DNA of 64,000 nucleotides from Goekera deserti (GTDB lineage: Bacteria > Actinomycetota > Actinomycetes > Mycobacteriales > Geodermatophilaceae), in contig NZ_JAAGWK010000005.1 in NCBI RefSeq assembly GCF_010685995.1, forward strand, positions 124,001 through 188,000. Reading direction: 5' to 3'. This document shows, piece by piece, positions 1-64,000 of the stretch. The translations under genes were made by a program, and so were the position numbers. The notes below the pieces were generated by a model. It saw nothing but the letters and a program-made list of their open reading frames with translations. It was not told the origin of the DNA and made no database searches. Position 1 is the stretch's first letter, and each line of letters begins with the position of its first letter.

Positions 1-78
1 GCCGGCGAGCAGGACGCCGACGGTGAGGGCGGCCAGGGGCGCGGTGAGGCGTCGGGGCAGGTGCATGCACCCCAGCAT
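1..78 (-). CDS. Partial CDS, N-terminal signal peptide of an exported protein
   Basis: The gene runs off the left edge, so only about 26 codons are visible. From the ATG at 78, or the in-frame ATG at 66, the peptide has a basic start (HLPRRL) followed by an Ala/Leu/Val-rich hydrophobic run ending VLLAG, which looks like a secretion signal and could be a lipobox if a Cys follows. It lies downstream of the polyprenyl synthase on the same strand, so it may be read from the same transcript. Function cannot be inferred. Such a short hydrophobic run can arise by chance in GC-rich DNA. Confidence 0.35.
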   Translation of the reverse strand, partial: MLGCMHLPRRLTAPLAALTVGVLLAG

Positions 79-133
79 CCCCGGTCCCGACCCGTGCCGG
101 GGCCGGCCACGGACGCGTCCGGCGCCGCGGGCC

Positions 134-1201
134 TCAGGAGCTGCGGGTCACCACGTAGTCGCAGAGGGCCGAGAGCGCGTCGCGCACCTCGCCGTCGGGC
201 AGGGCGGTGAGCCGGGCACGGGCTCGGCCGGCGTACTCCTCGAGCATCCGGGTGGCCCGGGCCAGCGATGCGGAACCGCGCAGCAGGGCGAGCGCCTCGG
301 CGTGCTCGGCGTCGTCGGTGACGGGGCGGGCCACCAGCTCGCGCAGCCGGGCCTCGGCCGGGTCGGTGCCGGCCAGGGCCAGCAGCGCGGGCAGCGTGGC
401 GATGCCCTCGCGCAGGTCGGTGCCCGGCGCCTTGCCCGACGTGCCGCCCTGGCTGACGATGTCCAGCAGGTCGTCGGACAGCTGGAAGGCGATGCCGACG
501 TCCTCGCCGAACGCGGTGAGCTCCTCGACCAGTGCGGCCGGCGCGCCGGCGAACGAGGCGCCGAAGCGGGCCGAGGTGGCCACCAGCGAGCCGGTCTTGT
601 CACCCAGCACGGCCAGGTAGTGCGCCACCGGGTCCTCACCCGGGGTGGCGCCGACGGTCTCCCGGATCTGGCCGGTGACCAGCCGCTCGAAGGTGCGCGC
701 CTGGATGCGCACCGCCTCGGGGCCGAGGTCGGCCAGCAGGTCCGAGGCGCGGGCGAACAGGAAGTCCCCGGCCAGGATGGCGATGCTGTTGCCCCAGCGG
801 CTGTTCGCGCTGGGCGCCCCGCGCCGCAGGTCGGCCTCGTCCATGACGTCGTCGTGGTAGAGCGTGGCCAGGTGGGTCAGCTCCACCACGACCGCGGCCG
901 GCACCACGCCGGGGGCGTGCGGGTCACCGAGCTGCGCGGCCAGCAGGGTGAGCAGCGGGCGGAAGCGCTTGCCCCCGGCGAGCATCAGGTGCCCGGCGGC
1001 CTCGGTGACGAAGGCGTGCTCGCTGGTGACCGCCGACTCCAGCGCCGACTCGACCACGCCGAGGGCGTCGGACAGCGCGTCGCCGAGCTCACCGTCGGGC
1101 AGCCACGGGCCGATCGTGGAGGCCGGTGGGGCCGTCCGGTGCCACAGCTGCGTCGTGCCCTCGGTCGCGTCGTGCGCTGCCGCGGCGGCGTTCCCGGTCA
1201 T
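134..1201 (-). CDS. Polyprenyl diphosphate synthase (long-chain, trans-type)
   Basis: A trans-isoprenyl diphosphate synthase of 355 residues, which condenses isopentenyl diphosphate onto an allylic primer. Both aspartate-rich motifs are visible: DDVMD at about 117-121 followed by the RR of DEADLRR, and DDLLD at about 244-248. GGKRFRP near 76-82 is the usual substrate-binding stretch. The residue five before the first motif is Ala, which in this family permits long products, so the menaquinone side chain is the likely product (inference). The ATG overlaps the nuoN stop by one base (TGATG), so it is translated as the last known gene of the nuo operon. This couples tail synthesis to complex I. 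In other actinobacteria it is named grcC1 or heptaprenyl synthase; the exact chain length cannot be read from the sequence. Confidence 0.93.
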   Translation of the reverse strand: MTGNAAAAAHDATEGTTQLWHRTAPPASTIGPWLPDGELGDALSDALGVVESALESAVTSEHAFVTEAAGHLMLAGGKRFRPLLTLLAAQLGDPHAPGVVPAAVVVELTHLATLYHDDVMDEADLRRGAPSANSRWGNSIAILAGDFLFARASDLLADLGPEAVRIQARTFERLVTGQIRETVGATPGEDPVAHYLAVLGDKTGSLVATSARFGASFAGAPAALVEELTAFGEDVGIAFQLSDDLLDIVSQGGTSGKAPGTDLREGIATLPALLALAGTDPAEARLRELVARPVTDDAEHAEALALLRGSASLARATRMLEEYAGRARARLTALPDGEVRDALSALCDYVVTRSS

Positions 1202-2793
1202 CAAGCGCCGAAGATAGCCGCACGTTCGGCGAGCTCCAGCACCGCCCCGGGCACGACCCCGAGGACCAGCGTCGCCGACACGGTCACGGCCAGCACGATC
1301 GTCGTCGGCAGGCCGGGCACGCCGACCGTGGGGCCGTCCTCGGCCGGGTCGGAGAAGTACATCAGCACGACCAGCTTCAGGTAGTAGAACGCCGCGATGG
1401 CGCTGGCCACCAGGGCGACCACGACCAGCGGCCACGCGCCCTGCTCGATCGCCGCGCGGAACACGGTGAACTTGCCGATGAAGCCGCTGGTGAGCGGGAT
1501 GCCGGCCAGGGCGAGCAGGAAGAGGGTCATGATGGCGGCGGTCAGCGGCGAGCGGCGGGCCAGCCCGGCCCACTGCGACAGGTGCGTCGCCTCGCCGTCC
1601 CCGTCGCGCACCAGGGTGACCACGGCGAAGACCCCGACGGTGCTGATGCCGTAGGCGAGCAGGTAGAACATCGTGGCCTGCAGCCCGGAGCCCGTGCCAC
1701 CCGGCCCGAGGCCCAGCACACCGGTGAGCAGGAAGCCGGCGTGCGCGATCGAGGAGTAGGCCAGCATCCGCTTGACGTCGGTCTGGGTGAGCCCGAGCAC
1801 CGCGCCCACCAGCATCGACACGATCGCGATGCCGTAGACCAGCGGCCGCCACGTCCACTCGCTGTCGCCGAAGGCCACGTAGAGCAGCCGCAGGATGGCC
1901 CCGAAGGCGGCGACCTTGGTGCACGCGGCCATGAAGGCGGTGACCGGGGTGGGGCTGCCCTGGTAGACGTCCGGCGTCCAGGTGTGGAAGGGGGCGACGC
2001 TGGCCTTGAACATCAGGCCGACGATCAGCAGGCCCAGGCCGATGACCGGCAGGGTCGAGGTGCTGTCCTCCAGCCCGGCGGCCCGGATGTCGGCCAGCTG
2101 CACGCTGCCGGTGGACCCGTAGACCAGCGCCAGGCCGTAGAGGAAGAACGCGGAGGCGAAGGCGCCCAGCAGGAAGTACTTGAGCGCCGCCTCCTGGGAC
2201 AGCAGCCGGCGGCGGCGGGCCATCCCGGCCAGCAGGTACAGCGGCAGGCTGAGCACCTCGAGGGCGACGAACATGATCAGCAGGTCGTTCGCCGCGGTGA
2301 ACAGCATCATCCCGGCGATGGCGAACGTCGCCAGCGGGTAGACCTCGGTCTGCACCCGCTGCGCGGTCATCAGCTCGCGGTCCCGGGCGCTGCCGGCCGG
2401 CACGGCCGCGGACGCCACGAAGGAGGAGCGGGCGGGGTCCAGCGACCGCTCGGCGAACAGCAGGATCGACAGCGCCCCGAGCCCGGCGATGGTCGCCTGC
2501 AGGAACAGCCCCGCCCCGTCGACGGCGAGCGCCTGCGCGGCGGTGACCTCCCGGGTCCCGGCGAGCAGCACGCAGGCCACCAGCGCGCCGAGCGTGCCGG
2601 CCAGCGCCACGGCGACCTGCACCGGGTGCCGCACGTTCCGCGGCGCGAAGGCCTCCACCAGCACGCCGACGGCGGCCGCGCCGAAGACGCACAGCAGCGG
2701 CGTGATGCCCGCGAGGGAGAAGTCCGGGGCGTTGATCGCGTCCACCGCGACCGTGTCGAACCGTGCCGTGTCGAGTACCGGGCTGGCGCCCAT
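1201..2793 (-). CDS. nuoN: NADH-quinone oxidoreductase subunit N
   Basis: Antiporter-like membrane subunit of complex I, 530 residues, usual for actinobacterial NuoN. It is hydrophobic throughout with about 14 predicted helices and carries the proton-translocation signature of the family: a conserved Lys in FKASVAPFHTW and the PTPVTAFMAACTK loop. DVKRMLAYSSIAHAG is the Mrp-antiporter-type helix. The start is taken at the ATG at 2793, which shares a base with the nuoM stop (TGATG); reading the same frame further upstream gives only shadow sequence against nuoM. It lies between nuoM and the polyprenyl synthase and is co-transcribed with both. Confidence 0.97.
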   Translation of the reverse strand: MGASPVLDTARFDTVAVDAINAPDFSLAGITPLLCVFGAAAVGVLVEAFAPRNVRHPVQVAVALAGTLGALVACVLLAGTREVTAAQALAVDGAGLFLQATIAGLGALSILLFAERSLDPARSSFVASAAVPAGSARDRELMTAQRVQTEVYPLATFAIAGMMLFTAANDLLIMFVALEVLSLPLYLLAGMARRRRLLSQEAALKYFLLGAFASAFFLYGLALVYGSTGSVQLADIRAAGLEDSTSTLPVIGLGLLIVGLMFKASVAPFHTWTPDVYQGSPTPVTAFMAACTKVAAFGAILRLLYVAFGDSEWTWRPLVYGIAIVSMLVGAVLGLTQTDVKRMLAYSSIAHAGFLLTGVLGLGPGGTGSGLQATMFYLLAYGISTVGVFAVVTLVRDGDGEATHLSQWAGLARRSPLTAAIMTLFLLALAGIPLTSGFIGKFTVFRAAIEQGAWPLVVVALVASAIAAFYYLKLVVLMYFSDPAEDGPTVGVPGLPTTIVLAVTVSATLVLGVVPGAVLELAERAAIFGA

Positions 2794-4343
2794 CAGTCCC
2801 CCGCTCCTGCCTCGGTGATGGCCGGCGTGGTGCCGGCGGGATCGGACCCGATGTCGCTCATGGTCGCGCTGACCGCGGGGTCGATCAGGTCCAGCAGCGG
2901 CTGCGGGTAGACCCCGAGGCCGATGACCAGCGCGATCAGCGGCGCCGCGACGACGAGCTCGCGGCGGTCCAGGTCGTGGAAGCGCCCCGGCTCCTCGGCG
3001 ACCAGGCCCCGCTCGGGCCCGTGCATGGTGCGCTGCACCAGCAGCAGCACGTACAGCGCGGCCAGCACGATGCCGACGGTCGCGACGACCGTGAACGCCG
3101 GCCGGGTCGGGAAGGACCCGATGAGCACCAGGAACTCGCTGACGAAGCTGTTGGTGCCCGGCAGCGCCAGCGACGACAGGCCGGCGATCAGGAGCACCCC
3201 GGCCAGCACCGGCGCCCGCTTGGCCACCCCGCCGTACGCCGAGATCTCCCGCGTGCCGCCGCGGGCGATGAGCATCCCGATGGCCAGGAACAGCAGGCCG
3301 GTGCTGATCCCGTGGTTGACCATGTACAGCACCGCGCCGGTGCCGCCCTCGGTGCTGAAGGCGAAGATGCCGAGCGCGATGAACCCGAAGTGGGCGATCG
3401 ACGTGTACGTGACCAGCCGTTTCAGGTCGCTCTGGCCCATCGCCAGCAGGGCCGCGTAGATGATGCCGATGACCGCCAGGGTCAGGATCCACGGCGCGAA
3501 GTCGCGGGCGGCGTCGGGGAACAGCGGCAGGCAGTAGCGCAGGAAGCCGAAGGTGCCGACCTTGTCCAGCACCCCGACGAGCAGCACGCCGCCGCCGATC
3601 GGGGCCTCGGCACCGGAGTCCGGCAGCCAGGTGTGGAACGGGAACAGCGGCGCCTTGATGGCGAAGGCCAGGAAGAAGCCGAGGAACAGCAGCTTCTGCA
3701 CGTCGGTGTCGATCTCCAGCTGGCGCAGCGCGTCGAAGGCGAAGGTGCCCTCGCCGAGCTGGGAGTTGCTCACCACGTACAGGCCGATGACCGAGGCGAG
3801 CATGACCAGCCCGCCGAGCAGGCTGTAGAGGAAGAACTTCACCGCCGCGTACTGCCGGCGCGGGCCGCCGAAGCTCCCGATGATGAAGTACATCGGGACG
3901 AGCATCGCCTCGAAGAACACGTAGAACAGGAACACGTCGGTGGCGGCGAAGACGCCGACCATCATCGCCTCGAGCACCAGCAGCCAGGCGAAGTAGCCGC
4001 GCATCGAGCGGCGGCCGGCGGAGGTGTCGTCCCAGGACGCGACCACCACGACGGGCACCAGCACCCCGATGAGCAGCAGCATCACCAGCGCGATGCCGTC
4101 CACACCGAGGGCGAAGTCGACGCCGAAGCTCTCGATCCACGGCGTGCTGGTGGTCAGCTGGAACCGGTCGCCGCCGGTGTCGAAGGCGATCGTCGCGCCG
4201 GCGGCGAGCACCAGCACGGCCAGGCTCACCCCGAGGGTCAGCCCCCGGGCCAGCGGGTCGCGGCCGGCGGGCAGTGCGGCCACGACCGCACCACCGACCA
4301 GCGGCAGGGCGATCATGACGATCAGCCACGGGAAGTCGGTCAT
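2793..4343 (-). CDS. nuoM: NADH-quinone oxidoreductase subunit M
   Basis: Second antiporter-like subunit of the complex I membrane arm, 516 residues. Family signatures include GVDGIALVMLLL near 85, FEAMLVPMYFIIG (the conserved Glu of helix 5), KAPLFPFHTWLPD with its proton-path Lys, and DLKRLVTYTSIAHFG. The ATG at 4343 has a GGAGG 8 bases upstream (GCGGAGGCGACCCG before the ATG), a clear ribosome-binding site. A 58-base gap separates it from nuoL, one of the few real spacers in this operon. It ends on a TGATG junction with nuoN. Confidence 0.97.
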   Translation of the reverse strand: MTDFPWLIVMIALPLVGGAVVAALPAGRDPLARGLTLGVSLAVLVLAAGATIAFDTGGDRFQLTTSTPWIESFGVDFALGVDGIALVMLLLIGVLVPVVVVASWDDTSAGRRSMRGYFAWLLVLEAMMVGVFAATDVFLFYVFFEAMLVPMYFIIGSFGGPRRQYAAVKFFLYSLLGGLVMLASVIGLYVVSNSQLGEGTFAFDALRQLEIDTDVQKLLFLGFFLAFAIKAPLFPFHTWLPDSGAEAPIGGGVLLVGVLDKVGTFGFLRYCLPLFPDAARDFAPWILTLAVIGIIYAALLAMGQSDLKRLVTYTSIAHFGFIALGIFAFSTEGGTGAVLYMVNHGISTGLLFLAIGMLIARGGTREISAYGGVAKRAPVLAGVLLIAGLSSLALPGTNSFVSEFLVLIGSFPTRPAFTVVATVGIVLAALYVLLLVQRTMHGPERGLVAEEPGRFHDLDRRELVVAAPLIALVIGLGVYPQPLLDLIDPAVSATMSDIGSDPAGTTPAITEAGAGD

Positions 4344-4401
4344 CGGGTCGCCTCCGCGGGCATCGTCGTCCGGGGTGCGGTCGTCGGGGTGGGCAGGGCG
4401 C

Positions 4402-6306
4402 TCACGAGGCCACCGCCAGCAGGGCCGCGGTCACGATGACGGCGCCACCGAGCATGCCGAGGGCATAGCTGCGCACGAAGCCGGTCTGCGCCCGCCCCAG
4501 CCGGGACGACGAGCCGCCCAGCCCGGCGGCGAGGCCGTTGACCGCGCCGTCGACGCCCCGGTTGTCCACCCACACCAGCGCGCGGGTGAGCCACATGCCG
4601 GGACGCATGAAGACCGACTCGTTGAGGGCGTCGGCGTACAGGTTGCGCCGGGCGGCGGTGACCACCGGCGACACCCGGGCGGGTGCGGTGACCGGCACCT
4701 CGCGGCGGCCGACCAGCAGCCACGCGGCGATCACGCCGACGGCCACGACCGCGGTGACCAGCACGCTGACCAGCAGCGGCGCGATCACGTGCTCGCGCTC
4801 GGCCTCCGGGCCGAACACCGGCTCCAGCCACTCGACCAGCGGGAAGGTCTGGGTGAGCAGGAAGCCGCCGGCGACCGACCCGACGGCCAGCACGATCATC
4901 GGCACGGTCATCACCGGCGGGGACTCGTGCGGGTGCACGCCGTCCTCCCAGCGGGGGGTGCCGAAGAAGGTCATGAACATCAGCCGGGTCATGTAGAACG
5001 CGGTCAGCCCGGCGCCCAGCACGGCGACCCCGCCGAGCAGCCAGCCCGAGGTGCCGCCCTTGTCGAAGGCGGCCTCGATGATCGCGTCCTTGGTCCAGTA
5101 GCCGGACAGGAACGGGAACCCGATCAGCGCCAGGTAGCCCAGGCCGAAGGTGACGAAGGTGGTCTTCATCTTCGTGGCCAGGCCGCCGAAGCGGCGCATG
5201 TCGACCTGGTCGCCCATCCCGTGCATCACCGAGCCCGCGCCCAGGAACAGCCCCGCCTTGAAGAAGCCGTGGGTGACCAGGTGCGCGATGCCGGCCGCGT
5301 AGCCCACCGGGCCGAGGCCGACGGCGAGGAACATGTAGCCGATCTGGCTGACCGTGGAGTAGGCCAGCACCTTCTTGATGTCGTCGTGGGCGCAGCCGAT
5401 CACCGCACCGATCAGGATCGTCACCGCCCCGATCACCAGGACGACGGTCCGCGCGGTCTCGGTGGCGTCGTAGACCGGGGCGGACCGGGCGATCAGGTAC
5501 ACCCCGGCGGTGACCATGGTGGCCGCGTGGATCAGCGCCGAAACCGGGGTCGGGCCCTCCATGGCGTCGGGCAGCCAGGCCTGCAGCGGGAACTGGCCGC
5601 TCTTGCCGCAGGCGCCCAGCAGCAGGAGCAGGCCGATGGCGGTGACGGTGCCGCCGGCCAGCAGGCCGACCGAGCCGAACACGTCCTCGTAGGACGTGGT
5701 GCCCAGCTGGGCGAACATCACGAAGATCGCGATCGCCAGCCCGACGTCGCCGACCCGGTTCATGATGAACGCCTTCTTGGCCGCGGTGGCGGCCGACGGG
5801 CGGGTGTACCAGAACGCGATGAGCAGGTAGGACGCCAGGCCGACGCCCTCCCAGCCGACGTAGAGCGCGACGTAGGAGTTGCCCAGGACCAGCACCAGCA
5901 TCGCGGCGACGAACAGGTTCAGGTAGGCGAAGAACCGGCGGCGGCCGGGGTCGTGCGCCATGTAGCCGATCGAGTAGACGTGGATCAGCGTGCCGACGCC
6001 GGTGATGAGCAGCAGGAACACCGCCGACAGCGGGTCGACGAGCAGCCCGGCCCGGACGTCGAGGGAGCCGCTGTCGATGAAGGTGAACAGGTCCACCGTC
6101 ACCGACTCCTCGGCCAGCCCGGCGAGCTGCACCACCGACAGCACGCCGAGGACGAAGGACGCGGCGACCAGCCCGGTGGCCAGCAGGTGGCCCCAGCGGT
6201 CGGTGCGGCGGCCGCCGAGCAGGAGCACGGCGGCGCCCAGCAGCGGCAGCGCGATCAGCAGCCAGGACGCGGAGAGCAGCCCGGTCGCGGGCAGCGTCTC
6301 AGGCAT
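4402..6306 (-). CDS. nuoL: NADH-quinone oxidoreductase subunit L
   Basis: Largest antiporter-like subunit, 634 residues, with the long C-terminal amphipathic (lateral) helix expected of NuoL. Conserved stretches include [17 protein letters not shown] with the family Glu, [31 protein letters not shown] in two parts, and [18 protein letters not shown]. It contributes to proton pumping at the distal end of the membrane arm. It follows nuoK after a 73-base spacer that contains no gene. Length and motif order match the family and nothing appears missing. Confidence 0.97.
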
Positions 6307-6379
6307 GGTCGTATCCCAGCACGGGGCAGCTCCGTCTCGCCGTCGTCAGCGGGTGGTGGTGTGGGGGGGGTGGCGCGGG

Positions 6380-6679
6380 TCAGTACTTGAGCAGGTTGGC
6401 GTCGTCGACGGAGGCCGACCGGCGGGTGCGGTAGATCGACATGATGATCGCCAGGCCGACGACCACCTCGGCCGCGGCGACCACCATCACGAAGAAGGCG
6501 ATGATCTGGCCGTCGATCGTCCCGGTGGCCCGGGCGAAGGTGACCAGCGTCAGGTTGACCGAGTTGAGCATCAGCTCGATGCACATGAAGACGACGATCG
6601 CGTTGCGGCGCACCAGCACGCCGATGGCACCGATCGTGAACAGGACGGCGGCGAGCACCAGGTAGTTGGTCAGCGTCAT
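6380..6679 (-). CDS. nuoK: NADH-quinone oxidoreductase subunit K
   Basis: Small three-helix membrane subunit of complex I, 99 residues, exactly the usual size. The conserved pattern [17 protein letters not shown] carries the membrane-buried Glu of helix 2, and a second acidic residue follows in [11 protein letters not shown]. The start overlaps the nuoJ stop as ATGA, so the two are translationally coupled. It ends 73 bases before nuoL. Confidence 0.97.
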
Positions 6680-7530
6680 CGCGGCGTCTCCCCCCGCTGC
6701 TGGCCAGTGCCCGACGTGCTGCCCAGCGAGGCGTCGGAGTCCTCGATGGCCCGGCCCCGCGGACCGGTCTCCGACAGCCCGGGGCGGGGCATCTCGTCGA
6801 CGTCCTGCGGCTCGACGCCGGTGGCGAAGCTGCTCTCGGCGATGCCACCGTCGGGCAGCCGGCCCGGGGCGGCGATGGAGTTGGCCCGGGCGTAGACGCC
6901 CGGTCCGGGCAGCGTCTGCGGCCGCTCGGTGAGGAAGCGGGCCCGGGACAGCTCGCGCTGGGTCTGCCGGCTGCCGGGCTCGCGCTCGATGTGGGCCAGC
7001 ACCATCGCGCCCACCGCCGCGGTGATCAGCAGGGCACTGGTCACCTCGAAGGCGAGCAGGTAGTCGGTGAACAGCGAGCGGGCGATGGCCGGCACGTTGC
7101 CGTCGGTGCCCTGCACGCCCTCCAGGCCGGTGACCACCAGACCCTCGGTGGCCCGGGCGATGCCCGCGCCGACCAGGCCGGCGAACCCCACGCCGAGCAC
7201 GATCGCGGCCAGCCGCTGGCCGCGCAGCGTCTCGACCACGGAGTCCGCGGAGTCCCGGCCGACCAGCATCAGCACGAACAGGAAGAGGATCATGATCGCG
7301 CCGGTGTAGACGATGATCTGCACGGCACCCAGGAACGGCGCCTGCTGGATCACGTAGAACACCCCGAGCGCCAGCATGCTGTTCACCAGGAACAGCGCCG
7401 AGTGCACGGCGTTGCGGCTGAACACCATGCCCAGCGCGCCGGCGAGCGCGACCGGGGCGAGCAGCCAGAAGGCCACCGTCTCCCCCGTGCCGATCTGCGC
7501 CCCGCCGGCGGCGGCGGCGAGCACGGTCAT
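6676..7530 (-). CDS. nuoJ: NADH-quinone oxidoreductase subunit J with long polar tail
   Basis: Membrane subunit of complex I, 284 residues. The N-terminal five-helix part carries the typical [17 protein letters not shown] stretch, containing the pi-bulge helix that opens and closes the proton path in structures of the family. Roughly the last 90 residues, after HIEREPGS, form a polar Pro/Gly-rich tail absent from enterobacterial NuoJ; actinobacterial versions often have such a tail. The start is the ATG at 7530, overlapping the nuoI stop as ATGA. Sequence upstream in the same frame is shadow reading of nuoI. Confidence 0.95.
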
Positions 7531-8180
7531 GCCCGGCCGCCCACGGGGGTGGCGCCGGCCGCCGGCGGTGCGTCCAGGGCGGGCGCGGCCGGGCGGGCCG
7601 GCCGCGGGGCGTAGTAGTCGGCGTCGTCCCCGAGCCGCATCGGGTGCGGGGGCTGCTCCATGCCGGGCAGCAGCGGCGCCATCAGCTGCTCCTTGGTGAA
7701 GATCAGGTCCTGCCGGTTGTCGTCGGCCAGCTCGAAGTCGTTGCTCATGGTCAGCGACCGGGTCGGGCAGGCCTCGATGCACAACCCGCAGAAGATGCAG
7801 CGCAGGTAGTTGATCTGGTAGACGCGGCCGTAGCGCTCACCCGGTGAGAACCGCTGCTCGTCGGTGTTGTCCCCGCCCTCGACGTAGATCGCGTCGGCCG
7901 GGCAGGCCCAGGCGCACAGCTCGCAGCCCACGCACTTCTCCAGCCCGTCGGGGTGCCGGTTCAGCACGTGCCGGCCGTGGTAGCGCGGCTTGGTCACCTT
8001 GGCGACCTCGGGGTACTCCTCGGTGGTCACCTTCTTGAACATCGTCGAGAAGGTGATGCCGAAGCCCTGCAGCGGCGCCGGCAGCAGGCTGGGGCGCTGC
8101 GGCTTCACCGGCGCCCGGTCCGCGCCGGCCGGCCGGGCGACCTGCCCGTCGCCACGGCGGGCGGGGGTCTGGTCAGGCAT
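7527..8180 (-). CDS. nuoI: NADH-quinone oxidoreductase subunit I (two 4Fe-4S ferredoxin-like subunit)
   Basis: Peripheral-arm subunit of 217 residues carrying clusters N6a and N6b. Both tetracysteine motifs are complete: [12 protein letters not shown] near 85 and [12 protein letters not shown] near 130. The N terminus has about 25 extra polar residues and the C terminus an Ala/Pro-rich tail ([16 protein letters not shown]). The ATG at 8180 overlaps the nuoH stop by 8 bases. It passes electrons from NuoG towards NuoB and the quinone site. Confidence 0.96.
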
Positions 8181-9684
8181 CGTCGTCCTCTCGGTCGGGG
8201 GTGGTCGGGGTGCTGTCGGCGGCGGTGGCGCCACCGGGGCGGCCGCGCCGGCCGCTGGCCACCACACCGGCGGCGGCACCGACCGGCTCCTTGCTGCGCA
8301 GCCGGGGCGACGGCGGCACCACGAGGTCCATCGGCGGCACCGGGAACCCGCCCGCGGAGCGGCTGGGCCCACCGGCCTGGGCCGGGCGGCGGCGCGGGCC
8401 GGCGGCCGGCAGCACCTCCGGCTCGGGCTCGGTGGCCCGGGTGGCCCCGGCCGCGGCCTTGAGCGCGGCGACCCGGGTGGCCCGGTTGCGGCGGCGCGAG
8501 GCGATCAGCAGCCCGGCGATGAGCACCGCGGCGATCGGCACCCCGATGTAGAAGGCGACCTCACCGGAGTCCAGGTCCGCCTCGCGGCCGACGGTGCGCA
8601 TGGTGGCGACGACGAGGATCCAGACCAGCGCCGTGGGCACCAGCACCTTCCAGCCGAAGCTCATGAACTGGTCGTAGCGCATGCGGGGCAGCGTGCCGCG
8701 CAGCCAGACGAACACGAACAGGGCGAGCACGACCTTGGCCGTCCACCACAGCAGCGGCCACCAGCCGGTGTTCGCGCCGTCCCAGATCGAGATCGGCCAC
8801 GGCGCCCGCCAGCCGCCGAGGAACAGCGTCGCGGCCAGCGCCGAGACGGTGACCATGTTGATGTACTCGGCCAGGAAGAACAGCGCGAACTTCAGCGACG
8901 AGTACTCGGTGTGGAACCCGCCGACCAGCTCGCTCTCGGCCTCGGGCAGGTCGAACGGCGCCCGGTTGGTCTCCCCGACCACCGCGATCACGTAGATGAC
9001 GAAGGAGACCGGCAGCAGGACGGCGAACCAGCTCGGCCCCTGGGTCTCGAAGCCGAAGAAGGAGACCTGGTTGCCACCGGCCTGGGCGGCGACGATCTCC
9101 GAGGTGGACATGGAGCCCGCGTAGAGGAACACCGCCACGATGGACAGGCCCATGGCGATCTCGTAGCTGACCATCTGCGCGGCACTGCGCAGGCTGCCCA
9201 GCAGCGGGTAGGTGGAGCCGGAGGCCCAGCCGCCGAGCACGATCCCGTAGATGCCCATGGCCGAGCAGGCCAGCACGATGAGCACCCCGATCGGGGCGTC
9301 GGTGAGCTGCAGCGGGGTGCGCTCGCCGAAGATGCTGACCGTCGGCCCCAGCGGGATCACCGAGAACGCGAGGAACGCCGGGACGGTGGCCAGCACCGGG
9401 GCCAGGAAGTACACCGGCCGGTCGGCCAGCGCCGGCATGATGTCCTCCTTCAGCGCCAGCTTCAGGCCGTCGGCCAGGCTCTGCAGGGAGCCGCGCGGGC
9501 CCACCCGGTTGGGGCCGATCCGCTGCTGCATCCGGGCGACGACCTTGCGCTCGAAGATGATCGCGAACAGCGTCAGCAGGACGAGGATCCCGAAGACACC
9601 GACGATCTTGATGAGCACGATCCACCAGACGTCGGTGCCGAAGTCCTCCAGCGTGGGCTGGTCGGCACTCGCGAGCAGGCTCAT
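8173..9684 (-). CDS. nuoH: NADH-quinone oxidoreductase subunit H with C-terminal extension
   Basis: Membrane subunit forming the quinone chamber floor, 503 residues. Conserved stretches are [19 protein letters not shown] near the N terminus, the acidic loop [23 protein letters not shown], and [12 protein letters not shown] near the end of the core. The core resembles typical NuoH of about 410 residues. A further ~90 residues (after IASRRRNR) are polar, Pro/Gly/Arg-rich and end in acidic DREDDDA. The start is the ATG at 9684, overlapping the nuoG stop as ATGA. Confidence 0.96.
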
Positions 9685-12194
9685 GCGGGCTCTCCGGTCA
9701 GGTCGGACACGGCGGTGGCACCGGTGCGGGCGTCGATCGGGACGGCGGCGGACACCCGGACGACGCTGCCGGGACCCGCCCCCAGGGCGGTGCGCACGGC
9801 ACTGCCCGGTGACCGCATCGGCAGCCACACGACCCGGTCGGCCATGTCGACCACCAGGGCGGGCAGCGTGATCGCCCCGGCCGGGCCGGTGACGGTGACC
9901 GGGTCGCCGGTGCCGACGCCGGTGCGCGCGGCCAGCTCCCGGCCGAGCCGGGCCACCGCGGGGCGGGCGGTGCCGGCCATGGCCGGCTCCTCGCGCTGCA
10001 GCGTGCCGTCGTCGAGCAGCTGGCGCCAGGACGCCAGCACGACCTCGTCGTCCTGCAGCGTCCGCGGGGCGGGCGGCGGCACGTCGAGGCCCTGGACGTG
10101 GCCGATCCGGCCGGCGCCGCCGAGCGCGATGAGCTCGCTGCGGGCGGCGTCGACCCCGGGCAGGCCGAGGTCGACGTCCATCGCGTCGGCGAGGCCGTGC
10201 AGCACCCGGGCGTCCGGCAGCTGGCCGGTGCCGTGCAGGGTGGCGTCAAAGGGGCGTACCCGGCCCTCCCAGTCGAGGTAGCTGCCGGCCTTCTCCGGGG
10301 CCGCGGCCACCGGCAGGACGACGTCGGCGTGCGCGGTGACCGCGCTGGGCAGCAGCTCCAGGCTGACCACGAAGCCGGCCGCGGACAGCGCCTGCTCGGC
10401 CAGCAGCGGGTCGGGCAGGTCGGCGGGGTCGACGCCGCCGACGAGCAGCCCGGCGAGGCGGCCGTCGCGGGTGGCGGTGAGGATGCCGGTGAGGTCCAGG
10501 CCCGGGGTGGCCGGCACCTCGGCGCCCCACAGCCGGCCGACCTCCGCGCGGGCGGCGGGGTCGAGCACCGAGCGGCCGCCGGGCAGCATGGTGGGCAGCG
10601 CGCCGACCTCGACCGCCCCGCGCTCGCCGGCCCGCCGCGGCACCCAGGCCAGCCGGACGCCGGTCTGGTGGGCCAGCCCGGTGAGCGCGGAGAACGCCCC
10701 CGGCACCTCGGCCAGCCGCTCGCCGGCCAGCACGATCGCGCCGGGCATCCGCACCGCGGCGACGGCGTCCGGGTCGCCGGTGCCGTTGGCCAGGCCGGCC
10801 AGCACCAGCGCCTCCTCGCCCGGGGCCGCGGCCAGCACGGTCGCGCTGAGCTTGCCGGCCGCGCGGGTGACGAACGGGGCGATGTCGAACACCGGCAGCC
10901 CGCGGGCGCGAGTGGCCTTGCGCAGCCGGAGGAAGACGATCGGCGACTCCTCCTCGGGCTCGAAGCCGACCAGCACCACGGCGGGGGCGGCGTCCAGCTC
11001 CTCGTAGGTGACCGCGCCGGCGCCGGGCGCGGAGCCCGCGACGTGCGCGGCCAGGAAGGCCTGCTCCTCGTCGGAGTGGGCCCGCGCGCGGGCGTCGACG
11101 TCGTTGGTGCCCAGCACCACCCGGGCGAACTTGGCGTAGGCGTACGCGTCCTCGACGGTCAGCCGGCCGCCGGGCAGCACGCCGACGCCCCCGGCGTCGG
11201 CGGCCGCGGCGAGGCCCCGCGCGGCGGCGGCCCAGGCCTCGGGCCAGGACGCCGGCTGCAGCACGCCGTCCCGGCGCACCAGCGGCGTGGTGAGCCGCTC
11301 GTTGGAGGCGGCGTAGCGGAACGCGAAGCGCCCCTTGTCGCAGTTCCACTCCTCGTTGACCTCGGCGTCCTCACCGGCGAGCCGGCGCATCACGGTGCCG
11401 CGCCGGTAGTCGGTGCGCTGGGCGCAGCCCGAGGCGCAGTGCTCGCAGACGCTGGGCTCGCTGCGCAGGTCGAAGGGCCGGGAGCGGAAGCGGTAGGCGG
11501 CGCTGGTCAGCGCTCCGACCGGGCAGATCTGCACCGTGTTGCCCGAGAAGTAGCTCTCGAACGGCTCGTCGGTGTAGATCGCCACCTGCTGCAGCGCGCC
11601 ACGCTCGAACAGGTCGACGAACGGGTCGCCGGCGATCTGCTGGGAGAACCGGGTGCAGCGGGCGCAGAGCACGCAGCGCTCGCGGTCCAGCAGCACCTGC
11701 GAGCTGATCGGCATCGGCTTGGGGTAGGTGCGCTTGACGTCGACGAAGCGGCTCTCGGTGCGGCCGCTGCTCATCGCCTGGTTCTGCAGCGGGCACTCCC
11801 CGCCCTTGTCGCACACCGGGCAGTCCAGCGGGTGGTTGACCAGCAGCAGCTCCATCGTGCCCTGCTGCGCCTTGTCGGCGACCTCGCTGGTGAGCTGCGT
11901 CCTGACCACCATGTCCGGGGTGACCGGGACGGTGCAGGAGGCCACCGGCTTGCGCTGGCCCTCCACCTCGACCAGGCACTGCCGGCAGGCGCCCACCGGT
12001 TCCAGCAGCGGGTGGTCGCAGAACCGGGGCACCTGGACGCCGATCTGCTCGGCGGCCCGGATGATCAGCGTGCCCTTCGGCACCTCGACGGTGAACCCGT
12101 CGACGGTGCAGCGGACGTGGCCCTCGGCCGGCGGGGGCAGCTCCGGCGGGCCGTCAGCGCCGGTGCCGGGCGGTGCGGGCTGGGTGGTGGTCAT
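9681..12194 (-). CDS. nuoG: NADH-quinone oxidoreductase subunit G
   Basis: Large iron-sulfur subunit, 837 residues. In order it has an N-terminal 2Fe-2S ferredoxin domain ([15 protein letters not shown], about 60-74), the His-Cys 4Fe-4S region ([18 protein letters not shown]), a second 4Fe-4S site (CVLCARC ... CPVGALT), and a molybdopterin-oxidoreductase-like domain. The last begins CEHCASGC with a fourth Cys in WNCDKGRF, so the extra N7 cluster found in some bacteria is probably present. The C-terminal half is a degenerate molybdenum-enzyme fold. The ATG at 12194 overlaps the nuoF stop as ATGA. Confidence 0.96.
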
Positions 12195-13519
12195 GCCATG
12201 GCTCCCACGGGCTCGAGCTTCAGCGTGCGGCCGAGCCGGTCCCGCTCGTCGGCGGGCAGCAGGGCCACGTAGTCGTCCTTGAAGTACTTCAGCGAGCTGG
12301 CGATGCAGCTGGTGGCACCGTCGCCGAGCGCGCAGAAGGAGCGGCCGAGGATGTTGTCGCAGGTGTCCAGCAGCAGGTCCAGGTCGCGGGCGGTGCCACG
12401 GCCGTCCACCAGCCGCTGCAGGATCTGGACCAGCCAGTAGGTGCCCTCCCGGCACGGGGTGCACTTGCCGCAGCTCTCGTGGGCGTAGAACTGGGTGAAC
12501 CGCAGGGTGGCCTCGACGATCGAGTCGGTCTCGTCGAAGACCATCAGCGCGGTGGTGCCCAGCATGGAGCCGGCCGCCGCCACCGAGTCGAAGTCCAGCG
12601 GGACGTCGAGGTGCTCGGCGGTGAAGTACGGCGTGGAGCTGCCGCCCGGCGTCCAGAACTTGAGCTGGTGGCCCGGGCGCACCCCGCCGGCCATCTCCAG
12701 CAGCTCGTTCATCGTGGTGCCCATCGGTGCCTCGTACTGGCCGGGGCGCACGACCCGGCCGGACAGCGAGTAGATCTTCGGGCCGGGCGACTTCTCCGGG
12801 CCGAACGCCTTGAACCACGCCGCCCCGCCCCGGACGACGAACGGCACGCTGGCCAGGGTCTCCACGTTGTTGACCACCGTGGGCGAGCCGTACAGCCCGG
12901 CGACGGCGGGGAAGGGCGGCTTGAGCCGCGGCTGGCCGCGGTGGCCCTCCAGGGAGTCCAGCAGCGCGGTCTCCTCGCCGCAGATGTAGGCCCCCGCCCC
13001 GGCGTGCACCACCACCTCCAGGTCGTAGCCCGAGCCGAGCACGTCGGTGCCGAGGTAGCCGGCGGCGTAGGCCTCCTCGACGGCGGCGACCAGCCGGCGG
13101 TGGGCGTGCACGGCCTCGCCGCGGACGTAGATGACCGCGAAGTGCGAGCGGATGGCGTAGGCGGCGATGGCCACGCCCTCCACCAGCGAGTGCGGGTCGG
13201 CCATCATCAGCGGGATGTCCTTGCAGGTGCCCGGCTCGCCCTCGTCGGCGTTGACCACCAGGTACTTGGGCTTGGCCGCCGGCCCGGTGGGGGTCTCCCC
13301 CGGCTTGGGCTGCGGGATGAAGCTCCACTTCATCCCGGTGGGGAAGCCGGCGCCGCCGCGACCGCGCAGGCCGGAGTCCTTGACCATGGTGACGAGCTCG
13401 TCGGGGGTCATCTGCAGCGCGCGGCGCAGGCCGACGTAGCCCTCGGTGGCCTCGTAGGCGGCCAGCGTCCAGGACCGCTCGACGGCGTAGCGCTCGGTGA
13501 GCACGGGGGTGAGCGGCAT
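12191..13519 (-). CDS. nuoF: NADH-quinone oxidoreductase subunit F (NADH/FMN site)
   Basis: Subunit of 442 residues that binds NADH, FMN and cluster N3. The Gly-rich FMN/NADH stretch [13 protein letters not shown] lies near 52-64, a second [14 protein letters not shown] near 170, and the 4Fe-4S ligands are in [11 protein letters not shown] plus the later [11 protein letters not shown]. The length is typical. It starts 3 bases after nuoE and ends on an ATGA junction with nuoG. Electrons enter complex I here. Confidence 0.97.
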
Positions 13520-13522
13520 GGC

Positions 13523-14572
13523 TCAGACCTCTCTCTGGGCGGTCGGTGGGCTCGGGCTGGTCGAGGGGGCGGGACCCTCTCCGGATCCGGACTGCGCGGG
13601 GGTGGCCGGGGTGTCCGTGCCGGTGGCGCGCGTGCCGGTGCGCCGGCGGGACGGGCCCTTCCGGTCGGGGTCGGCCGTCTTCGCCCCGGCACGCTCGGCC
13701 GGGTTGCCGGCCGCCGCGACGCGGGCGTCGGAGGCCTCCTTCTCCGGTGCCTGGCCGGTCCGACCGGTGGGCCGGGTGGCGGCGCGCGGCTCGTCGACGT
13801 CCGGTGTCGGCGCGGGGGCCGGGGCCTGCATCGGCGGGGCGGCCTCCCCGCGCTCCTCGGCCAGCCGGACGCCGACCAGCGTGGGCACCCCGGCGGACGG
13901 ACCGTCGACGGCGGCCCGGGCGGCCTCGGCGTCGGCGTGCTGGGAGAAGCCGGCCAGCTGGCGGGAGACGCCGCGGAAGTCGGTCAGGGGCGCGCCCCGG
14001 GTGGGCAGCGGCTTCTCCCCGCGGCGCAGCGCCGCGACGAGCTCCCGGGTGCTCTCGACGTCCTGCTGGTCGTAGAACTCGTAGTCGACGGTGACCACCG
14101 GCGCGTAGTCGCAGGCCGCCAGGCACTCGGCGTGCTCCAGGGTGATGGAGCCGTCGGCGGTGGTCTGGTCGTGGCCGACGCCGAGGTCGGCCTTGACCGC
14201 CTCGAAGATCCGCTGGCCGCCGAGCACGTTGCACAGCGTGTTGGTGCAGACGCTGACGATGTGCCGGCCGGTGGGGCTGCGCTTGTACATCGTGTAGAAC
14301 GTCGCGACCGCGCCTACCTCGGCCTTGGTCAGCCCCAGCTCCTCGGCGCACAGCGCGACGCCCTCGGGCGAGACGTAGCCCTGCACCGACTGCACCAGGT
14401 GCAGCATCGGCAGCAGCGCCGAGCGGGCCTGCGGGTAGCGGGCCATCAGCTCCCGGCACTCGAGCCGGGTCTGCTCGGTCAGCGGCGGCAGGTCGGCCGC
14501 GACCGGCTCGACCGGCGAGGAGTCCAGGCCGGTGACGGCCGTGCCCTCGGTGGATCCAGGAAGCGCGCTCAT
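13523..14572 (-). CDS. nuoE: NADH-quinone oxidoreductase subunit E with long disordered tail
   Basis: Thioredoxin-like 2Fe-2S subunit, 349 residues. The core (about 30-190) has the four cluster ligands as CTNTLC and CLAAC and the conserved [12 protein letters not shown]. About 150 residues follow that are rich in Pro, Ala, Arg, Thr and Glu without recognisable fold; the usual protein is about 160-250 residues. The start at 14572 shares a base with the nuoD stop (TGATG). The tail is continuous with the frame and its third-codon-position GC bias looks normal, so I read it as real and not as a frameshift product. Confidence 0.94.
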
Positions 14573-15894
14573 CAGCGGTCCACTCCCCCCATGACGGGGT
14601 CGATCGACGCCACGGCGGCGATGACGTCGGCGATCATGCCGCCCTCGCTCATCGCCGCGGTGGCCTGCAGGTTGACGAAGCTGGGGTCGCGCACGTGGCA
14701 GCGGAACGGGCGGGTGCCGCCGTCGCTGACCATGTGGAAGCCGAGCTCGCCGCGCGGGCTCTCGATCGCCGAGTACACCTGCCCGGCCGGCACCCGGAAG
14801 CCCTCGGTGACCAGCTTGAAGTGGTGGATCAGGGCCTCCATCGACTGGCCCATGATGTGCTGCACGTGCTCCAGGGAGTTGCCCATGCCGTCGGAGCCGA
14901 GCGACAGCTGCGCCGGCCAGGCGATCTTCTTGTCCTCGACCATCACCGGGCCCGGCTCCAGGCGGTCCAGGGCCTGCTCGATGATCTTCAGCGACTCGGT
15001 CACCTCGGCCATCCGCACCAGGTAGCGGCCCCACGCGTCGCAGGTGTCGGCGGTGGGCACCTCGAAGTCGTAGTCCTCGTAGCCGAGGTAGGGCTCGACC
15101 TTGCGCAGGTCCCACGGCAGGCCCGCGGCCCGCAGGATCGGCCCGGTCACGCCGAGCGCGATGCAGCCGGTGACGTCGAGGTACCCGGCGTCCTTGAGCC
15201 GGCGCTGCCAGATCGGCTGGCCGGTGAGCAGCTTGTGGAAGTCCTGCGCGCGGGCCGGCATGACGTCGAGGAAGTCGCGGATGCGGCCCTCCACGCCCTC
15301 GGGCAGGTCCTGGGCCAGGCCGCCGGGGCGGATGTAGGCGTGGTTCATCCGCAGGCCGGTGATCTCCTCGAGCAGGTCGAGGATCATCTCCCGCTCGCGG
15401 AAGCCGTTGGTCATGCCGGTGAGGGCGCCCATCTCCATGCCGAAGGTGGCCAGCCCCACCAGGTGCGAGGCGATCCGGTTGAGCTCCATCACGAGCACCC
15501 GGATGGTCTGCGCCCGCTGCGGGGCCTCGATGCCCAGCAGCTTCTCCACGGCCAGGCAGTAGCCGGCCTCGTTGTACAGCGGGGCCAGGTAGTCCATCCG
15601 CGTGACGAAGGTGGTGCCCTGCGTCCAGGTGCGGTACTCGATGTTCTTCTCGATGCCGGTGTGCAGGTAGCCGATCACCACCCGCGCCTTGGTCACCGTC
15701 TCGCCCTCGAGGTCGAGGACCAGGCGCAGCACCCCGTGCGTCGAGGGGTGCTGCGGGCCCATGTTGACCACGAGCCGTTCCTCGCCGAGCTGGTCACCGC
15801 CGAAGGTCTGGTCCCAGTCGCCGCCGGTGACGGTGTAGACGCGACCCTCGGTGGTCTGCCGTGAGCCGGCGTACGGGTCGAACGTGGTGCTCAT
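14572..15894 (-). CDS. nuoD: NADH-quinone oxidoreductase subunit D
   Basis: The 49-kDa-type subunit, 440 residues, which with NuoB forms the quinone-binding head. [14 protein letters not shown] near 45-58 contains the His that lines the quinone site, and the C terminus ends in the conserved DPVMGGVDR. There is no fusion with NuoC, unlike enterobacteria. It starts 31 bases after nuoC ends, and that spacer holds GGAG-type sequence for its own ribosome-binding site. Confidence 0.97.
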
Positions 15895-15925
15895 GAGCTG
15901 CTCCCGCTGGTCTCGCGGTCGGCGG

Positions 15926-16618
15926 TCACCGGTAGCTCCGCCGCTGGTCCGGGGGTGGGATCTGGGCGTCGTGGTACTCGACCGGCACGCCGCCCAGCGG
16001 GTAGTCCTTGCGCTGCGGGTGCCCGTCCCAGTCGTCGGGCATGAGGATCCGGGTGAGCGCCGGGTGACCGTCGAAGACGATCCCGAACATGTCCCAGGTC
16101 TCCCGCTCGTGCCAGTCCGCGGTCGGGTACACGCCGGTGACCGAGGGCAGGTGCGGGTCCTCGGCGCTGACCGCCACCTCCAGCCGCACGCGACGGCGGT
16201 AGGTCATCGACGTCAGGTGCAGCACCACGTGCAGCCGGAGCACCTCGGAGACGTCCGGGCCGCCGCTGTCCAGGTAGTCGACGCCGGAGACGCTGCTGCA
16301 CAGCTCGAAGCGCAGCGCCTCGTCGTCGCGCAGCGCCTGCACGATCGTCAGCAGGTGCTCGCGCAGCACGAAGTAGGTGATCTCCCCGCGGTCCACCACC
16401 ACCCGCGGGACGGCGGCCGCGTAGGTGGCTGGCCCGACGGCCTCGATCAGCGCGTCGGTGACCTCGTCGAACCAGCCGCCGTAGGGCCGCTCGCTGCTGT
16501 GCAGGGCGACGGCACCCCCGGGCTCGACACGCACCAGCCCGCCGAAGCCCGAGGTGTCCCCGCTGCCCGAGACGCCGAACGCCCCGCGCTTGAAGCCACC
16601 CGCCGCGCCCCCGGTCAC
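15926..16618 (-). CDS. nuoC: NADH-quinone oxidoreductase subunit C
   Basis: The 30-kDa-type peripheral subunit, 230 residues. The diagnostic C-terminal signature is present: [18 protein letters not shown] followed by [20 protein letters not shown]. The first ~35 residues are Gly-rich and poorly conserved. Its ATG overlaps the nuoB stop as ATGA. It links NuoD and NuoI in the peripheral arm and has no cofactor of its own. Confidence 0.97.
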
Positions 16619-17283
16619 GGCCGCGCCTCCGGCAGCCGGACGGCGGCGCCGTCACGCTGCTCGATGGCGAACTGGCCGGTGCGCCCGGCGGCCGCGGCCC
16701 GCTCGTAGGCCTCCCGGCTCTCCTTGTGCGCGCGCACCGACGACGGCATCGCCACGTGCAGCTCCTTCGCCGTCCCGTCCGCGCGGGCCGCGGCCAGGGC
16801 TGCCGCGCGCTTGGGACCGAGTGGCTCGTGCTGGATCTTGTGGTGCAGCTTGAGGATCGCGTCCATCAGCATCTCCGGCCGCGGCGGGCAGCCGGGCAGG
16901 TACATGTCCACCGGCACGATGTGGTCGACGCCCTGGACGATCGCGTAGTTGTTGAACATCCCGCCGGAGCTGGCGCAGACACCCATCGCCAGCACCCAGC
17001 GCGGCTCGGGCATCTGGTCGTAGATCTGCCGCACGACCGGCGCCATCTTCTGGCTCACCCGGCCGGCCACGATCATCAGGTCGGCCTGGCGCGGGGAGGG
17101 CCGGAACACCTCCATGCCGAAGCGGGCCAGGTCGTAACGGCCGGCACCGGAGGCCATCATCTCGATCGCGCAGCACGCCAGGCCGAACGTCGCCGGCCAC
17201 AGCGAGGACTTGCGGGTCCAGTTGACGACCTTCTCCACGCTGGTCAGCAGGATGCCGCTGGGGATCTTCTCTTCCAGGCCCAT
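16615..17283 (-). CDS. nuoB: NADH-quinone oxidoreductase subunit B (cluster N2)
   Basis: The PSST-type subunit, 222 residues, holding the terminal 4Fe-4S cluster N2 that reduces quinone. Ligand cysteines appear as [20 protein letters not shown] and [10 protein letters not shown], the unusual tandem Cys pair being diagnostic. The C-terminal ~45 residues form a basic, Ala-rich tail. It is separated from nuoA by 91 bases containing a short perfect hairpin, and overlaps nuoC as ATGA. Confidence 0.97.
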
Positions 17284-17322
17284 GCTCAGCCCCTCCGGTC
17301 GGTGGTGGTCACGCTTCCCGTA

Positions 17323-17343
17323 CAGAGAGCGTGGAGCTCTCTG
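17323..17343. other. Hairpin in the nuoA-nuoB spacer
   Basis: The sequence CAGAGAGC is followed by the 5-base loop GTGGA and then GCTCTCTG, giving an 8-bp perfect stem in either orientation. No run of T follows on the minus strand, so a full terminator is unlikely. It could mark a processing site or partial attenuator between the first and second genes of the operon. Confidence 0.5.
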
Positions 17344-17374
17344 CGCAGGAGGGGTGCGGGTGCCGGGCGGCGGG

Positions 17375-17737
17375 TCAGTCCCACTCCAGGCCCCCGCGGC
17401 GCCAGACGTAGGCGTAGGCGATGAAGACCGTGGCGATGAAGACCGCCATCTCGACCAGGCCGAAGACGCCGAGCGCCTCGTTGCTGACCGCCCACGGGTA
17501 GAGGAAGACGATCTCGATGTCGAAGACGATGAAGAGCATCGCGGTCAGGTAGAACTTCACCGGGAAGCGGCCGCCGGTCAGCGGCTGGTCGACCGGCTCG
17601 ATGCCGCACTCGTAGGCCTCGAGCTTGGCCTGGTTGTAGCGCCGCGGGCCGACGTACGGGGCGGCCGCCACGGAGAACAGGGCGAACGCCGCGGCCAGCA
17701 CGAAGAGCCCGACGAACGGCATGTAGTTGGACAACAT
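17375..17737 (-). CDS. nuoA: NADH-quinone oxidoreductase subunit A
   Basis: First gene of the complex I operon, a three-helix membrane subunit of 120 residues. [12 protein letters not shown] and [12 protein letters not shown] are the family signatures, including the Cys on the loop that moves between active and deactive states. The start chosen is the ATG at 17737 because GGGGGAG lies 7 bases upstream; an in-frame GTG at 17767 would add ten residues but has no such site. The promoter and Rex operator lie just upstream. Confidence 0.96.
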
Positions 17738-17776
17738 CGACGGCTCCCCCGGCGCACCGCGCCCCACTCGACCAGC

Positions 17777-17794
17777 TTGTGAAGTAATTCACAA
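17777..17794. promoter_or_regulatory. Rex operator upstream of the nuo operon
   Basis: TTGTGAAGTAATTCACAA is a perfect inverted repeat with 7-bp arms and a 4-bp spacer. It equals the published Rex consensus TTGTGAA-N4-TTCACAA. It lies 40 bases before the nuoA ATG and just downstream of a candidate promoter, where bound Rex would block initiation. A rex gene is present at 40608-41339. Rex releases DNA when NADH is high, so nuo should be derepressed when NADH accumulates (family knowledge applied by inference). Confidence 0.9.
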
Positions 17795-17807
17795 AGTTTC
17801 CTTGTCG

Positions 17808-17836
17808 ACCCTATGCCCTCGGTCACAGAGAACGAA
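17808..17836 (-). promoter_or_regulatory. Candidate nuoA promoter
   Basis: Read on the minus strand, TTCGTT at 17836-17831 and TAGGGT at 17813-17808 are 17 bases apart, a plausible -35/-10 pair. Transcription would begin near 17801, placing the Rex operator at about +7 to +24. The -35 match is weak, so the assignment is tentative. Confidence 0.45.
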
Positions 17837-17978
17837 AGCAGGCGGGGTTGCGATGTCGTAACGCAGGGCACCCTCACCCGCGGGCACCCCGCCGGGCCGG
17901 GGACGGCGGCCCGCACCGACCGGGCCGTGCGCGGGCTGCGCGGGGGCGGTGCGCCGGGCACGTCGCCCCGGTCGGCGC

Positions 17979-19274
17979 TCAGGCGGCGGGGAGCACCCGG
18001 GTGAGGACGGCGATCGCGCGGTCGACGGCGTCGCCGTCCCGGCCGTCGTGCAGGTTGCCCATCAGCCGCAGCGCGGCGCGCACCAGGGCGGGGCGCTTGA
18101 GGCCGTGCGCGGTGGTGAACCGGACGACGTCCGGGCGGGCCAGCAGGGCCAGGAACCCGGCGCCCAGCCGGTGGTGGCCGCCGTACTCGGCCCGCAGCCG
18201 GTCCGGGTAGGTGCGCAGCAGCTGCTCGGCGGCGACCGGGCCGGGCGCGGCCAGCGCGGCGACGACGACCTCGGCCGCGGTGCGCGCGGTCTCCATGGCG
18301 TAGCTGATGCCCTCGCCGTTGAACGGGTTGATCGCCCCCACGGTGTCCCCGACGAGCACCAGACCGCGGGTGTAGGCCGGGCGGCGTCCCAGCGAGGTGG
18401 GCAGGCCGGCCCCGCGCAGCGGCGTGACCGGCTCGAGCTCCCACTCCGGCGGCAGCGTCTCGACCCAGCGGCGGTACACGGTGCGGGCGTCGTCCGGGCC
18501 GGTGCGGCGGGTGTCGAGGAAGCCGAAGCCCAGGTTGGCCGTGCCGTCGCCCATGCCGAACAGCCAGCCGTAGCCGGGCATCGAGGCGCGGTCCGGGCCG
18601 CGGTCGGTCAGGTCGAAGGAGATGTCCAGCCACGGGTCGGCGGACCGGGGGGTGCGCACGTACTGCCGCACCGCGACGCCGAGCGGCTGGTCGGTGCGCC
18701 GCTCCAGGCCCAAGGACTTGGCCAGCCGGCCCGACGAGCCCTCGGCGGAGACGACCAGCCGGGCGTGCCAGGTGACCGGCCGCTTCCCCGGCCCGGCGAG
18801 GGCCTGCACGCCCACCACGCGGCCGGCGTCGTCCAGCAGCGGGTCGGTGACGGTGACGTCCTGGTGCACCTGCGCGCCGGCGGCCGCGGCGTGCCCGGCC
18901 AGCTGCTGGTCCAGGTCGGCGCGGGTGCGGATGAGGCCGTAGCCGGGCCAGCGGGTCAGCTGCGGCCAGTCGACCTCGACGACCTGGCCACCGCCGAACA
19001 CCCGCAGCCCCCGGTGCCGGGTCCAGCCGGCGGTCTCGGAGGTGTCGATGCCCATGGCCTGCAGGCTGGCGACCCCGCGCGGGGTCAGCCCGTCGCCGCA
19101 GACCTTCTCCCGGGGGAACACCGCCTTCTCCAGCACGACGACGTCCAGACCGGCCCGCGCCAGCCACCAGGCGGCGGTCGACCCGGCCGGCCCGGCGCCG
19201 ACGACGACGACGTCGGCGGTGCGGCCCTGCACGTCGGCGCGCTGGTCGTCGGTGCCGGTCACCGTGCTCACCAC
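17979..19274 (-). CDS. menJ: Geranylgeranyl reductase family FAD oxidoreductase (MenJ-like)
   Basis: FAD-dependent reductase of 431 residues. The N-terminal dinucleotide motif VVVGAGPAGS lies near 23-32, followed by the family's EKAVFPREKVCGDGLTPRG, and a second FAD contact VLVGDTVGAINPFNGEGI near 315. In mycobacteria the relative MenJ saturates one isoprene unit of the menaquinone side chain. Neighbouring menG and the nuo operon favour that role over archaeal-type lipid reduction. It ends 241 bases before nuoA but has no obvious coupling to it. The start is GTG at 19274; a second GTG follows immediately, so one residue is uncertain. Confidence 0.85.
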   Translation of the reverse strand: MVSTVTGTDDQRADVQGRTADVVVVGAGPAGSTAAWWLARAGLDVVVLEKAVFPREKVCGDGLTPRGVASLQAMGIDTSETAGWTRHRGLRVFGGGQVVEVDWPQLTRWPGYGLIRTRADLDQQLAGHAAAAGAQVHQDVTVTDPLLDDAGRVVGVQALAGPGKRPVTWHARLVVSAEGSSGRLAKSLGLERRTDQPLGVAVRQYVRTPRSADPWLDISFDLTDRGPDRASMPGYGWLFGMGDGTANLGFGFLDTRRTGPDDARTVYRRWVETLPPEWELEPVTPLRGAGLPTSLGRRPAYTRGLVLVGDTVGAINPFNGEGISYAMETARTAAEVVVAALAAPGPVAAEQLLRTYPDRLRAEYGGHHRLGAGFLALLARPDVVRFTTAHGLKRPALVRAALRLMGNLHDGRDGDAVDRAIAVLTRVLPAA

Positions 19275-19341
19275 CTCGTCGTCCGGGCGCCGGCCGGGTG
19301 GGCGCGGGCCCGGTGATCGTAAGCAGACGACCCCGGGCGGG

Positions 19342-19497
19342 TCAGCCGGCGGGCGGCGGCGGGGCGACCGGGTCGGTCGGGCTGGGCGTGGGGCCGGGCG
19401 CGGGCGAGCCGGGCGGCGGGGCGCCCGGCGGGGGCGGGTCGACCGGGGAGGGCGACGGCGAGGGCTGGTCCGGGACGGGCATCGGCGGTGACGTCAT
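19342..19497 (-). CDS. Small proline-rich protein, doubtful
   Basis: A 51-codon frame between menG and the menJ-like gene, on the same strand as both. More than half of the residues are Pro or Ser (for example [15 protein letters not shown]). There is no clear ribosome-binding site before the ATG. Low-complexity frames of this kind arise easily at this base composition, so it may not be expressed. Without it, the stretch 19275-19537 is simply a spacer. Confidence 0.3.
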   Translation of the reverse strand: MTSPPMPVPDQPSPSPSPVDPPPPGAPPPGSPAPGPTPSPTDPVAPPPPAG

Positions 19498-19537
19498 GGC
19501 CGGTGCGTGCCCGCGTCCACGGCCCGGCAACCGCTGA

Positions 19538-20272
19538 TCAGGCGCGGGTGCCCCGGTGCAGCGCGACGACCCCGCCGGTGAGGTTGCGCCAGGCGACGTC
19601 GCTCCAGCCGGCACCCTGCAGGCGGGTGGCGAGCGCGGCCTGGTCCGGCCAGGCCCGGATCGACTCGGCGAGGTAGCCGTAGGCGTCGGGGTTGCTGCTC
19701 ACCCGGTCGGCGATCCGCGGCAGCGCCTTCATCAGGTACTCGGTGTAGACGGTGCGGAACGGGCGCCACACCGGCGAGGAGAACTCGCACACCACCAGCG
19801 TGCCGCCCGGCCGGGTGACCCGGCGGAACTCGCGCAGCGCGGCGTCCGGGTCGGCCACGTTGCGCAGGCCGAAGGAGATGACCACGCCGTCCACGCTCTC
19901 GTCGGCCAGCGGCAGCGCCATCGCGTCGCCGGCGACCTTGGGCACCGGGCGCTGCATGCCGGCCCAGAGCATGCCCTGGGAGAAGTCGCAGGCGATGGCC
20001 CGCACCCCGCCGGCGGCGAGCTCCACGGTGCTCACCGCGGTGCCGGCGGCGACGTCCAGCACGGTCTGCCCGGCACGGGCGCCGAGGGCCTGCCGGGTGG
20101 CCCGGCGCCAGCCGGCGTCCAGGCCACCGGAGAGCACGGTGTTGGTCACGTCGTAGCGGCCGGCGACCCGGTCGAACATCGCGGCGACCTCGGCCGGGCG
20201 CTTGTCCAGGTCGGCGCGCAGACCCCGTCGGCTCCGGAGCGTGCTGCGCGTCTCCTCCTCGCGGGTCACCAC
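19538..20272 (-). CDS. menG: Demethylmenaquinone methyltransferase
   Basis: SAM-dependent methyltransferase of the UbiE/MenG family, 244 residues, performing the last ring methylation of menaquinone. [12 protein letters not shown] near 33-44 and the SAM loop [10 protein letters not shown] near 73-82 are typical, as are [21 protein letters not shown] in the middle and [12 protein letters not shown] later. The start is GTG at 20272 with another GTG directly after it. It is divergent from the isochorismate synthase gene with only 38 bases between the starts, so the two share a promoter region. Confidence 0.92.
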
Positions 20273-20310
20273 GGCGGCGACGGTACCCGCACAGCTCCTA
20301 CCCTCGGGGG

Positions 20311-21600
20311 GTGAGCACAGCGGCGGTCACCTCCCCGCGGGACCCGGCGTCATGGCGGTCCAGCACCCTGACCACCCCGCTCGGGCGGCGCCGCACCCCG
20401 CTGCTCCACCTGCTCCCCGTCGAGGGCGCAGTCTCCTGGGTGCGCCGCGGTGAGGGGCTCGTCGGCTGGGGCGAGGCCGACCGGCTGGAGGTGTCCGGGC
20501 CCGGCGCGCTCGCCGAGGCCCAGGAGTGGTGGGCCGACCGCTGCGCCCGCACCGCCGTCGTCGACCCGCTGCGGGTGCCCGGCTCCGGCCCGGTCGTGTT
20601 CGCCTCCATCGCCTTCGACACCGAGGCCTCGACGTCGGTCTTCGTCGTCCCCGAGGTGGTCGTGGGCCGCCGCGGCGGGCAGACCTGGGTGACCACCACC
20701 GACGACGCCGTGGACCGCCCGGTGTTCGAGACGTCGGGCGAGGAGGCGGACACCTCGATCGGCCAGCTGCGCTACGCCGACGGCTCGCTGGACCCGGTCA
20801 CCTGGTGCGGTGCGGTGGCCGCGGCCGTGGAGCGCATCGACGCCGGCGACCTGGCCAAGGTGGTGCTGGCCCGCGACCTGCTGGTCACCGCCGACCACCG
20901 GCTGGACCCGCGCCGGCTGCTGCTCCGGCTGGCCAGCCGCTTCCCCGACTGCTGGACCTTCGCCGTCGACGGCCTGCTCGGCGCCACCCCCGAGCTGCTG
21001 CTGCGCCGCACCGGCCGCGAGCTGTCCGCCCGGGTGCTGGCCGGAACCGCGCCCCGCGGGGCCGGCGCCGCGGACGACGTGCTGGCCGCCGGCCTGCTCG
21101 GCTCGGCGAAGGACCGGGCCGAGCACCGCTACGCGGTCGACTCGCTGGTCACCGCGCTGCAGCCGTTCTGCTCCGAGCTGGTCGCCCCGGCGGAGCCCGA
21201 GCTGCTCACCCTGCCCAACGTGCGGCACCTGGCCAGCGACGTGCGCGGCACCCAGCGGCGCAGCGGCGCCCGGGGGGCCGCCGGCCTGCTGGAGCTCGTG
21301 GACGCCGTGCACCCGACGGCCGCGGTCTGCGGCACGCCGACGCCGGTCGCGGCCCGGGTGATCGCCGAGCTGGAGGGCATGGACCGCGGCCGCTACGCCG
21401 GGCCGGTCGGCTGGCTGGACGCCCGGGGCGACGGCGAGTTCGGCATCGCGCTGCGCTGCGCCCAGCTCACCGGCGAGGACGGCGGCGCCCAGGCCCGGCT
21501 GTTCGCCGGCTGCGGCATCGTCGCCGGCTCCGACCCCGCGGCCGAGCTGGCCGAGACGCAGAACAAGCTCGCCGCCTTCCAGGCCGCCCTGGAGGACTGA
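20311..21600 (+). CDS. menF: Isochorismate synthase (MenF/EntC family)
   Basis: Chorismate-binding enzyme of 429 residues that makes isochorismate, the first step towards menaquinone. Family features in order: AKVVLARDL with the catalytic Lys near 190, [18 protein letters not shown], the HLASDVRG stretch, and [10 protein letters not shown] with GYAGPVGW-like sequence [17 protein letters not shown] near 370. No siderophore genes are nearby while menD lies immediately beyond, so the menaquinone role is preferred. The start is GTG at 20311 with CTCGGGGG before it. The stop runs directly into a repeat shared with two other genes (21603-21661). Confidence 0.9.
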
Positions 21601-21602
21601 GG

Positions 21603-21661
21603 AAGGACCCCGCTGCCCCCCCACCACTTGCACGCTCGCGGCGGGACCCTGCAGCGGGGCC
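21603..21661. repeat. Stop-codon-abutting palindromic repeat, copy A
   Basis: Begins two bases after the isochorismate synthase TGA and ends just before the menD stop, filling the convergent gap. Its reverse complement matches 56745-56802 with four substitutions and one base of length difference in a C run. GGACCCCGCTGC and GCAGCGGGGCC can pair as an 11-bp stem with one bulged A and a loop of about 35 bases. A bidirectional terminator is the simplest role. Confidence 0.75.
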
Positions 21662-21667
21662 GTCCGG

Positions 21668-23437
21668 TCAGCTCAGCGCGGTGGCGGCGGCATCCCGCAG
21701 GCGGGTGGCGAGCTCGGCCTCGGCGCGCTGGTCGGTGCGGACGACGACCACGCGCCGGCCACCGGCGGCCAGCGCCTGCTGCAGCTGGTCCGGCGTGGTG
21801 ACCGCCGTCGCCGGCCAGCCCAGCGCCCGGGCCACCGCGACCAGGTCTCGGCCGTGCGGGGTGCCGAACACCCGGCGGTACCGGTCGCGGTAGGCGTCAC
21901 GGCCGGGCTCGAGCTGGGCGAAGATCCCGCCGCCGTCGTTGTCACCGACGACGACGGTCAGGTCGGGCAGCGGCTCGCCGTCGCCCTCGACCAGCCCGGT
22001 CATGTCGTGCAGGAACGTGAGGTCGCCCATCAGCGCGAACGCCGGTCCGCCGCCGGCGGCCTGGTGGGCCAGGGCGGCGCCGGTCGCGGTGGAGATCGTG
22101 CCGTCGATGCCGGCCACGCCGCGGTTGGCCAGCACGGTCAGCCCGGCGCGGGGCACGGCCAGCCGGTCCACGTCGCGCACCGGGGTGGAGCTGCCCAGCA
22201 CCAGCAGGGCACCGGCCGGCAGCGCCGCCACCAGGTCGCGCGCCAGCCGCGCGGCGGTGAGCGCCGGCCGCCCGTCCACCGGTGCGTCCAGGACCGCGTC
22301 GACGGCGGCGCCGACCCGCGCGGCCGCGTCGGACCACGCCGGCAGCCAGGCCTCGTCCGTCGACCCCGCCGCGTCGGCACCGCCCAGCACGCTGCCCAGG
22401 TCGATCCGCACGCCACCCACCACGGCGCTGCCCCGCCCGGGGTCGGGCCAGCGCGGCGTGGGGCCCAGCGTCTCGACGGCGACGTCCGGGTCGGCCAGCA
22501 GGGCACCCACCGGCCGGGACAGGGTGGGCCGGCCGACCACGAGCACCCGGTCGGGCCGGTGCTCGGCGATCCAGTGCGGGGTGCCCAGCAGCAGCGCCGC
22601 GCCGCGCACCGCCCCGGTGGCCCCCCAGGCACCGCTGCTCGGCTCGGCCAGCACCGGCCAGCCGCGCTGGTCGGCGATCACCGCTGCCGCGCGGCCCACC
22701 GCGGTGGGCGCGTCCCCGGCGACCACGACGGTGCGACGGCGCCGCCGGCTGGCCAGCGAGGCCAGTGACGGCGCGGCCAGCGGCCCGGGCTCGGTGGCCG
22801 CCGAGGTCCACGGGGCGCCGTCCGGCCGGCCCGCCCAGGGCGAGGTCGGCTCGGCGCCGGGCTCGGCGGTGTCGTCGGCGTCCGGCATCAACGGGTCGCG
22901 CAGCGCCAGGTTCAGGTGCACCGGGCCGGGGTCGGCGGAGAGCGCTCCGACGGCCAGCAGCAGCGCCCGCGCGGTGAGCGAGCGCCAGTAGCGGTTCTGC
23001 ACGGCCTCCCGGCCGGGCTCGGGCACGCCCAGGTCGGCGGCGAAGCGCACCGCGCCGCCGTAGAGCCCGACCTGGTCGACTGTCTGGTTCGCGCCTGTGC
23101 TGCGCAGCTCCGGCGGGCGGTCGGCGGTCAACGCCAGCAGCGGCACCCCGCTGTGCGCCGCCTCCAGCACGGCGGCATGCAGATGGGCCGCGGCGGTGCC
23201 CGAGGTGGTGAGCACCGGCACCGGCCGGCCGGACGCCTTCGCCAGACCGAGGGCGAGGAAGGAACCGGTGCGCTCGTCGATGCGCACGTGCAGCCGCAAC
23301 CGGCCGGCGGCCTCGGCGTCGGCCAGCGCCAGGGCCACCGGCGCCGACCGCGACCCCGGGCAGACGACGGCGTCCCGCACGCCCCCGCGCAGCAGCTCGT
23401 CGACGAAGACCCGCGCGAAGGCGGTGGACGGGTTCAC
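21668..23437 (-). CDS. menD: SEPHCHC synthase (2-succinyl-5-enolpyruvyl-6-hydroxy-3-cyclohexene-1-carboxylate synthase)
   Basis: Thiamine-diphosphate enzyme of 589 residues that adds succinic semialdehyde from 2-oxoglutarate to isochorismate. The N-terminal pyrimidine domain shows CPGSRSAPVALAL, DERTGSFLALGLAK (catalytic Glu) and TSGTAAAHLHAAVLEA; the C-terminal domain shows RGVAGIDGTISTA and the ThDP-metal motif GDLTFLHDM ... DNDGGGIF. The GTG start at 23437 overlaps the menC stop as GTGA. It is convergent with the isochorismate synthase gene that supplies its substrate. Confidence 0.96.
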   Translation of the reverse strand: MNPSTAFARVFVDELLRGGVRDAVVCPGSRSAPVALALADAEAAGRLRLHVRIDERTGSFLALGLAKASGRPVPVLTTSGTAAAHLHAAVLEAAHSGVPLLALTADRPPELRSTGANQTVDQVGLYGGAVRFAADLGVPEPGREAVQNRYWRSLTARALLLAVGALSADPGPVHLNLALRDPLMPDADDTAEPGAEPTSPWAGRPDGAPWTSAATEPGPLAAPSLASLASRRRRRTVVVAGDAPTAVGRAAAVIADQRGWPVLAEPSSGAWGATGAVRGAALLLGTPHWIAEHRPDRVLVVGRPTLSRPVGALLADPDVAVETLGPTPRWPDPGRGSAVVGGVRIDLGSVLGGADAAGSTDEAWLPAWSDAAARVGAAVDAVLDAPVDGRPALTAARLARDLVAALPAGALLVLGSSTPVRDVDRLAVPRAGLTVLANRGVAGIDGTISTATGAALAHQAAGGGPAFALMGDLTFLHDMTGLVEGDGEPLPDLTVVVGDNDGGGIFAQLEPGRDAYRDRYRRVFGTPHGRDLVAVARALGWPATAVTTPDQLQQALAAGGRRVVVVRTDQRAEAELATRLRDAAATALS

Positions 23438-24441
23438 GCCGACGCCCCGGACACGGGCGCGGTCCCGGGGCAGGGCGGGGATCCGGCCTGCACCGCGGCG
23501 AGCCGGTCCAGCCAGCGCCGCTCGGTGTCCGGGTCCGCGGCGGTCTCGGCCAGCCGGTCGGGCACCACGGCGCGCACGGCCACGGCGCCGTCGACCGGCA
23601 GCAGCGGGGTGGAGGTGACGTCGTCGGTGAACAGCGCCACGGTGGCCAGGCCGCAGGCGAAGGGCAGCTCGGGCAGGGCCGCGGCGAGCGCCACGCCTGC
23701 GGCCATGCCGACCGAGCTCTCCAGCGCGGAGGAGACCACGCAGGGCAGCCCGTGCGCCTCGGCGACGGCCAGCGCAGCCCGCACGCCGCCCAGCGGGGCG
23801 ACCTTGAGCACCAGCACGTCGCAGGCCTCGCGCAGGTCCACCCGCAGCGGGTCCGCGGCCAGCCGCAGCACCTCGTCGGCGGCGATCCGCACGTCGGTGC
23901 GCCGGCGCAGCGCGACCAGCTCGGCGACCGTGGCGCACGGCTGCTCGACGTACTCCAGGCCGACCCGGTCCAGCTCGCGGATGCGGGCCACGGCGGTGTC
24001 GACGTCCCAGGCGGCGTTGGAGTCGACCCGGATGGCGCCGGCCGGACCCAGGGCGTCACGCACCGCCTCGACCCGGGCGACGTCGTCGGCGGGGGTCTGG
24101 CCGGGCTCGGCCACCTTGACCTTCGCGGTGCTGCAGCCGGACGCCGTCACGAGGGCGTGCGCCTGCTCCGGGCCGACCGCGGGCACGGTGACGTTGACCG
24201 GCACGGTGGATCGCTGCGGGGCCGGCCAGCCCAGCACCGCGGCCTCGACGGCGCTGGCCCACCAGCGGCGGCTGGTGGCGTCGTCGTAGTCCCAGAACGG
24301 GCAGAACTCGCCCCAGCCGGCCGGGCCCTGCACCAGCACGGCGTCCCGCACGTCGATGCCGCGGAACCGGGTGCGCAGCGGGATGCGGTAGACGTGGGCG
24401 GACAGCGCGACCGACGGCGCGTCGGGGCCGGCGGTGATCAC
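23434..24441 (-). CDS. menC: o-Succinylbenzoate synthase
   Basis: Enolase-superfamily dehydratase of 335 residues making o-succinylbenzoate. Catalytic residues expected for MenC are visible in order: the KxK pair in AKVKVAEPG near 127, metal ligands in RVDSNAAW, EYVEQP and IAADEV, and the general base Lys in LVLKVAPLGG near 222. The GTG start at 24441 is divergent from menE with 87 bases between starts. It is the first gene of a menC-menD transcript. Confidence 0.94.
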   Translation of the reverse strand: MITAGPDAPSVALSAHVYRIPLRTRFRGIDVRDAVLVQGPAGWGEFCPFWDYDDATSRRWWASAVEAAVLGWPAPQRSTVPVNVTVPAVGPEQAHALVTASGCSTAKVKVAEPGQTPADDVARVEAVRDALGPAGAIRVDSNAAWDVDTAVARIRELDRVGLEYVEQPCATVAELVALRRRTDVRIAADEVLRLAADPLRVDLREACDVLVLKVAPLGGVRAALAVAEAHGLPCVVSSALESSVGMAAGVALAAALPELPFACGLATVALFTDDVTSTPLLPVDGAVAVRAVVPDRLAETAADPDTERRWLDRLAAVQAGSPPCPGTAPVSGASA

Positions 24442-24453
24442 CCGTCCAGCGTA

Positions 24454-24513
24454 GAAGGACCCCGTCGCCCGCCACGCCCCGCTCCGCTCGCCGCGGGCCC
24501 CGGCGACGAGGCC
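24454..24513. repeat. Diverged relative of the palindromic repeat (copy D)
   Basis: This 60-base stretch in the menC-menE divergent gap aligns without gaps to copy A (GAAGGACCCCG start, CGCTCG...CGCGGG middle, GGCC end) at about 70% identity. Stem bases differ from copy A on both sides in a compensating way (CGTCGCC opposite GGCGACG). Unlike the other copies it lies beside start codons. Confidence 0.5.
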
Positions 24514-24528
24514 ATAGGGTGGTCAGTC

Positions 24529-25719
24529 GTGGCCCGGCACCTGACACTCGTGCCCGCGCCCGACTGCCCCGGCGGCGTGCTGGACACCGTGTGGCCGGCA
24601 CTGCGCGCGGCCCTGGACGGCGGCGCCCCGCTGGCCGTCGTCCCGAGCTCTCCGGCGCCCGCGGCCGCCGCCGCGGCGCGGGTGCTGCAGCCGGACCGGC
24701 CGCTGGAGCCCGGCGCCGACCTCGTGGTGCTGACCTCCGGGTCGACCGGCGGTGGCCGCGGCGTGCTGCTCGGGGCCGGGGCGCTGCGGGCCTCGGCGAG
24801 CGCCACGCTGGACCGGCTGGGCGGGCCGGGCAGCTGGCTGCTGGCGCTGCCCACCTCGGCGATCGCCGGCCTGCAGGTGCTCTGCCGCAGCGCGCTGGCC
24901 GGCCGGGTGCCGACCGTGCTCGACCGGCCGGGCGGCGAGTCGCTGGCCGCGGCGCTGGCCCGGATGCCGGCCGGCGACCGGCGGTACACGGCGCTGGTGC
25001 CCACCCAGCTGCTGCGCTACCTGGACCACGAGCCCGAGGCACTGGCCACCCTGGACGGGGTGCTCGTCGGCGGCGCCGCCACCGACCCGGCGCTGCTGGC
25101 CCGGGCACGCGCCGCCGGCGTCGCGGTGCGCACCACCTACGGCATGAGCGAGACCGCCGGCGGGTGCGTGTACGACGGCGTCCCGCTGGACGGCGTCCGG
25201 GTGCGGGTGGGTGGGGACGGCGTGCAGCTGGCCGGCCCCGTGCTCGCCGACGGCTACCGGCTGGACCCGGAAGCGACCGCCGCTGCCTTCGCCGACGGCT
25301 GGTTCACCACCCGGGACGCCGGCTCGCTGACCCCCGACGGCCGGCTCACCGTGCACGGCCGGCTGGACGACGTGGTGGTCACCGGCGGGGTCAACGTGGC
25401 GCCGCAGGCCGTGGAGGCGGCGCTGCGGGAGCACCCCGCCGTCGCCGACGCCGTGGTCACCGGCCGGCCCGACCCGGAGTGGGGGCAGCGGCTCGTCGCG
25501 GTGGTGGTGCCCGCCCCGGGCGCCGCACCGGCGCTGGCCGAGCTGCGGCCCTGGGTGGCCGGGCGGCTCGGCGCGCCCGCCGCACCCCGCGAGCTGTGGC
25601 TGGTCGACGCCGTCCCCACGTTGCACACCGGCAAGCCGGACCGGCGGGGCGTGGCGGCCGCCGTCCTCGACGGCACCCTGCACCCCGCACCCCCGATCCC
25701 CGACGCAGGAGCGCACTGA
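24529..25719 (+). CDS. menE: o-Succinylbenzoate-CoA ligase
   Basis: Adenylate-forming ligase of 396 residues that activates o-succinylbenzoate. It has the phosphate-binding loop LTSGSTGGGRGV near 67-78, TTYGMSETAGG near 203, the ATP-binding DGWFTTRDAG, and hinge plus C-terminal Lys in HTGKPDRRG near 367. The protein is short for the superfamily, as actinobacterial MenE often is, mostly from a reduced N-terminal region. Start GTG at 24529 follows GCCATAGGGT, a possible -10 close enough that the transcript could be leaderless or nearly so. menA follows after 3 bases. Confidence 0.93.
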   Translation: MARHLTLVPAPDCPGGVLDTVWPALRAALDGGAPLAVVPSSPAPAAAAAARVLQPDRPLEPGADLVVLTSGSTGGGRGVLLGAGALRASASATLDRLGGPGSWLLALPTSAIAGLQVLCRSALAGRVPTVLDRPGGESLAAALARMPAGDRRYTALVPTQLLRYLDHEPEALATLDGVLVGGAATDPALLARARAAGVAVRTTYGMSETAGGCVYDGVPLDGVRVRVGGDGVQLAGPVLADGYRLDPEATAAAFADGWFTTRDAGSLTPDGRLTVHGRLDDVVVTGGVNVAPQAVEAALREHPAVADAVVTGRPDPEWGQRLVAVVVPAPGAAPALAELRPWVAGRLGAPAAPRELWLVDAVPTLHTGKPDRRGVAAAVLDGTLHPAPPIPDAGAH

Positions 25720-25722
25720 CCC

Positions 25723-26595
25723 ATGGCCACCCCCGCCCAGTGGGTCGAGGGCGCCCGCCCCCGCACCCTGCCCGCCGCCCTCGCCCCCGTACTGGTGGGT
25801 TCCGGTGTCGCCGGCGCCCTCGACGAGTTCCGGGCCGGCCCCGCCCTGCTCGCCCTGGTGGTGGCGCTGGCGCTGCAGGTGGCGGTCAACTACGCCAACG
25901 ACTACTCCGACGGCAAGCGCGGCACCGACGCCGAGCGGGTCGGGCCGATGCGGCTGGTCGGCTCCGGGGCGGCGACGCCGCGGCAGGTGCTGGTGGCGGC
26001 GCTGCTGTCCTTCGCCGTCGCGGGGGTGGCCGGTCTGGCGCTGGCCGCGGTGTCCAGCTGGTGGCTGGTGGCGGTGGGCGCCGCGTGCATCGCGGCGGCC
26101 TGGACCTATACCGGGGGCCCGATCCCCTACGGCTACCGGGCGCTGGGCGAGGTGTTCGTGTTCGTCTTCTTCGGCCTGGTGGCCGTGGTGGGCACGACCT
26201 TCGGCCAGACCCGCTCGGTCGACGGGCTCGCGTTCGCCGCCGCGGTGCCGATCGGGCTGCTGTCGGTGGCGCTGCTGATGGTGAACAACCTGCGCGACGT
26301 GCACGGCGACGCCGCCGTCGGCAAGCGCACCGTCGCGGTGCTCCTCGGCGAGGCGCGCAGCCGGTACGCCTACGCCGGGCTGATGGTGGTGCCGTTCCTC
26401 GCCGTCGTGCTGATCGGCCTCGCCCGGCCCTGGGCGCTGCTGGCCCTGCTGGCCGCCCCGCTGGCGGTGCCGCCGGTGCGCACGGTGCTGCGCGGCGGAC
26501 GCGGCCCCGTGCTGATCGGCGCCCTGCGCGCCACCGGCCTGGTCACCCTGGTCACCGGCATCCTGCTGGCCACCGGCCTCGCCCTCAGCAGCTGA
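25723..26595 (+). CDS. menA: 1,4-Dihydroxy-2-naphthoate polyprenyltransferase
   Basis: UbiA-superfamily membrane enzyme, 290 residues and about eight to nine helices, attaching the polyprenyl tail to dihydroxynaphthoate. Both Asp-rich metal-diphosphate motifs are present: NDYSDGKRGTDAER near 60-73 and NNLRDVHGDAAVGKRT near 187-202. It is in a pair with menE, separated by 3 bases. Its tail substrate would come from the synthase at the far end of the nuo operon. Downstream lie a long-armed inverted repeat and a G-run tract that may end its transcript. Confidence 0.95.
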   Translation: MATPAQWVEGARPRTLPAALAPVLVGSGVAGALDEFRAGPALLALVVALALQVAVNYANDYSDGKRGTDAERVGPMRLVGSGAATPRQVLVAALLSFAVAGVAGLALAAVSSWWLVAVGAACIAAAWTYTGGPIPYGYRALGEVFVFVFFGLVAVVGTTFGQTRSVDGLAFAAAVPIGLLSVALLMVNNLRDVHGDAAVGKRTVAVLLGEARSRYAYAGLMVVPFLAVVLIGLARPWALLALLAAPLAVPPVRTVLRGGRGPVLIGALRATGLVTLVTGILLATGLALSS

Positions 26596-26641
26596 CCCTC
26601 CCGCCCCACGCCACTACCCCCTCACCGCCCCCCATCGCCCG

Positions 26642-26701
26642 GCGATCATGGAGCTGCACGAGCGACCCGCCGGCGCGCCGTTCACACAGCTCCATGATCG
26701 C
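26642..26701. repeat. Inverted repeat with 15-bp perfect arms
   Basis: GCGATCATGGAGCTG at 26642-26656 is the exact reverse complement of CAGCTCCATGATCGC at 26687-26701, with a 30-base GC-rich loop. It sits 46 bases after the menA stop and before the convergent DUF4229 gene. The arms are less GC-rich than their surroundings. Terminator, REP-like element or protein site are all possible. Confidence 0.75.
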
Positions 26702-26702
26702 G

Positions 26703-26755
26703 GCGGGGGCTGGGGGGTGGGGGGCGGCTGGGGGCGGGGGCGGGGGGGGAGGGGG
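26703..26755 (+). other. G-run tract with quadruplex potential
   Basis: At least seven runs of five or more G separated by one to four bases lie on the plus strand between menA and the DUF4229 gene. The pattern meets the usual G-quadruplex definition several times over. In the menA transcript it would lie in the 3' untranslated region; in the opposite transcript it is a C-rich stretch just after the stop codon. Confidence 0.6.
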
Positions 26756-27067
26756 TTACTCGGAGCCCTTGAGGCGGGCGCGGAGCTCCTCCTTGGAACG
26801 GCGGCGCACCTCGCCGCGCGCGACCAGGGCCTCGGTGAGGCGTTCCCGCAGCGAGCGGAGCAGCACGAAGGACACCGGCATGGACAGCAGCAGGCCGAAC
26901 AGCAGCGCCGGGATGCCGACCAGGCCGACCGACCACAGCAGGGCCACGAGCACGCCGGCGACGAGCAGCCGGCCCAGGGTGTAGGCGATCAGCAGCGGTG
27001 CCAGGGCAGGGGGCCGGGCCGGTTGCCCGTCCGGTCCGACGGGTGTGGTGGTGCTCGGCTCAGCCAT
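26756..27067 (-). CDS. DUF4229 family membrane protein
   Basis: A 103-residue protein with two hydrophobic segments (about 24-45 and 50-68) and a basic C-terminal tail with RRRSKEELRARL, matching the pattern of the actinobacterial DUF4229 family, whose function is unknown. The ATG at 27067 overlaps the stop of the AsnC-type regulator gene by 8 bases, so the two are one transcription unit. It is usually found near men genes in actinobacteria, as I recall, which hints at a respiratory-chain link but proves nothing. Confidence 0.75.
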   Translation of the reverse strand: MAEPSTTTPVGPDGQPARPPALAPLLIAYTLGRLLVAGVLVALLWSVGLVGIPALLFGLLLSMPVSFVLLRSLRERLTEALVARGEVRRRSKEELRARLKGSE

Positions 27068-27488
27068 GACGGCCCTCCCACTTGGTCGACAGCACGACGG
27101 TCGTCCGGGTGCGGGCGACGCCCCGGATCCTGTTCAACGCGCTGATGGTGCTCTCCAGTGCCGGGATGTCGGGCACACGCACCTTGAGCATGTAGCCCTC
27201 GCTGCCGGCCACGAACCAGCAGTCCTCGACGCCGGGGACCTCGCGCAGCGCGTCCTCGATGCCCTCCTCGACGACGGAGTCGCTCTCGATCAGCCCGACC
27301 AGCGCGGTGACCCCGAGCCCGACCGCCGCCGGGTCCACCACCGCACGGTAACCGGTGATCACCCCGGCCGACTCGAGCTTCCCGACCCGCTCGTGCACGG
27401 CCGGCGCCGACAGTCCGACCTGCCGGGCCAGCTCGGCGTAGCTGGCCCGGCCGTTCTCACGGAGCAGGGAGATCAGCTGCTCGTCCAC
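27060..27488 (-). CDS. AsnC/Lrp family transcriptional regulator
   Basis: Lrp-type regulator of about 142 residues. The N-terminal helix-turn-helix is clear (LLRENGRASYAELARQ-VGLSAPAVHERVGKLESAGVITGY) and is followed by an RAM/ACT-like effector domain (GVEDCWFVAGSEGYMLKVRV). The true start is uncertain: there is no ATG. GTG at 27488 gives a protein beginning exactly at the helix-turn-helix, but the strong AGGAGG upstream is 15 bases away. The same AGGAGG is 6 bases before an in-frame ATC at 27497. It is divergent from a small membrane protein gene and co-transcribed with the DUF4229 gene. Confidence 0.85.
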   Translation of the reverse strand: MDEQLISLLRENGRASYAELARQVGLSAPAVHERVGKLESAGVITGYRAVVDPAAVGLGVTALVGLIESDSVVEEGIEDALREVPGVEDCWFVAGSEGYMLKVRVPDIPALESTISALNRIRGVARTRTTVVLSTKWEGRHG

Positions 27489-27605
27489 CGCGTCGATGGC
27501 CGGTCCTCCTCGCGCGCGCAGGCGGTCCCAGGAGTCGGTGACCGCTCCTGCTGCTGCGAGTATCGCTCCGGTCGTACATTGGAGTCCGACGAGGGTGGTG
27601 ATCCG

Positions 27606-27833
27606 GTGCTCTTCCTGCTCCTGATGGTGATCGCCGTGGCCGTGGTGGTCATGATGATGCGCAAGTCCGCGATCCAGCGTGGCCCGGAGGGGCCGGGGCG
27701 GGGCGGCACGCCGCGCCCCCCGAGGCAGCCGCGTCCGACGCGCCCGCCGTCGGTGCTCGGCCCGGACGACGACCCGGACTTCCTCCGGGAGCTCGACCGG
27801 CGCACCCGCCGGGACGACGGCACCCCCGCCTGA
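27606..27833 (+). CDS. Small single-pass membrane protein
   Basis: A 75-residue protein with one N-terminal hydrophobic helix (LFLLLMVIAVAVVVMMM), then a basic Pro-rich linker and an acidic/basic end (DDDPDFLRELDRRTRR). GTG at 27606 follows GAGGGTGGTG. A strong hairpin (27839-27868) comes right after the stop, supporting expression. I do not recognise the family. The helix-plus-charged-tail layout resembles small membrane anchors, but no function should be assigned. Confidence 0.65.
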   Translation: MLFLLLMVIAVAVVVMMMRKSAIQRGPEGPGRGGTPRPPRQPRPTRPPSVLGPDDDPDFLRELDRRTRRDDGTPA

Positions 27834-27838
27834 CCGAG

Positions 27839-27868
27839 CGCGCACGGCGCGACACCGCGCCGTGCGCG
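27839..27868 (+). terminator. Perfect 13-bp hairpin terminator
   Basis: CGCGCACGGCGCG and CGCGCCGTGCGCG form a 13-bp perfect stem around the 4-base loop ACAC, starting 5 bases after the stop of the small membrane protein gene. No T run follows, as is usual for actinobacterial intrinsic terminators. Confidence 0.8.
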
Positions 27869-28104
27869 TCGTCCTGGACCGGACGACGATCGCCGACGAC
27901 GATCCGACGGGGCCGATTGCGGCCTCGTCGTGTCGACGTCCGCTCATGCTCCCCTGCCCGCGCGGGCCGTCCGGGCGGCACAGGGCGCACCCGCGAGGGA
28001 TCCTGCGCAGGTCGACCCGGACACGTGCCAGCCGAGGGCGTCCATCGGTCGGGCCCGAGCAGGTCCGACCGTCCGGCGCGTCCGACGTGCAGGCGTGAAC
28101 CGGC

Positions 28105-28584
28105 TCAGACCCGGGAGCTGGTGTCCCGCCCGGCCGACGTAGCGCGGCCACCGACGAAGAAGCGGCGCCAGCGCCCACCGCGCGGTGCGGGCCGCAGCAC
28201 CGTCGCCCGCTCGGGCGGGGCCGGGGACACCGCGGCGGACGCGCGCACCGCCCGCGGGCCAGCGGGCGGTGCGTCCGCGGGGGGCACGTCCACCGGCCGG
28301 TCCTGCACCGCCATCGACTCCGCGACGGGCAGCGCAGCTGCGCCGTCCGGCACCGGTCCGGGCCAGCCGAGGCCCGAGCCTGGGTGCACGTCACCCGGCC
28401 ACCCGAGCGGACCACCGGACACGGACGGCACCCGCGCGGGACCGACGGCGGCCCGGCGGGCGAGGGCCGCGGCCACGAGCGGGTGCGTGCCCTCGGCCTC
28501 GCCGGCGGCGTGCCTACCCACGCCGGGGCCCCTCGGGCCGGGTGGCACCGGACCGGTGACGCGCACCGGTGCGGAGGACGACAT
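28105..28584 (-). CDS. Hypothetical protein, Pro/Ala-rich
   Basis: A 159-residue frame filling most of the otherwise empty stretch 27869-28695. Composition is dominated by Ala, Pro, Val, Arg and Gly, with a basic C-terminal patch (GGRWRRFFVGGRATSAGR). GATG overlap and a weak GGG precede the ATG at 28584. I see no domain, signal or transmembrane segment. Codon positions look GC-biased in the coding sense, but this is weak evidence at this composition. If it is not a gene, the region holds nothing I recognise. Confidence 0.4.
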   Translation of the reverse strand: MSSSAPVRVTGPVPPGPRGPGVGRHAAGEAEGTHPLVAAALARRAAVGPARVPSVSGGPLGWPGDVHPGSGLGWPGPVPDGAAALPVAESMAVQDRPVDVPPADAPPAGPRAVRASAAVSPAPPERATVLRPAPRGGRWRRFFVGGRATSAGRDTSSRV

Positions 28585-28695
28585 CCCAGGTCATGACCGC
28601 ACCCTGCCACGGCGGGACGCCCGGGCGGGCCCCTGCGACACGCCACCGTCACCCGGGCGGATGACCGACGGTCCTCCGGTCGGGCGAGCGGTGCC

Positions 28696-28726
28696 GGCGG
28701 GCGCCGTCCGGGGACGGGCGCCCGCC
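28696..28726 (-). terminator. Hairpin terminator after ccsB
   Basis: GGCGGGCGCC at 28696-28705 pairs with GGCGCCCGCC at 28717-28726 across an 11-base loop, 4 bases beyond the ccsB stop. It probably ends the long rex-hem-ccs transcript. Confidence 0.75.
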
Positions 28727-28730
28727 GTCG

Positions 28731-29708
28731 TCAGTTGCCGACGCCGGCGTAGGAGTGCAGGCCGGTGCTCACCAGGTTGACGTAGAGCAGGTTGAAGATC
28801 ATCACGACCAGGCCGATGACGTTGACCCACGCGGCCGGGCGCCCGCGCCAGCCGGCCGTCGCCCGGGCGTGCAGGTAGGCGGCGTAGACGACCCAGGCGA
28901 TGAACGCCCAGGTCTCCTTCGGGTCCCAGCCCCAGAAACGGCCCCAGGCGCTCTCCGCCCAGATGGCCCCGGCGATGACGCCGAAGGTCCAGATCGGGAA
29001 GGCGCAGATGGCGATGCGGTGCGCGGTGCGGTCCAGCGTGGCGGCCAGCGGCAGCCGGTGCACCACCCGGCTGGCCGGTGCGTCGCCGGCCAGCACCCGG
29101 GCGTCGTAGCGGGTGCGCACCAGGTACATCACGCTGGCGATGCCGCTGGTGAAGAACAGGCCCATGGCCAGCACGACCGAGGACACGTGCACCGCGAGCC
29201 AGGCCGAGCGCAGCGAGGCGACGACCGGCCCGGCCTCGGCGTAGAGGAACAGGCCGACCAGCACCATGCACAGCACGGCAGGCCCCATGACGAACACGCC
29301 GATGTGCCGCAGCGACGGCGCGCGGAAGGCGAAGCTCAGGTACGCCACCACCGCGACCAGCACCGAGGCCGTGGCGAACTCGTACATGTTGCCCCAGGGC
29401 CAGCGGTCCGTGCCGGCCGCGCGGGCGACCAGCACGGTGAGGTGCGCCAGTGCACCGAGCACGGTGAGGCCCATGGCCAGGGCGCCGTAGCGGCGCCCGC
29501 GGTCGCTCTCCGGTGGCGGGGCGAGGTCCTGCGGGGGACGCGGCCGCTCCACCGGGCCGCCGGCTCCGACCAGCTCACGGACCGGGTCGGCCTGGCGGAC
29601 CCCGCCGAAGGCGAGCTCCGCGCAGAACGCGATCACCGCGAGCGAGTACAGCCCGACGGCGATCGAGAAGGACGTGTTCGACAGCGTCGCCCACTGGTCA
29701 GCGCTCAC
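28731..29708 (-). CDS. ccsB: Cytochrome c synthase subunit CcsB/ResC-type (haem handling)
   Basis: Integral membrane protein of 325 residues with about eight helices, part of the system II (Ccs/Res) apparatus that attaches haem to apocytochrome c outside the membrane. The Trp-rich haem-binding stretch WGRFWGWDPKETWAFIAW near 258-275 is the diagnostic WWD-like motif, with conserved His in HVSS and H residues of the C-terminal part. The GTG start at 29708 overlaps the resB stop as GTGA. It is the last gene of the operon and is followed by a strong hairpin. Literature names vary (CcsA, CcsB, ResC). Confidence 0.93.
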   Translation of the reverse strand: MSADQWATLSNTSFSIAVGLYSLAVIAFCAELAFGGVRQADPVRELVGAGGPVERPRPPQDLAPPPESDRGRRYGALAMGLTVLGALAHLTVLVARAAGTDRWPWGNMYEFATASVLVAVVAYLSFAFRAPSLRHIGVFVMGPAVLCMVLVGLFLYAEAGPVVASLRSAWLAVHVSSVVLAMGLFFTSGIASVMYLVRTRYDARVLAGDAPASRVVHRLPLAATLDRTAHRIAICAFPIWTFGVIAGAIWAESAWGRFWGWDPKETWAFIAWVVYAAYLHARATAGWRGRPAAWVNVIGLVVMIFNLLYVNLVSTGLHSYAGVGN

Positions 29709-31372
29709 CTGGGGGGTGCCTCCGGTTCTGCGTGCTCCGCGCCGTCGGGCGACGTGGCGGGGGTGGTGGTGCGCCGGGCGCCGTCGGCTGCCCGGGTCGT
29801 GAGTGCGTCCTGCAGGTCGTCGGTCAGCGCCTGGAAACGGGGCCCGGTCTCGCCGCTGCCCCGGGTCAGCGACCCGATGGACAGCACCGTACCCGCGCCG
29901 CCGGCACCGGGTCCGGCGCGCGCGAACACCCGCTCACGGCTGAGCAGCAGCATGGCCAACGAGCCGATCATGATGCCGATCGAGGCGATCAGCACGTACA
30001 CCTGGCCGGGGTCGTGGGACACCTGGATCGCGGCGAACTCGCGCACGCCGGTGAAGGTGACCCGGGTGCCGTCGTCCAGGGTGAACGACTCGCCGGCGGT
30101 GAGGTTCGCCGAGCCGACCTGGACCAGCCGGCCGCGCTCCACCTGCGTCTGGTCGATCTGGTAGACCGACTGGGGTATCCCGGAGTCGAGCCCCAGGTAC
30201 CCCCGGAACACCTGCACGGCGACCTGCGGGCTGAGCGGCCGCGGGTCGATCGAGGTGAGCAGGCCGCCCTGCACCACACCGGTCGGGGCGAAGAAGCCGG
30301 CGACGGCGAGCTGGTCGGTCTGCCCGGGGCCGAGGTCGGGCAGCTTGAGCACGCCCTCGCTGGACATCGTGCGGGTCTCGGTCGGCAGGAACGGCCTGCA
30401 CTCGTCGGTGGCGGGCTCGGTGCCGTCCGGCAGCGTCACCGTGAAGCAGGGGCTGAACCCGTGGCCGGTGACGTACACCCGGTCGCCGTCGGTGCGCAGC
30501 GGGTGGTTGACCGAGATCGTGGTGTCCCGGGTGGCCGAGCCGGCCGGGCCGTAGTCGATGTCGGCGGAGAACGACGCGGCGGTGAGGTCGTCCTCGTAGG
30601 TGGCCTGGAACGAGCGCAGGTCGACGCAGAGGTCGCCGAGGTCGCTGCCCTGCACCAGCGGCCCGGCGGAGTAGGTGTCGTAGTTCTGGAACGAGTTGCA
30701 GAACCCGTCGCCCTCGGTGAGCACGATGCTGCCCTCGTAGCCGAACATCTTGCCGCCGGCCAGCGCCACCAGGATCGCCAGCAGCGAGACGTGGAACAGC
30801 AGGTTGCCAGCCTCCTTGAGGTGGCCCTTCTCCGCCGACAGCTCCGGCCCGTGCGCCCGGGTGCGGCGCACCACCCGGAACCGGCGGACCCGCAGCTCCT
30901 CCTCCACGACGTCCAGCGCGGCGTCGCCGTCCAGCGTGGTGCGCAGCTCGGTGTGCTCCGGCAGCCGCCGCAGGTGGCGCGGCGCCGGCGGCGGGGCGGC
31001 CACGACGCTGCGGGCGTACTCGACCGCGCGCGGCACGATGCAGCCGATCAGCGAGATGAACAGCAGCAGGTAGACGGCCGAGAACCACGGCGAGCCGAAG
31101 ACGTCGAACAGGTAGAGCCGGTCGAGCACCGGCGCGAGGCTCGGGTGGTCGCGGAAGTACTCGGTCACCTTCGACTGGGACAGCGATCGCTGCGGCAGCA
31201 GCGACCCGGGGATCGCCGCGAGCGCCAGCAGGAACAGCAGCATCAGCGCGGTGCGCATCGCGGTCAGCTGGCGCCACCAGCGCAGCAGCCGGGCGGCGAC
31301 CCGGCGGCCGAGCGACGGCGGGGACGGCGGTCCGGCGGGCGCGGCCGGGCGCGGGGGCGCGGTGGTGGTCAC
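29705..31372 (-). CDS. resB: Cytochrome c biogenesis protein ResB (Ccs1)
   Basis: Partner of the CcsB-type protein, 555 residues. Three N-terminal helices (near 40-60, 95-115 and 195-215) and one C-terminal helix (near 475-495) flank a large extracytoplasmic domain. PGSLLPQRSLSQ, KGHLKEAGNLLFHVSLLA and SHDPGQ-VYVLIASIGIMIG are typical ResB sequences; the His in FHVSLL is a likely haem ligand by analogy. The GTG start at 31372 overlaps the ccdA stop as GTGA. A long polar C-terminal tail (about 50 residues) follows the last helix. Confidence 0.93.
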   Translation of the reverse strand: MTTTAPPRPAAPAGPPSPPSLGRRVAARLLRWWRQLTAMRTALMLLFLLALAAIPGSLLPQRSLSQSKVTEYFRDHPSLAPVLDRLYLFDVFGSPWFSAVYLLLFISLIGCIVPRAVEYARSVVAAPPPAPRHLRRLPEHTELRTTLDGDAALDVVEEELRVRRFRVVRRTRAHGPELSAEKGHLKEAGNLLFHVSLLAILVALAGGKMFGYEGSIVLTEGDGFCNSFQNYDTYSAGPLVQGSDLGDLCVDLRSFQATYEDDLTAASFSADIDYGPAGSATRDTTISVNHPLRTDGDRVYVTGHGFSPCFTVTLPDGTEPATDECRPFLPTETRTMSSEGVLKLPDLGPGQTDQLAVAGFFAPTGVVQGGLLTSIDPRPLSPQVAVQVFRGYLGLDSGIPQSVYQIDQTQVERGRLVQVGSANLTAGESFTLDDGTRVTFTGVREFAAIQVSHDPGQVYVLIASIGIMIGSLAMLLLSRERVFARAGPGAGGAGTVLSIGSLTRGSGETGPRFQALTDDLQDALTTRAADGARRTTTPATSPDGAEHAEPEAPPR

Positions 31373-32289
31373 AGCGAGGAGTCCGCGAGCCCGTAGGTCG
31401 CCAGCCAGGAACGCAGCCACTGCATCGACTCGGTCCAGGCGCCGGTGACGAGCATGACGCCGACGACGATCAGCACCGCCCCGCCGACCCGGGTGACCGC
31501 CTGGGCGTGCCGGCGCAGGAACGAGGTGGCGCCCACCGCCCAGCGCGCGCCCATGGCCACCAGCACGAACGGCACACCCAGCCCGAGGCAGTAGGCGACG
31601 CCGAGCACCACGCCGCGGCCGGCGGTGGCCTCGTTGTAGGCGAGGGCGTTGACCGCCCCGAGCGTCGGGCCCAGGCACGGCGTCCAGCCCAGCCCGAACA
31701 CGATGCCCAGCAGCGGGGCCCCGGCCAGCCCGGCGGCCGGGCGGGCGGACAGTCGCTGGGTGCGCTGCAGCAGCGGCAGCCAGCCGAGGAAGCCCAGCCC
31801 CAGCACGATGGTGATCACCCCGAAGACCCGGTCGAGCAGCTCCGCGTGCACCAGCAGCAGCCGGCCCAACCCACCGAAGGCGGCGCCGTAGGCCACGAAC
31901 ACGGCGGTGAAGCCCAGCACGAACAGCACCGCGCCCAGCACCATCCGGCCGCGCGGGGCCCGCTCGTCCTCCACCGGCCGGCCCACCGCCGTGCCGACGA
32001 CGTCCGGACCGACCGGGTCCTGGAGGGGCGTCCCCTGACGTGAGCCCGGAGGAGCCGAGGTGGGGCTTCCCTGACTTGAGCCCGAAAAAGTGGGTGTGGG
32101 TGTGGGGGCCGGGGCCGGGGCGGGGCGGGCGGCGCCGCTGCCGACCAGGCCGGTGACGTAGGACAGGTAACCCGGCACCAGCGGCAGCACGCAGGGCGAG
32201 GCGAAGCTGATCAGGCCGACGAGGGCGGCCACCGCGGCGGCGACCAGCAGCGGGCCGTCGGTCACCAGGTCGCCGAACGTCTCACCCAT
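31369..32289 (-). CDS. ccdA: Thiol-disulfide transmembrane electron carrier CcdA
   Basis: Six-helix protein of 306 residues that carries reductant across the membrane to keep apocytochrome cysteines reduced. The two functional Cys are in SPCVLPLVPGY near 32 and WTPCLGPTLGA near 202. Between helices 1 and 2 there is an unusual ~60-residue polar insert, partly built from an imperfect duplication (GSSQGSP and GSRQGTP). The ATG at 32289 overlaps the resA stop by 8 bases. It is expected to feed electrons to ResA, encoded next to it. Confidence 0.92.
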   Translation of the reverse strand: MGETFGDLVTDGPLLVAAAVAALVGLISFASPCVLPLVPGYLSYVTGLVGSGAARPAPAPAPTPTPTFSGSSQGSPTSAPPGSRQGTPLQDPVGPDVVGTAVGRPVEDERAPRGRMVLGAVLFVLGFTAVFVAYGAAFGGLGRLLLVHAELLDRVFGVITIVLGLGFLGWLPLLQRTQRLSARPAAGLAGAPLLGIVFGLGWTPCLGPTLGAVNALAYNEATAGRGVVLGVAYCLGLGVPFVLVAMGARWAVGATSFLRRHAQAVTRVGGAVLIVVGVMLVTGAWTESMQWLRSWLATYGLADSSL

Positions 32290-32890
32290 CGGTCTCCCGC
32301 TCCTCCACCAGCCGGTCGATCACGGCGCGCAGGTCGTCCTGTTGCACCACTCCGGTGTACACCGCCGCCACCCGTCCGTCGTCGTCCAGCACGATCGTGG
32401 ACGGGATGCTGTTCGCCGGGTAGTCCCGGAAGGCCAGCGCCACCTCGCCCCGCGGGTCGAACAGCGACGGGAAGGTGATCCCGCGGGTGTCCAGGAACGC
32501 GGTGGCCAGCTGCTCGGTGTCCTTCACGTTGAGGCCGAGGAACTGCACGCCCTGGTCCTGCACCTCGGCGTACACCTCCTGGAAGTCCGGGGTCTCCACG
32601 CGGCACGGGGCACACCAGGACCCCCAGAAGTTGAGCACCGCGACGTCGCCGTCCAGCGAGGTGGAGTCGAAGGCCCCGCCGCCGAGCAGGGTGCCGGTGA
32701 AGTCCGGGGCGCTGGCCCGCTCGGCGCCGGGGATGACCTCCCCGGCCGGGGTGCCGGCCACGAAGCGGAACTCCCCACCGTTGGCGACGTCGACCGCGTC
32801 GTCGCCGGTGGAGCAGCCAGCCAGCAGGGCGGTGGCACCGGCCAGGGCGACGAGCGCCCGCGCGCCCCTGCCCCGCACCGTCCCGCTCAT
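32282..32890 (-). CDS. resA: Thioredoxin-like lipoprotein ResA/TlpA family
   Basis: Extracytoplasmic thiol-disulfide protein, 202 residues. It begins with a lipoprotein signal ending in the lipobox LLAGC near 22-26, then a thioredoxin fold with the redox motif WCAPC near 97-101 and the cis-Pro region NSIPSTIV. It is expected to reduce the haem-binding Cys pair of apocytochrome c, using electrons from CcdA. ATGA overlap with the upstream phosphatase gene and 8-base overlap with ccdA. Confidence 0.93.
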   Translation of the reverse strand: MSGTVRGRGARALVALAGATALLAGCSTGDDAVDVANGGEFRFVAGTPAGEVIPGAERASAPDFTGTLLGGGAFDSTSLDGDVAVLNFWGSWCAPCRVETPDFQEVYAEVQDQGVQFLGLNVKDTEQLATAFLDTRGITFPSLFDPRGEVALAFRDYPANSIPSTIVLDDDGRVAAVYTGVVQQDDLRAVIDRLVEERETDG

Positions 32891-33579
32891 GCCCCGCCCA
32901 CCTGGCCCTTCCCGGCCGGGCCCGCGGGCTCGGCGTAGCCCACCGCCGCCAGGTGCTCCCCCACGTAGGTGAGCGAGGTGACGCTGGCCAGCCCGCACTG
33001 CCGCTTGCGCGGGTCGTGCAGGTAGCGGCGGCCCTCGACGTGCAGCCGCAGCGTCCAGATCGGCAGCTGGTGGCTGACGCAGACCGCGGCCGAGCCGCGT
33101 GCGGCGTCCCGGGCGGCGTGCACCGCGCCGAGCATCCGGGCGGCGATCTCGGCGTACGGCTCGCCCCAGGACGGCGTCCACGGATTGCGCAGCCGCCACC
33201 AGTTCGACGGGTGCTTCAGCGCGCCGTCCCCCACCCCGAAGGCCTGGCCCTCGAACTGGTTGCCGGCCTCGATCAGCCGCTCGTCGGTGGCGATGTCCAG
33301 GCCCAGGCCCGCGGCGATCGGCGCGGCCGTCTCCTGGGCGCGCTGCAGCGGGCTGGCCACCACGTGGGTGACCGCCGGCAGCCGGGCGGGCTCGGCGAAC
33401 CAGGCCGCGGCGGTGCGGGCCATGCCGTGCCCCGCCTCGGACAGGTGGAAGCCGGGCAGCCGGCCGTACAGCACCCCGGTGGGGTTGAAGACCTCCCCGT
33501 GCCGCAGCAGGTGCACGACCGTGGTCTCACCGAGGCCGTCCCCCGTGTCCGCACCCCGAGGGCGGTCGGGTGGGGTCAC
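32887..33579 (-). CDS. Histidine phosphatase superfamily protein
   Basis: Branch-1 histidine phosphatase of 230 residues. The active-site [10 protein letters not shown] near 24-33 holds the phosphorylated His, with SPLQRAQET as the second Arg-containing motif and the second His in CVSHQLPIW. It is clearly different from the phosphoglycerate mutase at 59859-60614, so glycolytic mutase activity is not implied. It is conserved between hemL and resA in actinobacteria (as in mycobacteria, from memory), but its substrate is unknown. The GTG start overlaps the hemL stop as GTGA. Confidence 0.88.
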
Positions 33580-34952
33580 GGCTGGAGCACCTGGGCGTCG
33601 TGGGCCACGGCGGACCGCTCGGCCGGCTCGTCGTCACTGCTGGCGGCCGCGGCGGCGCGGGCGGCGGCGGGCAGGGCGTCGAGCACGTGGCCCACGGCGT
33701 CGTCGTCCAGGGCGGCGTTGACGAACCACGACTCGAACGCCGACGGCGGCAGGTACACGCCGCGGGCGAGCATCTCGTGGAAGAACGCGGTGTAGCGGGC
33801 GGTGTCCTGGGTGCGGGCGTCGTCGTAGTCGCGCACCTGCCGCTCGTCGGGCACGAAGAACACCGAGAACATCGAGCCGGCCTGCTGCACCCGGTGCGGC
33901 ACGCCGGCGGCGAACAGCGCCGCGCTGGCCGCGCCGCGCAGGGTCAGCGCCACCTCGTCGCAGCGGGCGTAGACGTCCGGGGTGCAGTGCCGCAGCGTGG
34001 TGAGCCCGGCGGCGACCGCCACGGGGTTCCCGGCCAGCGTGCCGGCCTGGTACACCGGCCCGGACGGCGCGAGCTGCTCCATGACGTCGGCCCGGCCACC
34101 GAACGCCGCGGCGGGCAGGCCACCGCCCATGACCTTGCCGAAGGTGAACAGGTCGGCGTCCACCGGCTCCAGGCCGTACCAGCCGGAGCGGGTGACCCGG
34201 AAGCCGGTCATGACCTCGTCGACCACCAGCAGCGCGCCGTGCGCGGACGTGATCCGGCGCAGCTCGGCGTTGAAGCCGTCCAGCGGCGGGACGACGCCCA
34301 TGTTCCCGGCAGCCGCCTCGGTGATCACGCAGGCGATCTCGCTGCCCCGCTCGGCGAAGACCGCCTCGACGGCGGCGACGTCGTTGTAGGGCACCACCAC
34401 GGTGTCCGCCGCGGCGCCGGTGGTGACCCCGGGGGTGTCGGGCAGGCCCAGGGTGGCCACGCCCGAGCCGGCCGAGGCCAGCAGCGAGTCGACGTGGCCG
34501 TGGTAGCAGCCGGCGAACTTGACCACCACCGGCCGGCCGGTCGCGCCGCGGGCCAGCCGGATCGCCGACAGCACCGCCTCGGTGCCGGAGTTGACCAGGC
34601 GCACCCGCTCCACCGGGGCGACCCGCTGCACCAGCTCCTCGGCCAGGTCGACCTCGCCGCCGGTGGGCGTGCCGAAGGTGGACCCCCGGCTCGCCGCGGC
34701 GGTGACGGCCTCGACGACCGCGGGGTGCGCGTGACCCAGGATCATCGGCCCCCAGGAGCTCACCAGGTCCACGTAGCGGCGCCCGTCGGCGTCGGTGATC
34801 CACGGGCCGGAGCCGGAGACCATGAACCGCGGCGTGCCGCCCACCGCGCGGAACGCCCGGACCGGGGAGTTCACCCCGCCCGGCGTGACCCGGGACGCAC
34901 GGTCGAACAGGGCGGCGGAGGCGGGCGCGTCGTAGGGGTACGGAGAGCTCAC
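33576..34952 (-). CDS. hemL: Glutamate-1-semialdehyde 2,1-aminomutase
   Basis: PLP enzyme of 458 residues that converts glutamate semialdehyde to 5-aminolevulinate, the second step of the C5 haem route begun by Hem[12 protein letters not shown] near 24-34, [26 protein letters not shown] and the Schiff-base Lys in [12 protein letters not shown] near 272 are all present. The C terminus has about 25 extra Ala/acidic residues. The GTG start at 34952 overlaps the stop of the upstream membrane-protein gene as GTGA. Confidence 0.96.
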
Positions 34953-35551
34953 GAGCCCAGTGTCCCCGCTCCCGGGGACGGCGGCTCGGGGCGGTGGGGT
35001 GATCCTGGTCCGCCTGTGTCACCGCTGTGACCTGCTGGGGTGCGGCCTGGGTGGGCCGTCAGGACGGCCGCCGCGAGCTCCGCCGGGTGCCGGGTGGGCA
35101 CCAGCACGGTGTGCCCGTCGGCGAGCCTCAGCGGCAGGCCGCTGCGGCCGGCGGGCAGCGACCAGCCCCCGCCGAGCACCGGCGCGCCCGCGTCCACCCC
35201 GGCCGTGCCGCCGCGCACCGCCGCCAGGTGCTCGGCGTCGACCAGCCGCAGCGGGACGCGCTCGCGCCCGACCACCAGCTCGGTGTCCTCGCCGCGGCCC
35301 TCGACCCGCACCGTCCACAGCCGCCGGGCGGACAGGCAGCCCGCCGCCGCCAGGCCGAGCACGACGGCGGCCACCAGCACCCAGACCGGCGTGGGGACGT
35401 CGACTGCGCCCACCGCGACGTCCAGGCCGATCAGCAGCGCCAGCGCGGCGGCCGCCGTCCACAGCGGGCGCCAGGAGCCGCCCGGCTCGTGGTGGCCCAC
35501 CGGTGACCGGGCACCGGTGGGGTCACCGTCGTCGGCCACCCGGCTCGCCAT
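34949..35551 (-). CDS. Membrane protein with PH-like domain (DUF3093-like)
   Basis: A 200-residue protein with two hydrophobic helices (about 32-50 and 57-73) followed by a beta-rich region that ends [15 protein letters not shown], recalling the bacterial PH-like/DUF3093 pattern, and a Pro/Gly-rich tail. A membrane protein at this place between hemB and hemL is also found in mycobacteria (as I recall, Rv0513). It lies 6 bases from hemB and overlaps hemL as GTGA, so a link with haem metabolism is likely but its activity is unknown. Confidence 0.7.
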
Positions 35552-35557
35552 GCCCGG

Positions 35558-36565
35558 TCAGCGCACCCAGCGGGCGGCCTCGACCGCCCAGTAGGTGAGC
35601 ACCGTGCCGGCGCCGGCACGCCGGATGGCGGTGAGCGTCTCCAGCACGGCCCGCCGGCGATCGAGCCAGCCGCGCGCGGCGGCGGCCTCCACCATCGCGT
35701 ACTCGCCGCTGACCTGGTAGGCCGACACCGGCACGTCGACGGCGTCGGCCACCCGCCGGACGATGTCCAGGTAGGGCAGCGCCGGCTTGACCATGACCGC
35801 GTCGGCGCCCTCGGCGAGGTCCTGGGCCACCTCGCGCAGCGCCTCGTCGGCGTTCGGCGGGTCCATCTGGTACGTCGCCCGGTCACCGAACTGCGGCGCG
35901 CCCTCGGCCGCCTCCCGGAACGGGCCGTAGAAGCCGGACGCGTACTTCGCGGCGTAGGCCAGGATCGGCGTCTCGGTGGCACCAGCGCCGTCCAGGCCGC
36001 GGCGGATGGCCGCGACCTGGCCGTCCATCATCCCGCTGGGCGCGATCACGTGCGCGCCGGCCTGCGCCTGGGCGACCGCGACCGCCGCGTAGCGGTCCAG
36101 CGTCGGGTCGTTGTCGACCACCATCGCCCCGCCCTGCCCCCGGACCGCACCCGGCGCCGGGGTGACCACCCCGCAGTGCCCGTGGTCGGTGTACTCGCAC
36201 AGGCACAGGTCGGCCATGAGCACGAGCTCGTCGCCCAGATCGGCGCGCAGGTGCCGCAGCGCCCGGTTGACGATCCCGTCCGCTGCGTCGGCCTGGGAGC
36301 CGACCGGGTCCTTCTCCGCCGGGATGCCGAAGAGCATCAACCCGCCGATGCCGGCCTCGGCCGCCTCGTGCGCGGCCGCCCGCAGCGAGTCCACCGAGTG
36401 CTGCACGACACCGGGCATGGAGCTGATCGGCGCCGGCTCGGTGAGGCCCTCCTTGACGAAGACCGGCAGCACGAAGTCGGCCGGGGACAGCCGGGTCTGC
36501 GCGGTCAGCCGTCGCAGGGCCGGCGTGGAGCGCAGCCGCCGGCCCCGGGCGAACCCGTCCGTCAC
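35558..36565 (-). CDS. hemB: Delta-aminolevulinic acid dehydratase (porphobilinogen synthase)
   Basis: Enzyme of 335 residues condensing two 5-aminolevulinates into porphobilinogen. The Cys-rich metal site LCLCEYTDHGHCG near 118-130 indicates a zinc-type active site. The two Schiff-base lysines are in AYAAKYASGFYGPF and VMVKPALPYLD. The GTG at 36565 overlaps the hemD stop as GTGA; frames upstream are shadows of hemD. The protein and its place in the operon are fully canonical. Confidence 0.96.
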   Translation of the reverse strand: MTDGFARGRRLRSTPALRRLTAQTRLSPADFVLPVFVKEGLTEPAPISSMPGVVQHSVDSLRAAAHEAAEAGIGGLMLFGIPAEKDPVGSQADAADGIVNRALRHLRADLGDELVLMADLCLCEYTDHGHCGVVTPAPGAVRGQGGAMVVDNDPTLDRYAAVAVAQAQAGAHVIAPSGMMDGQVAAIRRGLDGAGATETPILAYAAKYASGFYGPFREAAEGAPQFGDRATYQMDPPNADEALREVAQDLAEGADAVMVKPALPYLDIVRRVADAVDVPVSAYQVSGEYAMVEAAAARGWLDRRRAVLETLTAIRRAGAGTVLTYWAVEAARWVR

Positions 36566-38130
36566 GAGCCGGCCCCGTCGCCCTCCGCCTGCGCGGCGCG
36601 GCGGGCCTCGGCGAAGGCCGCGAGCGCGTCGACCAGCGGGCCGACGGCCGCGGTCTCCGGCTGCACGTCCACCCGCAGGCCGAACTCGGTGGCGCTGGCG
36701 GCCGTGGCCGGCCCGATCACCGAGACGACGGTGCGGGCGTGCGGCTTGCCGGCGATGCCGACCAGGTTGCGCACGGTGCTGGAGGAGGTGAAGCAGACGG
36801 CGTCGAAACCGCCGCCCTTGATCGCCTCGCGCACGCTGGCCGCCGGCGGCGCCGCCCGCACGGTGCGGTAGGCGGTGACGTCGTCGATCTCCCAGCCGCG
36901 CTCCTTGAGCCCGGCGGCGAGGGTCTCGGTGGCGATGTCCGCCCGCGGCAGCAGCACCCGGTCGATCGGGTCGAACACGTCGTCGTAGGGCGGGAAGTCG
37001 ACCAGCAGGCCCTCGCTGGACTGCTCGCCGGCCGGCACCAGCTCCGGGACGATGCCGAACTCGCGCACCGCGGCGGCGGTCTGCTCGCCCACGCAGGCGA
37101 CCTTGACGCCGGCGAACGCGCGGGCGTCCAGGCCGAGCTCGGTGAACTTCTCCCGCACGGCCCTGACCGCGTTGGTGGAGGTGAACACGATCCAGCCGTA
37201 CCGGCCGGTGACCAGGCCCTTGACCGCGCGGTCCATCTGCGCGGGGCTGCGCGGCGGCTCGACGGCGATGGTCGGCACCTCGACCGGGACGGCCCCGTAG
37301 GCCCGCAGCCGGTCGCTCATGTCGCCGGCCTGCTCCTTGGTGCGGGGCACCAGCACGCGCCAGCCGAACAGCGGCCGGCTCTCCCACCAGGACAGCTTCG
37401 AGCGCTTGTCGACGACGGACCCGACGGTGGCCACGACCGTGCCGGTGAGCGAGTCCAGGCCGGCGGTCTTCTCCGCCACCGCGGTCAGCTTCACGGCGGT
37501 GCTGTGCTGGTCGGTGCTGGAGCCGGCGGTGGTGACCACGATCGGCGTCGAGCCCGGCAGCCCGCCGGCGACGAGGTCGGCGGCCAGCTGGGGCAGCTCG
37601 GCGGCGCCGGTCTGCAGCACCAGCGGGCCACCGGTGCCGTGCGCCGCGGCGGCGAGCGCGGCCACGTCGGCGGCCGGGGAGTCGCTGCCGCGCAGGTCGG
37701 CGAACGTGGCCGACCCGCCCAGGGCGACCCCGGCGTAGGCCGGCACGCCGGTGCCGACGGCCACGCCCGGGACGACGTCGAAGGCGATGCTGGTGCGGGT
37801 CACCGCCAGCACCTCCTTGACGACGGCGTCGGTGGTGAACGGGTCGCCGGCGACCAGCCGGACGACGACGCTGCCGGTCTTGGCCGCGGCGACCGCGGTC
37901 CTGGCCACCTCGGCGGGCTCGCCGGCGGTGGGCTTCAGCTCCGTGCCGGGGTGCGCCTCGGTGACGGCCGCGACGACCTCCGAGGAGACGTCGGCGTCGA
38001 CGAGCACCAGGTCGGCCGTGGCCAGCGCCGCGCTCGCGCGGGCGGTGAGCAGTCCGGGGTCGCCGGGGCCGGCGCCGACGAAGACGATCCTGCCGGGGGT
38101 GCCGGTGTGGTGAGTGCGTGAGCGCGTCAT
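36562..38130 (-). CDS. hemD: Uroporphyrinogen-III synthase fused to a SUMT-like N-terminal domain
   Basis: Two-domain protein of 522 residues. Residues ~14-245 resemble uroporphyrinogen-III C-methyltransferase (VGAGPGDPGLLT at the N terminus), and ~255-510 are uroporphyrinogen-III synthase (GWRVLVPRTKEQAGDM, VFTSTNAVRAV, CFTSSSTVRNL). The usual methyltransferase stretch with VRLKGGDPF and GRG is here VRLVAGDPFTTDAV, so methylation activity may be weak or lost. The ATG at 38130 has AGGAG 8 bases upstream. The 109-base gap from hemC is the only large spacer in this operon and could hold an internal promoter. Confidence 0.9.
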   Translation of the reverse strand: MTRSRTHHTGTPGRIVFVGAGPGDPGLLTARASAALATADLVLVDADVSSEVVAAVTEAHPGTELKPTAGEPAEVARTAVAAAKTGSVVVRLVAGDPFTTDAVVKEVLAVTRTSIAFDVVPGVAVGTGVPAYAGVALGGSATFADLRGSDSPAADVAALAAAAHGTGGPLVLQTGAAELPQLAADLVAGGLPGSTPIVVTTAGSSTDQHSTAVKLTAVAEKTAGLDSLTGTVVATVGSVVDKRSKLSWWESRPLFGWRVLVPRTKEQAGDMSDRLRAYGAVPVEVPTIAVEPPRSPAQMDRAVKGLVTGRYGWIVFTSTNAVRAVREKFTELGLDARAFAGVKVACVGEQTAAAVREFGIVPELVPAGEQSSEGLLVDFPPYDDVFDPIDRVLLPRADIATETLAAGLKERGWEIDDVTAYRTVRAAPPAASVREAIKGGGFDAVCFTSSSTVRNLVGIAGKPHARTVVSVIGPATAASATEFGLRVDVQPETAAVGPLVDALAAFAEARRAAQAEGDGAGS

Positions 38131-38239
38131 CGCGTGCTCCTGTTCCTGCCCTGCGGGAGGGCGTGTGCGGTCTGTGGGGTGGTGCGGGTCTGGGGGGCGG
38201 CGGGGGCTGGCCACCCGGGTGTCCGGCGGCGCCGGGTGC

Positions 38240-39193
38240 TCACCGGCCGGTCGCCATCAGGGCGCCGGCGCCCCGGTCGAGCAGCTCCTCGGCGAGCTCG
38301 CGGCCCAGCCGGACGGCGTCGCCCGCCGGGCCGCTGGTCGAGGCGCGGACGCCGTCGCTGCCGTCCAGCGCGGTGACCGAGGCACGCAGGAACAGCTCGT
38401 CTCCGTCCTCGCCCTCGGCCAGCTCGGCGTAGGCGGCGACCGGGGCACTGCACCCGGCCTCCAGCACGGAGAGCACCGTGCGCTCGGCGACGACGCAGGC
38501 GCGGGTGGCGGCGTCGTCGAGCACGGCGAGCAGGTCGGTGGTGCGGGCGTCGTCTGCCCGGCACTCGATCGCCAGGGCCCCCTGCGCGGGTGCCGGCAGC
38601 ACCTGCAGCGGGTCCAGCGTCTCGGTGATGGCGCCCTGCCGGCCCAGCCGGGTCAGCCCGGCCCGGGCCAGCACGACGGCGTCGAGGTCGCCGCCCACGC
38701 CCGGGGTCAGCTCGTCGGCGCCGACGACCCGGGCCATCCGGGTGTCCACGTTGCCGCGGATCGGGACGACCTCCAGGCCCAGGCCGAGGGCGCGCAGCTG
38801 GGCCATCCGGCGCGGGGCGCCGGTGCCGACCGTGGAGCCCGCGGGCAGCTCGCCGAGGGTCAGCCCGTCCCGGGCGACCAGGGCGTCGCGCGGGTCCTCC
38901 CGCGCCGGCACGGCGGCCAGCGCGAGACCGGGCTCGGGCGCGGTCGGCAGGTCCTTGTAGCTGTGCACCGCGAGGTCGACCAGGCCGTCGTGCAGCGCCT
39001 GCCGGATCGCGGTCACGAAGACGCCGGTGCCGCCGAGCTGGGCGATGGCGCCGGCGGACCGGTCGCCCTCGGTGGTGATGTGCACGAGCTCGACCGGCAC
39101 GCCGGTGGCGGCGGTGAGGGCGTCGGCGACGTGCTGGGACTGGGTGAGCGCCAGCTGGCTGCGCCGGGTGCCCAGGCGGAGGGGGGTGGTCAC
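38240..39193 (-). CDS. hemC: Hydroxymethylbilane synthase (porphobilinogen deaminase)
   Basis: Enzyme of 317 residues polymerising four porphobilinogens. [14 protein letters not shown] at the N terminus, [19 protein letters not shown] and [10 protein letters not shown] are the standard contacts, and the dipyrromethane cofactor Cys is in [12 protein letters not shown] near 244. The GTG start at 39193 overlaps the hemA stop as GTGA. Its product is the substrate of the next gene, hemD. Confidence 0.96.
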
Positions 39194-40611
39194 GGGCCGG
39201 TCCGCCCCCTGCCGTCGCGCGGGGGCTGGGCGTCGGCGCCGCCGTCGACCGGCAGGTCGAGCAGGGTGTCCAGCGACAGCGTGCCGCGCAGGTCGGCGTC
39301 GACGCTGACGGCGCCGGCCAGCGGGGCGTTGCCGGCGTCCAGGCCGAGACCGAACAGGGCGCGCAGCGCGTCGGCGTAGTCGGTGCCGTTCGGGGCGCTG
39401 GCCAGCTCCTTCACCCGGACGGTGGGCTCGTGCAGCAGCTTGTCCACGACCCGGCGCACGGTGCGCGCGATCTCGCTGCGCGCCCGCGCGTCCAGGTCGG
39501 GCAGCCGGGTGGACAGCCGCAGCAGCTCGGCGTCCACGACGCCGGCGGCCTGGCTGCGCAGCGCGGACACCGTGGGGGCCACCGCCGCGGCCTGGCGCTC
39601 GGCGCGCAGCAGCGAGGTCTCCAGCTCGACCAGCGCGTGCGCGGCGGCGATGTCGTCGGCGGCGACGGACCCGGCCACCGGCCGGCCGTCGACCCGCTCG
39701 CCCTGCAGCGACACCAGGTCGACCACCTGCACCCCGGGCAGGCCCGCGACCGCGGGGTCGACGTCGCGCGGCAGCGCCAGGTCGATGACCACCAGCGGGC
39801 GGCCGGGCCGGGCTGCCATCGCCTCGCCCACGGCGTCGGTGCCGATGACGGTGCCGGCCGAGCCGGTACAGGTGACCAGGACGTCGGCCGCGACGAGCTG
39901 GTCGACGAGCTGCTCCAGCGGCGCCTGCCGCCCGCCGACGGCCTCGGCGAGCCGGACGGCGGAGGCCGCGGTGCGGCTGCTGACGGTGACCGCGGCACCG
40001 CGGCGGGCCAGCGTGGTCGCCGCCAGCGCGCCCATCGAGCCGGCGCCGACCACCAGCACCGGGCGTCCGGTCAGTGGGCCCAGTCGACCCTCGGCGCGCT
40101 CCAGGGCGACCGAGACCAGGCTCGCGCCCGCCTTGTCGATGCCGGTCTCGGCGTGCACGCGCTTGCCGACCCGCAGGGCCCGCTGGGCGATCGGGTGCAG
40201 CTCGCGGCCGACCGTGCCCTCCTCCTGCGCCAGCGCGTAGGCGGCGCGCAGCTGGCCGAGGACCTGGGTCTCCCCCACCACCATCGAGTCCAGGCCGGCC
40301 GCCACGGTGCACAGGTGCGCGATCGCCTGGTCCTCGTAGTGCACGGTCACGTACGGCGACAGCTCCTCGACCGTGGTGCCGGCCTGCCGGGCCAGCACCC
40401 GGCTGACGTCGGTGACGCCGCCGTGGAAGCGGTCGACCTCGGCGAAGACCTCGACCCGGTTGCAGGTGGCCAGCACGATCGCCTCGGTCACGTGGTCGCT
40501 GGCGACCAGCTCGTGCAGCGTCTTGGCCTTCTCGTCGGCGGTCATCGCGACCTGCTCGAGCAGCGAGACCGGTGCCGTCTGGTGGCTGATGCCCACCGCG
40601 AGCAGGCTCAT
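39190..40611 (-). CDS. hemA: Glutamyl-tRNA reductase
   Basis: First enzyme of C5 haem synthesis, 473 residues, reducing glutamyl-tRNA to glutamate semialdehyde with NADPH. The catalytic Cys is in LATCNRVEV near 50, followed by the NADPH-binding domain with [13 protein letters not shown] near 184 and a C-terminal dimerisation helix. A Gly/Asp-rich tail of about 40 residues is extra. The ATG overlaps the rex stop as ATGA, so haem synthesis depends directly on rex transcription. Confidence 0.96.
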
Positions 40612-41339
40612 CGGAGCGCTCCTGTCCCGGCGGCCACGGTCGCCCGCGCGCCGCCGTCCCGGTCGTCGTCGGCCGGCCGGGACGCCGCCGCCAGCTGCTG
40701 GTCGGTGCGCTGCTGGTCGAGGAAGGACAGCACCTGGAGCTCGACCGAGAGGTCGACCTTGCGCACGTCCACTCCCGCGGGGACGGCGAGCGCCACCGGC
40801 GCGAAGTTCAGGATGCTGCGCACCCCGGCCGCCACCAGCCGGTCGCAGACCGACTGGGCGACCTCCGCGGGCGTGGTGAGCACACCGATCGAGGCACCGG
40901 TCTCGGCGACGGCGGCCTCCAGCTCCTCGACCGGGCGGACGGTGTGCCCGCCGACCTGCTGCCCGACCAGCGCGGGGCTGGCGTCCAGCAGGGCGACGAA
41001 CTCGAAACCGCGGCTGCCGAAACCGGCGTAGTCGGCCAGCGCGTGCCCCAGGTTGCCGATGCCGACGAGGACGCAGGCCCGCCGGCGCTCCATGCCCAGG
41101 GCGGCGCCGATCCTGCCGTGCAGCACGGCCACCTCGTAGCCGACGCCGCGCACCCCGCAGGAGCCGAGGTAGCTCAGGTCCTTGCGCAGACCGGCCGGGT
41201 TGACCCCGGCTGCGGACGCCAGCTCACCACTGGAGACACTGGTACGGCCGGCGTCGAGCAGCACCGTCAGCACGCGCAGGTACACGGCCAACCGGGCGAC
41301 GGTGGCCTCCGGGATCATCCGGGGGCGCGACTGGGTCAC
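40608..41339 (-). CDS. rex: Redox-sensing transcriptional repressor Rex
   Basis: NAD(H)-binding repressor of 243 residues. The N-terminal winged helix contains [24 protein letters not shown], the hallmark Rex recognition region, and the Rossmann part has [17 protein letters not shown]. The C-terminal ~30 residues are polar and non-conserved. The GTG at 41339 is chosen because GGAG precedes it by 7 bases and because longer upstream starts would put the operator inside the gene. Rex represses respiratory genes at low NADH/NAD+ ratio. The first gene of a 12-gene haem and cytochrome c operon, as in Streptomyces where rex-hemACD is self-regulated. Confidence 0.95.
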
Positions 41340-41448
41340 GAGCGCACTCCACAGCGGTCCTGGTCGCGCAGACGGCGGGAGCCGTCGACGACCGAGGGAC
41401 ATCGGGGACGCCGGTCGATCGACGGCGTGTCGTCGGCGCGGCACCACA

Positions 41449-41476
41449 ACGGTAGTGCTTGTGAACGCAGGAACAA
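41449..41476 (-). promoter_or_regulatory. Imperfect Rex operator and candidate -10 before rex
   Basis: TTGTGAACGCAGGAACAA at 41459-41476 has one perfect Rex half-site (TTGTGAA) and one degenerate half (GGAACAA instead of TTCACAA), matching 11 of 14 consensus positions. On the minus strand TACCGT at 41454-41449 could be the -10, which would put the operator over the -35 and spacer. Autoregulation of rex is known in Streptomyces, which supports the reading. Confidence 0.65.
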
Positions 41477-41570
41477 AGTCGTCCGACGACGAACCCCAGG
41501 TCGGGGGCCCTGTTGTGTCCGAAGCCATACCGCGGACGCCGTTCCGGGCCCCTCCGCGGGGGTGTCGCGC

Positions 41571-41825
41571 TCAGCCGAGACCGAGGTCCCGGCGCAGCCG
41601 GGGCACGTCGACGGTGAAGTAGGAGTGCTCGCGGCCGTCGAGCAGCACCACCGGCACCCGGTCGCCGTACTCGGCCCGCAGCTCGTCGTCGCCGTCCACG
41701 TCGACCTCGGTCACGGCCAGGCCCGCCTCGCCGCCGACCCGGCGCACCGTCTCGCCGGCGACGACGCACAGGTGGCAGTCGGCACGGGTGAGCAGCTGCA
41801 GCCGCGGCGTCCCGGGCTCAGTCAT
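41571..41825 (-). CDS. Glutaredoxin-like protein (DUF836 type)
   Basis: A short thioredoxin-fold protein of 84 residues with the redox-type motif CHLC near 17-20 (RADCHLCVVA) and VPVVLLDGREHSY, the cis-Pro region. These proteins are conserved beside rex/hemA in actinobacteria (as I recall Rv0508 and its Streptomyces counterpart). The ATG overlaps the stop of the acyl-CoA synthetase gene by 8 bases. Its thiol partner is unknown; mycothiol is a candidate since mshA is in the window. Confidence 0.85.
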   Translation of the reverse strand: MTEPGTPRLQLLTRADCHLCVVAGETVRRVGGEAGLAVTEVDVDGDDELRAEYGDRVPVVLLDGREHSYFTVDVPRLRRDLGLG

Positions 41826-43398
41826 CGACCGCCCCGACCAGCCCCAGCTCGCGCAGCCGCGCCCGGCTGACCTTGCCGGTGAGCGAGTGCGGCAGCGTGG
41901 GCACGAACAGCACCGAGCGCGGCACCTTGAACCGGGCCAGCGACACCGCGGCGTGCGCCAGCAGGTCGGCCTCGGAGACCGGGTCCGGGCCCGGGACCCG
42001 GACCACCACCGCGTGCACGGCCTCCCCGGTGCGGGCGTCGGGCACGCCGATGACCGCGCTCTCGGCGACCCCGGGGTGCGCGTCGAGCACGCGCTCCACC
42101 TCGCCCGGGTAGACGTTGAACCCGCTGACCAGCACCAGGTCGCCGCGGCGGTCGACCAGGTGCAGGTCACCCTCGGCGTCGCGGTAGGCGATGTCACCGG
42201 TGGCCAGCCAGCCGGCGTCGTCCGGGCCGTCGGCGCCGTCGGGCCAGTAGCCGGCGAAGACGTTGGGGCCGCGCACGCAGATCTCCCCGGCCTGGTCGGG
42301 CTCCTCGTCGGGGAACGGGTCGCCGAACACGTCCTCGCGCACCCGGGTGCCGTGGTCGGGGCCGGCGGCCGGGCCGCCGGCGGTGTCCCGCAGCACGACC
42401 TCGACGCCGGGCAGCGCGGCACCGATGCAGGCCGGCTTGGCGCGGCCGCCGGCCAGCGTGCTGGCCACCACCGGGGCGGCCTCGGTCAGCCCGTAGCCCT
42501 CCCACACCGTCACCGCCGCGCGATCGCGCATCGCCGTCCAGACCTCGGCGGGCAGCGGGGCGGCCCCGCAGCTGGCCATCCGGACGGCAGCGAAGGCCCG
42601 GCGCAGCGCCACGTCGCTGCCGGCCGCGTCGGCGACGGCCAGCCAGGCCTGGTACATCGGCGGCGCCCCCGGGACGGTGGTGACACCGGCCTCGGCCATC
42701 AGCTGCAGCGACCCGGCGGGGTCGAAGCCGTCCAGCAGCAGCGCGCAGGCGCCGGTGGCGATCGACAACCCGAGCCCGCTGTTGAACCCGTAGACGTGGA
42801 ACAGCGGCAGCACCACCAGCACGAGGTCGTCGGCGCGCACCGGCGGCGGGGACATCTGCAGGCACTGCCGCTGGTTGGCCAGCAGCGCGGCGTGGGTCAG
42901 CATCGCCCCGCGGGGGCGGCCGGTCGTGCCGCTGGTGTAGGCCAGCAGCGCCAGGCCGGTGCCGTCGTGGCCGGCCGGCACCAGGGCGTCCCCGCCGTCG
43001 GGCGGGCCGACGAGCACCGGCACGCCGCCCAGCGGGGCGCGCTCGGCGTCGGTGACCAGCAGGGCCGCGCCGGAGTCGGCGAGCACGTACTCCAGCTCGT
43101 CGTCGGTGTAGGCGGTGTTGACCGGGACGACCACCAGCCCGGCCCGCAGCGCCCCGAACACCGCGACGACCCAGTCGACCCCGTTGGGCAGCCGGACGGC
43201 GACCCGCTCACCGGGTGCCAGCCCCCGGGCGGCGAAGCCGGCCGCGGCGCGGTCGACCTCGGCGTCCAGCTCACCCCAGGTGCGCCGCTGCTCGCCGTGC
43301 ACCAGGGCCGCACGGTCGGCGCCGCCGGCCGCGGCGCGGCGCACCAGGCCGTCGAGGCTGCGCACGGGGGCTTCGTCGCTGTCAACCGGCACGTGCAC
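41818..43398 (-). CDS. AMP-dependent acyl-CoA synthetase/ligase
   Basis: ANL-superfamily ligase of 526 residues. AYTSGTTGRPRGAML near 153-167 is the phosphate loop, VWEGYGLTEAAP near 295 the A5 motif, GWLATGDIAYRD the A7, and the catalytic Lys is in LTGKVSRARL near the end. The overall form suggests long- or medium-chain fatty acid activation; the exact substrate is unclear. The GTG at 43398 is followed two codons later by another GTG that is better placed after GAGG. It is divergent from the BldN-like sigma factor gene with 65 bases between. Confidence 0.88.
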   Translation of the reverse strand: MHVPVDSDEAPVRSLDGLVRRAAAGGADRAALVHGEQRRTWGELDAEVDRAAAGFAARGLAPGERVAVRLPNGVDWVVAVFGALRAGLVVVPVNTAYTDDELEYVLADSGAALLVTDAERAPLGGVPVLVGPPDGGDALVPAGHDGTGLALLAYTSGTTGRPRGAMLTHAALLANQRQCLQMSPPPVRADDLVLVVLPLFHVYGFNSGLGLSIATGACALLLDGFDPAGSLQLMAEAGVTTVPGAPPMYQAWLAVADAAGSDVALRRAFAAVRMASCGAAPLPAEVWTAMRDRAAVTVWEGYGLTEAAPVVASTLAGGRAKPACIGAALPGVEVVLRDTAGGPAAGPDHGTRVREDVFGDPFPDEEPDQAGEICVRGPNVFAGYWPDGADGPDDAGWLATGDIAYRDAEGDLHLVDRRGDLVLVSGFNVYPGEVERVLDAHPGVAESAVIGVPDARTGEAVHAVVVRVPGPDPVSEADLLAHAAVSLARFKVPRSVLFVPTLPHSLTGKVSRARLRELGLVGAVDD

Positions 43399-43463
43399 CT
43401 CGGAAGGGTGAGGCGACGGCCGGAGGGGCAGCCGCGTGGACGAGAGGGCCTGATGTTGTCACC

Positions 43464-44330
43464 ATGGCAGCACCTGCGCAGGTGCGCCCCGGTCCACCGG
43501 TGCGCGTCGGCGGGGGCGCGGCAGGAGCACCTCCCGGTCCGGTGCACGAGCAGAGGAGGCCCGCACCCGCGATGCGCAGCTCCAGGCCCCCGGGAACCGA
43601 GCGCTCCGCCGCCGGCCCGCCGCCGGCCGTGCCGGCCCCGCGCTCGACGGAGTCCGCGCTCGGGTGGCGCCCCTCCCCCACGTCCCGCCTGTCCGCCCAC
43701 GCCGCACCGCCGTCCGACACCACGCTGCCGTCCGACACCGCGCCGGCGCCTGGCACCGCCCCGCCGTCCGGGGACGAGGACGGCCAGGAGGCGGTCTGGG
43801 CGCTGGTCACCCGGGCCCAGGAGGGGGACGGCGAGGCGTTCGGTCAGCTCTACGACCGGTACGTCGACATGGTCTTCCGGTTCCTCTACCACCGGGTCGC
43901 CGACCGCTCGACCGCCGAGGACTTCACCAGCGAGACCTTCACCCGGGCGCTGCGGCGCATCGACTCGCTCAGCTTCCAGGGCCGCGACGTGGGCGCCTGG
44001 CTGGTCACCATCGCCCGCAACATCGTGCTGGACCACGTGAAGAGCAGCCGGTACCGCCTGGAGGTGTCCACCGCGGACATGCGCGACGCCGACCGGGCGA
44101 CCGCCGGCCCCGAGGACGCCGTGCTGCAGGGGCTGACCAACGAGCAGTTGCTGGCCTGCGTCGCCCAGCTCGCGCCCGACCAGCAGGAGTGCATCGCGCT
44201 GCGCTTCCTGCAGGGGATGTCGGTGGCCGAGACCGCCGCCGCCATGGGCCGCAAGGACGGCGCCGTCAAGGCCCTGCAGCACCGGGCCGTACGACGGCTG
44301 GCCGGCCTGCTGCCCGAGGGCCTGCGGTGA
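43464..44330 (+). CDS. bldN: BldN-like ECF sigma factor with proline-rich N-terminal region
   Basis: RNA polymerase sigma factor of 288 residues. Region 2 (AEDFTSETFTRALRRI, then GRDVGAWLVTIARNIVLDH) and region 4 (QQECIALRFLQGMSVAETA-AAMGRKDGAVKALQHRAVRRL) fit the BldN group closely. The first ~105 residues are Pro/Ser/Ala-rich; Streptomyces BldN carries a similar N-terminal pro-region that is removed. Position near rex and before an anti-sigma-like gene also matches Streptomyces gene order (from memory, rex SCO3320 and bldN SCO3323). Start uncertain: ATG 43464 or ATG 43572, the latter 12 bases after GAGGAGG. BldN controls aerial development in Streptomyces; its role here is open. Confidence 0.82.
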   Translation: MAAPAQVRPGPPVRVGGGAAGAPPGPVHEQRRPAPAMRSSRPPGTERSAAGPPPAVPAPRSTESALGWRPSPTSRLSAHAAPPSDTTLPSDTAPAPGTAPPSGDEDGQEAVWALVTRAQEGDGEAFGQLYDRYVDMVFRFLYHRVADRSTAEDFTSETFTRALRRIDSLSFQGRDVGAWLVTIARNIVLDHVKSSRYRLEVSTADMRDADRATAGPEDAVLQGLTNEQLLACVAQLAPDQQECIALRFLQGMSVAETAAAMGRKDGAVKALQHRAVRRLAGLLPEGLR

Positions 44331-45265
44331 GCGACCCGGTCGAGGAGGCGCTGCGGACCCGGCTGCAGGCGCTGGGGGCCGGGCTCGACGACGCCCCGGC
44401 ACCCGCCTTCCGCGCCGAGGCCCGGGCCCGGCTGGTCGCCATGGCCGCGGTGCGCACGCCGTCGGCGCCGGTGTCCCGGCTGCGGCGGCTGACCTCCCCG
44501 CGCCTGCCGGGCCGGTGGCGCACCCGGGTCACCGCGGGCCTCACCGGCGCGGCGCTGACCGTGACGGCCCTGGGCACGCTGGTCGCGCTGTCGCAGGACG
44601 CGACCCCCGGTGACCTGCTCTACGGCCTCAAGCGCGGCAGCGAGCAGACCGAGCTGGCCCTGGGCGACGACTCCCGCGGGCTGACCCTGCTCGGCTTCGC
44701 CACCACCCGGCTGGCCGAGCTGGCCGCGCTCGCCGGCGACGGCCCGGCGGCGCTGCCGGCCGGCACCGGGCCGCTGGCCGCCGGCGTGGACGCCGACCTG
44801 GTCGTGGACACCCTGGAGACGATGGACGCCCAGACGATCGAGGGCTCCCGGCTGGTCACCACCGGTGTCGCCGACAGCGGCGACGTCGCGGGGCTGGACG
44901 TGCTGGACCAGTGGACGGTCGCGCAGCGGGCCGGCCTGGCGGCGCTGGAGGGCCGCCTGCCGGCCGGCGCCGAGGCGCGGGTGACCGAGTCGCTCGGCGT
45001 GCTGGACACGGTCGCCGGCCGCTCGGCGGCCGTCCGCGCGGCGCTGACCTGCCCCGCCGGTACGTCGGTGGACGGCATCGACCGGTGGGGGCCGGTCCCG
45101 GTGCCCTGCGCCACCCCGGCCCCGCCCGGCGGTGCGGCCCCGGGACCCGGTACGCCGCCGGCCGCGCCCGCCACCCCGACCAGCGACCCGGCACCCGGCG
45201 AGGTCCCCGGCGGGGGTCCACCGGCGCCCGGCGGTACCGCGGAGCCCTCCGAGGTGCCGCGCTAG
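44327..45265 (+). CDS. Putative anti-sigma factor, DUF5667-like membrane protein
   Basis: A 312-residue protein translated from a GTGA overlap with the sigma gene. An N-terminal ~65-residue cytoplasmic part is followed by one helix (about 67-88, AGLTGAALTVTALGTLVAL) and an outer domain beginning DATPGDLLYGLKRGSEQ, which resembles DUF5667. The C-terminal ~70 residues are Pro/Gly-rich. Position and topology match RsbN, the membrane anti-sigma factor of BldN, although sequence identity cannot be judged here. No zinc-binding HxxxCxxC motif is visible, so it is not a ZAS-type anti-sigma factor. Confidence 0.7.
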   Translation: MSDPVEEALRTRLQALGAGLDDAPAPAFRAEARARLVAMAAVRTPSAPVSRLRRLTSPRLPGRWRTRVTAGLTGAALTVTALGTLVALSQDATPGDLLYGLKRGSEQTELALGDDSRGLTLLGFATTRLAELAALAGDGPAALPAGTGPLAAGVDADLVVDTLETMDAQTIEGSRLVTTGVADSGDVAGLDVLDQWTVAQRAGLAALEGRLPAGAEARVTESLGVLDTVAGRSAAVRAALTCPAGTSVDGIDRWGPVPVPCATPAPPGGAAPGPGTPPAAPATPTSDPAPGEVPGGGPPAPGGTAEPSEVPR

Positions 45266-45304
45266 GGTCGGCTGCCAGCAGTCGGACCGACAGGGGGTGG
45301 AGGA

Positions 45305-46318
45305 GTGGCCCGGATCATGTTCCGTGGCGCGCGCGCCCGCATCGGCTCCGGCACCGCCGACCCGGAGGCCCGCGCGCTCGCCGCCGGCAACGCCTCCGCG
45401 GCCGCGGCGGAGGTCGAGCCACCCGCCGCCGTCACGCCCGACCTCACGGCTGCCGCCTTCTTCGACGTGGACAACACGATGATGATGGGCGCGTCGCTGT
45501 TCTGGTTCGCCCGGGGTCTCGCCGCCCGCCAGTACTTCGACGGCCGCGACGTCGCCTCCTTCTTCTGGCAGCAGGCCAAGTTCCGGATCGCCGGCAGCGA
45601 GAACGCCGCCGACATGCACACCGTGCGGGACAACGCGCTGGCCTTCGTCGCCGGCCGCTCGGTCAGCGAGATCGAGGGCGCCGGCGAGGAGATCTACGAC
45701 GAGCTGATGGCCGACCGCATCTGGCCGGGCACCCGCATGCTGGCCCAGGAGCACCTCGCCGCCGGGCAGCGCGTCTGGCTGGTGACGGCGACGCCGGTGC
45801 AGCTGGCCACGGTGATCTCGCACCGGCTCGGCCTCACCGGCGCACTGGGCACGGTGTCCGAGGTGGTCGACGGCAAGTTCACCGGCCGGCTGGTCGGGGA
45901 GATGATGCACGGCGAGGCGAAGGCGCAGGCGGTGCGCGCGCTGGCCGAGCGGGAGGGCCTGGACCTGTCCCGCTGCACCGCCTACAGCGACAGCTCCAAC
46001 GACCTGCCGATGCTCTCGCTGGTCGGCCGGGCGGTCGCGATCAACCCGGACGCCGAGCTCAAGGCGGTCGCCCGGTCCCGCGGCTGGGTCGTCAAGGACT
46101 ACCGGACCGGGCGCAAGGCGGCCCGGATCGGGGTGCCCACGGTCGGCGCGGCCGCGCTCGGGGGTGGCGTGGTCGGCGGGGTGCTGGCCCTGCGGCGGGC
46201 ACAGCGCTGGCCGTTCCAGGCGCCGCCGCCCCCGCCGCTGCCCCCGCCGCCGGTGACCTGGCGCTCCGTGGCGCTGCAGCTGGCCACCCGCCGGCGCGAC
46301 GTGGGCCTGCCCGGCTGA
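45305..46318 (+). CDS. HAD-IB family phosphatase (SerB1-like)
   Basis: HAD hydrolase of 337 residues. Motif I is [11 protein letters not shown] near 52-62, motif II LVTATP, motif III the Lys of GEAKAQAV, and motif [12 protein letters not shown], all intact. HAD-IB enzymes include phosphoserine phosphatase; the mycobacterial relative in the same gene neighbourhood is called SerB1, but that substrate is unproven. The C-terminal ~90 residues contain a short hydrophobic stretch and a proline run ([12 protein letters not shown]), unusual for a soluble enzyme. GTG at 45305 follows GGTGGAGGA. Convergent with the GNAT gene, 6 bases apart. Confidence 0.85.
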
Positions 46319-46324
46319 TCGGCG

Positions 46325-47134
46325 TCACCCGCACCGCGGCAACGCGGCGCGCGGGTGGCTGCGGTAGTGGTACCGGGCCAGAGTGCCGAACCCGGCGCGC
46401 GCGTACAGCCGTCCGGCGGCGGCGTTGCGCTCCTCCACCTGCAGGTAGAGGCCCCGGCAGCCCCGTGCTGCGGCCCAGCCGGCGAGTGCGGCGAGCACCG
46501 CCCGCCCCGCGCCGCGCCGGCGGGCCGCGGGCAGCGTCGCCATGCCGAAGACCCCGGCCCAGCCCCGGTCGGCGACGGCCCGGCCCACTGCCACCGGTCC
46601 GCCGTCCAGGTGCGCGGTGACGTACCAGCTCGGCGCCGTGACACGCGCGAGCGCCCGCCGCTCCGCGGCGACGTCGGCGTCCGGGCCGCGCACCGCCCAC
46701 CAGGCGGCGGTCGGCTGCTCGCTGCCGTGCGCCAGCACCTGCCGCGGCGGGTCCGCGGAGACCCCGGCGACCTGCAGCAGCGTGCTGCCGTGCCGGCGCC
46801 AGCCGCGCCCGGCGAGTTCCCCGTCCAGCCCGCTCGGGCAGCCGGGGCAGACCTGCACCAGGGCCGGGGCGGCCCGGTCGGCGTAGAACGCCTCGACCGC
46901 TGCCACGCCGGACGCCAGCCCGGCGTCCGGCACCCCGCCGTGGGCGAGCGTGGCCCCGGACCACCACGGCCCCTCGCCGGCGTGCCGCAGCCGCCATCCG
47001 TGCCGCACCTGCTCCTCGGCCGCGGGCAGCGCGTCCGCGGCGCGGTCCAGCAGCTCCCCCGGGCCGGCGTCCGGCCACCGACCGGGGCTCGTCGGCCGCG
47101 CACCAGGGCCCCGCGTCAGCGCGAGCCCGTCCAC
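46325..47134 (-). CDS. GNAT family N-acetyltransferase
   Basis: About 269 residues, with a C-terminal GNAT domain. The acetyl-CoA loop is ATLPAARRRGAGRAVLAAL (R/Q-x-x-G-x-A type) and is followed by the typical LQVEERNAAAGRLYARAGF ending. The N-terminal half is less conserved and may be a degenerate second GNAT domain (inference). The GTG start at 47134 would overlap the upstream membrane-protein gene by 19 bases; a later start is possible. Substrate unknown. Confidence 0.75.
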   Translation of the reverse strand: MDGLALTRGPGARPTSPGRWPDAGPGELLDRAADALPAAEEQVRHGWRLRHAGEGPWWSGATLAHGGVPDAGLASGVAAVEAFYADRAAPALVQVCPGCPSGLDGELAGRGWRRHGSTLLQVAGVSADPPRQVLAHGSEQPTAAWWAVRGPDADVAAERRALARVTAPSWYVTAHLDGGPVAVGRAVADRGWAGVFGMATLPAARRRGAGRAVLAALAGWAAARGCRGLYLQVEERNAAAGRLYARAGFGTLARYHYRSHPRAALPRCG

Positions 47135-47901
47135 TGCCGCACCTGCGGCGCCAGGGCGGCGAGTCCGGCCAGGAGGCAGGAGCAGCAGAGCAGGCCGCGC
47201 CACGACCAGTCCCCGCCGGGGGTGGCGACCACGACGACGACCGCGGTGAGCGTCAACGCAACGATCATGAGCCCGACCCCGCCCCGGCGCAGCAACCGGA
47301 CGCTGGCCGTGATCACGAGCGCGGCAGCGATCAGCGGCGGCCCGTAGAAGAGCAGTCCGGACGGCTGCACCAGGGCCCACGGCCGGAGCACCAGACCACC
47401 GGCGAGGTAGGCCGGAGCCGCAGCGGACACCCCGGCCAGCACGAGGGCCGTCACCATCGCCGGTGGCGTGCGCCGGACGCCCACCGGCCCCGCGGCCACG
47501 CCGGTGGCCCACTGGCGCACGCCCGGCAGCAGCCCCAGCACGACGACCGGGACAGCGGGCCAGGACAGCTGCGGCAACAGGTACAGCCCACCAGCGCCGA
47601 CGCCGTCCGCGACGACGCCGGCGAAGGTCAGCAGGGCACCGGGGGCGTTGGTCAGCACCACGGGCAGCCATCCGCGCCGACGCAGGAGGCGGACGGCCGC
47701 CCACAGCTGCACCGGAGCCCACCCCAGCAGGACGTACTGCCACACCGGGACGGCACCCCACGAGCCACCGGCCCAGGCGCTGATCGCGACGCCGAACAGT
47801 GCCTGGAACTCCGTCAGCACGGCTGACAGGACCCCGAGCACGCCTGCGACGACGGCCGGCACGGGCGGGCCGGTCCGTGTGTCGGTCACCGCGTCGGTCA
47901 T
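47116..47901 (-). CDS. Multi-pass membrane protein, unknown function
   Basis: 261 residues with about eight hydrophobic helices spread over the whole length and little soluble sequence. I recognise no family. The ATG at 47901 lies 5 bases after the PlsC-like gene ends, so it belongs to the epimerase-plsC-membrane protein-GNAT transcript. The base composition is slightly less GC-biased than in its neighbours, and its absence from the mycobacterial version of this cluster (from memory) suggests an accessory insertion. Confidence 0.65.
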   Translation of the reverse strand: MTDAVTDTRTGPPVPAVVAGVLGVLSAVLTEFQALFGVAISAWAGGSWGAVPVWQYVLLGWAPVQLWAAVRLLRRRGWLPVVLTNAPGALLTFAGVVADGVGAGGLYLLPQLSWPAVPVVVLGLLPGVRQWATGVAAGPVGVRRTPPAMVTALVLAGVSAAAPAYLAGGLVLRPWALVQPSGLLFYGPPLIAAALVITASVRLLRRGGVGLMIVALTLTAVVVVVATPGGDWSWRGLLCCSCLLAGLAALAPQVRQWTGSR

Positions 47902-47906
47902 CCCGG

Positions 47907-48812
47907 TCAGCTGAAGACGGACCGCCGCTGCAGGAGCAGCTCGTACAGCGAGTGCTGGATGGTCTCGCGCACCTGGTCGGTGAGGTTGAAGACCAGCATC
48001 GGGTCCTCGGCGGCACCGGGGCCGTAGGAGGCGGTCTCGATCGGCTCGCCGAAGGCGATGAACCACTTGGAGGGCAGCGGCACCGCACCGACCGGGCCCA
48101 GCAGCGGGAACGTCGGCGTGATCGGGAAGTAGGGCAGCCCGAGCAGCCGCGCGAGGGTCTTGGCGTTGCCTATCATGGGGTAGATCTCCTCCGCGCCGAC
48201 GATCGCGCACGGGATGATCGGCGCCCCGGTGCGCAGCGCGGCACTGACGAAACCGCCCCGGCCGAAGCGCTGCAGGGTGTAGCGCTCGCTGAACGGCTTG
48301 CCCACGCCCTTGAACCCCTCGGGGAACACCCCGACGAGCTCGCCCTCGGTCAGCAGCCGCTCGGCGTCCTCGTTGCAGGCGAGCGTGGCACCCATCTTGC
48401 GGGCCAGCGCACCGAGCACCGGGACGTCGAACACCAGGTCGGCGCCCAGCAGCCGGAACCGCCGGGCTGCCGGGTGCTCGTCGCGCAGCGCCACCGTGGT
48501 CATCAGCGCGTCGACCGGGATCGTGCCGGAGTGGTTGGCCACCACCAGGGCCCCGCCGGCGTCCGGCACGTGCTGCAGGCCCACGGTCTCCACCCGGAAC
48601 CAGGAGCGGAACAGCGGCCGCAGCGACGGCATGACGACGTGGTCGGTCAGGTCGGGGTCGAAGCCGAACTCGTCGGTGTCGTAGTCGCCGGTCAGGCGAC
48701 GGCGGAGGAACTCGATCCCGCCGGCGACGTGGTCGTCCCAGGAGCGCACCGGCGCCGGGGCGCCGATGCCGTCGTCCTCGGGACGCAGGGGGATGACCTG
48801 GGCCTCAGGCAT
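47907..48812 (-). CDS. 1-Acylglycerol-3-phosphate acyltransferase family protein (PlsC-like)
   Basis: Acyltransferase of 301 residues. The catalytic NHSGTIPVD near 93-101 fits the NHx4D motif with Asn for the first Gly-type position, and VFPEGFKGVGK near 162 is the phosphate-binding motif III. It probably acylates a lysophospholipid or related lipid at the membrane; there is no transmembrane helix at the N terminus, unlike classical PlsC. It overlaps the epimerase gene by 8 bases, a pairing also found in mycobacteria next to bS22, so the two proteins may act in one pathway. Confidence 0.85.
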   Translation of the reverse strand: MPEAQVIPLRPEDDGIGAPAPVRSWDDHVAGGIEFLRRRLTGDYDTDEFGFDPDLTDHVVMPSLRPLFRSWFRVETVGLQHVPDAGGALVVANHSGTIPVDALMTTVALRDEHPAARRFRLLGADLVFDVPVLGALARKMGATLACNEDAERLLTEGELVGVFPEGFKGVGKPFSERYTLQRFGRGGFVSAALRTGAPIIPCAIVGAEEIYPMIGNAKTLARLLGLPYFPITPTFPLLGPVGAVPLPSKWFIAFGEPIETASYGPGAAEDPMLVFNLTDQVRETIQHSLYELLLQRRSVFS

Positions 48813-49911
48813 CGCGCACCGCCCGCAGTGGGATGGACGGCGGCGCCGGACGGCGCCGCTCGGCGACGGACTCGCTCACGCGGGCCAGCCCGTCCAGCAG
48901 GCTCAGCGCACGGCCCGCGACCCCGTCGACCAGGGCCGGCGGCACCACCGGCTGCACCGTGCGGGCGAAGTCGGCCAGCGCGGCGACTGTCGTGTAGCGG
49001 GGGGTGTAGCCGAACTCCTCGCGCAGCACCGTGGTGTCCACGACCCGGCCGAAGTTCAGGAAGCGCATCTGCTCCGGCGAGTAGTCGACGAGGCTGCCGC
49101 CGCGGGTCAGCCGGCCGATGGAGCCCATCGCGGGGGTGGGCAGCGGGACCGGCACCCGGCCGACGCGCCGGATCGCCTGGGACAGCAGCAGCGTGCCGTC
49201 CCCGCCGACGTTCACCGTGCCGGTGAAGTCCTGCGTGGTGGCGCGGGTGAGCACCGCGAGGGCGTCGTCCTCGTGCAGCAGCTGCACCCGGGCGTCGTAG
49301 CCGAGGGCCGTGGGCACCAGCGGCATGCGGAAGAACGTGGTGAGCAGCGAGTCGATGCGCGGGCCGATGAAGTTGGTGAACCGCAGCACCGCGACGTCGA
49401 CGTCGGGGCGGCGGCGGGCGAAGGAGCGCACGTACCCCTCGATGTCCAGGCTGTCCTTGGCGAAGCCCCCTCCGGGGACGCGCCGGGCCTGCATCGACTC
49501 GGTGAACACGGCCGGGTCGCGGGAGCTCGCCCCGTACACGGCGCTGGTCGACTTCAGCACGAGCCGGCGCACCGAGGGCGCGGCCTGGCAGGCGGCGAGC
49601 AGCTGCATCGTGCCGATGACGTTGAGTTCCTTCATCGACGTGCGTCCGCCGGAGCCACCGGGGGTGGCGCTGATGTTCATGTGCACCACGGTGTCGACGG
49701 AGGCACCCGTGATGACCTTGCCGATCAGCGGGTTGCGGATGTCGGCCCGGACGAACTCGGTGCGGCCCAGGCGACGCAGCACCTCGGGCGAGGGGGGGAC
49801 GGTGTCCACCCCGATGACGCGCTCGATCGAGCTGTCCGCGGCGAGCTCGCCGGCCAGCGCGCCGCCCAGCCACCGGCTGACACCGGTGACCAGGACGACC
49901 GCAGGCGGCAT
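48805..49911 (-). CDS. NAD-dependent epimerase/dehydratase family protein lacking the catalytic Tyr
   Basis: Extended SDR of 368 residues. The dinucleotide loop is VTGVSRWLGGALA near 8-20 (TGxxxxxG type). The expected Ser region LKSTSAVYG is present, but where YxxxK should follow, the sequence is PGGGFAKDSLDIEGY: the Lys is there with Gly, not Tyr, four residues before. Mycobacterial GalE2 in the same place has a very similar stretch as I recall, so this seems a family trait and not a broken gene. Ordinary sugar epimerase chemistry is doubtful. Overlaps the PlsC-like gene by 8 bases. Confidence 0.85.
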   Translation of the reverse strand: MPPAVVLVTGVSRWLGGALAGELAADSSIERVIGVDTVPPSPEVLRRLGRTEFVRADIRNPLIGKVITGASVDTVVHMNISATPGGSGGRTSMKELNVIGTMQLLAACQAAPSVRRLVLKSTSAVYGASSRDPAVFTESMQARRVPGGGFAKDSLDIEGYVRSFARRRPDVDVAVLRFTNFIGPRIDSLLTTFFRMPLVPTALGYDARVQLLHEDDALAVLTRATTQDFTGTVNVGGDGTLLLSQAIRRVGRVPVPLPTPAMGSIGRLTRGGSLVDYSPEQMRFLNFGRVVDTTVLREEFGYTPRYTTVAALADFARTVQPVVPPALVDGVAGRALSLLDGLARVSESVAERRRPAPPSIPLRAVRDA

Positions 49912-49915
49912 GGGA

Positions 49916-50014
49916 CTACTTCTTGTTGCGGCGCTGGACGCGCGTCTTCTTCAGCAGCTTGCGGTGCTTCTTCTTCGCCATGCGCTTGCGGCGCTTCTTG
50001 ATGACTGAACCCAT
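49916..50014 (-). CDS. Small ribosomal protein bS22 (AURKAIP1/COX24-domain peptide)
   Basis: A 32-residue, extremely basic peptide beginning MGSVIKKRRKRMAKKKHRK and ending RVQRRNKK, the actinobacterial protein found bound to the mycobacterial small subunit and named bS22. Nearly two thirds of residues are Lys or Arg. GGGAG lies 7 bases before the ATG at 50014. It is followed after 4 bases by the epimerase gene, the same arrangement as in mycobacteria. Confidence 0.92.
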   Translation of the reverse strand: MGSVIKKRRKRMAKKKHRKLLKKTRVQRRNKK

Positions 50015-50342
50015 GGTGGTGCTCCCGACGTCGTGGTCGCGCGGTGCCCAGGCGGTGACCCGGAGGTCAGGCCGGACCACCCCGGCGAGGTGATCAAGTC
50101 GACGGTGTCCCGCCCTCGCGGGCGGTGACCGAACGAACGGCCAGCGTACCCGGCGCCGTCCCGGTGCGGTCCGGCAGGCGCTGGACCCACTCCCGACAGC
50201 ACGCGCGACGGACCCAGCCGGCCCGTGTGCTCGAGCCGCTCCTCCCCGGGACCAGCCTCCGCACCAGCGGCCGCCCACTCCCGGCCCCGGCGCAGGGCCC
50301 CGCCCCGGGCGTGCGAGGGGTGAGGGGCAACAGGGTCCTTCC
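50015..50342. other. Spacer between the BdtA-like gene and bS22, no gene
   Basis: 328 bases without a supported gene. On the minus strand, TACGCT near 50150 could be the -10 of the bS22 promoter, giving a leader of about 120 bases. CCGCCCTCGCGGGCGG at 50110-50125 would form a hairpin in that leader. The left-hand 60 bases before the BdtA-like stop are repeat copy C. Confidence 0.5.
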
Positions 50343-50346
50343 TCAG
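50283..50346. repeat. Stop-codon-abutting palindromic repeat, copy C
   Basis: Aligns over 64 bases with copy B (56745-56808) at roughly 50 of 64 positions. It includes the stop codon of the BdtA-like gene: on that strand TGA is followed by GGAAGGACCC, the same ten bases that follow the isochorismate synthase stop at 21600. The long stem is less well preserved here than in copies A and B. Confidence 0.65.
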
Positions 50347-50690
50347 GCGATGTCGGTGTACGCGTCGCGCAGGTAGTCCTGGACGGCGCGCTCCGGCACC
50401 CGGAAGGACCGGCCGACACGGACGGCGGAGAGCTCGCCACCGTGCACGAGGCGGTACACGGTCATCTTCGAGACGCGCATCATCGCGGCGACCTCGGCCA
50501 CGGTGAGGAACGTGACGGCGGCGCGCTGCGGCGGGGCGACGTTCGGGCGGCCCACCGGCATCGCGGCGGGGTGCTGCGCGGGGACGGGGCGGGCGACGGC
50601 AGCGGCGTTCATCGGACGGCCGCCCATGGGGCGGGGTCCGGCGTTCAGCGGGCGGTGCGCGGGCATCGGCTGGCGCTGGGGCATGGTCAT
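50343..50690 (-). CDS. Excisionase-family helix-turn-helix protein (BdtA-like)
   Basis: About 115 residues. The N-terminal ~58 are Pro/Met/Arg-rich (MPAHRPLNAGPRPMGG) and disordered; the C-terminal ~55 form a MerR/excisionase winged helix: FLTVAEVAAMMRVSKMTVYRL followed by VGRSFRVPERAVQDYL. It matches the conserved DNA-binding protein found next to bS22 and proC in actinobacteria; from memory the Streptomyces counterpart is bdtA (SCO3328), a BldD target. The start at 50690 is preferred because GGAG lies 9 bases upstream; ATG at 50699 abuts it. The long upstream region contains two palindromes. Confidence 0.88.
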   Translation of the reverse strand: MTMPQRQPMPAHRPLNAGPRPMGGRPMNAAAVARPVPAQHPAAMPVGRPNVAPPQRAAVTFLTVAEVAAMMRVSKMTVYRLVHGGELSAVRVGRSFRVPERAVQDYLRDAYTDIA

Positions 50691-51157
50691 GTCGGTCATC
50701 TCCGTTAGCACGGATCGGGCCGCCGGCTTCCCCACCGGCGGACGGGACACGTACGTGCTGGAGATGAACCTAGGGGTCGCGTGTGACTCATGCGATGGGT
50801 GAAACGAACAGGTAGTGAGGGGATGCCTGGTCAACACCTGACCGCGCAGAGGCACCCACCACTCAATACGGCGAGTCGAAGCCGAATCCGTGCCCCTTCG
50901 TGACTCTCCGTCGACAAATCGGCGGGTCGACCGAGGACCAAAGACCCTGGCTGCCCCGTTACCCGACTGGCTCTGCTGCCACACGGGTCGTGCGCTGGCA
51001 CTTTCTCGATCGAACCGTGCGTCCCACTAGCATCAGCGAACACATCTGTACCCGCCGGGTACGACACGCGTGTAGTTCTGCCAGTGTCCCGTGGGCGGGG
51101 TGGGCGCTCCTGGGCCCACCCCCGGAGCCCCGACGAGCCGGACACCGCCCCGGACGG
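50691..51157. promoter_or_regulatory. Long upstream region of the BdtA-like gene with two palindromes
   Basis: 467 bases without a gene, visibly lower in GC than the rest. GTACCCGCCGGGTAC at 51048-51062 is a perfect 15-base palindrome, and ACACGCGTGT at 51064-51073 follows after one base. Such a long AT-richer leader suggests a heavily regulated promoter for the minus-strand gene. I found no convincing BldD box. No small gene in it could be supported. Confidence 0.6.
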
Positions 51158-52003
51158 TCAGGTCGCCGAACGGCCCAACTGGACCGAGCGGTCATGGGCG
51201 GCCTCGATGGCAGCGATCAGCGCCGCCCGTACCCCGTGCCGCTCCAGCTCGCGCACCGCCGCGATGGTGGTCCCGCCGGGGCTGGTCACCGCCTCGCGCA
51301 GCCGCACCGGGTGCTCGCCGGAGTCGCGCAGCATCACCGCGGCGCCCAGCGCGGTCTGGACGATCAGGTCGGCGGCGAGGTCCCGGGGCAGGCCCAGCAG
51401 GATGCCGGCGTCGATCATCGCCTCGACCAGGTAGAAGAAGTAGGCCGGACCGCTGCCGGACAGGGCGGTGACGGCGTCCTGCTGCGACTCGGGCACCCGG
51501 CGCACCTGCCCCACCGGGGAGAGCAGCGCCTCGGCCTCGTCCAGGTGGGCCTCGGCGGCGTACCGGCCGGCCGACAGCACGCTCATGCCCTCGTCGACCA
51601 GGGCCGGCGTGTTCGGCATGACCCGGACGACGGGCGTCCCGGTCGGCAGCGCGGCCTCCAGCCGGCTGGTGGGCACCCCGGCGGCCACCGACACCACGAG
51701 GTGCTGCGGACCCACGTGCGGGGCCAGCTGGACCAGCAGACCGTCGATGTCCTGCGGTTTCACCGCGAGCAGCAGCACCCGCGCCCCGGCGGCCGCACCG
51801 GCGAGGTCGGCGGTGCCGATGCCGTAGCGCCCGGCCAGCTCGGCCGCGCGGGTGACGCTGCGCTCGACGACGACGATGCCCGCGCCGCCGCCCTGCCGCA
51901 CCAGACCGGACAGCAGGGCCTCGCCGATCTTGCCGCCGCCCACGACCGCCAGCCCGCCCACGACCACCCCGGGGCCGCCGGCGCCCTGCGCCGGGGCGCT
52001 CAC
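51158..52003 (-). CDS. proC: Pyrroline-5-carboxylate reductase
   Basis: NADPH-dependent enzyme of 281 residues, last step of proline synthesis. The Rossmann motif is AVVGGGKIGEALLSGL near 23-38; VVRVMPNTPALV, ALSGSGPAYFFYLVEAM and the C-terminal VTSPGGTTIAAVREL are diagnostic. The first ~20 residues are extra and Gly-rich. The GTG at 52003 has GAGG 6 bases upstream and overlaps a small upstream frame's stop as GTGA. proC beside the BdtA-like gene and bS22 is a standard actinobacterial arrangement. Confidence 0.96.
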   Translation of the reverse strand: MSAPAQGAGGPGVVVGGLAVVGGGKIGEALLSGLVRQGGGAGIVVVERSVTRAAELAGRYGIGTADLAGAAAGARVLLLAVKPQDIDGLLVQLAPHVGPQHLVVSVAAGVPTSRLEAALPTGTPVVRVMPNTPALVDEGMSVLSAGRYAAEAHLDEAEALLSPVGQVRRVPESQQDAVTALSGSGPAYFFYLVEAMIDAGILLGLPRDLAADLIVQTALGAAVMLRDSGEHPVRLREAVTSPGGTTIAAVRELERHGVRAALIAAIEAAHDRSVQLGRSAT

Positions 52004-52287
52004 GCGGCACCTCGGGGGCACAGGTGGACCCGTTCCGCGGGCAGGACGGCGTCGGGCATGAGCAGCTCCCAGGTGTGCGGTGGGCGGGCAGTGGCGTGCC
52101 CGGCGGCGAGGTCGACGGCCAGCGCCATCCCATCCGCGCCGGGCACGCCCAGACCGTAGTGCGAGCCGGCGGGGCGCCCGCCGCGCGGATCAGGTCGAGG
52201 AGCGGATCGGGGCGGGGAGAGCAGCCCCGCCGCGCCGTTGGAGGCGCACCGGGCGACCGGCTCTCCGGTCGACCCGCTGGCGATCAC
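52000..52287 (-). CDS. Hypothetical small protein upstream of proC
   Basis: A frame of up to 95 residues from GTG at 52287 (or 42 residues from ATG at 52128) whose TGA overlaps the proC GTG. That coupling is the main reason to list it. The sequence ends HLCPRGAA and shows no domain. There is no convincing ribosome-binding site for the long form; GGATGGG precedes the short form. The frame continues upstream through the 33-bp repeats without a start. It may be a remnant of a longer gene. Confidence 0.35.
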   Translation of the reverse strand: MIASGSTGEPVARCASNGAAGLLSPPRSAPRPDPRGGRPAGSHYGLGVPGADGMALAVDLAAGHATARPPHTWELLMPDAVLPAERVHLCPRGAA

Positions 52288-52329
52288 GTAGGCCGGGCCG
52301 CCCCCGCCCGCACGAACACCCTGCCCCCC

Positions 52330-52427
52330 GCGGCCACTTCCGCGGAAAGGGCCGGACCACCCGCGGCCACTTCCGCGGAAAGGGCCGGACCACCAGCGGC
52401 CACTTCCGCGGAAAGGGCCGGACCGCC
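52330..52427. repeat. Three tandem 33-bp repeats with a TTCCGCGGAA core
   Basis: Units start at 52330, 52363 and 52396. Each begins GCGGCCACTTCCGCGGAA and continues AGGGCCGGACC(A/G)CC; the three differ at only one or two positions. TTCCGCGGAA in each unit is a perfect 10-bp palindrome, and the 33-bp spacing is close to three helical turns. The array lies between the hypothetical proC-linked frame and the next membrane-protein gene, beginning 7 bases beyond the latter's stop. Confidence 0.85.
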
Positions 52428-52433
52428 GGCGGA

Positions 52434-53201
52434 TCAGGTCGGGGAGAGCAGGCCTGCCGCCGGGACGATGACCAGCAGCGTGCCGGCGAAGAGCAGGACC
52501 AGGAGCAGCGGGAGGCCGACCGGGCCGCGACCGCGTCGCTGCCGCCACCAGCCGACCCCGCCGACCAGCCCGGTCACCGCCAGCGGTGCCGCGACGACGG
52601 CCGCGTAGGGGGCCAGGTCCCACAGCAGGCTGAACACGTAGTGGACGGCGATGCCGACCGCGGCGGCCGCGACGATCTCCAGGCCGAACCGCAGCCAGGC
52701 CAGCACCCCGGCCAGGCCGGTGAGCGGTTCCTCGTCCTCCTCCTCGGGCGCCAGGCTCTCGCCCGCGGCGGCCGCGGCGGCCAGGGCGGCCCGCCGCTTG
52801 CGCTCGGCAGCCCGCTGCTCCTCCGTCCACACGGTGCGCGGGCCGGTGGTCGGGGCGCGCCGGTCACCGGACGGCGGACCGGGCACCTCCGGCTTGCGGG
52901 AGACACGGAGGCCGTCGATCGCCTCGGTGGTCGGCTCGGCGCGGGCGAAGGCCGTCGTCCCGGTGGCGGGCAGCACCGGCGGGACGACGTCGGTGGCACG
53001 GCGTCCGTAGACCACCTTGCCGGGGCCGGTCAGCGGCTCACCCTCGGGGAAGAAGCGGCGCTGGGCGGCGGGGTCGACGCCGTCCCGGGGCTCGGGGTCG
53101 GTCGAGCGCCGACGGCGGCCGGGCCGCGTCGGGGCGTCGACGCCGGCCTCCCGGAGGATGTCGGCCAGCGACCTCCCCGGGTCGGTCTGCTCCCCTGCCA
53201 T
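52434..53201 (-). CDS. Conserved membrane protein next to exopolyphosphatase
   Basis: 255 residues. The N-terminal motif [23 protein letters not shown] is characteristic of the actinobacterial family at this location (as I recall Rv0497). A long charged linker follows, with [18 protein letters not shown] and an acidic EEEDEEP stretch, then three hydrophobic helices (about 160-180, 190-208 and 225-245). The ATG at 53201 shares a base with the ppx stop (TGATG), so the pair is translationally coupled. Function unknown. Confidence 0.8.
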
Positions 53202-54145
53202 CACGCTCCCTCGATCTGGTCCAGTCGACGCAGGATGACACCTTCGCGCAGTGCCCACGGGCAGACACGGACGAACGGTACGTCCACGGCACGCATGGCG
53301 GCCTGCGCCACGACGGCGCCCGCGGGCACCTGGTGGGCGCGGTCCACCGACACCCCCTGCAGCTCGGCCAGCGCGGAGGACTCGATCCGGGAGACGAAGC
53401 CGACGAGCTGCTCCAGCCCGGCCAGGCTGAGCTGCCGGTCCACGCGCAGGCCGGCGTCGTACGGCGCGGCGCCGGTGAGCCGGGCCAGCGTGCGGAAGGT
53501 CTTGGAGGTGGCGACGGCGACGTCCGGCTGGCCGGCGCTGCGCAGTCGCTTGGCGGCCGGTGCGAGCAGCCGCTTGGCATAGACGTCGAGCGCGGCGAGG
53601 GCTTCCAGGTCGGGCCGGCCGCCGTCGTGGGCGGCGGGCAGGAACCGGCGGGTCATCCGGCCGGCGCCCAGCGGCAGGGACAGCGCCACGTCGGGCTCCT
53701 CGTCCAGGCCGGCGGCCAGCTCCAGCGAGCCGCCGCCGATGTCCAGCACCAGCAGCCGGCCCGCGCTCCAGCCGAACCAGCGGCGCACGGCGAGGAAGGT
53801 CAGCTCGGCCTCCTGCTCACCGGACAGCACGGTCAGCTCGACACCGGTCTGCTCCCGCACCCGGCGCAGCACCGCCGGGCCGTTCTCGGCGTCCCGGATG
53901 GCCGAGGTGACGAAGGTGAGCAGCTCCTCGCACTTCTGCTCCTCGGCCTGCTGCACCGCCCGCTGCACGGCCGCCACCAGGCCCTTCTCCCCCGCCTTGG
54001 ACAGCATCCCGTCGGCACCGACGTGCTCGGCGAGCCGCAGCATCGACTTGTCGTCGTGCATCGGCGTCGGGTGCGCACCCCGGTGGGCGTCGACCACCAG
54101 CAGGTGCACGGTGTTCGAGCCGATGTCGAGGACTCCCAGGCGCAT
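53201..54145 (-). CDS. ppx: Exopolyphosphatase/guanosine pentaphosphatase (Ppx/GppA)
   Basis: ASKHA-fold phosphatase of 314 residues. The phosphate-binding loop [14 protein letters not shown] near 6-19, the catalytic-Glu region [11 protein letters not shown] near 108-118 and the second loop [11 protein letters not shown] near 147 are all present. It lacks the C-terminal HD-like domain of the long enterobacterial enzyme, as expected for the short actinobacterial Ppx1 type. It may link polyphosphate turnover with the RegX3/SenX3/PhoU genes nearby. Divergent from the Cys-rich protein gene. Confidence 0.92.
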
Positions 54146-54232
54146 GGGGTCAGTCTGCCGTGCGGTGGCGCCGCGCCGTCCGGCCCGGTGGTCGCCTCCC
54201 GGACCGGCGGCACCCCGTGCTTGGCTGGGAGC

Positions 54233-55060
54233 GTGCAGGAGGACCCGCCCGAGGAGGTGCCGCTGGACTTCACCCGCGAGTGGGTGGAGTTCACCGACCC
54301 GGCCGAGCCGGCCCACCTGGTCCGCGCCGACCTGACCTGGCTGACGTCTGCCTGGACCTGCGTCTACGGCCGTGGCTGCGCCGGGGTCGAGACCGGTCGC
54401 CCGGACGACGGCTGCTGCAGCCACGGCGCCTTCCTCACCGACGACGACGACGTGCGCCGGGTGGGCGCCGCCGTCGCCGAGCTGACCCCGGCGGACTGGC
54501 AGCGGCACGGCACCGCGCCGTGGGTGGAGCTCGAGGAGGCCGAGGACCCCGACGACGACTCCGACGACGGCGCGGGCGAGCCGCGCACCCGGCGGGCCGA
54601 CGGCGCGTGCGTGTTCCTCAACGGCCCGGACCACCCGGGTGGGGCCGGCTGCGCGCTGCACGCCCTGGCGCTGCGCACCGGACGCCACCCGCTGGAGACC
54701 AAGCCCGACGTCTGCTGGCAGCTGCCGGTGCGCCGGGAGCAGGAGTGGGTCGACCGGCCCGACGACACCCGGGTGCTGCGCACGACCGTGGGCGAGTTCG
54801 ACCGGCGCGGCTGGGGCCCCGGCGGGCACGAGCTGCACTGGTGGTGCACCGGGGCGCCGGCGGCGCACGTGTCGCCGGAGCCGCTCTACGACACCTACGC
54901 CGCCGAGCTCACCGCACTGCTCGGCCCGGCCGCGTACGCGGAGCTGCGCCGGCTGGCGGGCTCACGCCTGGACCAGGGCCTCGTCGCCCCGCACCCGGCC
55001 AGCCCCCCGGCCCGCGGTGGCGCCGTGCCCGTCGAGCTGCTGCGCCGCCGACCCGGCTGA
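54233..55060 (+). CDS. Cys-rich putative metal-binding protein (DUF3109-like)
   Basis: 275 residues with a fixed set of cysteines: CVYGRGC near 43-49, GCCSHGAF near 60, then single Cys in ACVFLNG, GCALHAL, DVCWQLP and WWCTGA. This recalls YkgJ/DUF3109-type Zn or Fe-binding proteins; no catalytic role is known. It is highly acidic near 105-120 ([13 protein letters not shown]). The GTG at 54233 is the best start but its ribosome-binding site is weak. Its last 99 bases overlap the 3' end of the convergent AraC-type gene. Confidence 0.72.
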
Positions 55061-56083
55061 GGCCGCCGATCCGACCGAGGCAGCCGACCCGGCGGAGGCA
55101 GCCGGCCCGGCCGGGCCGGCGCTGCGGAAGGTCTGCCGGTAGGCCCGCGGCGGCACCCCCCGGCGGCGGACGAACTGGTCGCGCAGGCCCGCGGCCGTCC
55201 CGAAGCCGACCAGGCGGGCGATCTCCTCGACCGGTGCGTCGGTCTCCTCCAGCAGCGCCTCGGCGGCGGCCAGCCGCTGGGCCAGCAGCCAGGCGTGCGG
55301 CGTCGTCCCGGTGGCGGAGCGGAAGCGGCGGGCGAAGCTGCGCGGACTCATCAGCGCCCGGCGGGCCAGCTGCTCGACGGTGACGTCCTCGGCGAGGTGG
55401 CCACGGGCCCAGTGCAGCACCACCCCGAGCAGGTCGTCCTCGCAGCGGGCGACGGGGGCGTCGATGAACTGCGCCTGGCCGCCGTCCCGGTGCGGCGGCA
55501 CGACCATCTCCCGGGCCAGTGCGTTGGCGGCGGCGGCGCCCCACTCCCGGCGCACCAGGTGCAGCAGGGTGTCGACCCCGGCCGCCGTGCCGGCGCCGGT
55601 GATCACCTGCCCGCAGTCGACGTAGAGCACCGCGGGGTCGACGTGCACGGCCGGGTACCGCGCGGCGAGCTCGCCGGCGTAGCGCCAGTGCGTGGTGGCG
55701 CGGCAGCCGTCGAGCAGCCCGGCCGCCGCGACGACGAAGGCCCCGGTGCAGTGGCTGACCAGCACGGCGCCGCGGGCGTGCGCGGCGCGCAGCGCGTCGA
55801 GCAGCTCCGGCGGCGGCGCGACGTCGACCAGCTCCCAGGCGGTCACCATCACGATGTCGCTGTGCGCGAGGCGCTCGAGTCCGTGGTCGACCTGGATGCC
55901 GATGCCCGTGTCGGTGCGCAGCAGCCCCGGACGTGGCGTGACCAGCGCGAAGTCGAACGCCGGCAGGCCCATCTCCCGCCGGTCGTAGCCGAACACCTCG
56001 GCGGACACGCCCAGGCCGAAGCTGCCGACGAGACCGTCGGCGACGACGGCGCTGACCACGAGCGGGCGATCCGGTGCTGGCAT
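54962..56083 (-). CDS. GlxA-type transcriptional regulator (DJ-1/PfpI domain plus AraC HTH)
   Basis: 373 residues. Residues ~8-185 form a DJ-1/PfpI-like amidase fold with the nucleophile-position Cys in [17 protein letters not shown], and ~215-325 form an AraC helix-turn-helix pair ([20 protein letters not shown] and [20 protein letters not shown]). This domain order defines GlxA-family regulators. The C-terminal ~45 residues are an Ala/Gly/Ser repeat tail that overlaps the convergent Cys-rich gene on the other strand. Ligand and targets are unknown. Confidence 0.9.
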
Positions 56084-56164
56084 GCCGACATCATGGCAGC
56101 TTCCTTGCGATCATGGTCGGTCCTGCCACTCGTCCGGCGCGGTCGACCGGCGCACGCTCCTCGC

Positions 56165-56371
56165 ATGTTGCTGATCACCTGCCCCGTCACCCACACCGAC
56201 GAGCTCGTCGCCGAGCGGCGCGTCCGGTCGGTCACCAACCACCCGACGCACGTGGCGATGGAGGTCGAGTGCCCGTGCGGGCAGCTGCACGTGTACCGCA
56301 CCGGCCGCCGCTGGGAGGAGGCCCGGGCGCGCGTCGCCGCTCGGGCTGCGGAGGCGCCCGTCCCGGCGTAG
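56165..56371 (+). CDS. Small protein with CPCG motif
   Basis: 68 residues. A beta-rich middle (VAMEVECPCGQLHVYRTGRRW) with a CxCG-type pair suggests a tiny zinc-ribbon-like or metal-binding protein, but only two Cys in that motif and one near the start (ITCPVTH) are visible. The ATG at 56165 has no clear ribosome-binding site and lies 82 bases from the divergent GlxA-type gene, so it may be leaderless. The DUF3072 gene follows after 10 bases. Confidence 0.65.
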   Translation: MLLITCPVTHTDELVAERRVRSVTNHPTHVAMEVECPCGQLHVYRTGRRWEEARARVAARAAEAPVPA

Positions 56372-56381
56372 CTTCGAACAC

Positions 56382-56609
56382 ATGAGCGAATCCGACGCAC
56401 CCGTGAACTCCGGCCAGCAGGGCGACCCGACCGCGGAGAAGGACCCGCACGACTGGGTTACCGGCGAGGAGCCCGCCACCGGCGCCCAGCAGAGCTACCT
56501 GCACACCCTGGCCCGCCAGGCCGGCGAGGACGTGCCCGACGACCTGAACAAGGCCGAGGCCTCGATGAAGATCGACGAGCTCCAGCAGGAGACCGGCCGC
56601 GGCAACTGA
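56382..56609 (+). CDS. DUF3072 domain protein
   Basis: 75 residues. KDPHDWVTGEEPATGAQQSY followed by LHTLARQAGEDVP and NKAEASMKIDELQ is the DUF3072 signature, a small actinobacterial and proteobacterial protein of unknown function. The acidic, polar composition suggests a soluble cytoplasmic protein. It follows the CPCG protein gene closely, so the two are probably co-transcribed. Confidence 0.88.
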   Translation: MSESDAPVNSGQQGDPTAEKDPHDWVTGEEPATGAQQSYLHTLARQAGEDVPDDLNKAEASMKIDELQQETGRGN

Positions 56610-56744
56610 CCGCCGGCCCGGCCGGCCCGCGCCAGGACCACCACCGCCGCAGGCGGTCGGTCCGGACGGCGGGCCCGCCGGGTCCACCTCCGGACCGACG
56701 GGAAGCGCTCAGCCCAACCCAACCCGGCACCTCGCACGCGACCC

Positions 56745-56802
56745 GGCCCCGCTGCAGGGTCCCTCCGCGAGCGTGCTCGTGGTGGGGGGCAGCGGGGTCC
56801 TC
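56745..56802. repeat. Stop-codon-abutting palindromic repeat, copy B
   Basis: Nearly identical to the reverse complement of 21603-21661 (four substitutions and one base of length). It ends two bases before the regX3 stop codon, in the convergent gap between the DUF3072 gene and regX3. GGCCCCGCTGC and GCAGCGGGGTCC form the outer stem. Confidence 0.75.
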
Positions 56803-56804
56803 CG

Positions 56805-57485
56805 TCAGACCTCGAACTTGTAGCCCAGGCCGCGCACGGTGAGCAGGTACTGCGGGTTGGCCGGGTCCGGCTCGACCTTGGCCCGCAGTCGCTTGACGTG
56901 CACGTCGAGGGTCTTGGTGTCCCCGACGTAGTCCGAGCCCCAGACCCGGTCGATGAGCTGGCCCCGGGTGAGCACCCGCCCGGCGTTGCGCAGCAGCAGC
57001 TCGAGCAGGTCGAACTCCTTGAGCGGCAGCGAGACGGGCTCCCCGGCGACGGCGACCACGTGCCGGTCGACGTCCATCCGCACCGGCCCGGCGGCGAGCG
57101 CGCCGTCCTCGCTGGGCTCGGGCTCGCCGCGGCGGCGCAGCACCGCGCGCATCCGGGCCACCAGCTCACGGGCGGAGTAGGGCTTGGTGACGTAGTCGTC
57201 GGCGCCGAGCTCGAGGCCGACGACCTTGTCGATCTCGGTGTCCTTCGCGGTGAGCATGATGATCGGCACGGCGCTCTTGGACCGCAGCGTGCGGCAGACC
57301 TCGGTGCCCGGCAGGCCGGGCAGCATGAGGTCCAGCAGCACGATGTCGGCGCCGCCCCGGTCGAACTCGGCGAGGGCGTCGGGCCCGTTGGCCGCGACGA
57401 CCGTCTCGTAGCCCTCCCGCCGCAGCATGTAGGACAGCGCATCGGAGAAGGACTCCTCGTCCTCCACCACGAGCACTCGCGTCAT
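56805..57485 (-). CDS. regX3: Response regulator RegX3 (OmpR/PhoB family)
   Basis: 226-residue two-component regulator. The receiver domain has the acidic pair VVEDEE near 6-11, phosphorylated Asp in VLLDLMLPG near 52, Thr in LTAKD and Lys in VTKPYSA. The C-terminal winged helix shows LPLKEFDLLELLL, LIDRVWG, KTLDVHVKRLRAKVE and RGLGYKF. Linkage with a SenX3-like kinase and phoU identifies it as the phosphate-responsive RegX3/PhoP-type regulator. ATGA overlap with the kinase gene. Confidence 0.94.
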   Translation of the reverse strand: MTRVLVVEDEESFSDALSYMLRREGYETVVAANGPDALAEFDRGGADIVLLDLMLPGLPGTEVCRTLRSKSAVPIIMLTAKDTEIDKVVGLELGADDYVTKPYSARELVARMRAVLRRRGEPEPSEDGALAAGPVRMDVDRHVVAVAGEPVSLPLKEFDLLELLLRNAGRVLTRGQLIDRVWGSDYVGDTKTLDVHVKRLRAKVEPDPANPQYLLTVRGLGYKFEV

Positions 57486-58969
57486 GACCGTCCCTTCGTG
57501 CGTGCCCGGCTCTCGGACACGGGGTGTGCTCCGGCGACGCCGTCCTGCTGGCCGTCGTCGCCCGTCCCGGTGGTGGCGGGGACGCCGGCGTCGCGACGCC
57601 GCTCCTCCGCCTGGTGGTCCTCCGCGGCAGCGGCGCGGTCGGTGTCGGCCCAGCGCGGGCCGGTCACGGCCTCGTCGCGCTGGGGCACCGAGACGCCCGG
57701 GTGCTCGTCGGCCGGCTGGTCGGTGGCCCGCCGGCCGCGCTGCTCGGACCCGACCGCCGCGCGCAACGCGTCGAGGTGCCGGGGCCCGCGGGGGGTGGGG
57801 GCACCCGGCCCGCCCGGTGCCGGGGGCGGCTCCGCCGGGGCCAGCGGGATGCGCAGCGTGAACGTGGACCCGAGGCCCTCCTCGCTCCACACGGTCACCG
57901 AGCCGCCGTGGTTGGTGGCCACGTGCTTGACGATCGCCAGCCCCAGACCGGTGCCTCCGGTGGCGCTGGCCCGCGACTGGTCGACCCGGTAGAAGCGCTC
58001 GAAGACCCGACCCCGGTCGCTGCGCGGGATGCCGATGCCGCTGTCGGTCACCGCGATCTCGGCGAAGCCGGCCCGGGCCCGCGCACCGACGGCGATCTTC
58101 CGTCCGGCGGGTGAGTAGGCGACCGCGTTGGCCAGCAGGTTGGTGACCGCGGTGGCCAGCTGGGCCTCCACCCCGCGCACGACCAGGTCCGGGCCGGAGC
58201 CCACGGCGAGGGTGATGCCCTTGGCCGCCGCAGCCAGCCGGGTGCGGTCCACGGCCTCGGCGACCACGTCGTCGACGCGCACCGGGGCGAGGTCCGGCAT
58301 CGGCTCGGCGCCCTGCAGCCGGGAGAGGTCGATCAGCTCGCGCACCAGCCGGGACAGCCGGTCGGCCTCGTGGCTCATCCGGGCGGCGAAGCGGCGCACC
58401 GTCTCGGGATCGTCGGCCGCGTCCTCGGTGGCCTCGGCGAGCAGCGCCAGCGCGCCGACCGGCGTCTTCAGCTCGTGCCCCACGTTGGCCACGAAGTCGC
58501 GGCGGACGGCCTCGACCCGGCGGGCCTCGGTGACGTCCTGCAGCACCAGGCCCACCGGTCCGTCCGAGCGGCCCGCGGTGGTGTCCAGCCGCATGCCGTG
58601 CACGCCGACCATGCGGGGGCCACCGCCGACCAGGTCACCGGGCAGGGCGACGTCGGCCCGGTGGCTGCCGCCGGCGCGGACCGCGCGGGCGACGTCGAGC
58701 AGGTCGTGCACCAGCAGCCGGTCGTCCCGGACGATGCCCAGCGCCCGCGCCGACGGGTTGGCGATGAGCACCTGGTCGTCGGAGGCGAGCAGGACGACCG
58801 CGGGGTCCATGTGGTCGACCAGGCGCCGAACCAGGGAGGTGTCGCCGACCGGGCCGGCGGCCGGGTCGGCGCGGCGGTCGGCCGGGGACGCCCAGGGGTG
58901 GGACAGCAGCAGGGCGGCAGTCCCGCCGCCGAGCAGCAGGCCGACCGCCAGGGCGATCAGCGGGTGCAC
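57482..58969 (-). CDS. senX3: Sensor histidine kinase SenX3
   Basis: 495 residues. One N-terminal membrane segment (LIALAVGLLLGGGTAALLL), a PAS-like domain (about 50-140), the dimerisation His in VANVGHELKTPVGAL near 163, and an ATPase domain with N box LLANAVAYSP, DSGIGIP and GGTGLGLAIVKH. The C-terminal ~100 residues after the ATPase are a polar Pro/Arg/Asp-rich tail not usual in SenX3. The GTG at 58969 is assigned because it sits before the hydrophobic helix. Divergent from phoU with a PHO-box-like site between. Confidence 0.92.
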   Translation of the reverse strand: MHPLIALAVGLLLGGGTAALLLSHPWASPADRRADPAAGPVGDTSLVRRLVDHMDPAVVLLASDDQVLIANPSARALGIVRDDRLLVHDLLDVARAVRAGGSHRADVALPGDLVGGGPRMVGVHGMRLDTTAGRSDGPVGLVLQDVTEARRVEAVRRDFVANVGHELKTPVGALALLAEATEDAADDPETVRRFAARMSHEADRLSRLVRELIDLSRLQGAEPMPDLAPVRVDDVVAEAVDRTRLAAAAKGITLAVGSGPDLVVRGVEAQLATAVTNLLANAVAYSPAGRKIAVGARARAGFAEIAVTDSGIGIPRSDRGRVFERFYRVDQSRASATGGTGLGLAIVKHVATNHGGSVTVWSEEGLGSTFTLRIPLAPAEPPPAPGGPGAPTPRGPRHLDALRAAVGSEQRGRRATDQPADEHPGVSVPQRDEAVTGPRWADTDRAAAAEDHQAEERRRDAGVPATTGTGDDGQQDGVAGAHPVSESRARTKGRS

Positions 58970-59042
58970 GCCTGTGATGCTAGAGGCCCGCCAGCAGCGG
59001 GCATCGCCCGTCGGGGGGCCCCGGCGGGCCCTGGGGCGCACT

Positions 59043-59075
59043 GTTCACGGCCGGGACGGCCATCGTTCACCTCGC
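59043..59075. promoter_or_regulatory. Candidate PHO box between senX3 and phoU
   Basis: GTTCACGGCCG, GGACGGCCATC and GTTCACCTCGC form three consecutive 11-base units; the first and third start with GTTCAC exactly 22 bases apart. PhoP/RegX3-type sites in actinobacteria are 11-base direct repeats beginning GTTCACC. The location between the regulator genes and phoU fits autoregulation. Confidence 0.65.
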
Positions 59076-59144
59076 CGGTCGGCCCGGCGGCCGGGGGTTG
59101 CCTACCCTCGGTGTACACCGTCGGTGCACCACTGAGGAGACCCC

Positions 59145-59807
59145 GTGCGGGAGAGCTACCGCGAAGAGCTGGACGACATCAACCACTGCCTGGTGGAGCT
59201 GACGAACTCCGTCGGGTCCGCCATGAGCACCGCCACCACGGCCCTCCTGGACGCCGATGTCGCCCTCGCCGACCTGGTGATCGCCGGCGACGCGCACATC
59301 GACGCCGTCCGGGTGTCGGTGGACGAGCGCTGCTTCACCCTGCTGGCCCGCCAGCAGCCGGTGGCCACCGACCTGCGGGCGATCACCACCGCGATGGCCA
59401 CGGTGCAGGACCTGGAGCGGATGGGCGACCTGGCCCAGCACATCGCCAAGGTGGCGCGGATGCGCTTCCCGGAGCCGGCGGTGCCGCAGGAGGTGCGGCC
59501 GGTGTTCCTCGAGGCGGGGCACGTGGCCGAGAGCCTGGTGGCCAAGACCGGCCGGGTCATCGCCAAGCGCGACGTCGACGCCGCGATGGAGCTGGAGGCC
59601 GAGGACGACCTGATGGACAAGCTGCACCAGCAGCTGTTCCGCGAGCTGCTCAGCGACGACTGGCCGCACGGGATCGAGTCGGCCATCGACATCACCCTGC
59701 TCGGCCGCTACTACGAGCGGTTCGCCGACCACGCCGTCAGCGTGGCCCGCCGCGTCGTCTACCTGGTCACCGGCGAGCGCCCGATCGCCCTGGCGCCGTC
59801 CAGCTGA
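59145..59807 (+). CDS. phoU: Phosphate signalling regulator PhoU
   Basis: 220-residue all-helical protein with two PhoU repeats. ERCFTLLARQQPVATDLRAI and DLERMGDLAQHIAKVA in the first half, and LLGRYYERFADHAVSVARRVV in the second, carry the metal-binding acidic residues. PhoU damps SenX3 signalling through the phosphate transporter in related species; no pst genes are in this window. GTG at 59145 follows GAGGAG. A strong hairpin lies just after the stop. Confidence 0.95.
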   Translation: MRESYREELDDINHCLVELTNSVGSAMSTATTALLDADVALADLVIAGDAHIDAVRVSVDERCFTLLARQQPVATDLRAITTAMATVQDLERMGDLAQHIAKVARMRFPEPAVPQEVRPVFLEAGHVAESLVAKTGRVIAKRDVDAAMELEAEDDLMDKLHQQLFRELLSDDWPHGIESAIDITLLGRYYERFADHAVSVARRVVYLVTGERPIALAPSS

Positions 59808-59816
59808 CACCCGCGC

Positions 59817-59856
59817 ACGACGGGCCCGCACCCCCTCGGGGCTGCGGGCCCGTCGT
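59817..59856. terminator. Bidirectional terminator between phoU and gpmA
   Basis: ACGACGGGCCCGCA and TGCGGGCCCGTCGT form a perfect 14-bp stem with a 12-base loop, exactly filling the gap between two convergent genes. It can serve both transcripts. Confidence 0.88.
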
Positions 59857-59858
59857 CG

Positions 59859-60614
59859 TCACTTGCCCTGGTTCTTCACGGCCTCGATCGCGGCCGCGGC
59901 GGCCGCGGGGTCCAGGTACTGCCCGCCGGTGGTGACCGGGCGCAGGTCGTCGTCCAGGTCGTAGCGCAGCGGCACCCCGGTGGGGATGTTCAGCCCGACC
60001 ACCTCGGCGTCGCCCATGCCGTCCAGGTGCTTGACCAGCGCGCGCAGGCTGTTGCCGTGCGCGGTGACCAGCACGGTGAGCCCGGCGCGCAGGTCCGGCA
60101 CGATCGCGTCGTACCAGTACGGCAGCATCCGGACGACGACGTCGGCGAGGCACTCGGTGGCCGGCCGGGCCTCCGGCGGCAGGAACGCGTAGCGCGGGTC
60201 GAGGTCGTTGCTGAACTCGCTGCCGGGCTCGATCGGCGGCGGCGGGGTGTCGTAGGAGCGCCGCCAGGTCATGAACTGCTCCTCGCCGTACTGGGCGAGG
60301 GTGGCGGCCTTGTCCTTGCCCTGCAGCGCGCCGTAGTGCCGCTCGTTGAGCCGCCACGACCGGCGCACCGGGATCCAGCTGCGCTCCGCGGTTGCCAGCG
60401 CCAGCTCGGCGGTGTTGATCGCCCGCCGGAGCAGCGAGGTGTGCAGCACGTCGGGCAGCAGACCGTTCGCGGCGAGCAGCTCGCCACCGCGCGCCGCCTC
60501 GGCCCGGCCCTTCTCCGACAGGGGCACGTCGACCCAGCCGGTGAAGAGGTTGGCCTTGTTCCACTCGCTCTCGCCGTGGCGGAGCAGCACCAGAGTCCCA
60601 GTCACGTGCGCCAT
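59859..60614 (-). CDS. gpmA: 2,3-Bisphosphoglycerate-dependent phosphoglycerate mutase
   Basis: Glycolytic mutase of 251 residues. [18 protein letters not shown] near 10-27 holds the phospho-His, [13 protein letters not shown] near 95 the cofactor loop, and [15 protein letters not shown] the second His. An alternative GTG start three codons in (60605) is 8 bases after AGGA, but the ATG version matches the length of mycobacterial Gpm1. It is conserved next to regX3/senX3 in mycobacteria too. Confidence 0.96.
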
Positions 60615-60630
60615 CCTGCCGGACCGCCGC

Positions 60631-60963
60631 TCAGCCCGTGAGGTACGGCCAGTACAGGTAGAGCTCGAACAGCCCCGGGGGCACCAGCCCGACCAGCAGC
60701 CAGGGGCTCAGCGGCCGCCTCCGCGCGCCCCAGCGCACCACCGCGACGACGCCGACGCTGCAGGCCAGGCCCAGCACACCCCACGCGAGGGTGGCCACCG
60801 TGTCCGGCCGCAGGAACTGGCTCACCACCAGCCGCACCGCGCAGAACAGCATCGGGTAGACCAGCGCCGAGGCGGCCACCACGCTCACCAGCAGCCGGGT
60901 CTGCCGCTGCTGCTCCGCCGTGTCCCGCACCGCACCCCACGCTAGCGCCGCGGACCGCCGCAC
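60631..60963 (-). CDS. Small membrane protein, unknown function
   Basis: 110 residues with three hydrophobic segments (about 25-47, 58-78 and 88-105). A weak GTG start at 60963 overlaps the region just before the YbjN-domain gene's end; a later GTG before RDTAEQQRQ is possible. I recognise no family. It lies between the YbjN-domain gene and gpmA on the same strand and may share their transcript. Confidence 0.6.
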
Positions 60964-60972
60964 GGGGCCGAC

Positions 60973-61542
60973 CTACCGGTGGGACACCGGCCGGTCGTCG
61001 TCGGTCTCGTCGGGCCGGGAGTAGTGCGTGATCGGCCGGGGGGTGCGTGCCGGGTCGGCGAAGGCGGCGAACGCCTCCAGGTTGGTCAGCGGCTCACCAC
61101 GGGCCACCCGCCAGTCCCACTCCTTGCGGATGGAGGTGCCGAAGCCGATCTCGAGCAGGGTGTTGAAGTGCTCGTCGGCGTAGGTCAGCACCGAGCCCAG
61201 GATCGTGTCGATCTCCTCCGGGGTGATCGAGCCGTGGCCGAGCCGGCCGGTCAGGTAGACGTCGCCCACCGGGTCGATCGAGTAGCTCACGCCGTAGGTG
61301 CGGGCGTTCTGCTGCAGCAGGTACGCCCACATCTGCTCACGGTTCTCGTCCGGCTGCCGGCAGACGAACGCCTCGACCCGCAGCGCGTGCTCACCGACGA
61401 TGAGCCCGACCACGGTGCGCAGCTTCTTCACCCCGGGCAGCGTCACCAGGAACTTCCCGGTGGCGGGCTGCTCGAACTCCAGCCCGCTGTCGCGCAGGGT
61501 CTGCTCGACGACGGCGCACAGCTCCGCCAGCGGCCGGCTCAC
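60973..61542 (-). CDS. YbjN-domain protein
   Basis: 189 residues with a YbjN-like alpha/beta fold: [20 protein letters not shown] at the start and [34 protein letters not shown] later. YbjN relatives occur in type III chaperone-like folds; the actinobacterial member next to mshA has no defined function (as I recall Rv0487). The GTG start overlaps the mshA stop as GTGA, so it is co-translated with the first enzyme of mycothiol synthesis. Confidence 0.85.
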
Positions 61543-62906
61543 CGGGCCACCCGCACGCCGGGGAGCGCGGTACCGGGAGCCAGGGCGGAGGGCACGGCGC
61601 GGACGGCGGGACGCAACCGCTCCCGGCGTCCCCGCACCTCGGCGGCGGCCAGCTCGGCGCCGGCGGCGGTGTAGGCCGCCACGAGGGACTCGGCGGTGCG
61701 GTCCCAGCTGAACCGGCTGGCGTGCCGGCGCGCCCCGGCCGACAGCAGCTCGCGCTGGGCGAGCACGCTGCGCACCGCGGTCGCGTAGTCGGCCGGGTCG
61801 TGCCCGGCGACCAGCACGCCGGACACGCCGTCCTCGACGGCGGTGGTGAGCCCGCCGACGGCCGCGGCGACCACCGGCGTGCCGCAGGCCTGCGCCTCCA
61901 GGGCGACCAGGCCGAAGGACTCGTTGTGGCTGGGCACCACGGCCACGTCGGCGGCCCGGTAGTACTGGGCCAGCTGCGCGGGCTGCTGCGGGGCCACGAA
62001 GCGCACCCGGTCGGCGATCCCAAGGCGGGCGGCGAGCTCCTGCAGCTTCTGCGGCTCGGTCAGCCCGGACCCGCTGGGCGCACCCACCACCAGCACCCGC
62101 AGCCTGTCCCGCAGCGACGGGTCGTCGGCGAGCATGCGGGCCGCGGCGTGCAGCAGCACGTCGGGCGCCTTCAGCGGCTGGATGCGGCCGACGAACAGCA
62201 GCACGACGTCGTCCGGGGCGAGGTCGACCTGCTCGCGGGCGCGCGCCCGGTCGGCGGGCTGGAAGCGGTCCAGGTCCACCCCCGGGGGCACGACGACGAC
62301 GCGGCGCGGGTCGGCGCCGTACCAGCGCACCAGCTGGCGGGCCTCCTCGTCGGTGTTCGCGATGAGCCGGTCGGCCTCGGCGACCACCTGCTCCTCGCCG
62401 ATCACCCGGGCCCGCGGCTCGGGTGCGTCGCCCTCGGCCAGCGCGGCGTTCTTGACCTTGGCAAGGGTGTGCGCGGAGTGGATCAGCGGCACGCTCCACC
62501 GGTCGCGGGCCAGCCAGCCGACCTGCCCGGACAGCCAGTAGTGCGAGTGGACGGCGTCGTAGAAGCCCGGCTCGTGCTGGGCCTCCTCGCGCAGCACGGC
62601 GGCGGTGAAGGCACACAGCTGGGCGGGCAGGTCGTCCTTGCCCAGGCCCTCGAACGGGCCGGCGTTGACGTGCCGCACGGTCACCCCGGCGGTCAGCTGG
62701 GCCACCGGGGGCAGGTCGCTGGAGGTGGCGCGGGTGAACACGTCGACGGCGATGCCGCGGGCGGCCAGCCGCCGGGACAGCTCCACGATGTAGACGTTCA
62801 TCCCGCCGGCGTCCCCGGCACCTGGCTGGTCCAGCGGGGACGTGTGCACCGACAGCATCGCCACCCGGCGGGGTGTGCGGGCACGCAACAGGCGCGGTCC
62901 TGGCAC
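61539..62906 (-). CDS. mshA: D-inositol-3-phosphate glycosyltransferase (mycothiol synthesis)
   Basis: GT4 family enzyme of 455 residues that transfers N-acetylglucosamine to inositol phosphate, the first step of mycothiol synthesis. [19 protein letters not shown] near 20 and the E-x7-E motif ESFGLVALE near 330, together with AHTLAKVKN and [12 protein letters not shown], are specific for MshA. The GTG start at 62906 has GGAGG 5 bases upstream; longer frames lack this. Mycothiol is restricted to Actinobacteria, which supports the taxonomic assignment. Confidence 0.94.
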
Positions 62907-63085
62907 GCGGACCTCCAGCTCTCGTCGACACCGGTCCGGGCGGTGATGATGCACGACCACCACCCGGGCCCGACCAGGGCGGTCTCACCCGGGGGCCTCC
63001 CGGTGCAGCTCCGGGGGACCGCCGCTCATTCCCGCGAACGCCACCCGTGTCCGGCCGGCGGGCCGGCCCGCGCCAGGATGGGCGC

Positions 63086-63871
63086 ATGGTCTCCCCCGTC
63101 CCCCCCACCCCCGTCCCGTCCCCGCCCGGCGCCGGGCGGGTCGCCGTCGTCACCGGCGCGTCGTCCGGGATCGGCGCGGCGACCGCCACCCGGCTGGCCG
63201 CCGAGGGGTTCGACGTGGTGCTCGCGGCACGCCGGCTGGACCGGCTCCAGGAGCTCGCCGGGCGGATCGGCGGCCGGGCCCTGGCACTCGACGTCACGTC
63301 GGCGGAGTCGGTGGCGGCCTTCGCCGCGGGGCTGCCGCGGGTCGACGTGCTGGTGAACAACGCCGGCGGTGCCTTCGACGCGGCGGCCGTGGCCGACGCC
63401 GACCCGGACTCCTGGACCCGGTCCTTCGAGGTCAACGTGCTGGGCACCGTGCGGGTCACCCAGGCGCTGCTGCCGGCGCTGCGGGCGTCCGGGGCGGGTG
63501 ACGTGCTGTTCGTCGGGTCGACCGCCGGCCTGGTCAGCTACGAGGGCGGGGCGTCCTACACCGCCGCCAAGCACGGGGTGCACACGCTGGCCGAGACGCT
63601 GCGGCTGGAGCTGTGCGGCGAGTCGGTCCGGGTGATCGAGATCGCCCCCGGGATGGTCCGGACCGAGGAGTTCGCGCTCAACCGCCAGGGTGGGGACGCC
63701 GACAGGGCAGCCGCCGTCTACCGCGGCGTCGCCGAGCCGCTGGTCGCCGAGGACGTCGCCGACTGCATCGCCTGGGCCCTCACCCGCCCGCACCACGTGA
63801 ACGTCGACCTGCTCGTGGTCCGCCCGCGGGCGCAGGCCGCCCAGCACAAGGTCGCCCGGCTCGAGAGCTGA
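63086..63871 (+). CDS. Short-chain dehydrogenase/reductase (classical SDR)
   Basis: 261 residues. TGASSGIGAATATRL near 22-36 is the dinucleotide motif, NNAGG near 90, and the catalytic Ser-Tyr-Lys set is FVGSTAGLVSY followed by SYTAAKHG near 151-158. The cofactor is probably NADP because AARRLDR follows strand 2. Divergent from mshA, as in mycobacteria (I recall Rv0484c). The substrate is unknown. AGGA precedes the ATG at 63086. Confidence 0.9.
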   Translation: MVSPVPPTPVPSPPGAGRVAVVTGASSGIGAATATRLAAEGFDVVLAARRLDRLQELAGRIGGRALALDVTSAESVAAFAAGLPRVDVLVNNAGGAFDAAAVADADPDSWTRSFEVNVLGTVRVTQALLPALRASGAGDVLFVGSTAGLVSYEGGASYTAAKHGVHTLAETLRLELCGESVRVIEIAPGMVRTEEFALNRQGGDADRAAAVYRGVAEPLVAEDVADCIAWALTRPHHVNVDLLVVRPRAQAAQHKVARLES

Positions 63872-64000
63872 GCCGAGCGAGCGTGGTCCGGAGGGTCCCC
63901 GAGCGAGTGGCTGGACGCGCTCCGGTCACCGGGGGGACGGCGCCTGGCCGCGGTGTGATCCGCCCGGACCGCCCTGTCCCAGCACCGTCGGCTCGGGCAC
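63872..64000. other. Right-edge sequence, no supported gene
   Basis: 129 bases after the SDR stop. A minus-strand frame starting GTG at the very edge has no motif, and a short stretch AGGGTCCCCGAGCGAG recalls part of the palindromic repeat family but too little to call a copy. Confidence 0.4.

Follow-up and report, generated by a model that had tools for sequence, protein, structure and literature searches.

The complex I (nuo) operon of Goekera deserti is preceded by a perfect palindrome of the type recognised by Rex, the NADH/NAD+-sensing repressor, which raises the question of whether this operon is a direct target of Rex or whether the palindrome serves another regulator with a similar recognition sequence. 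The stretch of DNA analysed, hereafter the window, comprises 64,000 nt with a GC content of 75%.

The nuo operon and its probable operator

The following genes and sites were recognised at the nuo locus:

2793-17283, minus strand: the remaining nuo operon as examined, from Pfam matches and gene order
17378-17737, minus strand: nuoA, encoding complex I subunit A, the first gene of the nuo operon (NCBIfam PRK07928, 200 bits)
17777-17794, a palindrome with no strand assigned: predicted Rex operator (ROP), from pattern match and conservation
17808-17813, minus strand: TAGGGT, the nearest -10-like hexamer, 13 nt upstream of the ROP, predicted nuo promoter
17979-19274, minus strand: gene of the geranylgeranyl reductase family (GGR), MenJ-like (TIGR02032 above cut-off)
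19538-20272, minus strand: UbiE/MenG-type quinone methyltransferase gene (menG), upstream of GGR (PF01209, 178 bits)

Pfam matches and gene order allowed the assignment of nuoB, nuoD, nuoE, nuoF, nuoG, nuoH, nuoI, nuoJ, nuoL and nuoM, while Pfam gave no match for the nuoC open reading frame, and nuoK and nuoN were not confirmed in this operon. The sequence TTGTGAAGTAATTCACAA at 17777-17794 consists of the half-sites TTGTGAA and TTCACAA separated by GTAA, and it shows no mismatches to the inverted repeat TTGTGAA-N4-TTCACAA, as the first-pass annotation had claimed. A scan of the window revealed one perfect match to this pattern and one match with three mismatches, against a shuffle mean of 0.04. 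The genome-wide scan that had been proposed as a check was run over all 4.84 Mb, and TTGTGAAGTAATTCACAA was the only match to TTGTGAANNNNTTCACAA with two mismatches or fewer; the nuo operator is the strongest Rex-type site of the whole genome. At up to three mismatches the genome contains eight sites, compared with three for the reversed control pattern. Apart from the site at rex described below, the six further sites with three mismatches each lie within a stop-free frame of at least 296 codons, long frames of this kind being no proof of coding in so GC-rich a genome.

The operator is separated by 39 nt from the ATG of nuoA and follows the -10-like hexamer TAGGGT by 13 nt, so its position just downstream of the nuo promoter, also part of the initial claim, holds as a prediction. 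Transcription would start at about 17800-17802, and the operator would then span about +7 to +24. A scanner for consensus sigma-70 promoters found no hexamer pair at nuo, and it is therefore solely the conserved hexamer TA[GC][AG]NT that defines the predicted promoter. This hexamer is present 4-21 nt upstream of the ROP in all 39 regions examined in the family (13-15 nt in 35 of them) and 5-17 nt upstream of the operator in 48 of the 56 sites of the class sample described below, mainly as TAGACT and TACACT; the equivalent interval downstream of the operator contained it in none of the 39 family regions and at one of the 56 class sites. Since the hexamer is conserved at similar spacing upstream of the operator, the latter most likely covers the first bases of the predicted transcript, where Rex would act as a roadblock or block initiation.

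The rex gene and its predicted operator

The regulator is encoded in the same window, about 23 kb from the nuo operator, as originally noted:

40608 to about 41339, minus strand: rex, NADH/NAD+-sensing repressor (NCBIfam Rex equivalog, 336 bits), the start being taken as the GTG at 41339
41459-41476, minus strand: TTGTTCCTGCGTTCACAA, a degenerate ROP with three mismatches in the rex promoter (pattern scan)

The gene is followed by hemA, identified by Pfam. The Rex protein matches Rex structures of the PDB with E-values from 7e-43, and the alignment to these solved structures reveals that both the DNA-binding helix (RKDLSYLG) and the Rossmann motif for NAD(H) (VGIGNLG) are retained. The genome carrying the nuo operator thus itself encodes a Rex with both motifs. 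The left half of the degenerate operator coincides with a -35-like TTGTTC (41471-41476), and a 16-bp spacer separates the latter from a -10-like TACCGT (41449-41454). A site with two (8 loci) or three (22 loci) mismatches was found within 400 nt upstream of rex at all 30 family loci, which are the best 30 of 110 genomes with a match; the reversed control pattern never came below five mismatches upstream of the same 30 loci.

Conservation within Geodermatophilaceae

A site with at most one mismatch was found in 108 of 112 genomes of the family, in which Blastococcus, Klenkia, Modestobacter and Geodermatophilus are among the named relatives. Exactly one such site is present in 102 genomes and two or three in 6; the four genomes without it are assemblies that are 72-76% complete. 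The reversed control pattern with at most one mismatch was absent from all 112. The position relative to nuoA was checked in 64 distinct genomes of the 112, and the operator lies upstream of nuoA in every one of them (30 of 30 loci and 39 of 39 regions). All 80 named loci, which are the best 80 of 587 relatives and in part belong to the same species as genomes of the 112-genome set, likewise contain a site with two mismatches or fewer. Comparison of 39 family sites, 20 of them distinct, revealed that position 2 (T in 36, C in 3) is the only specified column that varies, while in the spacer only the two middle bases are biased (T or C, then A or T). Judging from these sequence comparisons, the predicted Rex operator of nuo is an old and widely kept feature.

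Additional sites were observed at some loci. L356, the same locus as L059 (group g7), has two identical operators with one mismatch 24 nt apart. A second site with two mismatches is found about 68 nt upstream at the Modestobacter-type loci L031 (the same as L115), L111 and L114, and 23 nt downstream at L030.

Association with rex across the class

An even sample of the class, comprising 118 genomes that are at least 90% complete and including the window's own, contained Rex above the curated cut-off in 99 genomes and a NuoA match in 113. From this sample 80 nuoA upstream regions of genomes outside Geodermatophilaceae were compared: 17 strong NuoA loci from 16 genomes lacking Rex, and 63 loci from as many Rex-bearing genomes, hand-picked to cover genera from the 96 available besides the window's own. 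A site with at most two mismatches is present at nuoA in 56 of the 63 Rex-bearing loci as compared with 1 of the 17 Rex-lacking ones, for which the best site otherwise has three mismatches (2 loci) or at least four (14 loci; one region, L262, has just 506 nt upstream). None of the 80 regions contains the control pattern at this threshold. The presence of the site thus tracks rex, with a Fisher p of 1.4e-10 that ignores relatedness, although the lineages are not independent: eight of the 16 Rex-lacking genomes belong to one family and five to another.

The exceptions are few. The lone Rex-lacking locus with a site belongs to G170, an assembly that is 94% complete; the identical site occurs in G123 of the same genus, which does have rex. 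Among the seven Rex-bearing loci without a site, three (L277, L317 and L332) have incomplete upstream sequence, and four genomes are real misses with full upstream sequence, namely G138, G203 and G213 of one family (f2), and G180. Control of nuo is therefore not universal among Rex-bearing genomes. Family f2 also holds five of the Rex-lacking genomes, and since Rex-bearing misses and Rex-lacking genomes occur in it together, disappearance of the site in f2 is not necessarily a consequence of losing rex. Of all full-length Rex matches in the sample, those of G180 and G213 score lowest (270 and 289 bits). A divergent Rex was considered as a common property of all site-less Rex-bearing genomes and was rejected, the proteins of G138 and G203 (324 and 339 bits) resembling that of the window (336).

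Rex versus CRP/GlxR

The sites of CRP/GlxR regulators of Actinobacteria have the consensus core TGTGA-N6-TCACA, and those of GlxR a central TA. The nuo operator, in which TGTGA and TCACA flank AGTAAT, fits both and is the only perfect match to this core in the window and in the genome, which encodes a protein with a CRP-type domain and contains 31 core sites with at most one mismatch, against one for the control pattern. Because the 18-mer contains the core and the genome is rich in such sites, CRP was worth testing as a rival of Rex. The first-pass annotation had noted neither this fit to the CRP consensus nor the degenerate site near rex.

Conservation was examined in the 56 class sites, the columns of which are biased towards the Rex pattern by selection at two or fewer mismatches to it. 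In this set GTGA and TCAC are invariant. The bases outside the CRP core are kept (A7 in 52, T12 in 55, A18 in 55 and T1 in 48), whereas those at the ends of the core vary, with T at position 2 in 17 and C in 32, and A at position 17 in 38 and G in 17. Only 7 sites have T as the first of the central bases, so that a central TA occurs in at most 7 of the 56. The presence of the site follows rex rather than the CRP-type domain, which is encoded by all 16 Rex-lacking genomes (17 of 17 when the window genome is counted), yet a nuoA site with two or fewer mismatches is missing from 15 of these 16, including one with 506 nt of upstream sequence. The column conservation fits Rex better than CRP, suggesting that Rex is the conserved partner of the site.

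Since both consensus sequences overlap in the window site, Rex could be the conserved regulator while a CRP homologue binds the palindrome in competition with it or alongside it; such dual use is unlikely, as both conservation and presence follow Rex and positive evidence of CRP binding was not found. That the palindrome is a CRP/GlxR site, and that CRP rather than Rex controls nuo, is more improbable still, since the family genomes mostly contain one strong site and the nuo operator, though like CRP/GlxR sites in its core, differs from them in the conservation and distribution described above; this candidate was set aside on the co-occurrence with rex and the column conservation. A functionless chance palindrome is scarcely credible, being rejected both by the counts, as the expected number of perfect Rex sites is about 9e-5 for a genome of 4.84 Mb and 75% GC (independent-base estimate), and by conservation, as the site is found at nuo in all position-checked family genomes and in most of the Rex-bearing class sample. 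The first-pass annotation had likewise considered chance unlikely, and the expected count bears this out; however, its argument from the AT-rich GTAA spacer is weak, because the N4 spacer carries almost no information across the 56 class sites.

The 31 CRP-core sites may reflect a real CRP-type regulon in the window genome.

The 18-mer is thus very probably a Rex operator controlling the nuo operon. This reading draws together the single strong site of most family genomes, the presence of the site tracking rex, its location behind a -10-like hexamer and the Rex-type conservation of its columns. The proposal that complex I is a direct target of Rex, which would bind at this site, is supported by sequence and comparison.

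Comparison with Rex systems of Streptomyces

Brekasis and Paget (2003) reportedly described the control of nuoA-nuoN by Rex and ROP in S. coelicolor. That Rex controls nuo has thus been established in Streptomyces before, and the present case adds computational evidence. The predicted system of G. deserti shares with that of Streptomyces the repressor family, the consensus TTGTGAANNNNTTCACAA, the nuo target, the order of rex and hemA, and an operator at the rex promoter. The nuoA-N genes are cited as a member of the S. coelicolor Rex regulon in a review (PMC8063818) and a research paper (PMC7602649). In S. avermitilis, Rex binds nuoA1 as shown by EMSA, ChIP and footprinting, expression of nuoA1 is higher in the rex mutant, TCGTGAA half-sites occur in Rex targets, and an operator lies over the rex promoter (PMC5355995).

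Two differences concern the nuo site itself. The operator of nuoA1 has two mismatches in S. avermitilis, and the report on that species lists no motif with zero mismatches within 350 bp upstream of genes, in contrast to the perfect site of G. deserti (PMC5355995). In S. avermitilis the footprint on nuoA1 spans -42 to -16, between the -35 and -10 elements, while the operator of G. deserti follows the -10-like hexamer; the methods of the S. avermitilis report name 5'-RACE for rex and wblE only (PMC5355995). A third difference concerns cydA, which is a Rex target in Streptomyces; this gene is present in the window genome, but its locus, examined over 4.4 kb, has no site at four or fewer mismatches to the Rex pattern.

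The nuoA loci of Streptomyces and Kitasatospora (e.g. L065-L103) also share, ahead of the -10-like hexamer, a conserved segment in which GATCACA motifs recur. These repeats, of the types agatcacaaag and gtgtcgcagatcaca, are not explained by Rex.

Literature searches, mostly limited to papers outside subscription, found no paper on Rex in Geodermatophilaceae, and a keyword search of the same scope for the rex and nuo operon regulon of actinobacteria returned nothing.

Variable position of the GGR gene

The gene preceding the operator in the window genome is GGR, a match to the geranylgeranyl reductase family that falls far below the cut-off of the MenJ model. As it is located upstream of the nuo operator, it stands outside the unit led by the operator; it has its own -10-like sequence upstream, and no operator was found there. 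Outside Streptomyces and its kin, most of the relatives examined have GGR between the operator and nuoA; the operator then lies close to the start of GGR, some 1.4 kb or more upstream of nuoA. A second arrangement, with GGR ahead of the operator and the operator starting 44-57 nt before nuoA, is found in the window genome, in group g8, to which Klenkia belongs, and in some genomes of group g4, to which Geodermatophilus belongs. No GGR was found ahead of nuoA in most of the examined genomes of group g9 (which holds Modestobacter) or in G022 and G029, where the distance between nuoA and the beginning of the operator is 125-225 nt; one g9 assembly (G096, L123) keeps the order operator, GGR, nuoA.

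The position of menG bears on the origin of these arrangements. It precedes GGR in the window genome and in the three g8 genomes examined, and it precedes the operator in eight of the nine g4 genomes with the order operator, GGR, nuoA. In the 10 g4 genomes in which GGR lies before the operator, menG was not seen upstream, and this arrangement may therefore have arisen differently in g4. A tree of NuoA-D from 39 family genomes and one outgroup, with a long outgroup branch, an unsure root and many open forks, gives five changes among the three GGR states, and its starred branches force at least two changes for the state in which GGR precedes the operator. Since gene order varies around a constant pair of operator and nuo, the operator goes with nuo and GGR is the movable part.

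Proposed mechanism and implications

That Rex binds and represses, where transcription starts and how the system responds to NADH are all inferred by homology to Streptomyces. At a low NADH/NAD+ ratio, a Rex dimer would bind the palindrome within the first bases of the predicted nuo transcript and block initiation or early elongation. With rising NADH, Rex would bind NADH and release the operator, and complex I would be made; its oxidation of NADH would then close a negative feedback loop.

The present analysis adds to the Streptomyces case a single strong site in most genomes of the family and its near-absence from nuoA in the sampled genomes lacking Rex, together with the constant location of the site behind a -10-like hexamer and the variable placement of GGR. 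Direct NADH sensing of complex I, known from Streptomyces, would thereby be extended by sequence evidence to the majority of the sampled Rex-bearing genomes of the class, the nuo site being a very constant Rex target. It may be suggested, tentatively, that Rex of Geodermatophilaceae has narrowed to about one strong target, nuo, with weak control of its own gene, as against the broad regulon of Streptomyces, and that GGR has repeatedly moved in and out of the operator-led unit, so that quinone modification would be coupled to NADH in some genera and uncoupled in others, including G. deserti. The varying position of the reductase gene provides natural pairs for asking whether menaquinone saturation benefits from control by NADH.

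Follow-up and report, generated by a model that had tools for sequence, protein, structure and literature searches.

The analysed window, a 64,000-nucleotide stretch of the Goekera deserti genome, carries four copies of a palindromic unit. The first (21601-21662, plus strand) begins at +1 after the TGA stop codon (21598-21600) of the isochorismate synthase gene (20311-21600, plus strand); its outer stem is formed by GGACCCCGCTGC and GCAGCGGGGCC, and the stop of the convergent menD gene lies beyond it, at 21668. The second (56744-56804, minus strand) is located directly 3' of the TGA (56805-56807) of a regX3-like response regulator gene (56805-57476, minus strand). The third and more diverged copy (50282-50342, minus strand) follows the TGA (50343-50345) of an excisionase/HTH_17 (BldC/BdtA-like) gene (50343-50699, minus strand) in the same manner. 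The initial annotation had described these three copies as abutting the stop codons of different genes, and all of them do lie directly behind a TGA. Its report of a common sequence after the TGA in two copies also holds, with TGAGGAAGGACCC present in copies 1 and 3, and TGACGGAGGACCC in copy 2. Copies 1 and 2, said there to be over 90% identical, measured 90-92%, and copy 3 shows 77-82% identity to the other two. The fourth copy (24450-24522, plus strand), absent from that annotation, was detected with a covariance model (E = 1.3e-9) and shows about 68% identity to the other window copies. It fills the gap and promoter region of the divergent menC (minus strand) and menE (plus strand) genes, away from any stop codon. 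The window also contains, at 52324-52432, about three 33-base direct tandem repeats (GCGGCCACTTCCGCGGAAAGGGCCGGACCACC-like) that adjoin the 3' end of a gene at 52434-53204 (minus strand).

The three stop-abutting copies are members of a dispersed palindromic family that is far larger than originally noted. A blast-type search returned 46 matches in the G. deserti genome, and a covariance model built from 76 aligned units yielded at least 137 at E <= 0.01 among the 150 candidates scored. With the same model, matches were obtained in 28 of 37 genomes of the Geodermatophilaceae, most of them harboring 50 to more than 80 copies each. The 24 genomes sampled from other families in the order gave none, and 197 further genomes drawn from the class gave a single weak one. 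The exact core was identified in at least 118 stretches of public contigs; among the matches listed, all named ones belong to the Geodermatophilaceae (Geodermatophilus, Blastococcus, Modestobacter, Klenkia and Trujillonella). Copy number ranges from 1 to more than 80 among congeners, and near-complete loss is seen in single members of a genus (1 copy in G026 and 5 in G003, against at least 50 in their congeners), a scarcity that hints at the loss of a trans-acting factor. The G. deserti rpoB gene shows 96-99% identity to genus g4, and the sample from its genome comprised contig C19 and parts of contig C32.

Within the G. deserti genome, the copies match one another at E = 1e-14 to 1e-20, far above chance. 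Hairpins native to these genomes are likewise found immediately 3' of stop codons (those of rpoB and regX3), as would be expected if the units were ordinary bidirectional terminators that had evolved independently and were alike merely through the GC-richness of the genome. This explanation is extremely improbable: it is refuted by the identity among the units, which share 60-77 nt of common sequence at those E-values across unrelated genes, have a fixed polarity and carry a shared tail directly behind their hairpins.

The unit consists of a core of about 61 bp, with a left foot (NGAAGGACC) and a right end (GGCCGTTCCAKCACGTCACC), and its complete form extends to about 77 bp with a tail (GTTCCAKCACGTCACC). 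The outer stem of about 10 bp undergoes free compensatory change and the inner stem also shows compensatory change, while an AGGG bulge and the tip are conserved. Two-sided changes are found at 10 of 19 pairs, and 97.4% of cells are paired; none of 500 shuffles performed equally well, and slid structures fall to 42-58% paired. These results demonstrate selection on pairing and conservation of the hairpin. The tail is kept by some copies, directly behind the unit hairpins, and its TTCC can pair with the GGAA behind the stop codon, so that the foot of the hairpin can begin at +1. A unit hairpin precedes 26 of the 32 tail matches in 3.17 Mb of sampled sequence, and the others resemble chance similarity within coding sequence or units with an internal deletion. 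Full units are in places followed by tandem arrays of half-units, each 45-47 bp long and spanning the region from the hairpin tip to where the GTTCCAGCACGTCACC tail ends (L342, L351, L349, L094:6078-6200).

The association with stop codons was quantified, independently of any gene caller, on 225 non-redundant units with an intact left foot. A stop triplet is found 0-8 nt before the left foot GGACC in 194 of these units, compared to 12-32 in control windows shifted by -90 to +150 nt, and in 166 of the 194 this stop, 0-7 nt from the foot, closes a coding-like frame that is 80 codons or longer, compared to 0-2 in the controls. When genes were called with a purpose-made caller, distances from the unit to the stop upstream of it formed a sharp peak at zero. 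The spacing between stop and foot has a mode of 4 nt and falls within 0-5 nt for most copies, with TGA+4 (102 units), TGA+1 (13), TAG+2 (11), TAG+5 (8) and TAA+0 (7) as the commonest junction classes. Among 167 public copies, 105 are correctly oriented and registered, where random insertion and orientation would give about 26, and 14 present their opposite end near a stop; the registered end is the GGAAGG end. On contig C19, 21 of 23 matches show a stop on the same strand within their first bases or shortly ahead of them, one of the 21 being about 10 nt off. Consistent with the registration to stops initially proposed, the position of the copies with respect to stop codons is thus non-random, both genome-wide and across the family. 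Many members of the non-registered minority are tandem or nested copies; some units lie within the tip of a second unit, and one occupies the loop of a native hairpin resembling a terminator. These nested copies and the fourth copy of the window, away from stops, indicate that a stop codon is not an absolute requirement.

Insertion specific to the TGA sequence was rejected, since TAG and TAA codons are abutted too and the stops concerned are in-frame gene stops rather than TGA triplets in general. Usage of TGA and TAG at the units is near genomic rates (about 12% for TAG), and TAA is somewhat over-represented. Dispersal might conceivably be coupled to the terminating ribosome or to an mRNA cut at the stop, in which case all three stops, in any context, would become insertion sites, but we consider such coupling decidedly unlikely. 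We know of no other mobile element that is targeted by recognition of translation stops themselves.

The hairpin is also polar with respect to the gene that it follows. The strand antisense to the gene folds more stably in 75 of 76 units, with a mean fold energy of -39.2 kcal/mol versus -31.4 kcal/mol for the sense strand (a difference of 7.8). The antisense strand carries 200 G-U cells versus 7 A-C cells, the sense strand presenting A-C at the G-U positions, and a conserved tandem G-A is found on the antisense strand in 61 of 76 units. Where the outer-arm pairs vary freely, G-U and A-C mismatches are, by our reading, of similar frequency; the asymmetry sits in the conserved core and could be an ancestral, inherited property. 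The antisense stem is followed by a conserved, weakly U-rich UCCUUC, and the 9 nt after the stem contain 3.86 T on the antisense strand versus 1.34 on the sense strand. Neither strand of the unit shows a clear canonical U-tract.

This polarity bears on the possibility that the unit acts in the sense RNA, as a translational or mRNA element: the hairpin foot, at 4 nt from the stop, would be encountered by the ribosome during termination, or would shield the 3' end of the mRNA from exonucleases, and in this way adjust the expression or stability of the upstream gene. A spacing of 0-5 nt would bring the stem inside the stretch covered by a ribosome positioned at the stop codon, and many copies lie behind highly expressed genes (rplK, rplA, rplL, rpoB, rpoA, nusG, groES, rpsN). 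There is also a precedent in the REPs of E. coli, since those within 15 nt of stop codons are proposed to stall ribosomes (PMC12306157). In the sense RNA, however, the inner stem carries A-C as well as U-C mismatches, and this RNA is on average the less stable one by the difference given above, which counts against a function that would be expected to select for the other strand. We regard a sense-strand role as unlikely.

Comparison of orthologous gene ends across 13 to 30 genomes of the family reveals patchy gain of the unit at orthologous stops. In the regX3, rpoB, rplA, rplK and G037|15 orthologs, the unit is wedged between a stop that has not changed and the native sequence. The regX3 site is occupied in individual members of several genera and empty in their congeners, and insertion sites are seldom common to congeners, although the numbers are small. 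In most relatives, a native hairpin (TGATCGGCCGCCGGCCGG...) is located directly 3' of the rpoB stop; in four genomes from three genera (G000, G007, G028, G036) it is replaced by a unit or unit-like hairpin, and in G034 by yet another hairpin. A unit/native hairpin exchange is also seen behind regX3 in G029. Downstream of rplA, a native hairpin has been retained and the unit stands between it and the stop in G010, G034 and G027, as does a diverged unit in G028. In G037, it parts two genes that overlap or stand within 15 nt of each other in relatives. We observed a hairpin right after the rpoB stop in nearly every genome of the family (L154:14120-14220, L184-L212); in some lineages (G034, G003) its sequence has been wholly turned over, and a hairpin is still kept.

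The C-termini of RpoB and RegX3 are equal in length in unit-bearing and unit-free orthologs, indicating that the stop belongs to the host gene; the notion that the element creates the stop is accordingly unsupported. The element also provides the start codon and signal-peptide coding sequence (MPPTARTLAAGPCMGAALLLAACS) of a downstream lipoprotein-like gene (group G042|57) in G042 (L294-L298) and G034 (L304-L308), with a diverged copy in G035. In the G. deserti genome, a unit is found behind each of nusG, rplK, rplA, rplL and rpoB (L155:2045-4382, L154:14214-18680).

Mobility of the palindrome is well supported. The initial annotation had offered two origins for the repeat. In the first, a mobile terminator cassette, the mobile part agrees with the patchy occurrence at orthologous stops, insertion before retained native hairpins, and nested and tandem copies; the terminator part is putative, neither strand showing a clear canonical U-tract and a unit being present at rpoB|rpoC. 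The second, spread by recombination with the stop codon as the edge, finds no direct support, the stops being those of the host genes.

The same distribution is compatible with a selfish palindrome devoid of host function, registered through its insertion mechanism (for instance, joining at the stop via a brief stretch of common sequence, or preferential use of native hairpins that abut stops) and through removal of harmful insertions. The wide variation in copy number among congeners, the rarity of insertions common to members of a genus, the nested, tandem and half-unit copies, and the variation of junction type with the stop codon (TGA+4/+1, TAG+2/+5, TAA+0) would all follow from such an origin. 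It accounts less readily for the strong compensatory evolution in both stems and for the way in which units and native hairpins have been exchanged at a given stop; both indicate that pairing is maintained after insertion. We consider a purely selfish nature doubtful, though by no means negligible.

Searches for a mobilizing element and for an origin were negative. No Y1/RAYT transposase (PF01797) was detected in 13 genomes of the family, G. deserti included, while the E. coli control gave a match, and RAYT/Y1 was thus rejected as the mobilizer. In seven unit-bearing loci, no Rfam 15 family overlapped the units at E <= 1, and blastn against plasmid and phage collections returned no match. A larger autonomous parent carrying the tail was sought in the 3.17 Mb sample and in 30 tail loci from 12 genomes. 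Most of the 30 loci are preceded by a unit or half-unit, and a parent with genes of its own was recognized in none of them.

Several known systems resemble the unit in part. The MIRU of mycobacteria is a short repeat of intergenic regions that lies against stop codons and can also provide the start of the gene that follows; MIRUs are tandem repeats rather than hairpins, and sit at overlapping stop/start junctions. Compared by general description, the unit shares with MIRU its nature as an actinobacterial intergenic repeat abutting stops, and differs in being a hairpin. Like intrinsic (Rho-independent) terminators, it forms a GC-rich stable hairpin at gene ends (antisense -39, sense -31 kcal/mol) that is exchangeable with native hairpins. 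In contrast to them, it constitutes a repeated sequence family, shows no clear canonical U-tract on either strand and occurs inside the rpoB|rpoC and rplK|rplA clusters.

As a high-copy extragenic palindrome with a variable paired stem, the unit family behaves like a REP. It is similar to the REP/GTAG palindromes of Proteobacteria in lying mostly 3' of genes, in co-directional or convergent gaps (PMC3733652, PMC2817692), and in being patchy between related strains, forming arrays, in some cases supplying or abutting stops, and in others lying inside other palindromes (PMC3733652, PMC2817692, PMC12306157). GTAG REPs often provide a TAG stop (PMC3733652), and the fraction of E. coli REPs within 15 nt of stops is given as 11% to about half depending on the study (PMC12306157). 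Unlike REPs, which span 20-40 bp, the unit measures about 61-77 bp, has an essentially fixed spacing to the stop (0-5 nt) in one orientation for most copies, possesses a core that is asymmetric, its G-U and G-A pairs being strand-specific, and is restricted to the Geodermatophilaceae. Unlike GTAG REPs, it lacks GTAG at the foot of its stem and has no Y1/RAYT transposase in the genomes searched. The CGTC-tagged REPs, including Rickettsia RPE-type repeats, are likewise palindromes without a dedicated transposase (PMC3733652), but their stem and loop sizes differ, and the unpaired CGTC tag at the palindrome foot that defines them (PMC3733652) is not seen in our units, where CGTC occurs only inside the distal tail of some copies. 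Since the GTAG tag, the CGTC foot tag and the RAYT association all failed, the unit was classed outside those superfamilies; we read it as a new family of REP-like mobile palindromes, and found no earlier description of it in the open-access literature.

The explanation that we propose, and to which we attach about an even chance, is that a Geodermatophilaceae-specific REP-like mobile palindrome is set directly behind stop codons in a fixed orientation by a non-RAYT machinery, and then serves as a polar 3' gene boundary. RNA antisense to the gene, arising from a convergent neighbor or from antisense transcription, would fold into the strong hairpin followed by UCCUUC and be stopped at the edge of the gene, and the weaker sense-strand hairpin would let operon transcription through while marking the 3' end of each cistron. 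A terminator or boundary function of the hairpin is what we infer from sequence; a polar boundary against antisense or convergent transcription would explain the strand asymmetry, the gene-edge position and the exchange with native hairpins, as well as the tolerance of units at rpoB|rpoC and rplK|rplA. A canonical sense-strand terminator is unlikely given the units at these two junctions, full termination at rpoB|rpoC being expected to cause harm. Counting against an antisense boundary, about 60% of registered copies precede a co-directional gene, where antisense transcription has no evident source, the UCCUUC tail is only weakly U-rich, and the strand asymmetry could be ancestral to the core.

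The location of REP-type repeats near gene ends has long been known, yet their targeting and the relevant strand have lacked a clear explanation. This hairpin repeat of some 60-80 bases is well suited for examining how repeats come to lie at gene ends and what role hairpins play there. Its near-exact position and fixed polarity, the hundreds of insertions and the empty sites available for comparison, and the absence of the usual transposase make both its targeting and the choice between an antisense boundary and a sense-strand effect testable in culturable Geodermatophilaceae.
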